The notes below the pieces were generated by a model, which was not told the origin of the DNA, ran no database searches, and worked only from the letters and a program-made list of their open reading frames with translations. Positions 1-64,000 of a DNA stretch of 64,000 nucleotides are shown here, in pieces; position 1 is the stretch's first letter; each line of letters begins with the position of its first letter. This stretch comes from Hyaloraphidium curvatum. Taxonomy: Eukaryota; Monoblepharomycota; Hyaloraphidiomycetes; Hyaloraphidiales; Hyaloraphidiaceae. The stretch covers positions 620,001 through 684,000 of the forward strand of contig JAIVFI010000022.1 in assembly GCA_025558095.1 (NCBI GenBank). The letters are read 5' to 3'. The position numbers and the translations under genes are program-made.

Positions 1-64
1 ACCGAAGGACTGACACGACCGGGCGCCGCGCGATCCGGAAACCGAGTCGACACCGTTTTGCCAA

Positions 65-2303
65 CTACAGCACCGCCCCCATCAGCGCCGCCGCCTTGAG
101 CGAATGCCTCGCCCCCAGGTCCGCCATGATCTCCTCCGACCCGCCCGGGATCGCCGTCCCCCTCACCTCCCTGTACAGCCTTTCGACGCGGCCGCCCTGC
201 CCGCCGCGGGTGTATGCGATGCCTCCCATTACTTGGCACGCTTCGCGGGCGCAGTATTCGAAGGTGCGGGTTGCTTGGAGCTTCAGGAGCTGGAACGCGC
301 GCCCGTAAGGACATGGATCCGGGATTGGGCAGCCGGCACGTACCGCGGTGTGCCCTCCGAGCCTCATGCCCTGAAGGTGCTCCGGCATCTTCTGGAACTG
401 GACTGGCAACGGATCGCCGTCAGCTCCAGCACAACGGGCCGGCGATCGTTCCGCCCACGGGAGAGGAAGTTGCACCACGCGTCCGTGCTCTCGATCTGCC
501 GCGCCATCTGCGCGAACTTGTCCCGGATCACGGGGTGCTCGATCAGCAGCTTGCCGAACGTCTTGCGGCGGTGCTGTCGCGGGAGGGTCAGAGTGGCGGA
601 GGCGAAGGCGGGGAAGAACCGACGGCGTAGTGCAGGGCGTCGGTGTAGACGTTGCGGGCGTGACGGAGGGCGCCGTAGGCGGCGGCGAGCCGTTCGCTTT
701 GTCGGAGGAGTGTCAGATGGCCCATCGCTGGCAAGCGACGCAAAGATCGTACTGGTTGAAGTTCTGCATGATCACCTTGAACCCCTCGTTGAGCTTGCCG
801 ATCAGGTTGCCGACCGGAACCTTCGACAGCTGATCAGCACTCAGATCCCGCGGTCCGCAACAGATTGGAGCCACCTTGTGGTCCTCGAACATCACGTAGC
901 TCGTCCCCGCGAGCCCGCTGGTCTGCGTGTACACGTGCCGCGTTGTCAGCCCGGGGCCGCGCTCGCAGAGGAGGATGGAGATGCCAGCGCCGCCGGGGCC
1001 GCCGGTGCGGACGGCGGTGAGGAAGTAGGTCGCGAAGCGGCCGCCTGCGGTGGCGGTTAGGCACGATCGGGGCGGCAGGTGTCGAACCGACCCGTGATCC
1101 ACTGCAGGCGACTCGAGGGTCAGAAGCCCGTCAACTCCAGGCTCGAAAACGCCCACTTTCTTCTCGCCGTTGACGATAAAGTGCTTCCCGTCCTCGCTCA
1201 GCACCGCCCGCGTCAGCAGCCCCTGCACGTCCGATCCCGCGTGCGGTTCCGTGACCGCCAGCGACATGTGCTGCTCGCCGTTGAGCACCGCCGGGATCAC
1301 CCTGCGCTGCAGCTCGGGGGAGCCGAAGGCCATCAGGGGGGCGATGCCGACGGCGGCGCCGATGGTGATGCCGGCGTTCACGCCGGGGTAGCCTGAGCGG
1401 GTGAGCTCGTCATGAACGATCTGTTCTGGAGGTGGGACGGCGCGTCAGCTGCGGCAAAGGGGTCCCGCGAGAACCACCAACCGTGAAACACGTCAAACTC
1501 CCCCTCGGGCACACCGCCGGGCAGCGCGGGAACGCCGGGGATGTCCTTGACCCTGTTGTCGTGCCCCCACGAAACGGGCCCCGGCATCGCGCGGAGGATG
1601 CCCGCCTTTCCCGCGGCGAGGTGGATCGACTCGGGCAGGTACTCCCCGCGCCGCTCGAACGCCTCCTCCCAGTTGTCCGCGTGGGGGAGGATGTTCTCGG
1701 CGACCCAGGTCCGCATGAAGGCGCGGAGGCGCCGGTGCGAGTCCTTGTAGTCTGGGAGGGAGGGCGGGGAGTCAGAGCGAAGGCCGGACGCGGTCCGGAG
1801 GGCGACCCACAGGGGCTGTAGTTGTCCTGGTACCTGAACAAGGCGATTCATGGTCAGATGTCTCCACGCCGACTGCCGGGGTGGCACCAACCAGGCGGGC
1901 TCGCAGAACGGCGCGAGGTCTCCAAAGACCTCATTGTCTCCCGTCAACCACTGGTTCTTGGGCGCCACCGCCGCCGACGACGCCTTCTGGACCTCCGACA
2001 TGGCGTCCGCCAGGTCCCCGACGTAGAGTTTGGGCAGCCATTGCGCCTCGACCGCCGCCGAGTGGAAGGTGGCGAACTGCTTCGAGCCATCTTTCCCGGC
2101 GACGTTCAGCAGGATCTTCTTGCCGCCCGGGTGCTCCTTCGCGAATTTGGACACGTCGTAGACGCGGCCCTTGATGACAATGTAGGCATCCTGGCGGCCG
2201 AGGAAGGGCAAACTCCGTGAGCCTGGCACGGGGAGGGAGTTTCGCTGACACCCACGCCGTCGGTGTTGTGCCGGGCCACCTCCGTCAGTGTAAGGGAAGG
2301 CAT
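65..2303 (-). CDS. Cytochrome b5-acyl-CoA dehydrogenase fusion (copy 1)
   Basis: Predicted flavoprotein that oxidises an acyl-CoA to the trans-2-enoyl-CoA, with its own N-terminal heme domain. The first ~80 residues are cytochrome b5-like, with the heme-ligand motif HPGG after VYDVSKF. The rest is an acyl-CoA dehydrogenase: TEPHAGSD, GKHFIVNGEKKWITGG, a C-terminal GGIAYTRGGQGGRVERLYRE and IPGGSEEIM. The start at 2303 lies directly before the cytochrome b5 core. It is spliced: junctions I can place rejoin conserved words such as YSPYYKDSH, EQIVHDELTRSGYPGVNAGI and WITGG. The paralogue at 15462-17695 has the same order and shares several intron sites. The C-terminus (AVL) is not a peroxisome tripeptide. 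The fused layout is known from fungal genomes; chain-length specificity cannot be read here. Confidence 0.9.
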
Positions 2304-3023
2304 TTTGGCCCAAAGCTCAGCAAGAACCCAGACGCGTCGGCGCCGGGAGACGGCGGAGCGCGGGGTTTGGATCCGTGGGTGACAAGTGGCGCGTCCCTTC
2401 GCCACCGCGGCCTCCTTCGACGATCGAAAGCAGTTCCAGGATCGCACTGACGACCCGATATCGGGCCTGTATGTCCATCAGAGTGACATAGATGTGGGAC
2501 CGATCGGCCCGTCCGGCTCGTTGGCTGAATCATGGTCTTGCGCAACGCCGTCCCACTTCGGTTGATCTGTTAGAACGCCTTCTGCCCTCGCGAGCGCCAT
2601 CCGAACCCACAGGAGCATAAGAAAGTCCCCATTGTTCGTGTCGAACATTCTCCGGGACGATCTGGAGGCACATGTGGGGCAAATGGGGAGTTTTCGGTAA
2701 ATCAGTTTGGATTACGCGAGGGGCCAGCTCGGCGCTCGGGTCAACAAGCGTCGCCCACCACACCCCGCGGCCCGCACAGCGACCCCGGAAACCGCTATCG
2801 CCGATCATTTTTGGCGAGGATTGAATTTACTGGACATTCTGTGTGCCTCGCCGCGCGGAACTGGGCGGAATGGGGCCACCAGACCGTTGGCGAACGGAAG
2901 GCTCGGAAGAAGCAAACGATTACCCGCGCCTAGGGACGGGCGGCGTGATAAAGGGGCGGACCCGCCGCGGTGGCCCCCAGCAAACACTCCGCTTTCATCA
3001 CTTTGCAACCTCCTCTTCCAATC
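2304..3023. other. Divergent intergenic region
   Basis: About 720 bases separate the starts of the first acyl-CoA dehydrogenase (leftward) and the ABCG transporter (rightward). It should hold both promoters. I see no conserved coding sequence, repeat or recognisable element in it; frames that are open here have no family resemblance. Confidence 0.6.
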
Positions 3024-5305
3024 ATGGCCGCAAAGGTTGCTCCTAACGGCGACGTCGCGTTGGACATGCGCCTGCCGACGTCGGCGTCCCTCGCCCCTCC
3101 CTCCGGGGTCGAAGTTCGATTCTCCGACCTATCCTACACCGTCGACGTGCCCGACAAAGAGGCCAAGAAGCCGAAGTTCCCCAACCCGTTCGCGCGCACG
3201 CCCCTGCTGCCGAAGCGGATCCTGGACTCGGTGTCGGGCATCTTCGAGCCGGGAAAGCTGACGGCCATCATGGGCGCTAGCGGTGAGCCTCTTGACAGGC
3301 GAACATTGTCCTTTCACGCCTCCTGACACCATTTGGCTCGTGCAGGCGCCGGCAAGACCAGCCTTCTGCAGGTTCTGGCCGGGGAAGCGAAAGCCGGCCA
3401 CATAGCGGGCTCTCTCCTCATCAATGGACGGACTGCAACCCCCAAGGAGCTCAAGAACCTTAGCGGACTGGTCTTCCAGGACGACGTGGTTGGTTCTGCC
3501 GTGCCCCATCTGTTTCTGCCCGTCCTGACGACGGCGTCGTGCAGATCCTGCAGACGATGACGGTTCGAGAGGCCCTCACCATGGCGGCGATTCTCCGCCT
3601 CCCCTCCGACTACACCAAGCCCGAGCGGGAGCAACGGGTTGTCGAGGTGCTCGAGATGCTGAAGCTCGAGAAGGCCGCGGACACCATCGTCGGCAACTCC
3701 GAGCTCAAGGGCATTTCCGGCGGCGAACGCAAGCGGCTCGCGATCGGCATGGAGCTCATCTCCAACCCGCCGCTGCTGTGGGCCGACGAGCCGACTTCGG
3801 GCCTCGACGCCTTCACCGCCAACAAGGTCGTCGAGATCCTGCGCGACCTCGCGCACAGCGGCCGCACCGTCGTCGCCACCGTGCACCAACCGAGCGCGGA
3901 GACCTTCTTCATGTTCGACGACCTCCTTCTCCTGTCGCAAGGTCGGATCATGTACCACGGCCCGGTCAACGGCCTCCTCGAGCACTTCGAGGCCCTGGGG
4001 TACCCCGTTCCCCTGTACTCGGTACGTTCTCGAATCTGTGCACGTCGTGGACCGGCTCTGACTTTTTCTCGCCAGAACCCGATCGACTACATCTTCATGC
4101 ACGTCCTCTCCGTCTTCACCTCCACCCCGTATCCCGCCACCATGAAGCACCCGGACCCCACGGCCATGGAGCCGGCCGAGACCCGGATCAACCGCCTCCT
4201 GGACGCCTGGCCGACCACCCCGGCCTATGCCCGCCTGCAGGCGCGGTTCGCGCGGCCGCCGCCCTCGACCGATCCCTCGGCGACCGTCAAGTCGACCCGT
4301 TCCATCTGGATCCAGATCGGGTACCTGGCGAAGCGCACGGCCAAGAACGTGATCCGCAACGAGCACGTCGTCAAGACCAAGACCGCCCAGGCCATCATCT
4401 TCGGCCTGATCATGGGGCTCACGTACCTGGACCTCCCGAGCAAGGATCCCGCTGCCGCCATGCAGAACTACAGCGGCGTGCTCTTCTTCATGGCCATGAT
4501 CCAGGTCATGAACAACGCCACGGGGATCCTGAACGTGTTCGGCGAGGAGAAGGCGGTCTTCCGGCGGGAAAGCGGGTCGGGTTACTACGGCCTCCCGGCG
4601 TTCTTCATCAGCAAGATCATCGTGGAGACGCCCATGGCGATGGTGAGCTTCGCTGCCCGCAGCCTGCTTTCGCAGTAATCGCTGACTTCGATCCCCTCAA
4701 GTTCTTCGCAGTTCTCCTCTCCACAATCATGTACTGGCTCATCGGCCTCCCGGCCAACGCCGCGAGCTACTTCATCTCCATGATCATCTGCGCGCTCTCC
4801 GCCGTCTCGGGCATGTTCATCGGCATCATGCTGGCGTCGATCTTCGACTCGCTGCAGGTCGCGCTGAGCCTGACGCCGATGATCCTGACGCCCCTGATGC
4901 TGTTTTCGGGGCTGTTTGTGAACTCGGGCACCATCCCAGCCTGTGAGTTCATCATCGCTCGCGCCTTCTGGCTTGAAGCTCACCCCGCTCTCTCCTTCCT
5001 CAGATTTCGCATGGATCCGATGGATCTCGCCCGTCAAGTACGGATTCGAAGGACTGGTGAAGCAGCTCACGCCGCAGTTCGTCGTCCCCCTCGGATTCGA
5101 CGACGGACTCTCCGTGGCCGCCATCTGTGGCATCCTGGTGGCCTTCAGCGCCATCCTGATGGGCATCTCGTACCTCGGGCTGTGGCGGGTGACCTACTTT
5201 GCCTCGAGGTCGGCAAAGTGGCAGCGGGTGGACAAGTCGGCGGGGAGCAAGGAGGTGGCGGCTGCTGGGGGGGCGACTATTCCTCGGGGCGACCAGGCAG
5301 TCTGA
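3024..5305 (+). CDS. ABCG (WHITE-type) half-transporter
   Basis: ATP-driven membrane transporter of the G subfamily, which works as a dimer and commonly exports sterols, lipids or hydrophobic compounds. Six exons (3024-3282, 3346-3488, 3545-4021, 4076-4642, 4702-4942, 5004-5305) give 662 residues with an exact reading frame. Order is nucleotide-binding domain then membrane domain, as in ABCG. Visible motifs are Walker A GASGAGKTS, signature ISGGERKR, Walker B LLWADEPTSGLD and the H-loop VATVHQP. The C-terminal half carries the expected helices, with STIMYWLIGL and the FAWIRWISPVKYGFEG segment, both typical of the family. Only one ATPase domain is present, so it is a half-size protein. It shares the left intergenic region with an acyl-CoA dehydrogenase, so a lipid substrate is plausible but inferred. 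Confidence 0.93.
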
Positions 5306-5378
5306 ACAATGTGAGAGACGCAGTGCAAGTTCGTGTTGACTTCAGTCTGTACAATGAGAATCCCATGCACAATGATGT

Positions 5379-6169
5379 CTACAACAGCGTCAAAAAGACC
5401 GCTGCCACGCCCACGAAGATGGTGACGAGGGCACGGCCGGCATGTTTGGAGGCGTCCGCGGAGCCTGGTATCGGGCTCGGGTTGACGAAGGCCGAGCGCG
5501 TCTGGCCAGCAGGGCTGGCACCTGTTGTCGTTGCTGCGCTCCGGGTGGTCGTCGGAGCCGGAGCTCCGGTCCCGCAGTAGGCGTCGATGCCTTCCTGGTT
5601 GCCAGCTTCCTTCATCCCCTCGCAGGTGCAGACCGCCGGCGACTGACCCTGTCCAGGGCCAGAGGTGGTGTTTGCGATGCGAGCACCCGTGTCGACATGG
5701 GCGCAGAAGCATTGCCTGGGCGGGCGGTGGAGTCAGTCAATCGAAGCTACGCTTCCTGCGAGTTGACATACCCCGTAGAACCCCAGCACTGCTGCTTCTC
5801 GTAGTCCCCGGCATCGTCACACTGTGGGCAATAGCCGCCGACCATCATCCCGCCGCAGCGCCCTTCCTTCACGAGCTCCGCGAGCTTCGCGGCGCACGCC
5901 CGCGGGCACGGCGTTTCCCAGACGCGGACGCACTCGTTGAGGGCGGGGCAGAAGGAGTAGCCGGCGCCAGTGAGGCAGCCGCCAGCGTCCGTGGAGCCGC
6001 CGATGACCGGAGGGCGGTCCTGGGCGGAGCCGGTGCTGGGCACGGGCTGCACCGGGGGCACGGCCTGCCCGCGGACGCGAGGGGCCGCGAAGAGGACGGC
6101 GAGGGCGGCCAGCGGGAGCAGCCGATAGAAGAATGTCCGTCGCATGGTTCGAGTACGATTTCCTGTCAT
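5379..6169 (-). CDS. Secreted GPI-type protein with a thyroglobulin type-1 domain
   Basis: Two exons (6169-5772 and 5715-5379) encode 244 residues. The N-terminus is a signal peptide (RRTFFYRLLPLAALAVLF...); an alternative ATG at 6145 gives a shorter n-region. A Cys-rich domain follows. Its second part reads GYCPQCDDAGDYEKQQCWG and, across the intron, QCFCAHVDTGAR. That is the thyroglobulin type-1 pattern (QC, then CWCV-like, then C), with FCA replacing WCV. A Thr/Ser-rich stretch and a hydrophobic C-terminus (ALVTIFVGVAAVFLTLL) look like a GPI-anchor signal. In animals such domains bind or inhibit cysteine and aspartic proteases. Its role at a fungal surface is unknown. It is convergent with the ABC transporter, 73 bases away. 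Confidence 0.75.
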
Positions 6170-6325
6170 TGCAAGGCTGTTCGAGGTGGTGTTCGAAAGA
6201 CCCTTCCCTCGGCGGAGTCACGCTTCGCCACAGTCGTTCGCTGACTCCTTCGGGACGCAGTCCCCGGATCGATCGATCCAAGCTTCCATCCATGTCCGTA
6301 TACATCTCTGCCTTCCGAGGACAAA

Positions 6326-7531
6326 CTACAGAGATTCGGCCGGCTGCTCATCCAGGCTCCTGAGCCACGCCACGACGCCAGCATCAAGGTCCGCGAAAGG
6401 CACCCTGGACGGCCCCGGCTCGCCATCCGGACCGGCGCAAAAGAGCCTCGGGCTGACCCGTTCCATCACCTCGCCCGTCCACTTCCCATCCCCGCCATGT
6501 TTGGATTCGAGAGCGTCCAAATCGCGCGCGAGGGCAGCGAAACCACTAGCAGGCCGCTCTGCCACACGCCGGGAGACCACGCGCACGCGCGATTCGTAGC
6601 GGAAGTACAGCACAGGAATGTTCCGGTAGGAAACGAGCAGGCGATGCCGTTCATGTTCGCGCGGCAAGAACGAGAGGAAGGCCACGGAGTGAGGGAAAAC
6701 GGATGGGTGCGCGGTCGGGTTGGGCGAATGCGGTAGGACAAGGTCGCCGGGAAAGATTACCGAGGCATAGTCCAGATCCGGATGTGCCGAGAAAGAGAGA
6801 GGTTCCAAGCCGGCTTCGGTGACGGATCGTTCACGGAGGAGGTCCAACGTCCGGGAGATCGCCGACCAGTCGGGACCCCACACTTCCTGGTGTCGTCCTT
6901 CCCGGACGTCCAAAATCAGTCCGGAGAGGCGCGACAACAGATCGGAATAGAGATCCCCGACGACGTCCGGCCTCGACTTCGTTCCGTCTCCCCACACCGC
7001 AGCCGGGGGGTAGGGAGCCTTGCCTTCCCTGCTGCTTTGCACCGCAGACGGCTGTCGGTACCGCCCCATGATCAGACCCAGCAGAACGACCAGTTTCCCC
7101 GCCAACTCGGCCTCGGGAGAGAGCGAACCGCCCGCGTGCGCCAGCCGCGAAAAGTCGCCGCAGGTGGCCATTGCCGAGAGCAGCCCCGCGTTCTCGTTAG
7201 CGAAAGCGGGTTCGATGAGAACAAAGAGGGATAACAGGCCGTCCTCGTCGGCGTGGTTGACGGTGACGGGGAGCGACGCCGGCAGGGACGTGCCCGCGAG
7301 CTCCGCGTGCTTCGACGCGATTTCCGCCAAGCCGGTCCCCCGATCCGAAAGAAACGCCAGGCAGGTCTCGGTTGACGTGTCCCGTTTGTACACCGCGGGC
7401 GTGATGTTGGGGTTCGAGTGGCTCAGGTTCAGGAGCGTGGACGCGTCGGGGATGCAGTCCGCCGTCACGTGCGGGGTGGCGGCGGCGACCAGGGTGTGGT
7501 GGGGCGCGTAGAAGAACTTTGGCGAAGCCAT
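6326..7531 (-). CDS. DUF6687-like protein, single exon
   Basis: One uninterrupted frame of 401 residues starting at the ATG at 7531. The N-terminal section PHVTADCIPDASTLLNLSHS followed by NPNITPAVYKRDTSTET resembles the start of a bacterial family I recall as DUF6687 (a PHVVVDG...LTLSHW...DTSAE pattern). No signal peptide or membrane helix is obvious. The protein is predicted cytosolic with alternating hydrophobic and charged segments. No function is established for the family. It has no introns while its neighbours have several, which fits recent acquisition from bacteria, but single-exon genes also occur elsewhere in this window. Family assignment is from memory of the motif and is moderate. 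Confidence 0.6.
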   Translation of the reverse strand: MASPKFFYAPHHTLVAAATPHVTADCIPDASTLLNLSHSNPNITPAVYKRDTSTETCLAFLSDRGTGLAEIASKHAELAGTSLPASLPVTVNHADEDGLLSLFVLIEPAFANENAGLLSAMATCGDFSRLAHAGGSLSPEAELAGKLVVLLGLIMGRYRQPSAVQSSREGKAPYPPAAVWGDGTKSRPDVVGDLYSDLLSRLSGLILDVREGRHQEVWGPDWSAISRTLDLLRERSVTEAGLEPLSFSAHPDLDYASVIFPGDLVLPHSPNPTAHPSVFPHSVAFLSFLPREHERHRLLVSYRNIPVLYFRYESRVRVVSRRVAERPASGFAALARDLDALESKHGGDGKWTGEVMERVSPRLFCAGPDGEPGPSRVPFADLDAGVVAWLRSLDEQPAESL

Positions 7532-7708
7532 CGTCGCCTTCAACAGCGGGGAGGAGGTGGGAGACGCCGAGAACGATTGGCAAGGACTTCAGATCGTGCT
7601 GGGCCGAACGCTGTCCCATGGCGAGGCGTCTTGCTGCTAGTCAGCTCTGGCCAGCTTCTCACGTTGCAGAAAAACAGTCGCGATGCAGGAGAAGCGACTC
7701 GCGCGCGC

Positions 7709-8633
7709 CTAGTCGTTGCTGTCCCAACCGTCTTCCTCCTCGCTGTCCCTCGAGCCGTCTCCCTCGGACTCGCTCGCTTCGTCGCTTTCCCCCTCGCCCC
7801 CCTGCTCGCTCTCGCTGGGTTCAAACTCCGCGGCCGATGGATCGGCCCACATTCCAGCATCCCACATCTCCTCAATCAGCCACTGGTCCGGGCAGCTCAA
7901 GGTCCCCAGGAGCTCATGCACGCGCGCCGCCGAGGGCCTCAGGCAACCGATCGCCAGATCGAAAGCTGAGTGAGATGTTCACTTCTTCGATGCGGTAGTG
8001 CGAAACGCGTATGGCCTGGTCTGCGAGGTGCCAGCAGAGCTTCGCCGCCTGATCGTCCGCGAAGGAGAAATCGAGGACGCGGATCGAGCGGGGGACGTAC
8101 TTGAAAACGTTCGACTTGACAAAATCCTCGATGTAATCGATGAATGCGGCGGTGAACTCGTCGCTGCTGCGGTTCCTGTTCCATCGGCACGCGAGGTGCA
8201 CTGCGAGGCTCGAGAACGGCAGCGGAGACTTCTTGTCCGCGTACTCCACGTTGTCCAACAAGTTGAACACCGCGACGGCGTCACCCGAGAGCTCCAGCCT
8301 CCTGGCGCGACCGAGGGAAGGGGAGCTGGCGATATCGACGAACAGGAGCTCCTTGTGGCGGTCCAGGACGAGCTCCAGCACCTCCGGTCCCACGAACTCC
8401 GACCCCTTTCTCTGCAGAAAGCTCAGCGTAGCATCGGCAGTGCTCGGCGTTGCCCGAATCCTGCGCACGATTTTGCTTCGTGCGAGTTCGCGTGTGGCCT
8501 TCGAGGCGCGTGCAAAGGTCGCCAGAGTGCCGGCGTGGCCGCGAGACGCGAGGACGGACATCATGTGCAGCAAGATCTCCGGAAGGAGGCGCGGCGTAGA
8601 GCTCTCGGCGAGGGGACGGGGGGGAGGTGGCAT
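7709..8633 (-). CDS. F-box-like protein with acidic C-terminus (frame break)
   Basis: From the ATG at 8633 an F-box-like helix pair is seen (PRLLPEILLHMMSVLASRG... then TFARASKATRELARSK), followed by a region rich in buried hydrophobic repeats typical of leucine-rich F-box partners. F-box proteins recruit substrates to SCF ubiquitin ligases; no substrate can be named. The frame stops shortly after EEVNISLS. The adjacent frame continues smoothly with FDLAIGCLRPSAARVHELL and an acidic tail (SESEQGGEGESDEASESE) to the stop at 7709. The switch falls in a TTT run near 7970 without usable splice sites, so I read it as a one-base insertion or base-call error. Related F-box-like sequences lie at 29277-30541 and 26861-27183. 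Confidence 0.55.
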
Positions 8634-8819
8634 CTTTCCGGTTTTGCTTGCCGACCGGGCGAACCTGCTGGGCAAAATCACCGATGACGCATTCCAACAG
8701 AAGCTCCCATCACTTTATCACGAACATGCGCAGCTACATGCCGCCGCCTCTAGGTATCGGTGGTAAGTACAAGGTGGAACACTCTAAGACCAAGTGCGCG
8801 AGACCGTGCCGCGTCCGCT

Positions 8820-11800
8820 TCATGTCCGTTTCGGGGATTCTGGGCCAGCCGGATTCCCCTGGCCGCCCTCGACCGGGAGCGGCGAAAGCATTACAACCGA
8901 CGACAGGTTCGACGAAAGCGACTGCTGCGAGCCCGCGACGGCGCCCTCCGATGCGCCGGCAACTGTGTCCAAGGACGCCATTGGGGTGCTGCCTCCCTGC
9001 TGCGCCCCGGCTGGAAGAGACAACGAGCCGGCCGAGCTCGCAGTCGTCACGGGGTTTACCCCCTTCTGCGGAGATGCGGGCGCCGGGATCTGCTGCATCT
9101 GAAGCGGCGCTGTCCGGCTCGACGTCGGCGAAGACTCGGCGCGCGGCATCCGCTCCGCCGGGGATCCAGGGTTGAGGATGTCCAGCGTGGGCAGGCTCCG
9201 AACGAAATTGGCGTCCGCAGCGAGGGCCGACAGGCGGCGATCGTCCCCTCCAGTCGGGTTGGAGCGTGCCGAAGAGGGAGGGACGCCGAAAAAGTTGTTC
9301 GACGAGCTCGGGTTGCTGCCAATGCTGCTCCGGTCCGTACGGCTCATCGTCCTCCGGAGCCTGGGAAAGGTGTGAGCTTTATCCGGAAGCGAGGAACAGG
9401 TGCACCCACTTTTCCTTAATGCGCGCGCCCAGGATGATGATCGAAGCCCCGCGTCCTTGGGAGAAAGAGAATCCGCGGTGCGGAACGATGGTGTCCGTCT
9501 GCATGTCCCGGATGTTGGCCGACGTGCCCCGTGTGACCCGAAGCGCTTCCTCCGGCAAGCCAGGAACAGACGCCGCGGAAGAGATGGTGCTCATAAAGTT
9601 GACGTTCGGCGGCGCGGAGGTCGGTGCTGCCGTCTCGGGCAAGTCCGAAGGCGTCGGTGCCGCGACAAGCACGGGCGGGGCAACCGCCAAAGGGTAGGAA
9701 GGAGCGCGCAGCACGCCGGGATGAGGCTGCAAGGCAATCGAAGGCGACGCCGGCACTGAGCCCGATAGTGTCGACGGCGGCGCGGGAACGTAGTGCTCGT
9801 CGCTGTCGTCCGGTGGCCGTGACGTTTCGATCGCCCACTCCAGCTCGTCCTCCATCTTGTACTTCTGCACCTCCTCGATGATGTTGATGTCGGTGGGCCA
9901 GTAGTTGCGGAAGTAGTAGAGGTAGGTGAGGCGGGGGCCCTGCATCGCGACCGTGACGAGGAGGAAGGTCATCCAGAAGACCATGCTGCCAAAGACTTGC
10001 TGCGCCTGACCCCAGGCGTAGGTCAGCACGCTCTGCGAGTAGATGGGCACATAGGCAAAGATGGCAACGATCCCAACGCCGATGCAGACGACTTGAGGCC
10101 ATGTCCTGCGAGACGGCGCGGTCAAGAAAAGGCAGACGAAGGCGACGCAGAGAAGCGAACCATGAAGAGCTGTTGATCCCGACAAACAGGTTGGCGTTGA
10201 CGATGGCAGCAATGGCCATGGTGGTGCCCATCTGGAACTGGTCCGAGATCTGGCCGTTGGCCTGAACGATTTCCTCCCCGTACGCCGCAATGACGAAGAA
10301 GTAGAGGATGATGGACTGCATGAACCCCTCAAACATGAACAGCCAGAACCGCCTGGCATTGAACCAGTGCTGCTTGATCCCGTAGATGTGGAGCGGCGGC
10401 ACGTCCTCCACGTAGCGCGCGTCCAGGTCGCGGTCAAAGATGCCCAGTCCAATCACAGAAAGGGCCGTGAAAAACGTCTGGTAGAAGAGGAGGTAGTTGA
10501 AGTCGATGATGTAGGAGTTGGAGAACCCGCAGTAGAACTGGTAGAGGAAGAGGGGGATCGTGATGATGAGGTTCTGCAATGGCGCGAAGTCAGCGTCCGT
10601 CCTGTTTCCCCAACGGAGGGACAAACCTTGTAGAAGAAGGTGAATACCATCTCCGCGGTCCGCCGGTAGTTCCAATGCCCGTGAACCAACAGAAGCCTGG
10701 TAAGGAAGCGGAACTGGGCGATGGCGTAGTCGCTCGCGGCGACCGCCTGCAAACCCTCCTCTCCGGCAATGCCCACGCCGATATCGGCGGACTTGAATCC
10801 CGAAGTCAGCCTCGGGCGCCAGCGGCGGCAACGGAAACCCACCTGAATCATGGACACGTCGTTCGCGCCGTCCCCGATCGCAAGGCACATGACCTGCTTT
10901 CGGAGCTTGACGAGCTCGACCACCTGCGCCTTCTGGAGCGGCGACACGCGGCAGCAGATGACGGCCGCACAGTGCGTGATAAGCTCCAGGAGCACGTCCG
11001 CGTTGTAGCCTTCGAGCGCCGTCTTGAGGGCGAGGCCGTCGATGACCAGGGCCAGCCGCGGCGGCACGCCCTCCATGTTCTTGCTCCGCCAGGGCTCGTG
11101 GTACGGCCGGACGAAAGACTCCAGGGCCTCGCGGATCTGCTTCATCGTCGGGCTGACGTCACCGAGCGGCGTGCCCGGAGCCGGCGCCTCGGTCGCCTCC
11201 TCCTTGAAGCCCTTGACCGTGATGACGTGCATGCTCTTGTCGAGCAGGTTGCAGGAAAACCCGATGTTGATGGCCGTCTCCATCTTGTCCCCGGTGAGCA
11301 CGCACACGTGGATGCCCGCCTGGAGCATGGTCGCGATCGCCTCGGGCACGCCGTCCTGGAGCTTGTCCTCGATGGCAGTGGACCCGAGCAGCACGAGGTC
11401 GCGCTCGATCTCCGCGGCGCAGGCGTCCACCTTGGCCTCGCGGCCGACGAGAGCGAGCGAGGCCTCGTGGTAACGCGCCTGCCACTCCTGGTAGTCGTCC
11501 TCGTGGAGCTCGCGGTATGCCAGAACGAGGGTCCTCAGACCCTGCTCGGCAAAGTAGTCCAGGTGCTCCGTGGTCCGCTCCATGACCTGCTTCTGGTCCG
11601 CCGCCAGCCGCTCGTACATGACCGCGTCGGCGCCCTTGCAGTAGACCACGATCGTGTCGTCCGGCCGGCGCACGATGACGCTCATCCGCTTGCGGTCCGA
11701 GTTGAACTCGAGCACGTTGAGCACCTCGTAGACGCGTTCCTCCCCGAACACGTCCAGCACGATTCCGTTCTGCTCCCGGGCCACGAAAGCGATGCCGAAG

Positions 11801-14800
11801 TTCTTGGCCGCTACCACCAGCGCGGCCTCGTCGGGGCTCTGCGCGCGGTAGTGCAGAGGCCCGGCGGGTTCCGCAGACGGGCCCTCGGCGCCCTCGACGA
11901 CCTGCGCCGGCATGCCGTCCGGCGTGCTCACGAGGACCGAGTGGCAGACGGCCAGCAGCGTGAAAAACTCCATGATGAGCACGCTCTGCGGCGCCGTCGA
12001 GGTCGGCGCCTCCAGGTCCTGGTACAGCTTGGGATCGACGAAGCCCGGCGCAGCATCCCGGTAAGCCGAAGGGAACTGGGCCGGCACCTGGTACATCTCG
12101 TGGCCAGCATCGGGCGCGGGCGACGGCGACGGGCTCGGGCTCGCACGCGGGATCTGCGGCGTCATCGACGGGGTCGCGGGCAGCGGCGGGAGCGCCTCCG
12201 CAGCCTGCCCGTGGTTCCTGATCGACGCCGACGACCGCGCCGGCGACGGCCTCCTCGGCGCGGGGTACTGCATGCTCGCCGACGACCGGTGCCGCTCCGA
12301 GGTGGGCAGCATCGCCGGCTGCGGGCTTGCCGGCTCCCACCCGCCGTTGACGCCGAGCCCGACGGCCGACACCGACGCCCGCGGCATCGACGAGACCGAC
12401 TTGCGCGGGTCGGTCGACATCCGCCGCAGCGACAGGTTGGCCTGCGCCTGCGACTGGCTTTTGCGCGGCGCGCCGGGTGGGGGCTCCCCGAGCCCGGCAT
12501 AGAGCGTCCCGGCGATGGTGCACTTTTTGAACTCCATCACGTTGCGCGTCAGCGTCCCCGTCTTGTCCGAAAAGACGTACTCGATCTGGCCCAGGTCGTC
12601 CGACAGGTTCCACGCGCGGGGGATGCAGGGCCGGTCCATGGGCTCGTAGTACATCTCCACGTCCTGGTAGATGAAGAAGGCCTGCGCCGTCTTGACGATC
12701 TCGACGGTCAGGTACAGCGATATGGGCACGATGTTCTGGTACTGGATCAGGGCGTTGAGGAAGGCGATCAGGCCGTCGGTGAAGCCGGTGCCCGCGGCCT
12801 GGGCCAGGTAGGGCGGGTTCTCCGCCAGGTGCGCGGCCTCCCAGATGGGGTTGGCGACGGCGACGACGATGCAGATGCAGGCGAGGATGAAGAGGTTGAC
12901 GAGCCTGTAGGTTCAACAAGCGGGGCCTTCTGTCAACAAACGGAGAAGCTGACCCAGCCGCTCGAGACCTACACGTGGTAGTTCATCATCTTCTCGATCG
13001 CGCTCCTCTTGCTTGGCGTCTTTCCCGAGTTCATGACGACCTTGGTCTCGGACCCCGTGAACACCACGAACCCGATCGCCCACTCCGTGTCCCTGAGAAC
13101 CGACCCGCGCAGCAAGAGGTTGCCCGCGTTCACGGGGAGGATCTTCAGATGGAGCACGCCGTCCGAGGCGGCCGTACCCGTCTGGGGGGCCGAGGCGATG
13201 CTGGGCGCGACGCTGGGGAGGGAGGTGGCCGAGGTGCCCGGGGTCACGGCCGACAGCGGGGGGTTGGGGGGCGGCGCGGGTTGGAAGCGCGCCGAGGCGG
13301 CGGTGGGGGGTTCGACGGAGGTGCTTTGGGCCGAGCCGGGGGAAACGGGCGGCAGGGCGGCGAGAAGCGAGGCGGGGTCCGGGCCGTTCTGCGCCGGCAC
13401 CGCGAGGCCCGAAAGCTCCACGGGGGTCTGGGCCAGCGGACTCTCGGGGGCCTCCTCGACCGTCTCGAGCTGCGCGACGAAGCTCGACTTGCCGAAGCTC
13501 GCCCAGCTCCCGCCGTCCGTCTTCTTCCTCAGCGACCTGCGGCCGGGGCTGCTGACCGGCAGCCGCTGGTCCCGCCCGCCTTCGGCCACCAGGGTGCCGG
13601 AGAAGGAGTACATGTTGGCGTTGGCCTCCTCGCTCTCGACCCAGAAGCGGGCGTCGGCGCAGTCCAGGGCCGTCCGAAGGTGCTGCGTCGACGGGACCGA
13701 GTACCGGATCTTGAGGTTGGTCTCGCCGTCCAAGTTCTTGGTCTCGAGGTAGGCCACCGATTCGGGTTCCGAGGAGGAGAGGAGCAGCAGGTCCGCGGGC
13801 ACCGAGTCGCCCTCACGCAGCAGGAGAAAGTCGCCGACCTTCACCTCGCTCCACTGCTTGATGGCAAAGTGCGGGTCGTCGGGGTCGTCCGGGGTGGGAG
13901 GGACGAATTTGGGCGCCGCGGCGACGGGTGAGGCCGGCCGGTCCGCGTTGCCCGAGAGCTTGCCCAGCTCTCCGCCAGTGACCTTGTCCGCGGCCGCCGT
14001 GAGCCACCGGTACAGCGACTTGATCAGCTTCACGACCAAGGCGGCCACGTACTCGATGGGCAGCATGATGTAGCCCAGGATCCGTTCCCACCAGCGCAGG
14101 AAGCGGTGCCAGAGGGCCTGCGACGGGGGCCGCACGTTGACGTTGTAGAAGTTGGCCAGGGCGTAGACCGGCGTCGAGTTGACCTTGTTGTCCGAGGCGT
14201 GCCGGCGGTAGTCCTCCAGGCCGTCCTTGATCATTGTCAGCGTGACCTGTCGAAGGCGCGGTTTAGCCGAGGTTCCGCAGACGGCCCGAGCGCGGGCAGG
14301 CGGACTGCCCCGGCCCGCGAAACACGCCGCCCTCCCGCGTGCCCCGCGAATGCTGGCCAAACTCACGATGATAATGAGCGGCAGCGCCGAAACCACCGGG
14401 TCAATTGTCATGAACACGGGGAAGAACTGGATCACGGCCAGCGTGAGGAAAAAGATGTTTGCCACGCGGCGGAACTGCTCCGAGAGGTTCTTCGGCACGA
14501 AGAGCAGCAGCGAGTACTTTGACGTGCGGATCTCGTTTGTGGGGTAGTCCGGCGTCTCGCCGGGCGCGGCGACCGAGGCGTAGACGGTGCGCGGGGCGGG
14601 CGCGTCGGGGTCGCTGTGGCCGGCATTCTTCCCCTTCTTCGCGGCCTTGCTGTTGAACACCGGCAGCCACGACCGCTGGATCGCCGCGGCGGCGGAGGCG
14701 GTCGACGGGCGGCCGTCCGCGCGCAGCCCGTCCTTCGCCGCGGTCGTCGACTTCGGCGGCGCGAGCGACGTCGCCGACCGCGCGCCGGCGAACGGGTTCA

Positions 14801-14822
14801 GCGCCGCCTGCGCGTCGGTCAT
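8820..14822 (-). CDS. P4-type ATPase (aminophospholipid flippase)
   Basis: Membrane ATPase that flips phospholipids from the outer/lumenal to the cytosolic leaflet, normally with a Cdc50 partner. Seven exons (14822-14367, 14246-12973, 12904-10843, 10791-10627, 10573-10161, 10105-9410, 9360-8820) sum to 5607 nt, 1868 residues, exactly in frame. Family signs: NEIRTSKYSLLLFVPKNL near the N-terminus, the actuator motif LDGETNLK, phosphorylation site SDKTGTLTRN (Asp near residue 690), GDGANDVSMIQ at the hinge and a P4-type C-terminal membrane block with YFRNYWPTD. It is longer than yeast Dnf1 because of Ser/Pro-rich inserts after DKTGT and a ~250-residue low-complexity tail. The last intron removes an early stop, so the frame at 8820-9347 is the tail of this gene, not a separate one. 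Confidence 0.95.
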
Positions 14823-15461
14823 CTCAGCGCGTCTTCCGCCGCTGCGCCGGCCCGCGCCATGGCCCCGCCGACCGAGCGGGGCTGTTTTGAGGAGCGGATC
14901 GTCGAGCGCGCGACCGCCGACCGAGCACCCCCAAGCACCCTGCGCCTGCGCACAGCCCGGTCTGCAGGACTGCAGATCTGGATCTGCGGCTGATTCAGTG
15001 ATAATGTCGATTGCTTTCCTCAATGATTGCGGGGTGGATCGCTAGCCTTGTGGGAGCTCTGAGCTGGAATCGAAGCTCGCCTGAGCGATTGCCCGCAGCC
15101 CCCCAGGAGGACCAATACAAGGTTCTGGAGCCTTCACTCGACGTTGGATGTCATGCGGAATCACTCCTAACAAGATCGCCAAGCTGGAGATCGCCCAAGG
15201 TCTGCTTCCCAGTCTGCCCCAGAGTCCGCAGCCCGTCAAATCAGAGCCAAGAGGTGTTCCATACCGCGATCGGATCGGAACCGAGACCATAAGTGACTTT
15301 AAATGTTGTATACGGGAATCCGGAAGAAATTTGGCAAGTGGGGCGTGTACGGGGGATTGGGTGATTGGCCACTGCAAGCACGTCTCGAGCATCGTGCGGG
15401 GACCAACTCGTGCTCCACTCGGGCTGCCGTGTTGTCGGTTCATTCACCGCAGCCGACCATC
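14823..15461. other. Divergent intergenic region
   Basis: About 640 bases between the flippase start (leftward) and the second acyl-CoA dehydrogenase (rightward). It should contain both promoters. I see no repeat, RNA gene or conserved coding segment in it. Confidence 0.55.
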
Positions 15462-17695
15462 ATGGGTCGTTCCTACACGTCCGCCGAGGTCGCGAAGCAC
15501 TCTGCGGAGGGGGATGGTGCGTGGGAGACTCTCCCGGATCCACGCCGTCGCTGACTCGCAGACCCTCCTGCCGGGAGCCTGGATCATAATCGATCAGAAG
15601 GTGCGCTTCGATGCTGAACACGGAGCGCCCGGAAGCCTCAACGGAACCCCGCGGCCGCGCACGCGCAGGTCTACGACGTCTCCAAGTTCGCCGACGACCA
15701 CCCCGGCGGCAAGAAGATCCTCCTCCGCCACGCCGGCAAGGACGCCACGGCCATCTTCCGGCAATACCACAAGGACACCGTGCTGAGCCAGTTCGGCCCC
15801 AAGCTGGAGGTCGGCTCCGTGGAATCGCTTGTCGCGCAGGTCGCCGCCGCGACGGGGGGACAGCCGGCCAAGAAGAGCCCGCTGCTGACGGGCGAGCTGG
15901 AGGTGTTTGGCGACCTGGCGCCGTTTGCGGAGCCGTACTGGTACCAGGATTGGTACTCGCCTTGTGGGTCGCCGCCGTCCTCCTCGACGTCCATTCGGCC
16001 TGACTCCGGCCAGACTACAACGACTCGCACCGCGCCCTCCGCGCGCACATGCGCAAGCTCATGTCCGACAACCTGTGGCTCGACCAGAAGGACAAATTCG
16101 ACGCGCTGATCAAGCAGAACAAACCGCTGCCCACAGAGTACTTCCAGAAGATCGGCGCCGCGGGGCTGTTCCGCGTCATCGTGGGGCCGCCGTGGAGGGC
16201 ACCTGACTTGCCGGGGATTCCGGACCTGCCGATGGGGATCAAGTCGGAGGACTGGAACATGTTCCACGAGATGAGTGGGTGGACGGTTGCCTCTAGGAAG
16301 GTTCTCGCTGAACAGAGTGCTGGCAGTTGTGCTCGACGAGATCCGCAACTCGCCCAGCATTCTGCCCTTGCTGTTCGGCGGGCAGGCCTAGTGGGTTTCA
16401 CATCCGTCTTGGATGCCGCATTCTCTTGACAAGGCCCCGCAGCGCCATCCCACCGATCGAAAAGTACGGCCCCCAATGGATGAAGGAAGCCCTCCTCCCC
16501 GCCTTGTACTCGGGCCGCAAGACCGCGGCCCTGGCCATCTCGGAGCCCCACGCCGGGTCGGACGTGCAGAACATCCAGACCACGGCCAGGCTGTCGGACG
16601 ACGGGAAGCACTTCATCGTCAACGGGGAGAAGAAGTGGATCACGGGCGGCGTGCGTGCTCGGCGTGGGGACCCGTCAGAAAGCTCTGACCGGGTGTTTTG
16701 GGCAGGTCTGGTCGGATTGGTTCACCACGGCCGTCAGGACCGGCGGCGCGGGCGGCGCCGGGGTGTCGGTGCTCATGATTGAGCGGTCTCCGGGCGTCAA
16801 GACCAGGCACATCGAGACTTCGGCCGGCGTCAGCTCGGCGGCGACCTACGTCACGTTCGACGACGTCAAGGTGGGTTGACTGGCGACGACGTGCCCGTTG
16901 CGCGTTGCTGATCGAGGATCGAATCCAGGTGCCGGTCGAGAACCTACTCGGAAAGCTGAACGAAGGATTCAAGGTGCTCATGGTGGGCACGGACGCGGGA
17001 TCGGGGCAAGCCTCTGCTGATCGCGAACGCGACAGACGAACTTCAACCACGAGCGGATCCTTATTTGCATCAACGTGAAGTGAGTTTTGAGGGGAGCTTG
17101 TTGTCGAGAGCTACGCTGACTCTTCCGTTGGCGCAGCCGGCAATCCCGCGTCTGCTATCAAGGTCTATCCTGATCCCGTCGCCGTTCTTGTCGCTGCTTG
17201 CTCACGGACCTCCTTTTGCAGAGGCACTCCACTACGCCCACCGCCGCAAGACCTTCGGCAAGTTCCTCATCGAGCACGGCGTCATCCGCGACAAGTTCGC
17301 CCAGATGGCCCGCCAGATCGAGGCCACCCACGCATGGATCGAGGTGCTCGCGTACCAGATGACCAAGATGGACCCCAAGATCCAGGACCTGCGCCTCGGC
17401 GGCGCCATCGCCCTGTGCAAGCTGCAGTGCACGCGCACGTTCGAGCTCTGCGCGAGGGAGGCGTCGCAGATCATGGGCGGGATCGCGTACACCAAGGGCG
17501 GGCAGGGCGGGCGCGTCGAGGCGTTGTACAGGCTGGTGCGCGGCGTGGCCATCCCGGGCGGGTCCGAGGAGATCATGTGGGTCACGGGCTCGGTCGTTGG
17601 CCGTCCGCGGGGCACTAATCTGGCATGCTTTCAGGGGAGATCTCGCCGTGCGGCAGAGCACGAAGGTTGCGAAGATGCTCGGAGCCGATCTCTAG
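15462..17695 (+). CDS. Cytochrome b5-acyl-CoA dehydrogenase fusion (copy 2)
   Basis: Paralogue of the gene at 65-2303 and the same predicted reaction. Twelve exons (15462-15516, 15578-15600, 15669-15963, 16014-16274, 16327-16390, 16443-16650, 16706-16870, 16929-16982, 17036-17079, 17137-17162, 17222-17576, 17635-17695) sum to 1611 nt, 536 residues, exactly in frame. The cytochrome b5 part has VYDVSKFADDHPGG. The dehydrogenase part has SEPHAGSD, GKHFIVNGEKKWITGG, KYGPQWMKEALLPALY, GGIAYTKGGQGGRVEALYR and IPGGSEEIM. Exons of 23 and 26 nt are unusually small. The N-terminal lobe is shorter than in copy 1 (ILPLLFGGQAYAIPPIEKYG replaces a longer segment). It ends GADL. Its 3' end faces the tandem dehydrogenase genes 188 bases away. 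Confidence 0.93.
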
Positions 17696-17882
17696 CAGAT
17701 CGTCGAAGAAGCCTTCACTCCCATTGCTTCCGACCAGCGATGGTTCAGGTGCGGCGGGATCCCACGACGGCGCCAGAAACCTGACGCCAGGGCAGAAGTG
17801 TACTCCTCAATCCATCGCTCGATTCAGAGAGACATTCACTTCCGTTGTATGTATACTCCAAGTGCCTCGTACATCAATCCAC

Positions 17883-20501
17883 CTACAGTTTCGGCCCGCT
17901 CGTGCTCCCCGTCCTCCTGCCGCTGGCGTCCCTGGTGGGGTCGCCTTTGAATCTGAAAAGCATTCTCCGTGAGCCCCAGACAACGAAGCTGGCCAGAGCG
18001 TGACCTACCCGAGGTTCGTGAAAGCCCTGGTCGAACCAGACTGCGGGGGAGCCTCGGCGCCCGTGGCAAATTGTGTGACCTCGTTCCACCTGTCGCGCAC
18101 GGCCTCGACGTTGAAGCTCGAGTCCAGCTTGAAGAAGGCCCCGGCGGAGCGCTGCAGGCGGGTCTCGGCGACCCAGCCGCCGCCGACCTCGTAGATGTGG
18201 TGCGGCATGGTGTTACTCTCGTGGGAAAGGTACACGACGAGGGGCGAGATCCACTGCGGAACGATATCAATCGAAGAGCCAAAGGCCGTCAGCACAATGA
18301 GGACGAACGTGGGGTTTCCGAGCCTCAATGTAATGCGGGTCGACGCCGGGAATGGTTGCGATCATGCTGGCAACGAGTGTTCAGCACCCTCCCAAGGCGA
18401 TGACGTCGCATGGCCTCTCACCGGGTCCCCGCACCGGGTGCAATGGTATGGCACACGATGTTGTCCTTGGCACCCTCCTTCGACAAGGTCTGCGCAAAGC
18501 CGATGGTGCCGAGCTTGGCAGCTATGGCCATCATCAAACGGCAGTCGAGCAAGAGCAACGAGTAACGACTCACAGGCGTAATTGGTCTGCCCGAAGTTGC
18601 CAAAAATTCCGGCCGCCGAGGTCGTGAACACGATGCGGCCGTACTTCTGGTTCTTCATGTGCGCCCAAGCCGCCTTGGTGGTCTTGTAAACGCCCCTTAA
18701 GTGGACGTCCATGATCGAATTCCAGTCCTCGTCGGTCATGCGGGCCAGGGACTTGTCGCGCAGGAAGCCGGCGTTGTTGACGAGCACGTCGATGCGGCCG
18801 AAGGCCTTGATCGCCGTCTGCGGGGTGATGGCCCTGAGTGTCAACCGTCCACGTGAGGCGCAGAGTTTGCCGCACCTCAATGATCTTCTCCCCCTCGAGG
18901 ACCGAGTCGTAGTTGGCGACGGCCGTGCCGCCCTCCTTCCGGATTTCCTCGACGGTGGCATCGGCTGCTTCCGACGACTTGCCCGCGCCGTTCACGGCAG
19001 TGCCAAGGTCGTTGACGACGACCTTGGCTCCAAGTTTGGCAAAGTACTTGGCGTGCGCTTTGCCGATGCCGTTGCCCTGGAAAGCTGTTAGAGAAAGCGG
19101 ACGAAAAGCTTGATGGAAGTCGCTCACAGCGCCAGTGACGACCGCAACGCGCCCGTCGAAGCGCAGGTCGGGAATCTCCGGGTTCCCGGGCATCTTGGTG
19201 GACTCCTCCATCTTCTTCATGAAGTTGGCGTCCTGGACCACGAGAGGGTAGTCAGGGTTCGTGAAGTCCATGATCTGGGGCATCTTCTCCTTGATGAGAG
19301 CCGCGGTGTAGTTGACGTTGGGGTTCAGAAGCACGCCCTTGGAACGCTGCCAGCGGAGCTTGGCCATCCAGCCCGCGCCGACCTCGAACAGCGAGCCGTT
19401 CTCCTTCGAAGACGAATGGCAGAGGTAGGCCACGAGGGGAACGACATACTCCGGCTTCACGGCTTCCAGCAGCTCCTTGGGCCAGACGGTCGCGGTTAGG
19501 CGGGACCCGGCGATCGGAGCAATCGTGTTTGTGAAGATGTTGTTCTTCGAGCCCTCCTTGGCCATAGTCTGGGACAAGCCGTGCAGGCCAAGCTTAGCGG
19601 CTGGCAAAGTCGCCATTGTCAGCGAAGGTCGACCTGGATGTGCGAAGATAGCTACCGGCGTAGTTCGATTGGCCGAAGCTTCCATAGATGCCGCTCGCCG
19701 ACGAGGTGTTGATTATTCTGCCGTACTTCTGCTTCTGCATCACCTGCCAGGCCGCGCGGGCGACCTTGAACGCGCCGTCGAGGTGAACCTTCTGAATGAG
19801 CTGCGGACGCCGCGTCGGGAAGGTTCGTGACTTGGCTAACAAGCACCGAGATCCAAAACCCACGTCCCAGTCCTCGTCAGACACTGCGAAAGAACGCAAG
19901 TCAGCCAATGTGGTCGGCGAAAAGGAGAGCGACTCACTCCTCTGGAACGACTTGTCGCGAAGAATGCCCGCGTTCTGGGACGGCCCGAAACGGTCAAAAG
20001 ACGACGCGCGAGAACGAGGCTGAGAATCCCACGTTGATGATAACATCAACCCTTCCAAACGCCTTGACCGCAGTGTCGATGATTCTATGGGGCGGCGCGC
20101 GTCGTTGAGAACCAGCCGCGTGCCTCCTCGTTCCAGTTTCACCTCTCCCCGAACTCGACCGAGTCGTAGTTCGCCACGGCCTTGCCGCCGGCCTTGGTAA
20201 TCTCCTCAACGACGGCATCCGCGGCGCGCTGGTCCTTGCCCTGGCCGAAGCCCGAGCCGCCGAGATCGTTGACAACCACGGAAGCTCCACGTGAGGCAAA
20301 GAACAAGGCGTAGGCCTTGCCGAGACCATTGCCCTGGCGTCAGAAAGGGAGGAGATAATGGAAGTCGCGCCGTTCAGAGGAGAAGCACGCGCATCGGGAG
20401 GAAGACACGGGGTTTGAGTCGGTTGCTTGGGCAGTTCAACACAGGAGACCCACGGCGCCAGTCACGACGACGGTCTGGCCATCCCAACGGAGCTCGCTCA
20501 T
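17883..20501 (-). CDS. Double-SDR peroxisomal 3-hydroxyacyl-CoA dehydrogenase (Fox2-type, copy B)
   Basis: NAD-dependent dehydrogenase with two consecutive short-chain dehydrogenase domains, as in the N-terminal two thirds of fungal Fox2/MFE-2, which oxidises (3R)-hydroxyacyl-CoA in peroxisomes. Start [16 protein letters not shown] at 20501. Domain 1 has [35 protein letters not shown] and [16 protein letters not shown]. Domain 2 begins [12 protein letters not shown] and has [32 protein letters not shown] and [16 protein letters not shown], so the Ser-Tyr-Lys residues are in both. The last exon ends SGPKL; PKL is a weak peroxisomal signal variant. There is no hot-dog hydratase domain, so it is shorter than usual Fox2 (~900 residues). 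It is a tandem copy of the gene at 20694-23317, with matching intron positions including a 20-nt exon at 19864-19883. Confidence 0.88.
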
Positions 20502-20693
20502 CGTGAATGGAGCGAAGACCCGATGAATACAATGCTTCGGAGTGGGAGAGGTGGCGACTCAACGCGTGGAAGACGGCGGCAAATCGGCCACTGCGATCGA
20601 CGTGCGGACCCGATCGGGCGCAAACCGCCCGTCGCTCCTTCTCGAGGCGCAGCCGTCCTACTTCGTTTTTCAACGCTCCATACAACAAGCCGC

Positions 20694-23317
20694 CTACAGC
20701 TTCGGTCCGCTCGTGCTTCCCGTCCGCCTGCCGCTGGCGTCCCTCGTTGGGTCGCCCTTGAACCTGAAGCCAGCGATCCCTGAGCAACAGGACCGACATG
20801 ATCACGCATTCAACCCACCCAAGGTTCGTGAAGGCCCTAGTAGCACCGGAAGCCGGCGGCGCCTCGGCGCCAGTGACGAACTGGGTGACCTCCTGCCACC
20901 TGTCGCGCACGGCTTCGACGTTGAAGCTCGAGTCCAGCTTGAAGAAGGCGCCGGCGGACCGCTGCAGGCGGGTCTCGGCGACCCAGCCGCCGCCGACCTC
21001 GAAAAGGTGGTGCGGCATGGTGTCGCTTTCGTGGCAGAGGTAGACGACGAGGGGAGAGATCCACTGCGACGGAGGTCAGCCGAGCACTAAATGCCAGCAG
21101 TATCTAGCTCACGTCGGGCTTGCGGGCCTCGACGTACTTGGGGTCAACGCCAGGGATCGTGGCGATCATGCTACAAACATGATCAGGCGCATGTTGGAAA
21201 GACGTAAGCGGGCTCTTACCGAGTGCCGGCGCCGGGGGCGATAGTGTGGCAGACGATGTTGTCCTTCGCGCCCTCCTTCGAGAGCGTCTGGGCGAAACCG
21301 ACGGTACCGAGCTTAGCAGCTGGAAGCGGGAAGAATGAGATGCGGCTCGGAAGGCTCCAAACGAGACCCCGCACCGGCGTAGTTGGCCTGCCCGAAGTTG
21401 CCGAAGATGCCCGACGAGGAGGCGGTGAAGACGATACGGCCGTACTTCTGGTTCTTCATGTGAGGCCAAGCCGCCTTGGTCGTCTTGTAGATGCCCCTCA
21501 GGTGCACGTCCATGATCGAGTTCCAGTCCTCGTCCGTCATCCGCGCCAGCGTTTTGTCGCGGAGGAAGCCGGCGTTGTTGACGAGCACGTCCACGCGGCC
21601 GAAGGCCTTGATCGCCGTCTGCGGGGTGATGGCCCTGAGTGTCAACCATCCACGTGAGGCGCAGAGTTTGCCGCACCTCAATGATCTTCTCGCCCTCAAG
21701 CACCGAGTCGTAGTTGGCGACAGCCGTGCCGCCTTCCTTCCGGATTTCCTCGACGGTGGCGTCGGCGGCACCAGAAGACTTGCCAGCGCCGTTGACGGCG
21801 GTGCCAAGGTCGTTGACGACCACCTTGGCCCCAAGTTTGGCGAAATACTTGGCGTGGGCCTTGCCGATACCGTTGCCCTGAAAAGAGCGATTAGAGGGAT
21901 CGCGAGCGACGTCGCCAACAAACATACAGCGCCCGTGACGACGACGACCCGTCCATCGTACCGCAGGTCGGGGATCGAAGGGTTGCCGGGGAGCTTGACC
22001 GAGTCCTCCATCTTCTTCTGGAAGTTGGCCTCGGCGCCCGCGACGGGGTAGTCCGCGTTCGTGAAGTCCATGATCTGGGGCATCTTTTCCTTGATGAGAG
22101 CCGCGGTGTAGTTGACGTTGGGGTTCAGCAGCACGCCCTTGGTCCTCTGCCAGCGGAGCTTGGCCATCCAACCGGCGCCGACCTCGAAGAGCGACCCGTT
22201 CTCCTTGGTGGAGGAGTGGCAGAGGTACGCAACCAGGGGAACGACGTATTCCGGCTTCACGGCCTCGAGCAGCTCCTTGGGCCACACGGTGGCGGTCAAA
22301 CGCGAACCGGCGATGGGAGCGATCGTGTTGGTGTGGATGTTGTTCTTGGCGCCCTCCTTGGCCAGGGTCTCCGAGAAACCGTGCAGACCAAACTTGGCAG
22401 CTAAAGGATGACAGCACATGAGCCGAAATCTCCACCGCCGGTGCGGTGACCGTACCAGCGTAGTTGGACTGCCCGAAGCTTCCGTAGATGCCGCTTGCCG
22501 ACGAAGTGTTGATGATCCGGCCGTACTTCTGCTTTTGCATCACCTGCCAGGCCGCGCGGGCGACCTTGAACGCGCCGTCGAGGTGAACCTTCTGAATCAG
22601 CTGTGGGCCGAAAGAGGGACAGGTTCGGACTCGTGATCGTCGAACAGCGCCAGTCAGGAACCCACGTCCCAGTCCTCGTCGGACACTGGAAACGGTACAC
22701 ATTGAGCGGGCACGAGGAAGGCAGCGACAGGGAAACTCACTCCTCTGGAACGATTTGTCGCGGAGGATGCCGGCGTTCTGGGAGACGGTTCGACGGGTGA
22801 GGCCAAATCGACGCGAGCATCCTCCGACGGTCCCACATTGATCACCACATCCACCCTGCCGAAAGCTTTGACCGCGGTGTCGATGATCCTATGGGGAACA
22901 ACAGCCTCGTCAGGGCTGGCGTCGCGGTCTCCTTCGTGCCGGGATGTACCTCTCCCCGAACTCGACTGAGTCGTAGTTGGCCACGGCCTTGCCACCGGCC
23001 TTGGTGATCTCGTCGACGACGGCATCAGCGGCGCGCTGGTCCTTGCCCTGGCCGAAGCCAGAGCCACCGAGGTCGTTGACAACCACGGACGCTCCGCGCG
23101 AGGCGAAGAACAGGGCGTAGGCCTTCCCGAGACCGTTGCCCTGATGTTGGAAATAATGTGGGCGATGAAGGCAATGCCGTTCGCCGCAGATGGGCGCGTC
23201 GGAAGGGAGGTCGGGCGCGGAGCGGTGAGTCGGCTGCGGGACCGACGGGCTCGGGCGACGGGGACCCACGGCGCCGGTCACGACGACGGTCTGTCCGTCC
23301 CAACGGAGCTGGCTCAT
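20694..23317 (-). CDS. Double-SDR peroxisomal 3-hydroxyacyl-CoA dehydrogenase (Fox2-type, copy A)
   Basis: Thirteen exons (23317-23270, 23140-22950, 22888-22837, 22777-22741, 22685-22666, 22600-22456, 22400-21928, 21877-21677, 21618-21375, 21319-21220, 21170-21113, 21063-20819, 20763-20694) sum to 1884 nt, 627 residues, exactly in frame. Two SDR domains in series: domain 1 with [45 protein letters not shown] and [16 protein letters not shown]; domain 2 with [62 protein letters not shown] and [16 protein letters not shown]. Expected role is oxidation of 3-hydroxyacyl-CoA in peroxisomal beta-oxidation. It ends SGPKL with no hydratase domain. Copies A and B are head-to-tail, 192 bases apart, and still near identical over long stretches, so the duplication is fairly recent. 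Confidence 0.92.
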
Positions 23318-23506
23318 CGTGAATGGAAGGAGGACGGTTCGAGGAGAAGTTCCGAAGCGTGAGGGCTGTTCGGTCAAAGCGGGGGAGACGGCGGCAAATC
23401 GGCCCGACCGTCTTCCGCCCAACGACGGACGACGGAAGCCGACAAACTTTCCAGCCTTCCAATCATCTATTCGTTTAATCCGATTCATAAGCTGACAGAG
23501 ATGACA

Positions 23507-25061
23507 TCACCACTTGAAGACCGCCCTGGCCGCGTCCCTGCCGGGAACATTCTTCGGCGCCATTCCGTCCCTCCCCATCCGCTCGAAGATATCGTAGAAC
23601 GACTCCTCGGTGTCCTTGTATCCGTTCCATCCGAGCTGCTGGTTCTTGGTTGCCGAGTACACGAGCGAAAAGGGCGAGGCGAACATGGCGTCCACGAACC
23701 ACATGCTCTCGACGCCTTGCTTCCAACCGTCCGGGGAAACGGAAGGGTCTTCCGCCATGACTTTCGCCCAGGACTGCAAAAGTAAGTGAGGAAATGACGA
23801 GTCCGACTGGGAGCCGCGATTACCTCCTTCGCGATCTCCTCCGTCACGGCCTTGGCGGTGACGATCGTGTGGACGTCGTTCTTCTGCGACAGATGCCTGC
23901 GCGGGAGCATGGTCAGCTCGGTCCGTCGGACGTGACTCGGCGAACTCACTTCTCCATCTCGCCTTCCAGGAGGATCTTCTCCTTGGGCACGCCGAAGTAG
24001 GCCAGCATTTTCGGAAACAGGTACTTCCACCGAAAGAAGTCACCGTCCGAGTCGTTGAGGATCTGTCCCGCGCACTTGGGCTCCAGCGCCGCCCACACGT
24101 TGTGCTTGGCCAGCAGGTCCGCCGAGCTGGCCTGCTGGATCGAGTTCCAATCGCCCGCGCTCCCGGGGAAGATTAGCGGGCCCTCGCGGTGCTTCATGAT
24201 CAGGATGTAGGTCGCCAGCGAGGTCGCCTGCGTCATGGCAGTCTGCCTCGTGACGCCGAGGATGGCGAGGGGGAGGGTGCAGGTCCACGTGAAGCCGTGC
24301 TCGGCACCGAGCTTCTTGGCGACGGTGAGCTGCCTGTTGTAGAAGGGGCAGAGGGGCACGTTCGGGGGCTCGTCCGATTCTCGGATGGGCTGGATCATCG
24401 GCGGGTCTCTGATATGCCACTGAATGCCGGGGATAAGAACCACGCGAGCCACAACAGCGATCGCGAAGGCACCTTTGCGCCCAGCTGAAGCACCACGCGC
24501 TCGAACTTCTTGGAACACTTGACCACGGCCCGCATGGTGCTGTCAAAGATCTTCTCGTTGGCGTCCGTCTCCTCCTTCGAGCCCCATCCCTGCGGCGGAT
24601 ACACGCTGGCACTCTGTCAGCATCAAAACGCGGTAGGCTCGCGCCGGCTACCCACTAGGCACCCCAGAGAACATGGGTAATCTCGGCCCCTCCCGCAGCG
24701 GTGAACTTCTCGGCCAGCGCGTCCGGCGACTCGTTCAGCAGGTCGGCTTCAACCCAGACAAGTCGCTTGCCCAGGGCGCCGGCGGGCAAGTCGTACTTCA
24801 CCCAGTCAGGGTTGGGAGCGCGGCGCGAGGTCGCGATGACCTTGGTAAAGTGCTTCTCTCCCTCGGGTGAGAGGAGGTACTCGACGAGATAGGATCCGCT
24901 GCGCCGATAGGTACGTTTTGAGTATCCAATTACAGGCGGTTCGCGTCAAGACGCGTGGAAAGAGCAGTGGGAGACGTTCAGCGTCGGTGGCGAAGAAGCC
25001 GGACACCGAAGCCGGCCCACGTTATTCCATTTCCTCCCGTAATGAGGACGGCGCCGGGCAT
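23507..25061 (-). CDS. PRISE-like NAD(P)-dependent reductase (extended SDR)
   Basis: Six exons (25061-25021, 24898-24657, 24606-24473, 24419-23950, 23896-23824, 23773-23507) give 408 residues, exactly in frame and the usual size of the PRISE (progesterone 5-beta-reductase/iridoid synthase-like) family. The N-terminus MPGAVLITGGNGITGSY is the Rossmann nucleotide-binding turn, split by the first intron. Further family-like words are VIATSRRAPNPDWVKYDLP, ITHVLWGAY, and the late LTVAKKLGAEHGFTWTCTLP followed by ILGVTRQTAMTQATSLATYI. Fungal members include SirQ-like proteins of unclear substrate. Enone or epimerase-type reduction is possible; I cannot tell which. It is on the same strand and next to the Fox2-type pair, 189 bases upstream of copy A. 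Confidence 0.8.
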
Positions 25062-25189
25062 CGTTCCGAGTCGTCTGACGCGCTTTTTGGTCGAATCGTT
25101 GGAGACGGCGCAGCGGGTGCAACCAAGCGGCGTGCGAGCTGAATTGAAAGGGCTTGCTCCTGCGGCCCCTTGCTCCGAACTTTCGCAGC

Positions 25190-26860
25190 ATGGAGCTCAG
25201 TCGCCGGCACACGGCGCCGTCGGGGCGCACGTCGACGGCGTCTTGCGATGCGCCGCAGCCGCTGTTCACGCCCGCCGAGTTCGTCGCCCTGTTCCCGCAG
25301 CCGCTCCCCGCGCCGGAGCCGCTGTCTTCGGCCGCCATCGCTTTTGAAGACCCCGCACGGGACGCCCGCGGTCCCGCCCTTTCCCCTAGGGAACTCTTGG
25401 CCGAACTGGAACCGTTCCCTGCTGTGCGGCGCTACGCCGCCGCCCAGCTCTGGTGTATGGTTGTGATGCCCCTCCAGCAGTTGCGCTACGTTTCCATGAC
25501 GCTTGTGTTCTCGGCCTGCTTTGCGCTGGCTTGGCCATTTGGAGCGGGAATCTTCACCACCAGGAGCATCGTCACCGGGTTCATCCTCCAGCTTTTCTTT
25601 AATGCTGTCCGGACGGTCAAGTACAGCACCTGGCAGAAGTCTAGGGGGGTGCTGTCTTTCCCTAGTCGGTCGGACAAATGGTCCTCGGTCGTGCGAATCT
25701 TCCAAACGGAAATGTCTGTTCGACAGCACGCTGGACTCGTGGCTTGGATGCGGTTGTTCGACTGGTCGACCGAACTCGAGAAGGGCATTCCCGCCGCGAA
25801 GGTGCCTTCCGCTCTGACAGCGCACCGGGATCAGGACCCCCTGTGTCCGTGCCCAAAAGCGTCGTGCGGGGGTTCCGCGCCAGAGGACTTGGCCGTCGCA
25901 AGCGGCACGATTCTTGTGTGGAGGACTACCCACAGCTTTCTGTCCCAGATTGCCATCATTTGGACATCTCTGGTGACACTGGGAGCTTCATCATGGACTC
26001 AACCATGGTCTGCTGTAATTCTGGGTCTCGGAAGTACGTGATCAGCGTCGCTTCACTTCTGCTGCCTGACGTGGACCGTCTGTACACCCTTGCAGTGTTG
26101 TCTGCGGTGTTAATCACGGCCGAGGTCATCGTGGTCGGCCCAAACAGCCCGTCGCCGTTGAAGCTCACAACTCGTGTACGGCATCGGGCTGTCGTTTTGG
26201 CGCTGGGACAGCTGGTAGACAAGTGCGGTGTCGATCTCGCTGCTGGCACGTGCGCCGAGCACTCGACGAGCATGCCTTCGAGCATGCCATACGCAGAGCT
26301 CCTGGCCCTCCTCGACGCGTCTTGGAGGAAGAACTTCTCGGCGAACTGGGTGCCAAACATTATGGTCGTGTTCATTATTGCAGGGATCGCATGCGCCGCC
26401 CTCAGCGCGGTGGGTCAACGGCTTGTTCCCATCTATGCTCAACAGTTTGCTAATTCTCCCCCCGGTTTCCAAGTTCGTCGCGCGGTGCATTCCGGCCTGG
26501 ACGCTTCTTTATACGCTCTACTACCTCATTGCCCTGGGGCGGGACCTCTGGAACGCTGCCGTCTTCAACGCCGAAATCGAGACGATCTCCGAGCTTGTCG
26601 CCCGTGCCCAGCGCGAGCTCCGGGAGCTTCTCGCCCTGCGCCCATCGTCCCCTGCCGCGGCTTCGGTACGCGCACATGATGCCGTGCTGGACTCGCACCT
26701 CCGCGCTGGGAACGGGAGGGCGAAGGTGCTCGGGTTCACCGTGAGCTTCGGGGCCATTCGGACGCTCTACATCACCCTGGCGACGGTGGCCTTCGGCGTG
26801 TGGGGCGTCCTGCGAGGCTTCGGGGTAGAGGTCACGATGGACAGCGTGTGCCCAGGTTGA
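25190..26860 (+). CDS. Multi-pass membrane protein, lineage-specific family (member 1)
   Basis: Three exons (25190-26033, 26096-26409, 26474-26860) give 514 residues, exactly in frame. I recognise no named family. About six hydrophobic segments are visible, for example YVSMTLVFSACFALAWPF, VVFIIAGIACAALSA and LYTLYYLIAL. A central CPCPKASCGG patch precedes an IWTSLVTLGASSWTQPW segment. The C-terminus reads GFTVSFGAIRTLYI and then FGVEVTMDSVCPG. The gene at 32119-33897 has the same plan: a CPCPECLGFF patch, SPLWTQPWVTACF, GFVVSYGSLANLAV and a CPGG end. Function unknown. The start is 128 bases from the PRISE-like gene, so both may share a divergent promoter. Confidence 0.72.
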
Positions 26861-27183
26861 AGACGATCGACACGTGCTGCGATTACGACTCGAGCCGGGA
26901 GGACGAAGCTTGCCAGGCAATCGGCAAGATGAAGGCTTTGGAGGAGCTCGGGATCAGGGGCTGGTCGGCCACGCTCAAGGCGTCGTACCTGCACCTCGTC
27001 CCCGCCAGCCTCCGCAAGCTCTCCATCCGGGGCGCGGCGTTCGAGATCGTCCCGGCCGAGTTCGCCACCGCGAGGGAGATGCTGGCGAACGTGCCCACCG
27101 TGCAGGTGCTCAAGAGGGATCCGGATCGGATCAGGAGACCGGGTTCTGGAGGAGCGTGGCGGGGGTGGATTTCAGGGACCTGA
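26861..27183 (+). pseudogene. 3' remnant of an F-box-like gene
   Basis: Directly after the stop of the membrane protein, one frame of about 105 codons (TIDTCCDYDSSREDEACQAI... to the stop at 27183) matches the C-terminal end of the F-box-like gene at 29277-30541. Compare ALQTCCPRDAEREEEAWKLV there, LRKLSIRGAAFEIVPAEFA here with IRRLSLRGVDVRIAPDEYV there, and NVPTVQVLKRDPDRI with RIGEVRVLDRHRCG. No F-box or start precedes it, since the upstream bases belong to the membrane gene. It is best read as a truncated copy left by a duplication. Confidence 0.6.
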
Positions 27184-27325
27184 GCGAAGCCTGACGCGAT
27201 GCAACGGGTGGCCTAGACAAAGATCAAATGTGGATTGCGGGTCCGGGGTATAAGAGAGCATCGTCCGACCGAACGATCTTCGATCAGCCAAGTGAGGGAT
27301 CCTGGCAGGGGACCAGTTCGGCACC

Positions 27326-29122
27326 ATGCGCCTGAGCCGCTTGTTTGCCTTCGGACAGCGGAATCGGGCTCAGAAGACTGCCTGGAGCGCGCTCGACCCC
27401 GGCAGAACCGCCAATGGCGACGGACCCGGCCCGGCCGCCCGGGGCCGGCGGGACTTGGCCCCCGACATCCTCGCCGCCCTGGCACTGCTGTCCGTGTGCC
27501 TGGCACTTCACTGGGCCGCCATCACGCTGCTCTGCCACAGCGCGTACTCATCGGGCACGAGGGCCGCCCGGAACGTGGTTGTTTCCGCCGGGCTCGCCGT
27601 GGCCTTCGCGCCGGTCCGCGCCGACGCGATGCCGCCCGCCCTGCGGCTGCTGCTGGGCATCGTCGGGACCGGGCTGTGGGTTCACGTGCTTTTTGACGCG
27701 TTTGGGGCCGTGCCTCCGGGGCCCAACCTTGTGTTCGACGGGCCACTCCCCAAGCAAGTATTCCGGTACGGAGCTGCCGTTGCCGTGGCGTCCGGGGCCG
27801 TGGCATGGAGGCGGCCGTCCTTCTGGCTCCCCGTGGCCGTGTATTACTTCAACTTCCGGGTCAGGCTCAACATCGAGACCGGGACCTTCATTTCGGATAT
27901 CGACTTCCGCGGCGCCCAGGACGCGGTCGTCTTTGGTTCCATCGCGGCGCCTGTGATCATCGTGCTCACCTCGGAGCGCGTATGTCGATGGGTGGGCAGC
28001 GTGTTGGCCGCCAAACACGTGTCTGTTTCCTCGGACGGAGAGCGGGTCCGCACCCTCGCGCTGGAGCTCGTCTGGGCCGTCATGGTCGGAGCCCACCTCG
28101 GCAACTACTACCGCTCGGGGATCGGCAAGCTCCTTATCGGATGGTCATGGGACCGCTTCTTGTGGCTCAAGAAGAACACGACGCACTTCAGCGTCCTTGT
28201 CGGCCTGGAGCGGCAAAGCAACCCGCTGCTCGTCGTCCCGCCGCTCGCGGGCCTGGCCTACCATGCCATCCGGATCCTTGCCCCCTTTCTCAACTTTTCC
28301 GTGCTCGCGGGGCAGCTCGCCGGGTGCATCGCGTTCCTGGACATGAGGCTGCTGCGCGCCCTCGCCATCTTCTACGACCTTTTCCACCTCGTCATCTGGT
28401 TCACCCTCGGCGCCCTGTTCCACCTCTGGATCGTCGTCAACGTCGCCGTCTTCATCTCCTCGCGCCGCATCGCCCCCACCTGGCCCTCGAAGCTCGTCGG
28501 CACCCTGGCCTGCACCGTCAACACTCCCTTCTTCACGCAGCAGAAGCTCGCCTGGCTCGACGGGCCGCAGACCGTCACCCCCACTTTCCGCGCCGTCACC
28601 GCCTCCGGCGAATCCCACCTCGTCCCCCCCGCCTTCTTCGGCATGCACTCGTACCGCGTCGCCCACGGCGGAATGTACGTCCCCGCGGGGCATTACCCGG
28701 CCAACTACGGCGGGGCCTTCTGGGACCCTGCGGACTGGTACAGGGCCCTGGCGTGCGCGAACTCCACCCGCGGGGAGCAGCGCAACGGGCACTCGATGGG
28801 CCTGGTGGTGCGGCTGCTGCAGCTCGCGCACGGGTTCGCGGAGCGGCACCCGGCGGCCAAGCGGTGGAATCTCTACTTTGCCTACCCGCACCACATGCCA
28901 CCCGTGCCGCTGCTGCACCGCGGTTTCGGTGGGCTGCGGATGGACGAGGTGGTGAGGTACGAGTACGTGGTGGAGTCGGCGTGCCTGGGGTTCGAGCGGG
29001 GGAGGCTGACGCGGAGAGTGGCGTCCAGGAACGTGGCGGAGATCGAGGTGGTGCGGAAGGAGGGGCGCTCGGAGCTGCGGCTGGTGAAGTCAGGGAATAT
29101 GCAGAAACCGATCGGCGCTTAG
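27326..29122 (+). CDS. Large single-exon multi-pass membrane protein
   Basis: One open frame of 598 residues from the ATG at 27326. Around ten hydrophobic stretches are visible, such as LAALALLSVCLALHWAAITLL, GSIAAPVIIVL and IFYDLFHLVIWFTLGALF. The block NYYRSGIGKLLIGWSWDRFLW and the ensuing LVGLERQSNP followed by helices recall HTTM-type proteins (vitamin-K-dependent carboxylase-like membrane domain), in which a Lys-containing helix is followed by similar segments; this is a weak resemblance. The soluble C-terminal part (about residues 430-598) has ANYGGAFWDPADWYRALAC. Function unknown. No introns, unlike most neighbours, so bacterial origin is possible but not shown. Confidence 0.65.
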   Translation: MRLSRLFAFGQRNRAQKTAWSALDPGRTANGDGPGPAARGRRDLAPDILAALALLSVCLALHWAAITLLCHSAYSSGTRAARNVVVSAGLAVAFAPVRADAMPPALRLLLGIVGTGLWVHVLFDAFGAVPPGPNLVFDGPLPKQVFRYGAAVAVASGAVAWRRPSFWLPVAVYYFNFRVRLNIETGTFISDIDFRGAQDAVVFGSIAAPVIIVLTSERVCRWVGSVLAAKHVSVSSDGERVRTLALELVWAVMVGAHLGNYYRSGIGKLLIGWSWDRFLWLKKNTTHFSVLVGLERQSNPLLVVPPLAGLAYHAIRILAPFLNFSVLAGQLAGCIAFLDMRLLRALAIFYDLFHLVIWFTLGALFHLWIVVNVAVFISSRRIAPTWPSKLVGTLACTVNTPFFTQQKLAWLDGPQTVTPTFRAVTASGESHLVPPAFFGMHSYRVAHGGMYVPAGHYPANYGGAFWDPADWYRALACANSTRGEQRNGHSMGLVVRLLQLAHGFAERHPAAKRWNLYFAYPHHMPPVPLLHRGFGGLRMDEVVRYEYVVESACLGFERGRLTRRVASRNVAEIEVVRKEGRSELRLVKSGNMQKPIGA

Positions 29123-29276
29123 AAATTCAGTCGATTGCATCGGAACGTTTTGGCTTGACCGAGTCGAGGACCGAGAATACTGAGGGGGCTTCCCTTGCCT
29201 AATGACGGGGCGCGCCTACCGAACCGCATTACTTCACACCTACGCACGTCACACCCAAGCCACGAAGCCCTCCGCT

Positions 29277-30541
29277 ATGCCGTACTCGCCGCTGCTCCTA
29301 GAAGAACGCTGCGCCGTTTCCACCGCGGAGGCCGCCGCGCGCCTCCGCGCCGACTCCCGCACGCGCGCCGCCGCGCCGCCAGTCCCGCCCGCGCTCGGCA
29401 CGCTCCCCCCGGAGATCCTGACCAAGATCGCGCGCGCGCTGCTCTTCTCCCCCCGGAGATCCTGACCAAGATCGCGCGCGCGCTGCTCTTCTCGCGCCAG
29501 GCCGACTCGTGCAACTGCCACGACTGCGACGCCTTCGCGAAATCCCCCGAGTCGCTGCTCGAGCTTATGCTTTCGTCCAGGCTCCTCTACGCCGTCGGCC
29601 TGCCCCTCCTGCTGCGCAAGGTCACCTTCTCGAGCCACTGGATTCCTGAAGAAGGCGGCGAGGACGGCCGCACTCTGCGTGGCGCGATCTCGGGCTTCCT
29701 CGCCGACTCGCATGGCGCGTTGCGAAGTTCGCCCTCGTGTGCGACCTCTCCCTCGACGTCCCGTCTGGCAACGGCACCGAGGCCCTGCGCCTCCTCCGCG
29801 CGTGCCTGTCAGCCCTCCGGAAGCTCGCGCTGACGGGGGCCTGGAGCCCCGCGTCGGTGGTCGCCGCGCTGCGTCTGATCGCCGCCCCGTCGCTCACGGA
29901 GCTCACGATCGTGTTCGACATCGAGGCCCTGCCTGCGAGCGCCAGGCTCCCTGCGTCCGTCTCCAAGGTCATCATCGGCGCCACGAACGAGTCGGTCGGC
30001 CCCGCCACAATCACCGCCCTCCTCGGCCTGCTCTCGCACCACGCCCCTCTCGTGATCTGGGACCTCTTCCTCCCCCGACACGCAAAGGACATCCACCGCG
30101 CGGCCCTCGACTCCACCCCTCCCTCGCTCCTCTCCCAGCTGGCCTCCGTTTCGCTGTCGACGGGCGACCTCCCCTGGCTCGCCCTGCTCCCGGACTTCGC
30201 ACCCCGTGCGACCGCGTTGCAGACGTGCTGCCCGCGCGACGCCGAACGCGAGGAGGAGGCGTGGAAGCTGGTCGCGGGGATGGGCCACCTGGGGGAGCTG
30301 GAGGTCATGGGGATTGCGGCGGCGGTCCGCGGCGCGGCTGGGGATGGTGCCGGCCGGGATAAGGAGGCTGTCGCTCCGCGGGGTCGACGTGCGGATCGCG
30401 CCGGACGAGTACGTAGAGGTGCGGCGCGTGCTGGCGCGGATCGGGGAGGTGCGTGTGCTGGACCGCCACCGCTGCGGGTCCGGGCCGGGGGAGGCATTCT
30501 GGGGCGGCGTGAGGGGGGTGGACTATAGGTTGCGGTCGTGA
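29277..30541 (+). pseudogene. F-box-like gene broken by a 44-bp duplication and two further frame shifts
   Basis: Starts MPYSPLLLEERC at 29277 and reaches an F-box-like helix (LPPEILTKIARALLF). The bases coding this helix are then repeated 44 bases downstream, which throws the frame; the second copy continues SRQADSCNCHDCDAF... A second shift near 29722 is needed to continue with FALVCDLSLDVPSGNGTEAL and a long leucine-rich region. A third near 30340 is needed to reach LSLRGVDVRIAPDEYVEV and the stop at 30541. No GT-AG introns fit these positions well. Either it is a decaying gene or it combines one real duplication with small base-call errors. Related sequences are at 7709-8633 and 26861-27183. 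Confidence 0.6.
29408..29496. repeat. Tandem duplication, 44-bp period
   Basis: The stretch beginning GGAGATCCTGACCAAG at 29411 recurs at 29455 with the following GCGCGCGCGCTGCTCTTCTC. Two head-to-tail copies with no visible mismatch over about 40 bases lie inside the F-box-coding region. The period is not a multiple of three. Confidence 0.9.
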
Positions 30542-30722
30542 CTCGCCCGGGACTAGCCGAGAAGCCCCGAGATGAACTGCGTTCCCGACCGCAAAGAATT
30601 GGAGTAGAGAACAGGTTTCTATCATTAGTCTAGCCCTCCCGATTCGGCTGCCATCCGTCGAAGATTCGCCGGCAGCCCGTAACCGACATCCCTGACGGCA
30701 GGATCCCCCCCCCGGTCCATCA

Positions 30723-31842
30723 TCACCCCTCCAACGGCGGCGGCATCAGCACCTTGCTCGGATCGTCCGGCGCCCCCTTGCGCTCGTCCGCCAGCCGCAT
30801 GTACAGCGGGTCGTACAGCACCGCCCTCCCCTTCTCCCCCGAGACGACGTACGAGTGGCCCGCCAGCCGCTCGTCGGTGATCAGCCGCTCGTAGGCGTCC
30901 ATGAGCTCGGGCATGGGCGTCCAGCCTTCCCAAACGGCGCCGCGGTGAGCCCCCGGCCCGGCACGGCACGCGAGGCAGGACCGGCTCACCTCCGACGGCG
31001 GGGAAGATGTTCCTCCACAGCGGGCTCTCCTCCACGTCCTTCGGGGTGGCGTACCCGCTCTTGGTCCAGATGGCGGCCCAGGTCATGCCCGGCTGGATGC
31101 ACCCGAACCGCGGGCGCTTGGGCCACGAACCCGCGGGCGCGTAGTCGACCTGCTTCTGTAGCTGCTTGGTGGCCATGATCATGCCGACCTTGGAGAGGGA
31201 GTATCTGCAAAGTGGCAGACGGGGTCAGCCCAAGGTGGAGCGGTCGGGGCGCGCGGGGGGGGGGGGGGAGACCGACGAGATGTCGGGGTGGAATGTCGGG
31301 CCGCTCTCGTTGTCCGGCAGCATCCCGACGATGCTCGCGGTCATGATGCAGACCCCCTCGATGGCTTTTTTCTTCCAATGAGACATGGCCAGCCGGGTCA
31401 TCAGGATCGTGCCGACGAGGTGGCCCTCGAGCGAGGGCAGCCAGCGGTCCGTCTCCTCGTCCACCTCGAGCTGGAACGTGACGGGATCGATCGTCCAGCC
31501 GGCATTGTTGATCAAAATGTCGACCGTGCCCGTGGTGCTCTTTTCCACGGCCTCCTTGAACGCGGCCCGGACCGAGTCGTGGTCCACCATGTCGCACTTG
31601 ACGAAGGCAAAGTGCTGCCCCGGGAACCGCGCCGACATGGTCTCCACCATCGCCTTGCCGTCGGCCTCGGTGCGGTTGGCGCTGATCACGTTGGCACCGC
31701 GGAGAGCGAGCCGTTCGGTGATGCTTTCGCCGACTGCCGCGGGGCAGTCCGTCAGCGTGCAGCAGGGCGCGGGCGGGCAGCAACACGCACTTCCCGACGC
31801 GCCGCCGGTCACGAGCGCGGTGCGGCCCTTGATCTCGTACAT
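30723..31842 (-). CDS. Classical short-chain dehydrogenase/reductase
   Basis: Four exons (31842-31791, 31733-31277, 31204-30990, 30925-30723) give 308 residues, exactly in frame. The first intron splits the cofactor loop, which rejoins as ALVTGGASGIGESITERLA. Other catalytic signs are ILINNAGW, MTASIVG (Ser) and, across an intron, YSLSKVG (Tyr-x3-Lys). ANRTEADG after the second strand suggests NADP preference but is not decisive. The plan resembles 15-hydroxyprostaglandin-dehydrogenase-like SDRs. The substrate is unknown. The third exon starts after an intron with an unbroken 14-C tract (14 G on the plus strand, 31255-31268). The C-terminal part after the SDR core (ERLITDERLAGHSYVVSG) fits SDRs that end with an added dimerisation segment. 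Confidence 0.88.
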
Positions 31843-32118
31843 GGTGGAGAGAGAGAGGAGAGGAACGAGGAGAGGAGGAGAGAGAAGCCGCGGGGGAGAC
31901 AGTCGTGGCGGGGACGGCGCCGAAGTCCCTTGATTACATTGGCGTCGCCGCGCCGACTCGCGTTCGCGGCAATAAAATCACGCGTTTCCCGTGGCACGAA
32001 ATCCTCCAGGCTCTGCTTGGGCCCGGGAGCGGTGTCGGGCCAACCACGGACCGGGGCGGAACGAGCGAGCGCGCCGGGGTTCCCGGTGGTTTCCGACGTT
32101 TCGAAGCACGCAGGCCCG

Positions 32119-33897
32119 ATGGAGGAGCTGCCGGCCGCCACAGCGCCGCGGGCCGACCGGGTGTCGTTCTCGCGCCTGCTGCCGACCGCGGCCTCGCGTC
32201 TGGACCGCTTCGTGCGGCGCCGGAAGCTGCGCCCGCACCCCCGCGGGCGCCTCGGCCGACACTGACCCGCGCCACGTGTCGCTGGCAGACCCAGGGCGGC
32301 ACAGAGATGCCCCGCTGGCGCTGCCCGCTGCCAAGGACCGCCCGCTGCTCGACCGCATGGTGCCGGATCTGTCGGCCGCTGAGGCCGCCGACGTGTTTGA
32401 ACGAGGCGGGCTGCCCGTCCTGGCCTCTCTCGTCCGCATGCGGCTCGCTCTGGCCGCGGCCGAGCAGCGCGGCGCCCTCTTTGTGGTCGGCCACGCCGCC
32501 GCCGCGGCCACCTGCGTGGCGCTGCTCGCCGCCGTCGGCCTCGGCATGCCGCAGGGCGCCCCCGCCGCCCCGTTCGCGATCGCCTGCGCCGGCATCCTGC
32601 TCGGCTTCTCCGCCACGTACCTGACCCTTACCCTGCCGATACACCGCACCATCGTCCCGCCGGGCTTCGCCTCGCCTGCGGATCCGGACCTCGTCGCGGC
32701 GCAGCTCGGGACGCTGGCGTGGTACTGGATCCGCACAGGGAGGGTGATGCCCGAGGGCGCCGCTGCGGGCGCGTTCCTGGAGCACCGGAATCCGCCGGAC
32801 GATTGGTCGCCCCTCGAGGGTTACTACACCCGCGACGGGAAGGACGCGGACGGAAAGGACGCGGAACGAGCCGGGGGCACGCAGAGAGAGGGGTTCCGGC
32901 AGTCGCCGTCCTGCCCGTGCCCCGAATGCCTGGGGTTCTTTTCGGCCGGCGGACTGCCCGTGCTGGCGTTCTTCGTCTCGGTACATTACCTTTTAGCGCC
33001 GATCCTCTCGGTACTCGGGGCCGTCTTCTGCTTCTGGGACATCCTGGGATCGGGCCGCGCGAGCCCGCTCTGGACGCAGCCCTGGGTAACGGCCTGCTTC
33101 GCCCTGCACGTCCTCGGCCTGCTCGTCACGTGCACTGTGGCGCCCGCGGGCGGACTCGCGAGCCCCATGCAGGCCGTGGCCAGCCGCGTCGTTGGCGCCG
33201 CGCATCTGCGCGCGGCGCAGGCCTCGTGCGACGAGTTCGTCACTGTCTGCGCCGATCTCGTGCGCGCGGCCCTCGCACCCCCCTCCTCGCCGCCCCCTCC
33301 TCCCCCCAGCCGCCCGGAAGGGCCGTCCCCGACGCCCGCCTTTCCCCTCCCGGAACTCTACGCCCGCGTCGCCTCGGACGTCCAAAGCATCGCCGAGGAC
33401 GCCGTGCACTCGATCGCGACGGTCGTCCACCGCCCCCTCGCCGGGTGCGGCCTCGCCGCCGCCGGCGCGCTGCTGTGCTCGCTGCCCCCGGGGGCTCGTG
33501 CTTCCCCGCGTGGGGCCTCGTGCTCCCGCTGTTCTGCCTGCACATCGCGGGCGCGTTCCTGCTGCTCTACGCGGGGACCAACGCCCGGATCGGCGCCGCG
33601 TGCGGGGTGTACCGCTCCTCCGGCGCCGCACTGGACTCGCTGCTCCGCGACCTCGCGCGGTACCCCCCCTCCGCCGACCGCGACCCCCTTGCTTCGCCGC
33701 TGGGCAGCTTCCTCCGCACGCACCGCGACTCGATGCTCCGCGCCGCCGCGGACCCGCCGCGCGCGCGCTTCCTCGGGTTCGTCGTGTCGTACGGGTCGCT
33801 GGCAAACCTCGCCGTGGCGGCCGTGACGGTCTGCGCGACGCTGTTCCGGGCGTTCGGGCTGAGGCTGGAGCTGGGTACCTACTGCCCAGGGGGTTAG
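32119..33897 (+). CDS. Multi-pass membrane protein, lineage-specific family (member 2, frame breaks)
   Basis: Paralogue of the gene at 25190-26860. The frame from ATG 32119 (MEELPAATAPRADRVSF) must shift near 32225 to enter the main body, which holds helices such as LFVVGHAAAAATCVALLAAV and VHYLLAPILSVLGAVFCF, a CPCPECLGFF patch and SPLWTQPWVTACF. It shifts again at about 33485-33496, inside CCCCCGGGGG, to reach FPAWGLVLPLFCLHIAGAFL and the ending GFVVSYGSLANLAV...TYCPGG. The second break is one base in a homopolymer and looks like a sequencing indel; the first is less clear and could be an unrecognised intron. Function unknown. A proline-rich linker (about 33281-33330) separates the two membrane halves. 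Confidence 0.6.
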
Positions 33898-34154
33898 GTG
33901 GGGGACCTCGCGGGAGGGTACCGGACGACCTGCTGCGAACCAAGGCAGCCCTTTCTGCATCGATGCATACTGTATTGAGCCAGACTACGTCCAATACGCC
34001 TTGGATTTAAATGCGACTTATTCCACGGCTCTGGAACTGCGAGAGGGGCGCCCAGTGATCGCCAAGAGGCCACGGGTACGGGGCGGTAGCCACCGCCACG
34101 TCACGCCGTCGGCCCCGATCGGCCCGCAAACACCGCAAGCAAACTCCCCACCGC

Positions 34155-35132
34155 ATGCGCCCGCAAGCGGACGAAATGGTCTCGCAACACCAGATTTTCA
34201 CCTTCCGCCACGCCGCGCCCCCGCCGCCGCCGCCGCACGCCAACGTGCCGCCCTCCCTCCCCCGGCTCCTGTGCTCGCTCTCCGCCCTGGGCGCCGTGGT
34301 CTCGGCCACCGACGCCGAGATTGCCAGGCTTTCCGCGGCCCGCACCGCGCTGGCGGGCTTCGCGGCGCACGCGGAGGCGCGGGCCAGGGCCGGCGCGGGC
34401 GAGGTCGAGCTGCGCGACCTGGCGGTGCGGGCCGAGGGGCTCGTGGCGGGGGGGTGGGGACTGCCGCCTCCTGCAGCCCAGCAGGCACCCGTGCCCATGC
34501 CGGTGCGGGTGCAGTTCCATGCAGTGGCGCCTGCGGCCGACCAGAACTCGGGGCAGGACACGGAAGTGCAGGCTGCGCAGCAAAACGCCGAAGCTGGAGG
34601 CGCTGATCTGGCACACAACCCGTCGGACGCTCCCGCTGCGGCATCCTCCGAGGTTTCGCTTGCATCCACCTTCCCCCACGAAGCCCCTGCTACACCGTCG
34701 ACCTCATCGGACGTCGCACCCGACCTCCCGACGCTCCACACGCCCCGGCGCCACCGCGCCAAGCCCCGCACCCCCGTGCACCCCACACCCTCGCCCTCCC
34801 CTCCCCCGGCCAAGCACCCCCGCCCCTCCTCCTCCAAGCTCCGTCCCCTCCGCGAGCACCACTCCGGCTGCGCGACCTGCGGCACCCGCCGCACGCCCGA
34901 GTGGCGCCAGATCGGCGGCCGGGTGTACTGCAACGCGTGCGGCCTCCGCGTGGGCAGGAAGATGCGCGCCGAGGCGGGCAAGAAGGATGAGAGGGGGGCG
35001 AGGGGGAGGGAGATGCGCGCGGTGAGGATGGGGAGCATCCCGCCGCTGCCGGCGCCCGAGAGGCGAAAGCCCGAGGGGAGGCTGCTGGAGCTGAGCAACG
35101 TCGCCGAGTGGGTCGCGGAGCACAGGGTGTGA
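34155..35132 (+). CDS. GATA-type zinc-finger protein 1
   Basis: Single exon, 325 residues, from ATG 34155 (a second ATG at 34176 is possible). The C-terminal finger spans about residues 239-262: CATCGTRRTPEWR... YCNACGL, a C-x2-C-x16-C-x2-C spacing, one residue shorter than the common fungal x17. TPEWR and CNACGLR are the DNA-contact core. The N-terminal ~130 residues include a helical stretch (SATDAEIARLSAARTALAGF) likely to form a coiled coil. The middle is Pro/Ser-rich. A basic region follows the finger (RVGRKMRAEAGKK). Predicted nuclear transcription factor. Same plan as the protein at 43337-44272, so the two are paralogues. Confidence 0.9.
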   Translation: MRPQADEMVSQHQIFTFRHAAPPPPPPHANVPPSLPRLLCSLSALGAVVSATDAEIARLSAARTALAGFAAHAEARARAGAGEVELRDLAVRAEGLVAGGWGLPPPAAQQAPVPMPVRVQFHAVAPAADQNSGQDTEVQAAQQNAEAGGADLAHNPSDAPAAASSEVSLASTFPHEAPATPSTSSDVAPDLPTLHTPRRHRAKPRTPVHPTPSPSPPPAKHPRPSSSKLRPLREHHSGCATCGTRRTPEWRQIGGRVYCNACGLRVGRKMRAEAGKKDERGARGREMRAVRMGSIPPLPAPERRKPEGRLLELSNVAEWVAEHRV

Positions 35133-35420
35133 GCGGGACGGATTCGGAAGCTCGGAGGGCGCGGCAGGTGCGCACGATCGCGGGCGCGGACGTGCGCACG
35201 GGGACCGGCATCTTGACGACTTGACTTCTTTGATGGCGCATGGCGCCTCGGATTTGCTAGAAGAACGAAGCCGAGAGAGATCGGTAGATGCGAGGGGCTG
35301 TAGATGCGCGGGAAGTGGGCAAGCAGACGTGTAGCGGCGATCTTGGGCGTCTTTCAGATAGATCGGAGCGGGTAACGTACAACTCCACACAGGTTACCAT
35401 CCAACGACTGTACAAGCACC

Positions 35421-37733
35421 TCATTCGTCTTCGTCGCCCTCACCGCTCTCCACGGGGTCGACGGGCTTCGCGGGCTTCGGCCGCGGCTTCCGCATCGGGC
35501 CCCCTACTGGTCCCACACCAAACAGATCCGGATATGCGCCGTTCGTCGAGCCGTTCTCGCCGTCGTCCTCGCCACCCTCGCCGTCGCCGCCCTCGCCGTC
35601 GCCGCCCTCGCCGTCGCCGCCCTCGTCGTCCCCACCCTGGCCTCCTTCCCCGACTCCGTCTTCGGAGTCGGCTCCGTCCATCGTCACCGTTTTGCCCATC
35701 TTGGTCACGTCCTGGTTGATGCCGTTGGCCTTGAAGAACTTGTTGGCCTCCGCGATCGCCCTGGCGGCCCTAGGATCGGCGGCCATGAGGGGCAGATCGG
35801 ACCCGGGCCCGTCCTCGAACCCCTTGTTCCCCTTGGGGTTCAGATCGAGCGATTCGGCGACCTGGTCGAGGTCCTCGTCGCCCTGCGTACGCGTCGCCAC
35901 GTTCTCGACCCCGACGTCGTACGTCTTGGCCGCCAGCTGGGGGCGCACGCCGAGGGACCCGACGGCCTTGTTGTCGTCGTTCATGGCCTTCACCCCCAAC
36001 GCAATGAGCTCGGCGAGGTCGACACCGGCGCTCGCGAAGAAGGGGTGGGCCAGGACCTCGCCCGCGTCCTGCAGCCTGGATACAGTTCAGCGCAAGGCTC
36101 GCGAGTCCGTGGCCATCGCGGGACAGACCTGGTCCTGGGGTTCTTGTCCAGCAGCTTCCCGATCAGGTCCTTCAGGAGCGGCCGGACCGCGGCGTCGGTC
36201 ACGCTGGTGTCCAGCGCGCTGAGGTCGATGTCCGCGGTCAAGTCTACTTTGAGCTGCATGATGCCGGAGATGGGGTACGGTCCGATTGACCGGGCGGTGC
36301 CCATGCCCGTGTAGAGGCTGTCAGGCGCCAAAGTCGCCGGTTCCGTCGAGGTGCGGGGGACAGGCGTCAGTCAGCGCGTGGGCGGCCACACCGCTAATCC
36401 ACCCACTCCCAGAGCGTCATTCCCATCGCCCAATAGTCCATAGGCTTGCTGTAGCCATTTGCCTTGAGCGCCCCAAGCTGCGCATCGATCCCCTTGAGCG
36501 CCTTTTTGATCATTGGCTTGGCCTCGGCCTCCATCTGGTCGTAGTCGGCGTTTTTGAAGTTATAGCTCTTGCACTTGCGTTGTTCCGTGATCCCCTTGTT
36601 TCTGCAGAAGTTGAAAACGATCACACTTGCAATCATGTCCACCACGTTCCTGCGGAGATCGTTGATCTCCATCTGGGGCAGCACCTTGAGTCAGCGGCCC
36701 GCCGGCGATCTCGGAGCGCGGAGCCACCCACAAACAACAACGATTCGGGGGACCTGTAAAGCAGATTACCGAAGACATTGGTGGGCCTTTTGCCCGCCTT
36801 GTTCTTGGACGGCATGGCAACGACCCCTTGCAACCTCCCTTTGGCTTTGGCCGAGTCAATCCGGTTCAGCGTATCCCGGTAGATCTTCTCCTTCGAGTTC
36901 TGGATTGCGGTGCCAAAGTCAGCCAGGCGAAGGACTTTGTCCTCCCCTATGAGGAACTGGCCCGGCTTGAGGTCCCGGTGGAGGTAGCCCTTGCGGTGCA
37001 GGTGCGGGGTCAGCGCCCGCGCTCCGTTGGGTCGGAGCGAGCCCACCTTCCAGTGCATCACCGCGACCCCGAGGAACATCTGCGCCAGCATCTTCCGGGT
37101 CTCCTTCGCCGTGTCGAGCGGGCCCTTCTTCGCGCGGTCCTCCAGAGTCCCGGTTGCCTTGGCCAGAAAGATGGCGACGTTGAAATCCACTGTCCCGTCG
37201 GCATTTGCCGTCTGGCTCGAAGTGCCACCGAGGAAGCGGACGATGAAGGGGTTCCCGTTGAGCTTCTTGTTGACGGCGAGCTCGTTCTGCGAATCCTCGA
37301 ACCGATCGCTGGCAGCCTTGAAGTCATCGCTGCGCCGCGCGACGTGGGGCCAGATAAACTCCTTGATCACAACCTCGACGTCCTTGGCCTTTCCGCCCAT
37401 GGGCACGGCGAGATGGACGGGGTTCCTCCCGTCGGAGCCAGTCGAAAGTATTCTCTTCTTGTCCCATTTCGACACGTCGACGAGGTCTGCCGGCCGTCAG
37501 CGCCCGCCCGCGCACGGCGCGGGCTGGGGCAGCTCACCGCTCCGCAGCACGTTGATCTTGTTCTTGGGCAGCACCCTGACCTTCTTGAGCGCGGCTTCGA
37601 CGCTGCCTTTCGGGCCGGTGTTCTTGTTCCCGTTCCTCTTCCGCGTCGCGCCCGCGGGCGCCGCGGCGAGCAGGAGCAGCAGGATGACCGCCGCGGCGAG
37701 GGCGGCGCGCCCGAGGGCGCCGATGCGGGTCAT
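35421..37733 (-). CDS. Protein kinase with N-terminal signal peptide
   Basis: Six exons (37733-37538, 37486-37047, 36989-36732, 36684-36407, 36317-36129, 36075-35421) give 671 residues, exactly in frame. Residues 1-29 look like a cleavable signal peptide: MTRIGALGRAALAAAV then a leucine run and APAGA. The kinase domain follows: VVIKEF with Lys107, YLHRDLKPGQFLIG with Asp218, LADFGTA with Asp236, LYRSPE, DYWAMGMTLW, and HPFF at the domain end. The catalytic-loop Asn is replaced by Gln (HRDLKPGQ), and the glycine loop is atypical. The tail is acidic with GGDGE repeats and ends EGDEDE. A kinase directed to the secretory pathway is unusual in fungi. Whether it is active is open, because Asn-to-Gln weakens metal binding. 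Confidence 0.85.
35572..35631. repeat. 15-bp tandem repeat, about four units
   Basis: Unit close to CCGCCCTCGCCGTCG, repeated about four times with a few changes. It encodes the GGDGE repeats in the acidic tail of the secretory kinase on the minus strand. Confidence 0.85.
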
Positions 37734-38216
37734 TGCCGCGCGATTCGCGTGCGATGGCCGATGGCCGGCGCGGCGCGTCCACGGGTCCTGCGCTAGAATT
37801 TTAGAGCGGGCACAGGGTCATCGGCCATCCCAAACGCAAACGGCAATCGGGCCGTCAAATCCACTCTGCCATCGCAGTCTGGCGATTCAGAGCTCCGGAT
37901 TGGGTTAGGGGGTGCGGTCACATGTGCGGCGACGCGGAGCCGACCACGCCGCTGCCTCGATCGTCAACCCCCCACTCCCCGAAGATTGCTGGCCATCAAC
38001 GTCGTGCAGAAAAGGAAACTATGAGTACTTCGAATTGCGAACTTCCTCAAACAAGCCAGAAATCTCCATCCATCCACCGAAACTATCGTAATTTACAAAC
38101 TTCACTTCGCACTTCACTTGTCCATTCACCAAACTTGAAAGCTACGTTGGCCGCAGCCCGATCCTAGTGCACCAGATGTCAGCGCCCGCAAACGTCCGCA
38201 GTGGATGCGCACCGAC
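37734..38216. other. Intergenic region, locally AT-richer
   Basis: Between the kinase start and the EGF-protein stop. Bases 37990-38165 are clearly AT-richer than the surroundings, with runs such as AATTTACAAACTTCACTTCG. I see no coding or RNA gene in it. Confidence 0.5.
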
Positions 38217-39232
38217 CTAGAAGAACGTCGCGGCGAAGAAAACGACCGCGGCCGCCGCGGCGCACGACGCCCTGTTGGCGGCCCCCGCCCCAAGGTTCTC
38301 CCTCAGGCACTGCTGAAGGCCGCCACCGTTGTATCCGGAGTCGCAGCGGCAGTTGCCCGTCGCCGTGTTGCAGGTGCCGTGGCCGTTGCAGGTCACCCCG
38401 GTGCACAGGTTGGTGGTGGAGCTCTGGGAAAGGCACTCTTGAGCGCCACCGCCGTTGTACCCGGAGTCGCAGTTGCAGTTGCCGGTAGCCGAGTTGCAGG
38501 TGCCATGGCCGTTGCAGGTAACACCGGCGCACAGGTTGTTGTTGTTGGTGCTGGGCCCCCCCTCGTACAGGCACTCCTGGGCGCCACCGCCGTTGTATCC
38601 AGCGTCGCAGCTGCAGCCACCTCCGATGCAGGTGCCGTGGCCGCTGCAGGTTACCCCGGCGCACGCGTTGTTGACGGGCGGGGGCGAGCTGCCCTGCCTG
38701 CACCCGGTGGGCGTGCACGTGTATCCCGCATTGCAGTACTCTCCCGAGCTGCCTGTAAATGCCCGGGAAGGGTTCAGCAGATGCGGTGGTGCGTCCGGAA
38801 AAGGCTTCAGGACCCACCGCAGCAGACCCCGTTCGTCGGCATGCACCCGTCCGCGCCGCACGTCTTGGGCGTAGCGTTGGGGCAGCATCCCCCCGACACG
38901 CAAGTGGTCCCGCTTTGGCAGCACTTTACCGAGTCGCAGGGGTAGTACCCGGTGGAGCAGACCCCGGCGCGCTCCGCGTGCCCGGGACTAGATGCGGCAA
39001 AAGGGAGGATCTTGTCCGTGGCAGAGAGGTCGGCGTCGCCGTCGGCGCGGCCGAAGAGGCGGCGTTCGAGGGCGATAGCACGGGTGGCGTTGATAACGTG
39101 GGTTTGGCTGAAAGGGATCTCGACGGGCAGATCGCGGGTGACGAGGGTGTCGGCAGACACGGGCGCGAGCAGGGCGGCGAGCACGGCGAGGGCGAGGAAG
39201 GCGACAATCTGCGAAGTGGCGGCGGAGAGCAT
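38217..39232 (-). CDS. Secreted GPI-type protein with three EGF-like repeats
   Basis: Two exons (39232-38818 and 38752-38217) give 316 residues, exactly in frame. A signal peptide (SQIVAFLALAVLAALLAPVSA) is followed by a short pro-like region and a Cys-rich block (YYPCDSVKCCQSGTTC, CCPNATPKTCGADGC). Then come three near-identical EGF-like modules, each with the pattern C-x4-CNGHGTC-x7-C-x-CDSGYNGGG-x3-C, for example LCAGVTCNGHGTCNSATG. The C-terminus is a hydrophobic run (AAAAVVFFAATFF) typical of a GPI signal. EGF modules of this kind act in adhesion or lectin-like surface proteins in other organisms. The ligand is unknown. Strong sequence likeness among the modules suggests recent internal duplication. 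Confidence 0.85.
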
Positions 39233-40231
39233 GGTGTCGGCCTGGTGCTGCTGTGCAGGCGGGACGAGCGGACCCGGAAGCGGGGGAGGAGCGCGGGGCG
39301 TCAGAACATAGATCCGCGCGCGGGACACCGTCGACGCACTCACGTGGACGCAAAGGCAGATGGCGTTGCGGAGGAGTTCTTGCTATCGGCCCTGACGAAC
39401 CGGTGCCTGACTGACTGACTTTCCGGGATTGACTGACTTTCGCGAGTGACGGCCGTCCCGTGACTGACTGACTTTTCCGTGATTGACTGATTTTTCGTGA
39501 CTGACTGATTTCCTGGACGTCCCTTGTCGCGATCAATGGGCCGTAATGCGCGGGATGGGATGCCAAAGTGTGCTGCGCGAAGGGGAAGGTGGCCGCCGCG
39601 GTCGGGCCAATTCGGCGGACCGTCATCACCTTGCACGTGACAACGACAGCCGCCGATCGGTCGATTATCGGAGCGCTGTGGGTGAGCTGCGCGTTCCGCG
39701 ATCGGATGGCATGCCTCCCGGGCGCGGGCTGGGCGCCGTAGAGCGTGTGGGCGGCGGGAAGCGGCAGAACCTGGGCCGCTCGCGAGGTCGGCCGTCTTTG
39801 CGTGCTCGGCGGCCGCACCAGAGTAGTGGCCGGGAGAATCAAGATAGGGAGTTTTTCATTCTCGGGCTATCTGGATACAAGGAGCTTCTGACGCAGATAC
39901 GGAAAGCACAAGCAGCCTTGATCAGAGACATCGAGAGGAATACGTTTGAGCCGAGAGGCAACGTCGCGCCGCTGCGACCGGGTCCCCGGATCCGGTGTGC
40001 CGCGAGGGCTACCGCTCGCCCCCTGGCTAAAGTCCGACGGCGACGTTGGACGATGTGTTTGCTGTACTGAATGTTCGGCTCAATGGGATGCGTGGGAAGA
40101 TCGTGAAATGCGTGACGCCTCGGTCCCACCAAGAAACGCGTCGCGGACCTGCAACGAAACGGACCTCCGCCCTCCCGCCGACCACGACCAGTAGCCACCT
40201 TCGCAATCCGAACTTATGCGTTCCGCCGATC
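39233..40231. other. Intergenic region with a tandem repeat
   Basis: About 1 kb between the divergent EGF-protein and MYND genes. Apart from the TGACTGACT repeat at 39407-39512 I see no gene or RNA feature. Confidence 0.5.
39407..39512. repeat. Degenerate TGACTGACTTT tandem repeat
   Basis: Four or five imperfect units built on TGACTGACTTTTCCGTGAT, with spacers of varied length. It lies about 175 bases upstream of the EGF-protein start, so it could sit in its promoter. TGACT half-sites resemble bZIP (AP-1/Gcn4) sites, but a simple slippage repeat is equally possible. Confidence 0.8.
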
Positions 40232-41407
40232 ATGTCGTGGAGCGGCTTCGACGAGGCGGGCTTCGTGGCCGAGGTCGAGCGCCAGCTCAGCGCGGTGTGC
40301 GCGGCGGCGGACGAGCTCAAGGCCATAGCCCGCTCCGGACCCAAGCTGCCGTTCCCGTGACTCCCGGAAGAGGACGCCTATCGGCCATGCGACACCTTGT
40401 ACACGTGTACGGCGGAAGCCGGTCTCCTGCTCCGCATTCTGGTGGTCGACATGGCCCCGTCGGCAATACAGCTGCCGGAAGGGAACACAACGGACCGATC
40501 GTTGATTTCCCGCTTCTTTCGAGGGAGCTCCAAGTCGCCCAGGGGGCAGCCGCCGCCTGACGTTGCCCAACGGGTGTTCGGGCGCCTGTTTCAGAGCGTG
40601 GTATCCCTCGCCCGCCGTTGCATGGAAAACTACCTGAGTTCGGAGCTGCGATACGCGTGGAGATTCCCTACGGTGGAAGATCTGGCCAACAGGGGGAAGT
40701 GGCCCGACCTGGCGCAGAGATTCGACGTCTGGCGCTTCCAGACCCTGACGTGGTCGCCGTTGGTCGCCGCCCAGTCGTCGATGGGGACGATCTTACAATC
40801 GAAGAACCTTCGTCATCGGCTTGCCGAGGACACGGACTTGGCCCGCTGCTGCGCCTCCAACAGGTCATTGATCGGGCTGCTGGTCATTGATCGGTGGGAG
40901 GAGAACGCACACAAGGAGGATCTCGAACGCGCCCTTCAGGAAACACCGAGCACCATTGACATGATGCTGAACCTGATTCTGGAGCGCCGGAGCTTTTGGA
41001 CCCGCTGGTGCGCGGCTCCGACCAGTGCCGACGGCGGCCAATCGGCTGTTATTTTGGCGGTGGACACGGCCATTTTAGTGCTCAGCATGATCCCGAAAAC
41101 GCGAATCAAGGAGGTGGAGGTTCCTTTCGGCGACCTGGGGCGTGCGGTGGCTTCCCTCGTGTAGGTGGTCAGGCCTGGGACGCTCAAGGCGGACCTGGAC
41201 AGCATCATCGAATGCCACAGCAGCAAGACGACCATCACGGAGCCCGTCCATTGCTGCAATCGCTGCGGGAAGCCGCGGGGGGAGGTCAAGCTCGGCCGCT
41301 GCGCGTGCTGCGGGATCGTGAGGTACTGCGGGGCCGAGTGCCAGCGCGGGGCGTGGAAGGAGCACAAGAAGCACTGCATCCCGCGGAGCTCGGCTTCTGG
41401 AAAGTGA
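40232..41407 (+). pseudogene. MYND zinc-finger protein interrupted by two in-frame stops
   Basis: All parts are in one frame from MSWSGFDEAGFVAEVE at 40232 to the MYND finger and stop at 41407. The finger reads CCNRCGKPRGEVKLGRCACC, then YCGAECQRGAWKEHKKHC, a complete C/H set. A TGA at 40358-40360 falls between KLPFP and LPEEDAYRPC, and a TAG at 41162-41164 falls between AVASLV and VVRPGTLKADLDSI. I tried GT-AG introns around both and none restored the frame. A shorter protein from ATG 40451 would still meet the TAG before the MYND finger. Either it is a nonsense-disabled gene or both stops are bypassed or mis-called. MYND fingers bind proline-rich partners. Confidence 0.6.
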
Positions 41408-41536
41408 TCGCGTGGTGGAGCTTTACCGATCCGACGTACCTGAGGCACCCCGTTGTTGCGCCGGGGCAGCCAGAACTGGATTTTCGATCCGCCGAGACCC
41501 GGAACCGCTCCGCAACCCACCGTCTGCGGACCCGCG

Positions 41537-42385
41537 ATGCTCGCTGCGGCGGTCGCCGCCGGCCGCCGGAACCCGGGCGTGGCGTCCCTCGTCGTCGCGG
41601 CGCTCGCCTTCCTCCTCCTGCTCTCCCTGCCCACCGAGTGCCGCCCCGCCGCGGGCCTCCGGGGCCAGGCCGAGCCGGGCGCGCACATCGCCGCGGGCTT
41701 CCAGAATGTCTACAGGAACGCGCTGTGGGGCCCCGTGGACCAGGAGGAGACGGGCCGCGGCTCGGGCGCGGGCTCCTCGTCCGCCTTCACCGTGGCGGTG
41801 CGCGCGTACATCGAGGAGCTCGTCCGCAGGAAGCGGATCCGGACCATCGCCGACGTGCCGTGCGGCTCGGCAAACTGGTGGCCGCCGCTGCTTGCCGCGC
41901 TGCGGGCGCGGAACCCGTGCCTGGCCTATTCGGGGTTCGACGTCGTCGACACGGTCATCGAGGACAACCGGAAGCGGTACGGGCCGGACCCGCTCACCCG
42001 CTTCGAGGTCGCGGACGTGTCGACGGCCCCGCTCCCGCGGGCGGACCTCGTGGTGACCCGCGACGCGCTGCAGCACCTCCCGCTGGCCGACGCCGTCGCG
42101 ACCCTCCAGAACATCGCGGAATCCCGCCCGAAGTTCCTGCTCGTCGGCTCGTACGCCAACATGACCGATGGGAACAAGGTCGTCGCCGCGGGGGGATACT
42201 ACAACATCGAGCTGCTCAGGCCCCCGTTCAGCATGCCGCCGCCGGCCGAGACGGTGCAGGAGTGCTGCGACGAGAAGGGGAGCTTCCCGACCAAGCAGAT
42301 GTACCTGTACACGGGGAAGCAGCTGGCGGGGATCGACTGGGCAGCGATGAAGCGGAGGGCGGCCGCGTTCGGGCCGCGCGGGTAG
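41537..42385 (+). CDS. SAM-dependent methyltransferase with N-terminal membrane anchor
   Basis: Single exon, 282 residues, from ATG 41537. An N-terminal hydrophobic helix (GVASLVVAALAFLLLLSLP) could be a signal anchor or signal peptide. The class I methyltransferase fold begins with TIADVPCGSANWWPPLL (motif I). FDVVDTVIEDNRKRYG, FEVADVSTAPLPRADLVVT and RDALQHLPLADAVATL then match the acidic loop and motif IV region. The C-terminal part contains SFPTKQMYLYTG. The substrate is unknown. Bacterial and algal small methyltransferases share this layout. It lies 130 bases after the MYND gene on the same strand. Confidence 0.8.
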   Translation: MLAAAVAAGRRNPGVASLVVAALAFLLLLSLPTECRPAAGLRGQAEPGAHIAAGFQNVYRNALWGPVDQEETGRGSGAGSSSAFTVAVRAYIEELVRRKRIRTIADVPCGSANWWPPLLAALRARNPCLAYSGFDVVDTVIEDNRKRYGPDPLTRFEVADVSTAPLPRADLVVTRDALQHLPLADAVATLQNIAESRPKFLLVGSYANMTDGNKVVAAGGYYNIELLRPPFSMPPPAETVQECCDEKGSFPTKQMYLYTGKQLAGIDWAAMKRRAAAFGPRG

Positions 42386-43336
42386 GCCGGGAGGCGGGCC
42401 AAGTGGAATGATGTGAGCTTTGGCAGTGCGGGAATACCCAGAGCGCGGCCCACGTTTTTCTTGAATGGTATTCGCGGCAGGAGGACAGGACAGGTGGGAA
42501 TGGCCTTGAACTAGTCAGAGCGTGGGCGATCTGCCGGGGAACGGATTTGCGTGAGGCAGGAACCGGAGGATCTTCTTTGGTTCCGCCGTTGTCCAGCACA
42601 CGACAGCCCTCGGCGCACCTGGCGGACCAGTGGGGCGGGATGAATATGTGGGTCTGCACCAGGCCGGGACAGGACGGAACGGAGCGGGAGGCCGTGGTGC
42701 TGATCCGCGCCGCGGGTCCGTCCGAAAATGAGGGAACCTGAATACTTCCGCAGCGGCCCATGGCGTAAGGGCACGCAGAATGGAGCTGGAGAAAAGGATG
42801 CGGATCGGTCCGTCGCGGCTTCTGCCTCCGAGCGGGACGGGGAGGCAGGAGCAAGTCCACTCTTGCGTCCCATGCCACCGGCTCTAATAGGCCGGCGGAA
42901 CTCAATATGGTGCCGCTGTCGATCCTTGAGGCCAGCGGGGTGCGCAATGCCGGTGAACGACGACGGCAGAGTGAAGCACGTGAAGGACGTGCGGTGCGGG
43001 GTGCCCAAGACCCGAGTTCAGTGAAACGAGGAACGCCCTGCCATTTCGTACCGAGTCTGCTGGCATCGGAGAGCCTGAGATCTGTGCGGATCTCCACGTT
43101 CCGCGGTCCTGGGGCCGGAGATCGGCTGCGGCGGGGGACGGGGGATGACCCATGGATCCAAGTTTCCGAATCCGGGCCCCAAAATCCCGGAATCCATCCC
43201 TCTGCCCTCGCATCCACCCGGCCGCGTTGTTTTCGCACAAAGATCCGGGGAATTGTTTGTGCCCGGGCCCGTGGTCCGATCGGTCGATTGGTTTGCGCGG
43301 GCGCGCGGGCCGGCTCCCGCCACCTCTTTTCCCCCC
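42386..43336. other. Intergenic region
   Basis: About 950 bases before the second GATA gene. Open frames here lack conserved features. I see nothing I can name. Confidence 0.5.
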
Positions 43337-44272
43337 ATGCTGGCGTCCACCCGCCCCGCCACGCCCGCCGGCACCCGCGCAGAGAACGATCCGCTGGCGA
43401 CGCCCGCCCTTGCCCGCGTGCTCTCGGCGCTGTCCTCGCTCAAGGCGCAGATCCGCCGTGCCGACGAGGACATTGCCGACCTCCGCGACCGCCGCGCCCG
43501 CATGGCCAGCTTCGTCCGCGGCGCCGAGGCGCGCCTCGACTCCGTCGCGTCGACCGCCGAGCTCGACGAGCTGCTCAAGGCCGCCAAGGAGGCCGTCGAC
43601 ACGGGCGGCCGGTCCGCCGCCGTCCCCCCCGCCGCCGCGCCCGCCGACCCCGACGCGCACCCGACCACGCCGCCGCGCTCCGCTGAGAGCCCCGGCCCCA
43701 GCCCCGCCTCGCCGCTGCCCGAGCACCCGCCGGCGCCGCTGGCCCGCGTGCCCAGGCCGATGAAGGACCACCGCGAGGGCTGCGCCGCATGCGGCGTCAC
43801 GCGCAGCCCGGAGTGGAGGTCGATCGTCGAGGAGGACGGCAGCAAGAAGGTCTACTGCAACGCGTGCGGGCTGCGCATCTCGCGGCGGAAGCGGGCGAGC
43901 ATGAACCCCGAGGAGAAGGCCGAGAAGAAGAAGCGCAAGAAGGGCGAGGCGTCCGGGGGAAAGGCCGCGGGGGGCCAGGTGCCCGTGGTGCACGTGCGCC
44001 TCGAGGGCTCGCAGGAGGCGGGGTACTACGGCAACGGCGGGGGATACTACGACAACGGGCAGTACGCAGAGTATCCGGCCGGGCACGAGTACGCGCAGGG
44101 CGAGTACCAGGGCACCCCGGGCGAGTACCACGGGGACTACGCGCAGGGCGAGTACGCGCAGGGGGAGCACGACGGCACGCCGCAGGCGCTCGACAGGCTC
44201 GCCGAGGCCGCGCTGGAGGAGGAGGAGGAGACGGTGAGCGTCGAGGGCGGGTACGCGCACATCGGGGCGTGA
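43337..44272 (+). CDS. GATA-type zinc-finger protein 2
   Basis: Single exon, 311 residues, from ATG 43337 (MLASTRPATPAGTR); in-frame codons upstream to 43145 look like leader. Residues about 35-80 form a likely coiled coil (SSLKAQIRRADEDIADLRDR). The finger at 149-177 reads CAACGVTRSPEWR... YCNACGL with C-x2-C-x21-C-x2-C. That is a longer loop than the x17 of most fungal GATA factors and differs by five residues from its paralogue at 34155-35132. A strong basic cluster (RISRRKRAS, EKKKRKKGE) follows. The C-terminal third is a Tyr/Gly/Glu low-complexity region with GEY and AQGEY repeats. Predicted nuclear DNA-binding regulator. Confidence 0.9.
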   Translation: MLASTRPATPAGTRAENDPLATPALARVLSALSSLKAQIRRADEDIADLRDRRARMASFVRGAEARLDSVASTAELDELLKAAKEAVDTGGRSAAVPPAAAPADPDAHPTTPPRSAESPGPSPASPLPEHPPAPLARVPRPMKDHREGCAACGVTRSPEWRSIVEEDGSKKVYCNACGLRISRRKRASMNPEEKAEKKKRKKGEASGGKAAGGQVPVVHVRLEGSQEAGYYGNGGGYYDNGQYAEYPAGHEYAQGEYQGTPGEYHGDYAQGEYAQGEHDGTPQALDRLAEAALEEEEETVSVEGGYAHIGA

Positions 44273-44859
44273 GACCGCCGCGGGCGACGCCGGTGCGGAC
44301 GGATCTGCCGCGCAAAGCGCAGGATCTGGCCGCCTTGGACCCCGGCCGCCCTCGGCACACCTCTCCGGGAACTCTCCCCCTCCTTTCCCTCCCTCCTTCG
44401 CTTTCGACCCCTCTTCCCTCCTTCGGACGCTTCCCAACCTCATCTTTGGACCCTCCCACCTCCCCCCCACCCCCCCTTTCCTCCCCACACCCATCTATCG
44501 GACATTGTGACATTGCGCTCCACCGGCACCCCTCTCCCGCTTTTTTTCGGACCGCGAACCCCGAATCCGCAAGGACTTGGAGCGATGGATTGGCAGAAAC
44601 GGCACGGACGGACGATCGGCATCGATTTGTAGGGTAATGAATCCGGATTGTTGGTTTCCCGCAGGAGTTGCCCCCGTCGCTCTCCGCCGGTTACGTCCGG
44701 CGGGACTCTGACGGCATCCCCAAGTCTGCTGCCGTGGCATCTGCTCATCTGCTCCCGATCTTGCCTGGCCGCGCCCTTCTTCCCCTTTCTCGGCCGATCG
44801 CCGCAACAACGCCTGTGGCTGTGCAAAGACTCCGAGTGCCCGTCCGCGGTCCACGATGC
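44273..44859. other. Intergenic, pyrimidine-rich
   Basis: Bases 44350-44500 are strongly C/T-rich. The rest has no recognised feature. The 5' end of the broken methyltransferase may lie in the last 150 bases. Confidence 0.45.
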
Positions 44860-45770
44860 CCCCCGCGCCCACGCCAGACCCTTCCTCGCCGGCGTCGTCG
44901 CCACGCACCCGCCCGCCGTGCTCCGCAGCTTCTTCGGCGCGGGGCTCGAGGCGCGGTCCGCAATCCCGGGGTACCGCGCGCTCCCTTAAGAAGAATGGCC
45001 CGACGCGTTCCTGCCCTCCGTGCTCGAAGGCAAGGACGACACCGCGGTGCTCGACGTCGGGTGCCGCAAAGGGCAGCCTGCTGCGGCGGCTCGTCGCCCC
45101 GCTGCTGGCCGGGAAGGAGGCGCGGCTCGTCGGCGTCAATCCGTCGGGGGGGCTGGTCCCCATGGCGGGGGAGCTGGCGGCCGCCGAGGGGCTGGCGATG
45201 GAGTTCAAGGCGGGTACGGCGGAAGATGCGGGTGTGCACGACGCGGATGCGGTCCTGTGCGTGACCGTCACCTTGGTGCGTTGGACGGCCGTTGAGATCA
45301 GGCGGGGGAGCCGGGACTGACCTTGCTCCCGCTGCGGGACAGCACGTTGCAGATCCGGCGGCTCTGGTCGAATCGCTGTTCCGCTGTGTCAAGCCCGGCG
45401 GCGTCGTCGCGCTGTTTGACCAGTCCGTTCCCGCCCCGACCGACCCTCCCTCCTCCACTCCTGACCAAGCCTCCCGCACGCTCCACGCAGGGACTTCACC
45501 ACCCTCACGGTCCACCTCGCCCCATCCCTCCTCCCGGCCTTTTCCGCCGTCCACGGCGCAAACTGGCGCCTCCGCCTGACCACCGGCGACGCCGGTCGGC
45601 GGCTTTTCCCCCTCCTCGCATCGTCCACTTTTGCTGTTCCCGGGTCGGCACAAGCGACCTCGAACTCAAACTGGTATCCGGGCGTGTGCCCGTCCTTTCG
45701 GGGGGCGGCGGCCGATGCGCGGACCGCGAGAAGCAAGGCCCCTTCCGGATCGAGAGGAAGCAAGATGTGA
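44860..45770 (+). pseudogene. SAM-dependent methyltransferase with nonsense and frameshift
   Basis: A methyltransferase-like sequence starting around HARPFLAGVVATHPPAVLR. It meets an in-frame TAA at about 44987 (before EEWPDAFLPSVLEG), then motif I TAVLDVGC, then a one-base shift near 45070, after which SLLRRLVAPLLAGKEARLVG and VHDADAVLCVTVTL continue. Two introns with ordinary sites (about 45270-45343 and 45424-45490) then join HVADPAALVESLFRCVKPGG, ALFDQS and DFTTLTVHLAPSLL, to a stop at 45770. The 3' part looks intact, so the damage is limited to the 5' part. True start not seen. Different family from the gene at 41537. Convergent with the kinase, 41 bases apart. Confidence 0.5.
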
Positions 45771-45811
45771 TTCACTGGTACCGTCGGATCGAGTGCCAAC
45801 ATCAACAGCAT

Positions 45812-47083
45812 CTACGCAGCAGCAACCCGCAGCCGCCTCGCCCGCGCGAACCACCGCCCCGGGTCAAACCTCCTCGCCCGCCGCGGCTTGTCCGCCGCCT
45901 GAAGTTCCACCACCGACTCCGAGATCGGCACCTTGCCCGACGCCGGGCCGGCCTCCCATTCCCCGACAGTCCCGTCGCTCTCGTCGCCCGAGTCCGCGGC
46001 ATCCAGCGACGCCAGGTACCCCGGCAGCGCCAGCGCCAGCTCCGTCCTCGCCGCCTCCGCCGCCCTGCGCGGATCGAACGCCGAGGAGGGCAGCTTGGGC
46101 AGCTTCCCCACACTGCGCACCGGCGCCCTTTCCGGCGCGACGTCCGCGAGCCAGGGGTGCTCCAGCAGCGAACTCGCGGAGATTTTCCCCTCGTTCCGCG
46201 CATCCAGCACCAGCGCGAGGAACGCATTGGCTCCGTCCGAGGCACCGTCCACGGGCTGCGGCGGGCCGCGTGCGACCTCGGCCTGCAAGTCCAAGGGTTC
46301 CTCGTGCCGGAACGGGAAGAAACCCGTGAGCAATCCGTGCGCGAGCACCCCTGCCGCCCAGAGATCCTGGTGCCCCCTGCGCGCGGGATACGGGGATCCC
46401 CTGCAGACGAGCCGGAGCAGGCCGGGGGAGGCGTAGTGGATGCACCCCACGGGCTCGTCGAGCAGGGTGAGGGAATCGAAGAAGGTCGCGAGGCCGAAGT
46501 CGATCAGGCTCAGGGTGTGGGTGGAGGGGTCGTACAGGACGTTGTCCATCTTGACGTCCCTGTGCAGCACCCCGTGCGCGTGCGCGTGGCGGAGGGCCTC
46601 GAGCAGTTCGGCGACAATGACCCGGGCTTCGGCCTCGGGAAGCTTGCCTCCGGGATGGCTGTTGACGTACGCAAACAGCTCCTCCCCCGGCGCGCGGCCA
46701 AAGATGGCATGCACCGCATCGCTCGTCTTCGCGACGTCCAGCAGTGGCGGCACGCTCCGATGCGGCGGCAGATGCGCGAGCACCCTCGCCTCGCGCAGGG
46801 CAAAGAACAGGTTCCTCGGGGAGCCCGACGGGGTGGTCTTGGCCACCGCGACACCGCGAGGGCCGCGGGCGAGGCGGACGGAGGAGAAGGCGCCCGAGCC
46901 CAGGAAGCGGCCGGTCTGCCACTCTCCCGTCAGTCCGTGGATAGTGGGGCCGTTGCACTCGTCGGGGCAGACGGGGGAGGGGGTCGACGGCCGCGCCGCT
47001 TGGACACGGTCGTCGCAGAGGGTGCAGCTCGACTCGCGGTCGGTTGCTATCGGGGTCTCCATGGCTTCGGTTTCGGGTGTCAT
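45812..47083 (-). CDS. Serine/threonine protein kinase, single exon
   Basis: 423 residues from ATG 47083 (MTPETEAMETPIA); an in-frame upstream ATG at 47236 would add a leader with no features. Kinase motifs are complete through the active site: glycine loop LGSGAFSSV (61-69), Lys82 in VAVAKTT, Glu98 in ALREARVL, HRDVKMDN (174-181) and DFGLA from 195. The APE motif is degenerate (ASPGLL), and the following region has QDLWAAGVLAHGLLTG. Resembles fungal Ran1/Ksp1-like cytosolic kinases in its HRDVKMDNVLYD signature. The C-terminal ~100 residues are acidic then basic (RRARRFDPGRWFARARR). A CTLCDD...CPDEC cysteine set precedes the domain. Confidence 0.88.
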   Translation of the reverse strand: MTPETEAMETPIATDRESSCTLCDDRVQAARPSTPSPVCPDECNGPTIHGLTGEWQTGRFLGSGAFSSVRLARGPRGVAVAKTTPSGSPRNLFFALREARVLAHLPPHRSVPPLLDVAKTSDAVHAIFGRAPGEELFAYVNSHPGGKLPEAEARVIVAELLEALRHAHAHGVLHRDVKMDNVLYDPSTHTLSLIDFGLATFFDSLTLLDEPVGCIHYASPGLLRLVCRGSPYPARRGHQDLWAAGVLAHGLLTGFFPFRHEEPLDLQAEVARGPPQPVDGASDGANAFLALVLDARNEGKISASSLLEHPWLADVAPERAPVRSVGKLPKLPSSAFDPRRAAEAARTELALALPGYLASLDAADSGDESDGTVGEWEAGPASGKVPISESVVELQAADKPRRARRFDPGRWFARARRLRVAAA

Positions 47084-48960
47084 GTCGATGTTTCGATGAG
47101 GTGCAGCCGTCGTCGTCCGCGGAGATAGATCCGCGCGGATGAATGGGCGATTGGCGGAAGCGCCGCCCCCGCCGGCCGGCCCCCAGCTCGGATAATCGTT
47201 CCCCGCCCAGACATGCAGCGACGCGGTCGGGACCAAACACCGCCGGCAGGCTCACTATGATCAGCCAATCCCATCCTGCAGTGTCGTTCTTCGTGCGTGC
47301 ACGCTGCATGCACCCGGAGGTTCCTCCGCGGAGCTCGGCATGGATCCGGGCGGAACCGTGATTTCCCGTGGCGGAGATCAACCGTCCGCGCCGATTGCGC
47401 CCTCGTTCCGCCGAGAAAGGACATTACCGCTCAATGACGTGGAGGTTAATCCGGGTCAACAGGGGCGTCTGGGTGTTGAGGCCGGACGGGGGCGCCGGGA
47501 CTGGAGTTGCGCCGCGCCGCATCTTGCGTGTTCCCAATCCCGGCGTCCCACCATCTGGTATCTGCAAGAGATACACAGCTCGGAAATAGAGATAGTCTCG
47601 AAGTCGGGCATCTTCCACGGATGTATGCTCATCTGTCTCGCACGGTAAGGAAACAACGGCTCGCCGTTGCTCTCCTGCTGCTCCCGATCCACGGCGGGGT
47701 ACCGGACGCCGCGGAGTAGTCGCGGCGACGCTCGAGACCGTGTGCCCCGGTTAGGAACGTTAGGTGAGGGAGCCTGGAGTCGAGCAAGGTCCCGATCCCG
47801 GCATTGGCTGTGGGGTCCGCGAAGGGCACGGTCGGGCAGGAGGGCGGACCCGGGCACGAGGCTCGATCGGGCGAGGAGGCAGGGGGTCCTGTCCGCTGCC
47901 GGTGCGTCCTTTTCACTTGGAAACGCAAGTGCCTTTTGCCCTCGGGGATTGGCGAAACGCCGCTGGGATCTAGGGATTTCCCGCACCGTCGTGGAGGGAG
48001 CCTTCGCGGTTCTGAACGTGCGCGAGCTGCACCTCGCAGGCGTACATGGTGGACGTCAGCGCCATGCGCCCCCTCGCGGTGATCTGCGTCGCGCTTCGGG
48101 GGGCGTGAACGTTGCGCGATGCATCACGGACCTTAACCAGGAGGACGGACGTGGACACCATCACCAGGTTGATCGTGGGCCTCGTGGCCGGTGTGCCCGC
48201 GTCGCTCATTGGTCATCAGATCTCTATCACAGGCGCTGAGTCAGCGCCGCCCACACTGATCAGATCAACCTCGCTCTCCCACAAACTGCATAGATAAGTG
48301 TCATCTATAACCCCCGCATCGTTTAGAACGGTTCCTACGCTACGCACCGCTGCGCTGGACCAACCACATCTCGCGCAGCTCGGTCACCAGGTCCTGAACC
48401 CGGATTAGCAGCTCGTCCTCGCTCCGTGCCGGCCCCCTCGGACCCGATCCATCAGGCAGCGGAACGGCTGCAGCTCGTCCTTTGTCATCCGCAGTCGCCT
48501 GTCTGCGCGGGATCGTGCACGATCGGCGCATGCGCCCGGCGGCGGCTGAATCGGGGTCAATCCCCTTTCCATTCCTGGGCCCCCTTGGGGCCAGGGCCGA
48601 TCCGTCTGCTCAAGGGAAACACAGCGCCGATAGAAATGCCCCGCCGATCGAACCGCCGATGCGATGTCTGCCCTTGTTCCAGAACAGCTGGGTGAGGGGC
48701 GGTCGGGGGTAGTCATTCATGCTAGACTCGCCCCGTCCAGCACGCACATGCGACCTTCTCGTCGCCAAGTTCGATCCCAGATTATTGTGCCGTAGTGGGA
48801 CTTTGCGATGCACGTTGACCGACTTCTGGCCCACATTTGGATTGCACCGGGTTCCGGCCCGCGCTCGGCGGGATCGGCGCGTGCGGCGCCCGGCCGCTGA
48901 CGAGTCCAGACCGAGTCCCTGGTCCGCCACCCCGCGCCCACGCCCGAACCACCCGCGGCA
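47084..48960. other. Long region without a confident gene
   Basis: About 1.9 kb between divergently placed genes. On the minus strand a short hydrophobic frame (TINLVMVSTSVLLVK, near 48180) can be joined by a 46-nt GT-AG intron to ARGRMALTSTMYACEVQLAH. A helical segment (DELLIRVQDLVTELREMW) lies at 48340-48420. These could be pieces of a small spliced gene, but I cannot connect a start to a stop. Nothing else recognisable. Confidence 0.35.
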
Positions 48961-51326
48961 ATGGCGGCGTGGGAGGCGGCGCTCTCAGGGGAGGACGGCG
49001 AGGACGGCTACGACTGGCAGGCGCTGGTCGTGCGTGCGGTGGCGGGGCACGGGGCGGCGGCGGTGGCGGCGGCGTTGGCGGCGCCGGCCGACGGGACGCC
49101 CTCGGCGCGGGCGGGCTCCGATGGCCCGGGCGGGGGCTCCGATGGCCTCGGCGGCGGTCTCAGCGGGGACGGCGTGCGGTGGGCGCTGTCGCCGCTGGCG
49201 CTGGAGCGGGCGGCCCTGTCGCAGAAGGAGGGCGGCGACGCCGACGACGACGGCTCGGAGACCTCGGCCGGCGACCTGGCGACCGGCGGATCCGAGGCGA
49301 ACCTGACGCTGGTCTCGGCACACTCGGGCCACTCGGCGCACTCGGGCGACTCGGCGCACTCGGCGCCGCCCGCCCCCGGCTACGGCAGGCGGCCGACCCC
49401 GCACGCCCTGCACGCCGCCACGGCCCTCCCGAACATCAAGGGCGGCTCGGACTCGCTGCTCGAGTTCCTGGTCAGGAGCTCGTCGGGCGTGCCCCCTGCC
49501 GCCCGGGCGGCCGCCGCCCACCTCGCCCTGCAGACCGCCGTGCGCCGCTCCCGCCCCCTCGAACCGCGCAGCCTGATCCCCCCGCCGGACCTGGGCCCCG
49601 GCGCGCCCCCCATCTCCGAGCTGCTGGACATGGCCGTCGAGGCGCAGTGGGCCCTCGCCCACCCCGTCTACCCGATCCTGCACCGCCCCTCGTTCGAGCG
49701 CGCCATGCGCGGGCTGCCCTCGTGCTACCCGCGCCGCCCGCTCGCCCTCCTGTACGCCGTCGCGGCCATCGGCGCCCGCGGGCTGCCGGTCCCGGAGCCG
49801 CAGCGCAACATCTTTGCCCGGTGGTGCTGCGACCGCGCCCGCGAGACGCTGCTGGACCGCGACCCCGGGGACCTGGAGGCCGCGCAGGCGCTGCTGGGCC
49901 TGGCCAACGTGCTCATCGTCGCCGGCGTGCCGCAGCGGCTGTACCCGCTGATCGTGCGGCTGGTGCGGTCCAGCGAGCACCTGGCGAGGACGGTGGAGCC
50001 CGGGTTCCCGTCGACGCCGGACGCGTGGATCAGGAGGGAGCTCGTCCTCCGCCTGCGCATCTTCGTCTCGTGCGTCGACCTCGCCGTCGCCAAGCACTCG
50101 GGGCGCCCGGTGATGGGCTCGTACTTCCACCAGCACGCGTGGCCCGCGCCGGCGTCGGAGCACTTTTTCGACGACCCGGACACCGAAGGGGCGCACGCGC
50201 TGCTTTCCGAGCTCGTGGCAAAGCGGGGCGAGCCCACGGTGCAGTTTGGACGCAGGGGGTGGGCGGCGGCCTCGGCGGCCGTGCGCGCGCTGGCCGGCTC
50301 CCCGTTTGGCGGCGGCGCCTCGGTCCTGTGCCTGATGCACCTGGCCAACTACGTCCGCTTCCTGCACATCTCCGCCTCCCCCCCTCCCCCTCCCCCTCCC
50401 GGTGGCCCCCCTCCCGCCGGCCCACCTCCCCCGGGCGCACCCCCCGCCCGTCCCGACCCCGCGAAAGCCCGCAACCTCGCCGCCTTCGTCTCCACCCTCT
50501 CCGACCTCGTCCTCACCTCGCTGCCACCCGACATCGGCGGCCCCCTCTCCCGCGGCGACGCCGCGCCGCTCTTCTCCCTCGGCGCCCGCTACTTCCCGCA
50601 CCCCGCGCACCCCTTCACCGCAGCGCAGTCCCTGCTGTTCGCCGAGGCCCACGCGGCCGAGGGCTTCATGCACGCGGGGTTCCCGTCGTCGGCGCTGGCG
50701 CGCTGCGGCCGCATCGCCGGGATCCTCTCGGCGTGCCTCTCCCGCGACCCCGAGATGCGCTGGGCGCACCACGTCGTCCTGCCGCCGCTGTACACCGTGG
50801 GGAGGATCACCCTGGGCGCGCTGGCGGGAATGCGCACGAGCCCGGCGTTCGAGGGGGACAGGGAGCGCGGGGAGAGGGAAGGGCGGATCGCGGAGGCGGA
50901 GGGGTGGGTGAGGCTCGTCGGGGTGTGCCTGGGAAGGATGGGGAGGATATACGGGCTGCTGCGTGGGTTCTCCCGCCTGCTTCCACGCGGGTGGCGCACT
51001 GACCTGCAGGGTTCCCAGCGAGGAAGCTCGCGCAGCTGTTTGCAAAGGACATGCGCGACGCCGGCGTGCAGCCCGACCCGCAACCTGCCGCACGCCACGC
51101 GGCGACGGAGGACGACGGCGAGACGGTGGAGATACCGGACGAACCCGAGCACGCCGAGGAGGACAGGGGCGAGGCGAAGTTCTTCATGGACGTGGCGCTG
51201 TCCTCGGCCGGCGGCGCGCTGCCGGGGTTGCGGAGGACCGGGACGGGGTCGGATGTGGGGAGCGTGGGGTCGGATGCGGTCGGTGGGGATGGGAGGGAGG
51301 GGAGGAGGGCGAGGGGGAGGGGGTGA
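48961..51326 (+). CDS. Fungal transcription-factor-domain protein (no zinc cluster), member 1
   Basis: Two exons (48961-50962, 51010-51326) give 772 residues, exactly in frame. The central region is the fungal-specific transcription factor (MHR) domain. HPVYPILHRPSFERAM is its usual entry motif, followed by RPLALLYAVAAIGARG, RWCCDRARETLL, VANVLIVAGVPQRLYPL-like helices, and ELVLRLRIFVSCVDLAVAKHSGRP. No Zn2Cys6 cluster is present anywhere, although this domain is nearly always paired with one. The N-terminus is acidic and Gly/Ala-rich with a HSGHSAHSGDSAHSA repeat. A proline-only stretch interrupts the domain near 50380-50460. Paralogue at 58171-60173, with the intron at the same place. May regulate via a partner protein (inference). 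Confidence 0.85.
49318..49366. repeat. Short tandem repeat coding HS(G/A)
   Basis: Units near CACTCGGGC(G/C)ACTCGG repeat within the N-terminal part of the transcription-factor-domain gene, giving alternating His-Ser-Gly and His-Ser-Ala. Confidence 0.7.
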
Positions 51327-51496
51327 GGTTGCGGGCGGAGCGGGAGGCGCCGGGAAGGCCGTGGACCTATGTCTGGACAAAGGAATTGAGGCGCCTTCCC
51401 AAATCGAGATTATGCATCCCTCGTGATACAATGCGGATCGACGTGCGAATTAAATACGGGGACGCGCTGCAACTCGGGCGTCCGACCAACCCGTGT

Positions 51497-52020
51497 TCAC
51501 TCGTCCCCCTCACCCCCCTCGTCCCCCTCCCCCTCGTAGACATCCCCGTGCTCCTCCAGCTCCACCAGCGTCCCCCCGAACTTGAACCCCAGCACCCTCA
51601 CCCCGCCCTCCCCCTCGAACAGCCAGTTTGCCTCGAGCGTGCCGACGGCGCCGTCGTCCCCGCGCGCGGGGATGTCCACCCTTATCTCCTCGTGCTGCAC
51701 GCCGGCGTCGCCCTTGTCGTCCTTGACCGCGATGCGGGCCCAGGCTTCGAGCTGCGGATCGGGTTGCGCGCGTCAGGACGCGTCCCGCTCGCGCGCGGGA
51801 ACGGGGGACCCACCGGGCCGCCCTTGTTCCTGTTGAACCCCTTGAGCGACACGTTGCCCGCGGCGTCGATCGCCAGCTCGACATCGAAATTGTGCCCCGG
51901 TACGGTGCGCTTCCACTTGTCCGCGCCGGAGACGGCGACCACCGTCGGCGGGTCCGAGTCCAGGGGCGCGTCGACCGCGGCGAGGTATTCGAGCGCTTTG
52001 GCGGGGAGGGTGGCGGACAT
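51497..52020 (-). CDS. Small acidic-tailed protein of unknown function
   Basis: Two exons (52020-51814, 51751-51497) give 153 residues, exactly in frame, with a GTGGGT donor. Start MSATLPAKALEYLAAVD. Sequence such as FDVELAIDAAGNVSLKGFNRN and VLGFKFGGTLVELEEHGDVY suggests a compact beta-rich domain. There is no signal peptide or membrane helix. The tail is acidic (YEGEGDEGGEGDE). I recognise no family. Convergent with the transcription-factor-domain gene on its left. Confidence 0.7.
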
Positions 52021-52322
52021 GGTTCCAAGGCGGTGGGAGCGGCGGAGGTGGGGGGAGACGCGTCGAAAGCGGCGAGGGGGAAGGGACTTGCCGATCGGCG
52101 GTCCGAACGGGGGTCCGGCCGGATCCCGCACCTCGTACCTGAACGAAGCACACCCGTTCGCCGTTCCCAAGCTCCCTCTCTATGCGATCGCTACATGCGC
52201 CAACGAAGTATCAATGCAATCTACGACAAAGCTAACCATCTACGTCGCCCGCGACAGAGGTAAAGAATGCAGCGTGTCCTACCAAGCAAGAGCAAACGAC
52301 CCGCGATCGGCATCGCCAGCGG

Positions 52323-53204
52323 TTACTTTCTCCCCGCCGGTGCCTGCAGACCGCCGCACCCCGGCGCGTCGTGAACCAGCAAGGGGCGGGGGAACTGCAC
52401 GAACCCCGAGACGGGCACCGACGACGGCGCCGACGCGCTGCGCTGCCCCATCGGCGCGGGAACCGCGAAGAACGCGGGCAGGGGGGCGGTGGCGGGCGCC
52501 GAGGCGGGGGCGGGAGGGCGGGGGAGGGTGACGGCGATCGGCGGGGCGGGGACCGGGGCGCGGGGCGCGGGGGAGCGCGAGCGCGAGCCGGAGGTGCGCT
52601 TGCCGCCCTGCTGCATCGCCGGGGCGGCGGTGCCGAAGCGGGCCTCGAGGGCGGCGAGGCGCCCGGCGAGGTGGTCGACCCTGCTTGCGAGGATGTCGTC
52701 GTCGCGCACGCCGGTGGCGTACACGGTGGCGAGGTCGGCGCGCAGGGAGGAGAGCTGGCTGCGGAGGTCGGCCAGGTCGGAGGAGGGCGGCTGGGGGCGC
52801 TCGGCGAGGAGAGGGGCGAGGGAGCCGGCGAGGTCCGGGAGGAGGCGGGCGAGCTCGGCGGCGACGGCGGTGCGGATGGCGGCGTCGAAGTCGGCCGAAG
52901 AGGCGGTGGGCAGCTGGGCTGGTTGTCCGGCGCCGGGCAGACCGGGGGGGTGCGGCTGCGCGGGGTCGGAAGCCCTCCGCTGCAGGCTGGGCGCCGAGCT
53001 CGTGCGCTGCCTCGCCCAGCCCTCGCCAGCCTTGTCCCCGTCCGAGCCGGTGCGGTACATTCGGGGCTGGCTCGACAGTGCGACGAGCACGGCGGAGGCG
53101 TCGGCGTGGGCGTCGTCGTCCGAGGGCGCGTCTTCGTCGGGGCGCAGCAGGCCCTCGGCCGCCAGCGCGGCCGCGAGCCGCTCGTGCACGTCGCGCAGCG
53201 GCAT
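52323..53204 (-). CDS. Hypothetical coiled-coil protein
   Basis: Single frame of 293 residues from ATG 53204 (MPLRDVHERLAAALAAEGLL). The middle contains a heptad-like region (DLADLRSQLSSLRADLATVY, then ILASRVDHLAGRLAALEARF) likely to form a coiled coil. The flanks are Ser/Pro/Ala-rich, and a basic RS patch (GKRTSGSRSRSPAPR) follows. No family recognised. Nuclear localisation is possible from the RS patch. Opposite frames over the same span are longer but featureless, so this strand is preferred for its coiled coil and ATG. Confidence 0.5.
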   Translation of the reverse strand: MPLRDVHERLAAALAAEGLLRPDEDAPSDDDAHADASAVLVALSSQPRMYRTGSDGDKAGEGWARQRTSSAPSLQRRASDPAQPHPPGLPGAGQPAQLPTASSADFDAAIRTAVAAELARLLPDLAGSLAPLLAERPQPPSSDLADLRSQLSSLRADLATVYATGVRDDDILASRVDHLAGRLAALEARFGTAAPAMQQGGKRTSGSRSRSPAPRAPVPAPPIAVTLPRPPAPASAPATAPLPAFFAVPAPMGQRSASAPSSVPVSGFVQFPRPLLVHDAPGCGGLQAPAGRK

Positions 53205-54153
53205 GGCGCTCCTGTTCCGACAAGGGGGCGCTCAGAGGTGGTGCGACGGTTGCGTGGGGACGCGTCCCCACCAAGCGCGCTGCGACCGGCCCCGGAGGGC
53301 CGAGCTCGACCGCGGCCTCTTCCTGCCCTCTCGCGCGGCACCGGGTTCGCCGCCTTCGCCGCAGAGCATGGAACGACGCGGGGAGCTTGCGTGCCCCGCC
53401 CCGCGATTTTGCGGTGCCCGCCGTCGACTCGATGGGCTTTCGACTCACCGATCCGCGGAGCCAGTGACGTGGCCCCCGCTCGCCTGGGGATCGGCCGAGC
53501 GGAACGGCACGGGCATGCACAGGGAAGGTCGGGCAGCCATCCCAATCTCTGTAGCACAGTTGGAATTCAGGCACAGGGGTCCATGTCGCCGGCGATGCGA
53601 GGCGGAGCCACCGTGGACTCGATGGGGCCGACTCGACGCATGTCGCCACACTAACCCCCATCACCTCCTTCGGCCGCGCTTTTCCGGCTCGGGGAAGCGT
53701 TGTCGCGCAGAGGACTTTCGCGGGCGCGGCCGGGCAAGGGGCGGGTCACTCGGAGGATGGGGGTGGGCGCCGGCGATGCGACTCCGGGCGCGGTGCGGCC
53801 ACGCTTACCAAGCTCCTGCGGAGCCCGCCCGCAGCCCCAGGCCACCCCATCGCGCCGCAAAGTGGCGATCAATATAAGCAGATCGGACACGTTGCGGTGC
53901 CAATGTCGCGCGCCTGCGTTTCCATCGCTGCCCGATCGCGCGTCCCGGCGCGAGCCGGAACCGGCGCCGCATCTCCGTCGTCCGAAGGCCCCTCATCTTC
54001 CTCCAGCATCCACCCATCCGGTCCATCCCATCACGCCCCGTAAGCATCCGCGAACGCCCTCCTCGCCTCCTCCAGGAACTCGGCCTCGTCCCCTGGCCAC
54101 ACCGCCGTCTTGCTCCGCTCCGATCTCCCTTTCCTGCCCTCCGATCGCATCAG
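53205..54153. other. Intergenic region
   Basis: About 950 bases. On the minus strand at about 54040-54095 a short frame (EAEFLEEARRAFADAYGA then stop) could be a last exon of the disordered-protein gene, but the splice phase did not fit. Nothing else seen. Confidence 0.4.
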
Positions 54154-57100
54154 TCACCCATCTTTCGCGGAGACGAAAGGGACGTACCGCCGGTTGAATT
54201 CCGTCGCGAGGTGCAGCACCGCCCTGTACCGTTCCCCCGCGACGCCCAGGTCGAGTTCGGCCACCAGCGCGTCCCTCCGCTCCCCGGGGGGAAGCCGGGC
54301 GAGCAGATCCTCGCGGAACAGGCGGACCGCGGGGATGCCCCTCGGGGAGAGGGAGGCGGTGGGCGAGGGGGTGCGATCGGGTGCGGCGGGGACGAGCCGG
54401 GGCGGGACGGCGGAGAGCGACGCGGAGGCGTCAAGGAGGGTGGCGGTGGAGTCCCGGGGCTGCAGGTGCGCGGGAGTTTCGGGCTGCGGCGTCGAGGGCT
54501 GCCCGAGAAGCGAGAGTCCCGCCCCGCGCAGGCCAAGTCCGGTTCCAGCGGGGACGCCCCCGCCGCGTGGCTTCTTCGCAGGCGGCTCGGCGTCGCTGAC
54601 GCTGTCGACCTCGACCACCTCGCGCTTCACCCCCCTTTTGAGGGGGGCGGTTGGTTTGGGGGGAGGGCGGGAGGCGGCAAGGCGGGAGGCCAGGGTGGTG
54701 CCGAGCTCGGCTTCCTCGTCCGAGTCGAGGATGAGGATGGCGTCCTCGGAGGCGGGCTCCGCGGGCAACATCTCGATCTGCTCTGTGGGTGCCACGGGCT
54801 GCGCAGTGGGCGGTTCGTGAGAGATTCGTGCCAGGGCGGGCCCGACCTGGGCCGGCGCGACGGGCTCGATGTTGGCGGGCGCATGGTCGATCGGCGCCGG
54901 CGCGGCCTCCGCCGTCGCCTCCTTCGCTCCCGGCTCCAGCTCCTGCAAACGGGACTGGGATTCCTCCGCAGCAACGGTCGGCTCCACAGAGGGCCCCGGA
55001 GTGCCCCACGGATCCGGAGGACCGCCGAGCAGCGCGTCGATCTCCCGCTCCGTGTCTCGCGCGTCCCTCTTCACCGGTGCCTCCTGGGATCCCGAGGCCG
55101 CCGGCGGCGCCTTACCCTCCCCGTAGGGTGTGCCTGCGGAGCCGCGTGCGGTCACCGGGGCGACGGATGCGGCGCGCTTCCCACCGCCATCTGATGCGTC
55201 CTCTTCGTCCAACGGCATCACGACGACGAAATCCCCTTCGCCCAAAACCGACGCGCGCACGAGTGCCTCCGTGTCCCTCCCAGGCGATGTACCGCGTTCT
55301 TCCGTAGCTGCGCCGACCGCACGTTCACCCTCGGGCGGGAATGCGCCTCGCGTTCCCGCGGGACGACCGCCGAGCAGCGCGTCGCTCTCCCGCACGGGGT
55401 CCTTGGCCCTTCCCTCCGAAACCTTCCCCGCGTCCCCGGTCGGAGCGTCCGCGCCGCCGAGCTCCAGGATCTCCGCTTCCACCGCCGCCAAGACGTCCTC
55501 GATCGCCGCGTCGTCCCAGTCCCCCGGCACCGCGGCCATGGACTCCGGCGCGGAAGATGCTGGGGAGCTGGTTCCGGGTGCGGGGCGGATGAAGGCGTGC
55601 AGCGGGGCGATCGGCGCGGGCGGAGGGGAGGGCAGCCGAGGCGGGGCGATCGCCGGCGCAGAGAGGGGGGCTTGGTCTCGGCGCAGGAAGCGCTCGGGAA
55701 GCGGCACAGGGTTCCTGGACAGCGGTCGCGTGGTGCGCGGGAGCGGAGCCGGCAAGCCGAACGGCCACGGCGGGAGGGGCTGCGGAGGCGCCGTCATCGG
55801 GCCGGCGCCACCCGCGCGCAGCGGCAGACGGGGCTGCTGCACTGGGATGCCGGCGGAAGCTTCCGACGGATGCCGCGCGGCGGGAGGGTGGGGCGGGGGG
55901 ATGAAGAAGTTGAGCGGCAGCTGCGGGGCGGCTGGATGAGGCGCCTGCGGTGATTGGACGCCCTGCACGCGAGGGCGCACGGGGCGAATCAATCCCGCGA
56001 CCTCCTCGGGGGGGATCGATCCCGACCGCGACGCCAGCCTGCCGAACGGCGAATCGGGCGGCGCGGTCTCCACCTCGCGCAGCACGCGGCGGATCTGCTC
56101 GGTGATCTGCTCCCCGGTGAGCGGCTGGCGTGCATGGGGGACGGGGGACGGCATCGGCAGCACCGGCGGCATCTGGTGCGCCGGCTGGAGCCCCGAGGAG
56201 ATTGTTGCCGAAGGGTGTCCGACGGGGTGCTGAGGAGACTCGCCGCTGCCGATCGGCCTCGCGCAGCACCCGGCGGAGTTGCTCCGCGATCTGCGCCTGC
56301 GACGGCTCAGGCGGGCGTCGGAAGCCCGTCGCCGGGATCGGGAGCTGCTGAACGCGGGGAGGGGGGGGGAGAAGGGGCGATCGGTGGTCCGGAGAGGTTG
56401 CGAAGGGGTTGATCGGTATCTGTTGAACAGGGGGAGGGGGAAGGGGGAGCGGCTCGCGCTGGGCACGGGGAGGCGGCGGAAGGACGGATTCGCGGTCGGC
56501 AGGAGGAGGGGGTGAGAGTAGGAGCTCGCGCTGAGATGGGGAAAGAGGCGGGAGGAGCGGCGATCGGAGGTCCGCGGGCGGTACGCGGGGTGCGATCCGC
56601 GGCTCCCGCAGCTCTGGCGCAACGTTGCGCGGCGCCCGGGCTTTACCCGGTGTGAAGAAGTCCGTCCCGCCGTAAATCTGGATCCGATTCCCGGAACTCT
56701 CCGTCCCCGCCCTCGCGATCTCCTCCATCCTTGCCATCCTCTGCCGCCACGCTTGTTCGTTCGCCCCCTCTTCCTCACGTGCCGCCTCGCCCGTCGGGAA
56801 GAAAGCTGGTGGCGAACCGCCGAACCGGAGGAGGAGCGAGTCGGCCACGTCGACGAGGGGCGTGGGGCGGGGGAAGGCGAGGGCGGCGCAGAGGCTTTCC
56901 AGGAACCGGAGGTCAGCGGAATGAAGCAAGGGGGGCGGAGGGATCGGAGTACCCTTCAAGGAGCTCGTGGGCGTACATGCGGGAGAGGGGGGCGTAGACG
57001 AAGGCTGAGCCGGCGGCGGGCTTGACCATCGCGAGGTAGCTGTGGGTCGAGGACTCTTGCTCTACGGTGCAGTTGATAGCACCGACAGCGACCGGCAACC

Positions 57101-57576
57101 CACCTCCACACCATCCTCAACCCGTGTTCCGTCAGCTCCTCCAACCCACACCTGCTCCGCAGCGCGTGCGGCGGCACCCTCGCCGTCTTTGCCAGGCAGG
57201 CGGCGTCGAACGGCGTGAGCGGGATCTTGGCGGGGGCGGGGGATTCCCGGCGCGGTGTGGGTTCGGTAGGGGCGGTGGAGGAGGCGCGGGAGGGCGGAGC
57301 GGGCTGAAGGGCGGCCGGGGGAGGGGAGTCGGGCGGGGAGGCGCCCGCACGCGTGGCGGTCCCGTCGTCCGCACCGGCCTCAACCGGCCGCGGTAACACC
57401 CTCCTCCGGCGCACATGCGGTCGACCGGCAGTCTGAGGAGGTCGCTGGACCTCTGCCGGCGCGCCGGAGGCCGGCGGTGGAGCGGGAGCCGGAGCGGCCG
57501 GGGAAGGCTGCCCCGCGCCCCCGCCGCCAAAGAGCGACTGCAGGAACGCGAGGTCGTCGTCGAGCATTCCCTCCAT
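54154..57576 (-). CDS. Large proline-rich, mostly disordered protein (one frame break)
   Basis: Begins MEGMLDDDLAFLQSLF at 57576. A conserved-looking domain follows in pieces: LTPFDAACLAKTARVPPHALR, THSYLAMVKPAAGSAFVYAP and, across a clear intron, HELLEGLCAALAFPRPTPLV. The next ~800 residues are Pro/Ala/Arg-rich and low complexity, with two related PFGNNL/PFGRLA-type EQ(I/L)RRVLRE repeats. The C-terminus is more ordered: VRLFREDLLARLPPGERR, then FNRRYVPFVSAKDG. One intron near 57080 has unclear borders. The frame also shifts by one base near 56200 in a GGGG run with no splice sites. Function unknown. A KRGVKREVVEVDSVSD segment is SUMO-site-like, and nuclear residence is possible. Confidence 0.55.
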
Positions 57577-58170
57577 TCCGGGACCTCCGCGGTGCGCGCC
57601 CGGCTCGGGGCGAGCAACCTGGACCGCGGGTTTTGCGGGTCGTCGTTCTTGTGCGACGGATGCGGGCTGCCCGGCGGACCGAAACACCAGGGGTGTCTTT
57701 CACGACAGCTCAATCCGGTCGACCCAAAGGGAATCGCCAGATCCGATTATGATTTATGCTGAAAAGCAGCGGATGCACTGGGAGGCTTTCACGGGGTTTC
57801 CCGCCCCGGATGCCCTGCGTCCACGTCCACCTTTCGGGCAACACTTGGAAGGCATCTCGCCGGGCACCCATCCAGATCCCGCGCCATCACTGCAGCTCTG
57901 ACCACTCCGGTCTCGTAGTCGCGAACCTTGCCACTCGGGTGGTTCCGGCGGCGGCCCCGCGTTTGCCGCCCGGCCGCAACCGGCCACGGTGAATCGGACC
58001 CTTCGACGGCAGAAAACGGCCGTCCACAGGAGGGCCGCGCCCGGCCGAATCCCACCCGCCGGCGATGTTGCGAAGGCCTTGAATCTCCCGACCGTTTCCC
58101 GCCCCCCGCTGGGTGCGCGAGGGCGACGCTGGGTCGGTGCGGCTCCGTGCGGCGCAACCCCCCGCGGGCG
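57577..58170. other. Divergent intergenic region
   Basis: About 590 bases between the disordered-protein gene and the second transcription-factor-domain gene, probably with both promoters. No recognisable element. Confidence 0.45.
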
Positions 58171-60173
58171 ATGGGCGAGCGGACGGCGCCGTCGGGCGAC
58201 GATGACCGATTGCTGATCGCCCTCGCCGCGGGGCTGCGGGTTTCGGCCGACGCTGCGGACGCCGGGAGGGGCGGGGCACGCAGCGGGGGAGGCGCCTCGG
58301 ACGGAGGCAGCGACGCCGCGTGGTCGGATGCCCCGCCAGACGGCGATGGAGAGCCGGAAGCGCAGCTGGCCAAACGGCCGCCACACCCGCGGCCAACGAG
58401 CCTGCTGGACTCGGGCTGGAGCGGGTATTCGGCCTCCCTCCCCCCGGAGGCGGCCGCCCCTGCCTCGGACCCCTGGCGGGCGGCCTTTGGCGCGGGAGGC
58501 GGGCTGCCGAGGCCGATGCGGACGTTTCCAGCCCCATCGCCGGCCGCAGACGTCGCCCCGCTCAGCGCACCGGCTCCCCCCTCCGAGCTGCTCTTCCCGG
58601 CCATCGCCCGCTTCTTCGAGGTGTTCCACCCGCTGTTCCCCGTGGTGCACAAAGCCACCTTCGAGGCCTCGCTCGCCGGGCAGCCCTCACCGGTGTACGC
58701 CGGCACCCGCCCGCTGGCCCTGGCCTACGCCGCCGCGGCAGTCGGGGCGTTCCACCTCCCCGCCGAGCCCGAGCAGGCGCGGGTGCGGTTCGCCAGGCTG
58801 TGCTGCGACCGCGCGCGGGACCTGCTCCTCGCCGGCCGCGCGTCGCCCGTCGAGGAGGCCTTCGCGCTGGCCCTCATTCTGAACGTGATGCTGGTCGCGG
58901 GCGTCCCGGGGAGGATGGCCCACCCCTTGCAGAGGTGCGGCCGGCTGGCGGAGGCGCTCTACCTCTCCCTCCCCGAGGAACCCCCCTCCACCCCCGACGA
59001 GTGGGTGTACAGGGAGCAGGTCCTCCGCCTCCGGATATTCTACTGCGCCTTCGACCTCGGCGCAGCCTTCAACGCCGGCCGTCCGGCGCTGTCGAGCTAC
59101 TTCCACCCGCACCGCAGCCCGCTCCCGTGCGGAGAGGCCTTCTTCGACCACCCCTTCCCCGGCGCCGCGTTCGACGCCCTCACCTCCTGGAGGGAGTCCG
59201 AAGGAGGCGAGCCGTGCGTGCGGTACCCGGCCAAGGACTGGCGTGAGATCTCGGGCACCTTCTCCCACCTCTCCTCCCTCTCGGCCTCGCCCTCGGGCAG
59301 CGTGCTCTGCGCCCTCATGCTCTCCAACTACGTCCGCCACCTCCGCATGGCCCTCGGCCGCTCCGACGCCTCCTCCCCGCTGAACGACCGCCGCACCGCC
59401 GCCGGCGGGCTGGTAGGCGCATGCGACGCCGCGCTCCGCGCGCTCCCCCCGGATCTCGGCACCGCCCTGTCGCAGGGCGACCCCGCACCCCTCCTCCGCT
59501 CCCGGGGCTTCGCCGACCCCGCGCATGCCTACTCGCTCCTGCACTCGCACCTCTTCTCCGAGGTCCACGTGGCCGACCGCCTCCACGCCGCCGGCTTCCG
59601 CGCCTCCTGCGCCGCGCGGCACCTCCGCCTCGCGCGGTGCCTCGAACAGCTGCTGCGCGCGGATCCGCCGGGGGACAGGTGCCACCACGTGCTGATGGCC
59701 CCCGCGTACGTCGCGGGGAGGTACCTGCTCGCGGATCTGGTCGGGGAGGAGCCGCGCGGGCCGGACGAGGGGGGCGAGGGGCGGGAGAGGAGGAGGAGGG
59801 AGCTGGGGAGGGGGGTGCGGGCCGTGGGGAGGTTCTTGGAGAGGCTGGGGAGGGTGTACGGGCTCCAGCGTGGGTTTTCGTCGTGCGGCGGGGGTTCCGT
59901 ATTGTTCTGACCCCGGGTGACGTTGCAGCGCGCAAGGTGGCGAGGGCGTTCGCCGGGGACGTCGCGGCCGCGGGTTTCGGGCCCGGCGGTCCCGCGCCGC
60001 TGCCCGAGGACTCGAGCGACCTGCAGGAGGACGACGGGGGGTTCGTGCCCGGGCCGCCCGAGGGCGGGGAGGAGGCGAGGTTCTTTGGGGACGTGCTGCT
60101 TTCGGGCAAGGTGAGGTGGGAGTCGTTTGCGGCGGGCAAGGGCGGACCGGGGTCTCCGGGGAGCCTGGGTTAG
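58171..60173 (+). CDS. Fungal transcription-factor-domain protein (no zinc cluster), member 2
   Basis: Two exons (58171-59869, 59929-60173) give 647 residues, exactly in frame. Start MGERTAPSGDDDRLLI. The MHR-type domain is clear: ARFFEVFHPLFPVVHKATFE, RPLALAYAAAAVGAFHLP, RLCCDRARDLLLAG, NVMLVAGVPGRM, EQVLRLRIFYCAFDLGAAF and SGSVLCALMLSNYVRHLRMA. It aligns end to end with the protein at 48961-51326, including the last-exon words ARFFGDVLLS against AKFFMDVALS and the intron after YGL-Q/R. Like its paralogue it lacks Zn2Cys6 and any other DNA-binding motif I can see. The pair lies 7 kb apart on the same strand. Confidence 0.86.
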
Positions 60174-60476
60174 GCGGACTATGAGGGTGGGGGATGAAGC
60201 GGTGGCTAGATCGCGGACAGTGGTGTGCTGGCGCTTGGCAGTTCGAATTGAGGCTGGGGGCGGGCCGATCGGCGGCAAATCACTGCCCCAGGGAGCACGA
60301 CATGGGATTGCTGTAGCAGCTAAACTGTCCCCCGGTGCTTAGAGAAAGGATCAGACGGAATTGCTGCCGGACTACGCCGGGCACGGGATCGAACAACCCG
60401 GCGACAGCCGCCCGCGTGCCGCCCGCTCAGCATTCCCTTGCCAAGCCCCGAAACTCCAGAATCGGCCGGCCGCGCG

Positions 60477-61852
60477 ATGACCGCCCGAATACCGGCCTCC
60501 CGGCGCCGCCGGGTCATCTCCCTCTTGTACTTGTGCCTGCTGCTCGTTCTCGGGCTGGGGGCGGGGGGGGCGGCGGCAGGGTCCCCCCGACCCCGCCGGC
60601 TCCCCGCCGACAACACCGCGCCGGTGGCCCCTCCCCTGCCCCGCCAGGCCGGCAACGACAGCGCCCCCGCCTGCCTCGTCGACGCCGTCGCCCTCTCCGT
60701 CGCTGGCTTTTCCTTCGCCGCCCGCACCGCCACCGCCGAGCTCCGCGTCCTCGCCGTGTGCTCGTCGCAGATGGGCGTGACCGACGTGCTCCGCCTCGTG
60801 GGCCCGCAGGGCGACGGCAGCGTGCAGGTCTCGGCCCAGGGCGGCGCGCCGTTGCCCGCCGAGGCGCAGGCGCAGCTGCCGGGGATGGTGTGGATGGCCG
60901 CGGCGCAGTACCGCGCCGACGTGCGGGCGCGGTTCGAGCTAAAGTACTACCCGTTCGATCGGATAAGGGTGCCGGTGGCGCTCGAGGCGACCAAGCCGTG
61001 GGGGGACATGGAGGTGCGGTTCGGGCTGCTGGACGCCAACCCCGGGTCGAGGATCGGCAACGGGTTCTTCACGGACGAGGCGCTGATGCTCCAGGGCCTT
61101 CCCATCGTGGTGGCGGGGAACTTTGGCTACGTTCCGGACTCGTTCGGCGCCCAGGCGCCCGAGTTTGCGCGGTTCACGTTCGAGTACGAGTTCCGGAGGG
61201 ACGACGTGACGACGTTCGTGCAGGTCATGCTGGCGAGCTACCTGGCCTTCATGCTCAGCGTGTCGTCGCTGGCGCTGCCGGTGGAGGAGCACTTTGACTC
61301 GCGGATGGGGATCCTGGGCGCAAGGTGGGCCGCGGCAGCGCCGGGACGCTTCGGCGAAACTCACGCCTCCACAGCATCTTCGTCGTCGTCCTCACCATGT
61401 CGGCCCTCTCGACCTTCCTCGGCTACCCCGCCACCATGACCCTGGGGGACTACATAACCCTCTCGACGCTCTTCCTCATCGGCCTCATCTTTGTCGAGAG
61501 CATCTGCGAAAAGTGGCTCGTGCTGCACCGCCGGGCCAAGGAGGACGACGCCGAGGCGCTCCACAGGGCTTTCGGCAACGGCGCCGAGGACGTGGACGGT
61601 GCTGACAAGGCCGCGGCCGAGGGCACCAACGGCGCCCTGCGTCACCGCGGCCCGCGTGCGCCCGCGGGTGCAGGGGTCGAGATGCCCGTGGTCGACGCGC
61701 CCCCGCGCCGCTCGGTGTTCTGCTTCGGCGCGTGCCCGCGGCCCAAGGGGGCCGAGTGGATGTCGCTGTGGACCGCGGTGACAGTGAGCATTGCGTACGT
61801 CGGGATCAACGTCGGGCTGCTCGTCGGGTACAGGGCGCCGCCGGGGGGCTGA
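60477..61852 (+). CDS. Pentameric ligand-gated ion channel, Cys-less type
   Basis: Two exons (60477-61324, 61375-61852) give 441 residues, exactly in frame. A signal peptide (VISLLYLCLLLVLGLGAGG) is followed by a beta-rich extracellular domain. It contains the family hallmark YYPFDRIRVPVALE at about 157-170. There is no cysteine before YPFD or after it, so the disulfide of animal Cys-loop receptors is absent, as in bacterial GLIC/ELIC-like channels. Four membrane helices follow: M1 ~246-268 (FVQVMLASYLAFMLSV), M2 ~277-299 (SRMGILGA, then SIFVVVLTMSALST), M3 ~304-328, a ~85-residue cytosolic loop with a CFGACPRP patch, and M4 ~413-435. The single intron falls inside M2. The ligand is unknown. 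Such channels are rarely reported in fungi. Confidence 0.88.
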
Positions 61853-63047
61853 GATGGTCGGAGGGATCGGTTAGGCTGTCGCGTGCCGGGCTTCGATGCA
61901 ATGCGTCGCGCTGCCTCGGCAGACCGTTTTCGCGGCCGGCCGGCCGTACCGGTCGCGGCCCCGAGGGCCCCGCCTGGCTGCCGCTGGGTCTCCGGGCTGT
62001 GTCGATGTCCCCCTGTTCCCGGTCCACGCCCCCGCAGTAGGACGCCGCCCCACGTCCTGCGGGAGGGCCCCATCCTGACGACGTGCGCGCAGTGTACGGT
62101 GTGCGGGCCGTTTTCGGGGATTCGAGGGGAGCGCAACGCCGCTAGATAGAACGTTGGCTGGGCAGGGAGCGACGTCACAGGCCGGGACGGTCGGTTCGGC
62201 ATGTCGGATTCGGCGAGGTGTCGAGTGGAAAGAGGCATGTCGGACGTCGGAGCAGCGGTGGTCATCCCCAAAAGGGAACTGGATCGCAAGGGTCGGTGGG
62301 ACGCTCCGGTCCGCAAGGGCCCCGCACCCCGGCGGGTCGGAAACACTTCCGACGGGGAACAGTCCGCTCGGGTCGATTCGAGCGGCTGTTGGTGCGGAAC
62401 GGCGCGCCGGATGCGCGGGGAAAGCGGCCGACGGACCCGAGGGTAGTGAGGCCGAGGGATACAGCGCCACCCGGGGTCCGGGGCGGCAACCGGTGCCGAG
62501 GGGCAGACCAAGCGGCCCGATGTTCGAGTTCTTTGGACCGGCCATTCGGAGCGCACGGGGTGGCCGGGAAATGCGGGGGAGGGGAGCGGTCGATGTGGCG
62601 CCATCGAGTCATAGGAAGGGACGGGGGTGAGTGCGGGTGCCCAATCGCCCTGGAGGCGGGAATGGCGGCGATGTCGGACGATTCGATCATGCCGAATGTG
62701 ATGTCTCCCGCCATCTGCAGCGCCCGGCGGCCGCCGGCGGCCGTGCGGCGGCCGAGGGACGGGTCGCGAATCGGGAGGGCGGACGGTCGGGGTCCAGACC
62801 GCGCACCGGCCCTGTGACTCGACGCGCACGGGGGCCGCCGGGAGGGGACATCCGGGCCGTGCGAGGGGCGCGGCGACTTGAGGAGGGGGCCGGATGAGCC
62901 TGCCCGTGCGTCAAGGTAGCGCAGGAGGCGTCGGATGAAAATTCGCGCGAGGTTCGAAGCGGCCCGAAAAAAAGATCGAGCGTCCCGGCCGCCGACCGCC
63001 CTCGTCGACCGGCGAAATCGCGACCACTCACACCAGCGCCCGCAGAC
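61853..63047. other. Long intergenic region
   Basis: About 1.2 kb after the ion-channel gene and before the right-edge gene. Several long open frames cross it on both strands. None has conserved motifs; they reflect high GC content. I see no RNA gene or repeat. It probably holds the promoter of the right-edge gene. Confidence 0.5.
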
Positions 63048-64000
63048 ATGGCCGCGCAGACAGCGGCCGCTCCCGCCGAGGCGCGGGGAGCGCACGCCGC
63101 GGCGGCGCAGGCGGAGGCAGACGATGCGGCGGCCGCCGGCCCGATGCTGCTGTCCGCGACGCGGGCATCGTCGCTCCTGGGCACCGGCAGCCTGGACATC
63201 GGCGCGTGGCTGGCGGCGGCCGGCGCGCACGGCAGCGACGGCGGCGACCGGGACGACGCGGCCGCCGCCCTGCTCGCCACGGCCGACGCCCTGTTCGGTG
63301 CCGACTCGTTCGGGCTGCTGGACTGCCTGAATCTGCCGGCGACGCCGCTGCCCGGGGACGCCGCGCCCGCCGACGCCGCGGTCATCGACCTCGGCGGCCT
63401 GCTCGCCCCGCTGGCCCCGCCCGCCCCGCCCCATCTGGACCCGCACGGCCCGCCCACGCCGCCCGCCTCGGAGCGCACCGCGGGCGACTCGGGCGACCTG
63501 CGCGCCGCCTACCTCAATGCCGTGCTGCCCCTCGACGGCCCGCCTGCCCCCGATCCGCGGCCCGCCCCCCCGATCCCCGCGTGGCACTCGCCCGCCCTCT
63601 CCGCCGCCGCCTCGCCGCCGCCGCCCGGCGCTGGCACCCTCGCGCCCGCCGCCCTCTTCGCCCCGCTGTTCCCCGCGCAGCTGCCCGCGGCCTCCCCCAA
63701 GCGCGCGAGGCGCACCCCGCCCGCGGACCCCAGCTCGCCGGGCAGCGACTCGACGCTCTCCCTCGCAGCCGACCGCGCCTCCTTCTTTGTCGCCGACAAC
63801 GCGGGCAACCTCACCACCATCTCCTTCCCGCGCACCGCCTTCCTTCCCCTCTCGGGCGCCGCGGGGCAGCCCGCAAAGCGCCGCCGCGTCTCGGAGCCCG
63901 ACGTCCCCGGCCACCTCGAGCTGGACCTCTCCTTCGACACCCTGTTCGGCCGGCGCGGGACGGGGTCGCCTTCCGCAACCAGAAGTCCGCCAGCGTCGCC
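63048..64000 (+). CDS. Partial gene at right edge: disordered, NLS-bearing protein
   Basis: An open frame from ATG 63048 (MAAQTAAAPAEARGAH) stays open for 317 codons to the end of the window, so the 3' end is missing. The N-terminus is Ala-rich with helical, leucine-bearing segments (DIGAWLAAAGAHG, LLATADALFGADSFGLLDCL). A proline-rich middle follows. Two basic clusters look like nuclear signals: SPKRARRTPP and GQPAKRRRVSEP. The latter is followed by a hydrophobic-acidic patch (GHLELDLSFDTLFG) like an activation segment. Predicted nuclear regulator; a DNA-binding domain may lie beyond the edge. It was chosen over the long opposite-strand frame because of these motifs and the strong ATG context. 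Confidence 0.6.
   Translation, partial: MAAQTAAAPAEARGAHAAAAQAEADDAAAAGPMLLSATRASSLLGTGSLDIGAWLAAAGAHGSDGGDRDDAAAALLATADALFGADSFGLLDCLNLPATPLPGDAAPADAAVIDLGGLLAPLAPPAPPHLDPHGPPTPPASERTAGDSGDLRAAYLNAVLPLDGPPAPDPRPAPPIPAWHSPALSAAASPPPPGAGTLAPAALFAPLFPAQLPAASPKRARRTPPADPSSPGSDSTLSLAADRASFFVADNAGNLTTISFPRTAFLPLSGAAGQPAKRRRVSEPDVPGHLELDLSFDTLFGRRGTGSPSATRSPPAS

Follow-up and report, generated by a model that had tools for sequence, protein, structure and literature searches.

The gene at positions 60477-61852 of the window, i.e. the whole 64,000-nucleotide stretch of Hyaloraphidium curvatum DNA analysed here, encodes, in our reading, a divergent channel subunit that belongs to the superfamily of pentameric ligand-gated ion channels (pLGICs; Pro-loop receptors), and a bacterium was most likely the source of its lineage. 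We put the probability of this reading at about 0.8. The host belongs to the Monoblepharomycota (NCBI taxonomy) and is described, in a part of PMC8371127, as an atypical non-flagellated fungus that was once classed as a colourless green alga.

Gene structure and landmarks

Removal of a single 50-nt intron from positions 60477-61852 leaves an in-frame coding sequence for a protein of 441 amino acids. The features, all on the + strand, are as follows.

57928-59910 (+): upstream neighbour, an ORF for a fungal-type transcription factor (PF04082; E 1.4e-5, 24.7 bits, cut-off 23) on the same strand as the channel gene
60477-61852 (+): whole gene, with ATG at 60477 and the stop codon ending at 61852; the splice of 60477-61324 to 61375-61852 is uninterrupted
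60477-61324 (+): exon 1, residues 1-283, from the signal peptide through the extracellular domain and M1 into the first turns of M2
60477-60578 (+): predicted signal peptide, about residues 1-34, with an Arg-rich start followed by a hydropathy peak (13-31)
60579-61196 (+): extracellular domain (ECD), about residues 35-240; aligned by hhalign to bacterial short-ECD pLGICs (profile columns 71-338)
60672-60674 (+): Cys66, invariant in the three intact family members; Cys in 3 of 11 bacterial rows
60759-60761 (+): Cys95, invariant in the three intact family members; Cys in 0 of 11 bacterial rows
60948-60959 (+): YPFD, the beta6-beta7 Pro-loop motif, residues 158-161
61197-61199 (+): Arg241, the pre-M1 arginine, invariant in 14/14 and 11/11 rows of two alignments
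61206-61274 (+): M1, about residues 244-266
61305-61423 (+): M2, about residues 277-299, interrupted by the intron
61325-61374 (+): intron of 50 nt, GT-AG, within M2, splitting the codon AG|C of Ser283
61375-61852 (+): exon 2 (remaining M2, M3, long M3-M4 loop, M4 and stop)
61439-61516 (+): M3, about residues 305-330; Asp308 in 14/14 rows
61517-61759 (+): long M3-M4 loop, predicted cytoplasmic, about residues 331-411
61760-61828 (+): M4, about residues 412-434

Besides the peak of the signal peptide, which was called from hydropathy only and not by a dedicated signal-peptide program, hydropathy peaks are located at residues 244-268 (M1), 273-297 (M2), 305-333 (M3), and 416-434 (M4), and a weaker one at 63-81 lies in the extracellular part. 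The in-frame spliced coding sequence and the hydropathy profile bear out the coordinates, the signal peptide, the YPFD motif, and the four membrane helices that the original prediction had assigned to this gene. GC3 is 0.93 over both exons, and the overall GC content of the 300-base flanks is 0.65 upstream and 0.71 downstream. The sole protein that a set of 5.8 billion proteins returned for the contig, P0001 (320 aa; window positions 60477-61439), reads through the intron, ends in an unrelated C-terminal sequence, and has lost most of M2, M3, and M4. AlphaFold2 prediction of exon 1 gave pLDDT values of 41 for the sequence alone and 50 with an alignment of 10 pLGICs, a low confidence that yielded no usable model.

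Paralogs of the gene are found on three other contigs of the genome, C3 (34% identity), C23 (three blocks; 36% overall), and C11 (a partial copy), and the family has three intact members: the window gene itself (contig C22), C3, and C23. The splice is supported by homology, since codon and phase (GA|S) of the intron recur in C23, whereas the intronless C3 paralog encodes the joined sequence continuously, with the frame running on. The intron predicted inside M2 thus has support from two paralogs, and, being common to C22 and C23, it is older than their duplication. The C11 copy (L029, minus strand, reverse-complement about 1721-2556) carries a deletion that runs from the Pro-loop to M2, and its two parts are in different frames; this copy is probably decayed.

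According to a part of the 2016 superfamily survey (PMC4795631), pLGICs are marked by [F/Y]PxD at the beta6-beta7 loop, in which the Pro is absolutely conserved, and the Pro-loop Asp and the pre-M1 Arg form a coupling salt bridge. The frequencies given there are 79% for Arg/Lys at M2 0', 88% for the M2-M3 Pro, 77% for Pro at M1 14', and 71% for the ECD-core Trp on beta9 (otherwise Phe or Tyr), and at 9' the usual Leu has Phe as an alternative (13%). The landmarks present in the window protein are Y158, P159, D161, R241, R276, F285, and D308. Pro159 and Asp161 are invariant in 14 rows (3 fungal and 11 bacterial) and in all 11 rows of another alignment; Arg276, at M2 0', is conserved in 14/14 rows and Phe285, at 9', in 13/14 (prime numbers by alignment). 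All three intact copies share the Tyr-Pro-x-Asp of the Pro-loop, the pre-M1 Arg, Arg 0', Phe 9', a Pro after M2, and the Asp starting M3. The residues just before M2 are Asp/Glu-Ser/Ala-Arg in the family, and 6 of the 11 bacterial rows also have an acid at the first of these positions.

Among the seven most conserved pLGIC positions tabulated in that survey, the ECD-core Trp was not found: no Trp lines up with that of the bacteria, and the region is shortened in the fungal family. The Pro at M1 14' is replaced by Ala253 in the window protein (C3 and C23 have Pro here, and the 11 bacterial rows Gly or Ser), and the M2-M3 Pro (P301, in all three copies) is displaced to two residues later than the bacterial Pro. 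The loop-A WxPD motif, which is present in the class I pLGIC genes of the fungus (see below), is not identifiable in the window family and therefore gives no pointer to a ligand. The cysteines of the window protein are at residues 20, 66, 95, 327, 399, and 403, and the two that flank the Pro-loop in the animal Cys-loop subtype are missing. The description of the channel as Cys-less consequently holds for the Cys-loop but not for the whole protein; judging from their conservation, Cys66 and Cys95 may form a disulfide.

Homology to pLGICs

Single-sequence searches miss the superfamily. The window protein showed no pLGIC match in Pfam even at E 1, and its search against the PDB gave two ribosomal-protein matches at E 1 and no pLGIC. 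Neur_chan_LBD and Neur_chan_memb of Pfam matched none of the three family members at E 10, and the NCBIfam LIC model reached one of the three (E 0.012). The original prediction had proposed a search with these two Pfam models and had named the lack of a match as a reason to give it up; formally, the lack of a match is what was found for the window protein. A Pfam match is, however, a criterion of detection by one library, and the profile evidence described below outweighs its absence. As to other families, DUF4436 was rejected as the true family, with no Pfam match, and DUF6594 (E 0.0045) and MscS_TM (E 0.024) were under the curated cut-offs and covered the membrane part only.

The three intact copies (C22, C3, and C23) were combined into a profile, named A1, which was compared with pLGIC alignments using hhalign. 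The comparison with seven channels of the same genome gave a probability of 42 and E 2.7e-4 in the right register, and that with 12 more diverse pLGICs gave a probability of 91 and E 1e-6, collinear from before the Pro-loop to M3. The score of the latter, 58.9, was reached by none of 240 shuffles (120 by column and 120 within 15-column blocks; best 30.6), and the reversed alignment scored 16.9. A search of 177,635 PDB sequences with A1 found four matches up to E 10, and the best three were pLGIC chains: two of GABA-A delta (E 0.0042 and 0.0055) and a GABA-A chimera (E 0.26), followed by an unrelated designed protein (E 0.83). In two of the alignments with pLGIC chains, the register was kept over the Pro-loop and M1. 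In addition, HMMs built from 4 animal/other rows and from 6 ELIC-like rows both placed the window protein first, each with E 3e-6 and 21.1 bits. The pLGIC identity is thus borne out by profile methods with shuffle controls: the protein combines YPFD, R241 before M1, R276 at 0', and F285 at 9' with homology at the profile level.

The protein might nevertheless not be a channel but a membrane protein with the pLGIC fold that has lost gating or pentamer formation. The unaligned ECD-core Trp, the absence of the M1 Pro from the window copy, and the deleted C11 paralog, which shows that the family tolerates decay, are in line with such a loss. We consider it unlikely, since all three intact copies retain the coupling residues (the Pro and Asp of the Pro-loop and the pre-M1 Arg) along with the M2 residues at 0' and 9'.

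Bacterial relatives

Eighty loci were found with a four-row pLGIC alignment, 25 of which were used. Eight of the 11 bacterial short-ECD proteins that grouped with the window family in the first tree (see below) were aligned to give A6. A1 matched A6 with a probability of 98 and E 3e-14 over 249 columns, and the score of 107.3 was reached by none of 150 block shuffles (best 29.6). The scores of A1 to the different groups were 97.6 for eight rows of the short-ECD clade, 62.3 for six ELIC-like bacterial rows, 56.6 for four animal or unnamed/EukProt rows, 50.7 for four myxobacterial/Pelagibacter rows, 35.7 for three other bacterial rows, and 35.2 for eight class I rows, two environmental relatives included. 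An HMM built from A6 only and run against 473 targets ranked C23 (E 1e-18), the window protein (E 4e-11, 37.4 bits), and C3 (E 1e-9) at the top, and ranks 4 and 5 were unspliced pieces of the window gene. In contrast, the class I HMM found nothing significant in the window family (0.15 for an unspliced piece of the window gene and 0.26 for C23). A6 itself matched a GLIC-GlyR chimera (E 2.7e-18) and ELIC and GLIC (about 2e-15) in the PDB. All eight of its members match PF02931 at E 1 or better (best 5.4e-9), and all eight match NCBIfam LIC and LGIC_1 (TIGR00860/NF033918) under the curated cut-offs of those models.

Whole-genome searches with A1 detected 8 of 9 clade genomes at E 1 (one of them at 0.64) and 7 of 9 at 1e-3, and none of four genomes carrying other pLGICs. 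At E 1e-6, A1 matched 3 of 385 genomes of the class to which G007 belongs and 5 of 294 of G008's phylum, the centre genome being counted each time; going by record names, the short-ECD clade is sparse yet spread across several bacterial phyla. Short exact patterns of the family gave 11 stretches in bacterial genome contigs and 61 in viral contigs, none of which was confirmed, whereas profile searches of chosen bacterial genomes succeeded. In a set of 5.8 billion proteins, both the single protein and A1 returned only the window's own protein, with 7,993 candidates scored each time. By eye, the flanking ORFs of 11 bacterial loci contain no shared partner gene. In G007, an Azospirillaceae metagenome genome, two short-ECD pLGIC genes are adjacent (L121, contig C88).

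The fungal family and the bacterial short-ECD pLGICs share the collinear domain order, the lack of an identifiable loop-A motif, the Pro-loop, the pre-M1 Arg, Arg 0', Phe 9' (13/14 rows), the Asp at the M3 start, and a Tyr in M4 (13/14 rows). The fungal family differs in having Cys66/Cys95 and introns, in an M2-M3 Pro preceded by two additional residues, and in lacking an aligned ECD Trp. Its M3-M4 segment comprises some 80 residues or more and is much shorter in the bacterial sequences that were inspected for it. GLIC, the proton-gated channel of Gloeobacter, has the superfamily landmarks and likewise an acidic -2' and a small -1' residue before M2, but it was reached via the bacterial clade and not by a direct A1 match. 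The GABA-A chains of the animal Cys-loop receptors are the best direct PDB profile matches, from the Pro-loop through M1; unlike these GABA-A/glycine receptors, the window family has no Cys-loop disulfide and no identifiable loop-A motif.

Ordinary pLGICs of the same fungus

Elsewhere, the genome contains about ten ordinary pLGIC genes (L030, L031, L032, L033, L034, and L035 on contigs C6, C1, C37, C39, and C4), several of which form tandem or opposed pairs, so the window gene does not stand alone as a fungal pLGIC. Nine of them have LBD matches over the curated cut-off, down to E 7e-24, and the C4 gene is the tenth, recognized via its membrane domain; several are already auto-annotated as pLGICs by NCBI. 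The best matches of a class I protein are glycine and GABA-A receptor chains, and that of the C4 protein is GLIC. The class I and C4 proteins (P0002-P0007 and P0011) resemble the window family in being, by eye, without Cys-loop cysteines, but class I differs from it in the full-length LBD with WxD and WxPD motifs, the strong Pfam matches, and a separate place in the tree. P0008, P0009, and P0010 share about 55% identity with one of the fungus's class I pLGICs, and the tree places P0008 and P0009 within class I, pointing to unsampled relatives that carry channels of this type.

Origin of the family

In the first tree (LG+G4; 41 of 44 rows), the window family grouped with 11 bacterial short-ECD proteins with a support of 100/99. 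The second tree, calculated with a mixture model, contained 39 of 52 rows, without fragments, near-copies, and some long bacterial rows. A 100/99 branch set the window family and 17 short-ECD bacterial rows (L047, L049, L053, L054, L060, L063, L065, L071, L080, L098, L106, L121, L129, L130, L132, L134, and L135) apart from the class I, C4, animal, unnamed/EukProt, and other bacterial rows. AU tests rejected a clade that unites the window family with the fungus's class I (p 1.5e-4) and likewise one that unites all rows assumed to be eukaryotic (p 2.7e-4); these clades were named after the first tree had been seen, and the eukaryotic set includes P0008, P0009, and P0016, whose organism was assumed. 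The stem of the window family has a length of 2.15, its position beside versus among the bacterial rows has a support of 71/5, and long-branch effects on the placement are possible. Because of this support and the long stem, no donor can be named, and the direction of transfer is what we infer.

The original prediction had offered two origins, a bacterial acquisition or a retained ancestral channel, and had called for a phylogeny. The grouping with the bacterial clade and the AU tests favour the former, and the best reading of the sequences appears to be an old bacterial acquisition that was later duplicated and to which introns, a conserved pair of cysteines, and the long loop between M3 and M4 were added. 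If the channel had instead been retained, the short-ECD lineage would have been present in early eukaryotes or opisthokonts and lost nearly everywhere, with no transfer into fungi. The split is not datable from the present sample, and the age of the M2 intron, which predates the duplication of C22 and C23, would suit such retention. However, no eukaryotic relative was found in the 5.8-billion set, which has some EukProt entries and was searched with limited sensitivity, and the bacterial lineage is present in several phyla, making retention improbable.

It is quite unlikely that the family branched off from the eukaryotic-type pLGICs of the fungus itself (class I on C6, C1, C37, and C39, or C4), evolved fast, and was drawn to the bacteria by long-branch attraction. 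Such genes do exist in the same genome, the family stem is very long, and the first profile comparison with the seven own-genome channels already gave a low E value. Against this, the profile score is far lower to class I than to the bacterial short clade with 8 rows each, the bacterial HMM finds the family significantly and the class I HMM does not, and the first AU test rejects the required clade; the profile comparisons are, moreover, independent of the tree.

Fungal_trans has 74 matches on 33 of the 55 contigs of the genome, two of its transcription-factor ORFs are in the window (48961-51426 and 57928-59910), and the EF-1alpha of the genome carries an insert, which we take to be typical of animals and fungi. 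Together with the paralog-supported intron, these findings support the fungal host and the true splicing that had been claimed. A contaminating bacterial or other eukaryotic scaffold, which the bacterial relatives of the family might suggest, has a negligible chance in view of the spliced gene, the 706-kb contig, the two Fungal_trans ORFs, and the Fungal_trans matches on the paralog contigs C3, C23, and C11 (that of C3 under the family cut-off).

Implications

The part of the 2016 survey cited above reports pLGICs as absent from fungi (PMC4795631), and a literature search, which most subscription journals lay outside, found no paper on fungal or Hyaloraphidium pLGICs. The absence, which the original prediction had repeated as a general description, is contradicted twice in this genome, by the ordinary members and by a divergent family invisible to standard domain searches. 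Absence claims based on domain searches may also be unsafe in other lineages. As a eukaryotic representative of a bacterial pLGIC clade, the window family would allow one to test which features a bacterial channel gains once a eukaryote has captured it, and the window gene, to which the original prediction had given a tentative sensory role, is a candidate for chemical sensing in a neuron-less fungus. Tentatively, and at somewhat less than even odds, this flagellum-less aquatic fungus may have assembled its receptor-channel repertoire from independent sources, namely eukaryotic-type pLGICs that expanded to about ten genes and a second lineage captured from bacteria, which would have gained a long M3-M4 loop similar to the one in animal receptors and would act as a cation channel in environmental or cell-cell signalling.

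Proposed mechanism and history

The signal peptide would direct the beta-sandwich domain to the cell exterior or to a vacuole, and five subunits would surround a pore lined by M2. A small molecule, an ion, or a pH change could shift the extracellular domain, and the contact of Asp161 in the Pro-loop with Arg241 would pass the change to M1/M2, opening a gate near Phe 9'. The resulting ion flow may change the membrane potential or calcium. Cations are a better guess than anions for the permeating ions, because the residue at -2' is acidic, as in GLIC (Glu-Ala-Asn), which is cation-selective.

The lineage would have come from a bacterium with a short-ECD pLGIC and would have been duplicated in the fungus, leaving the intact C22, C3, and C23 and the deleted C11; introns, Cys66/Cys95, and the long M3-M4 loop would be gains made there. 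In the C23 paralog (L028, minus strand, reverse-complement 1964-2022), one intron, 59 nt long, is itself one of the units of a tandem duplication (59 nt) in the coding sequence, in which a 68-nt stretch is at least 85% alike. From this arrangement, this intron looks as if it was born by tandem duplication around CAG|GTGC.
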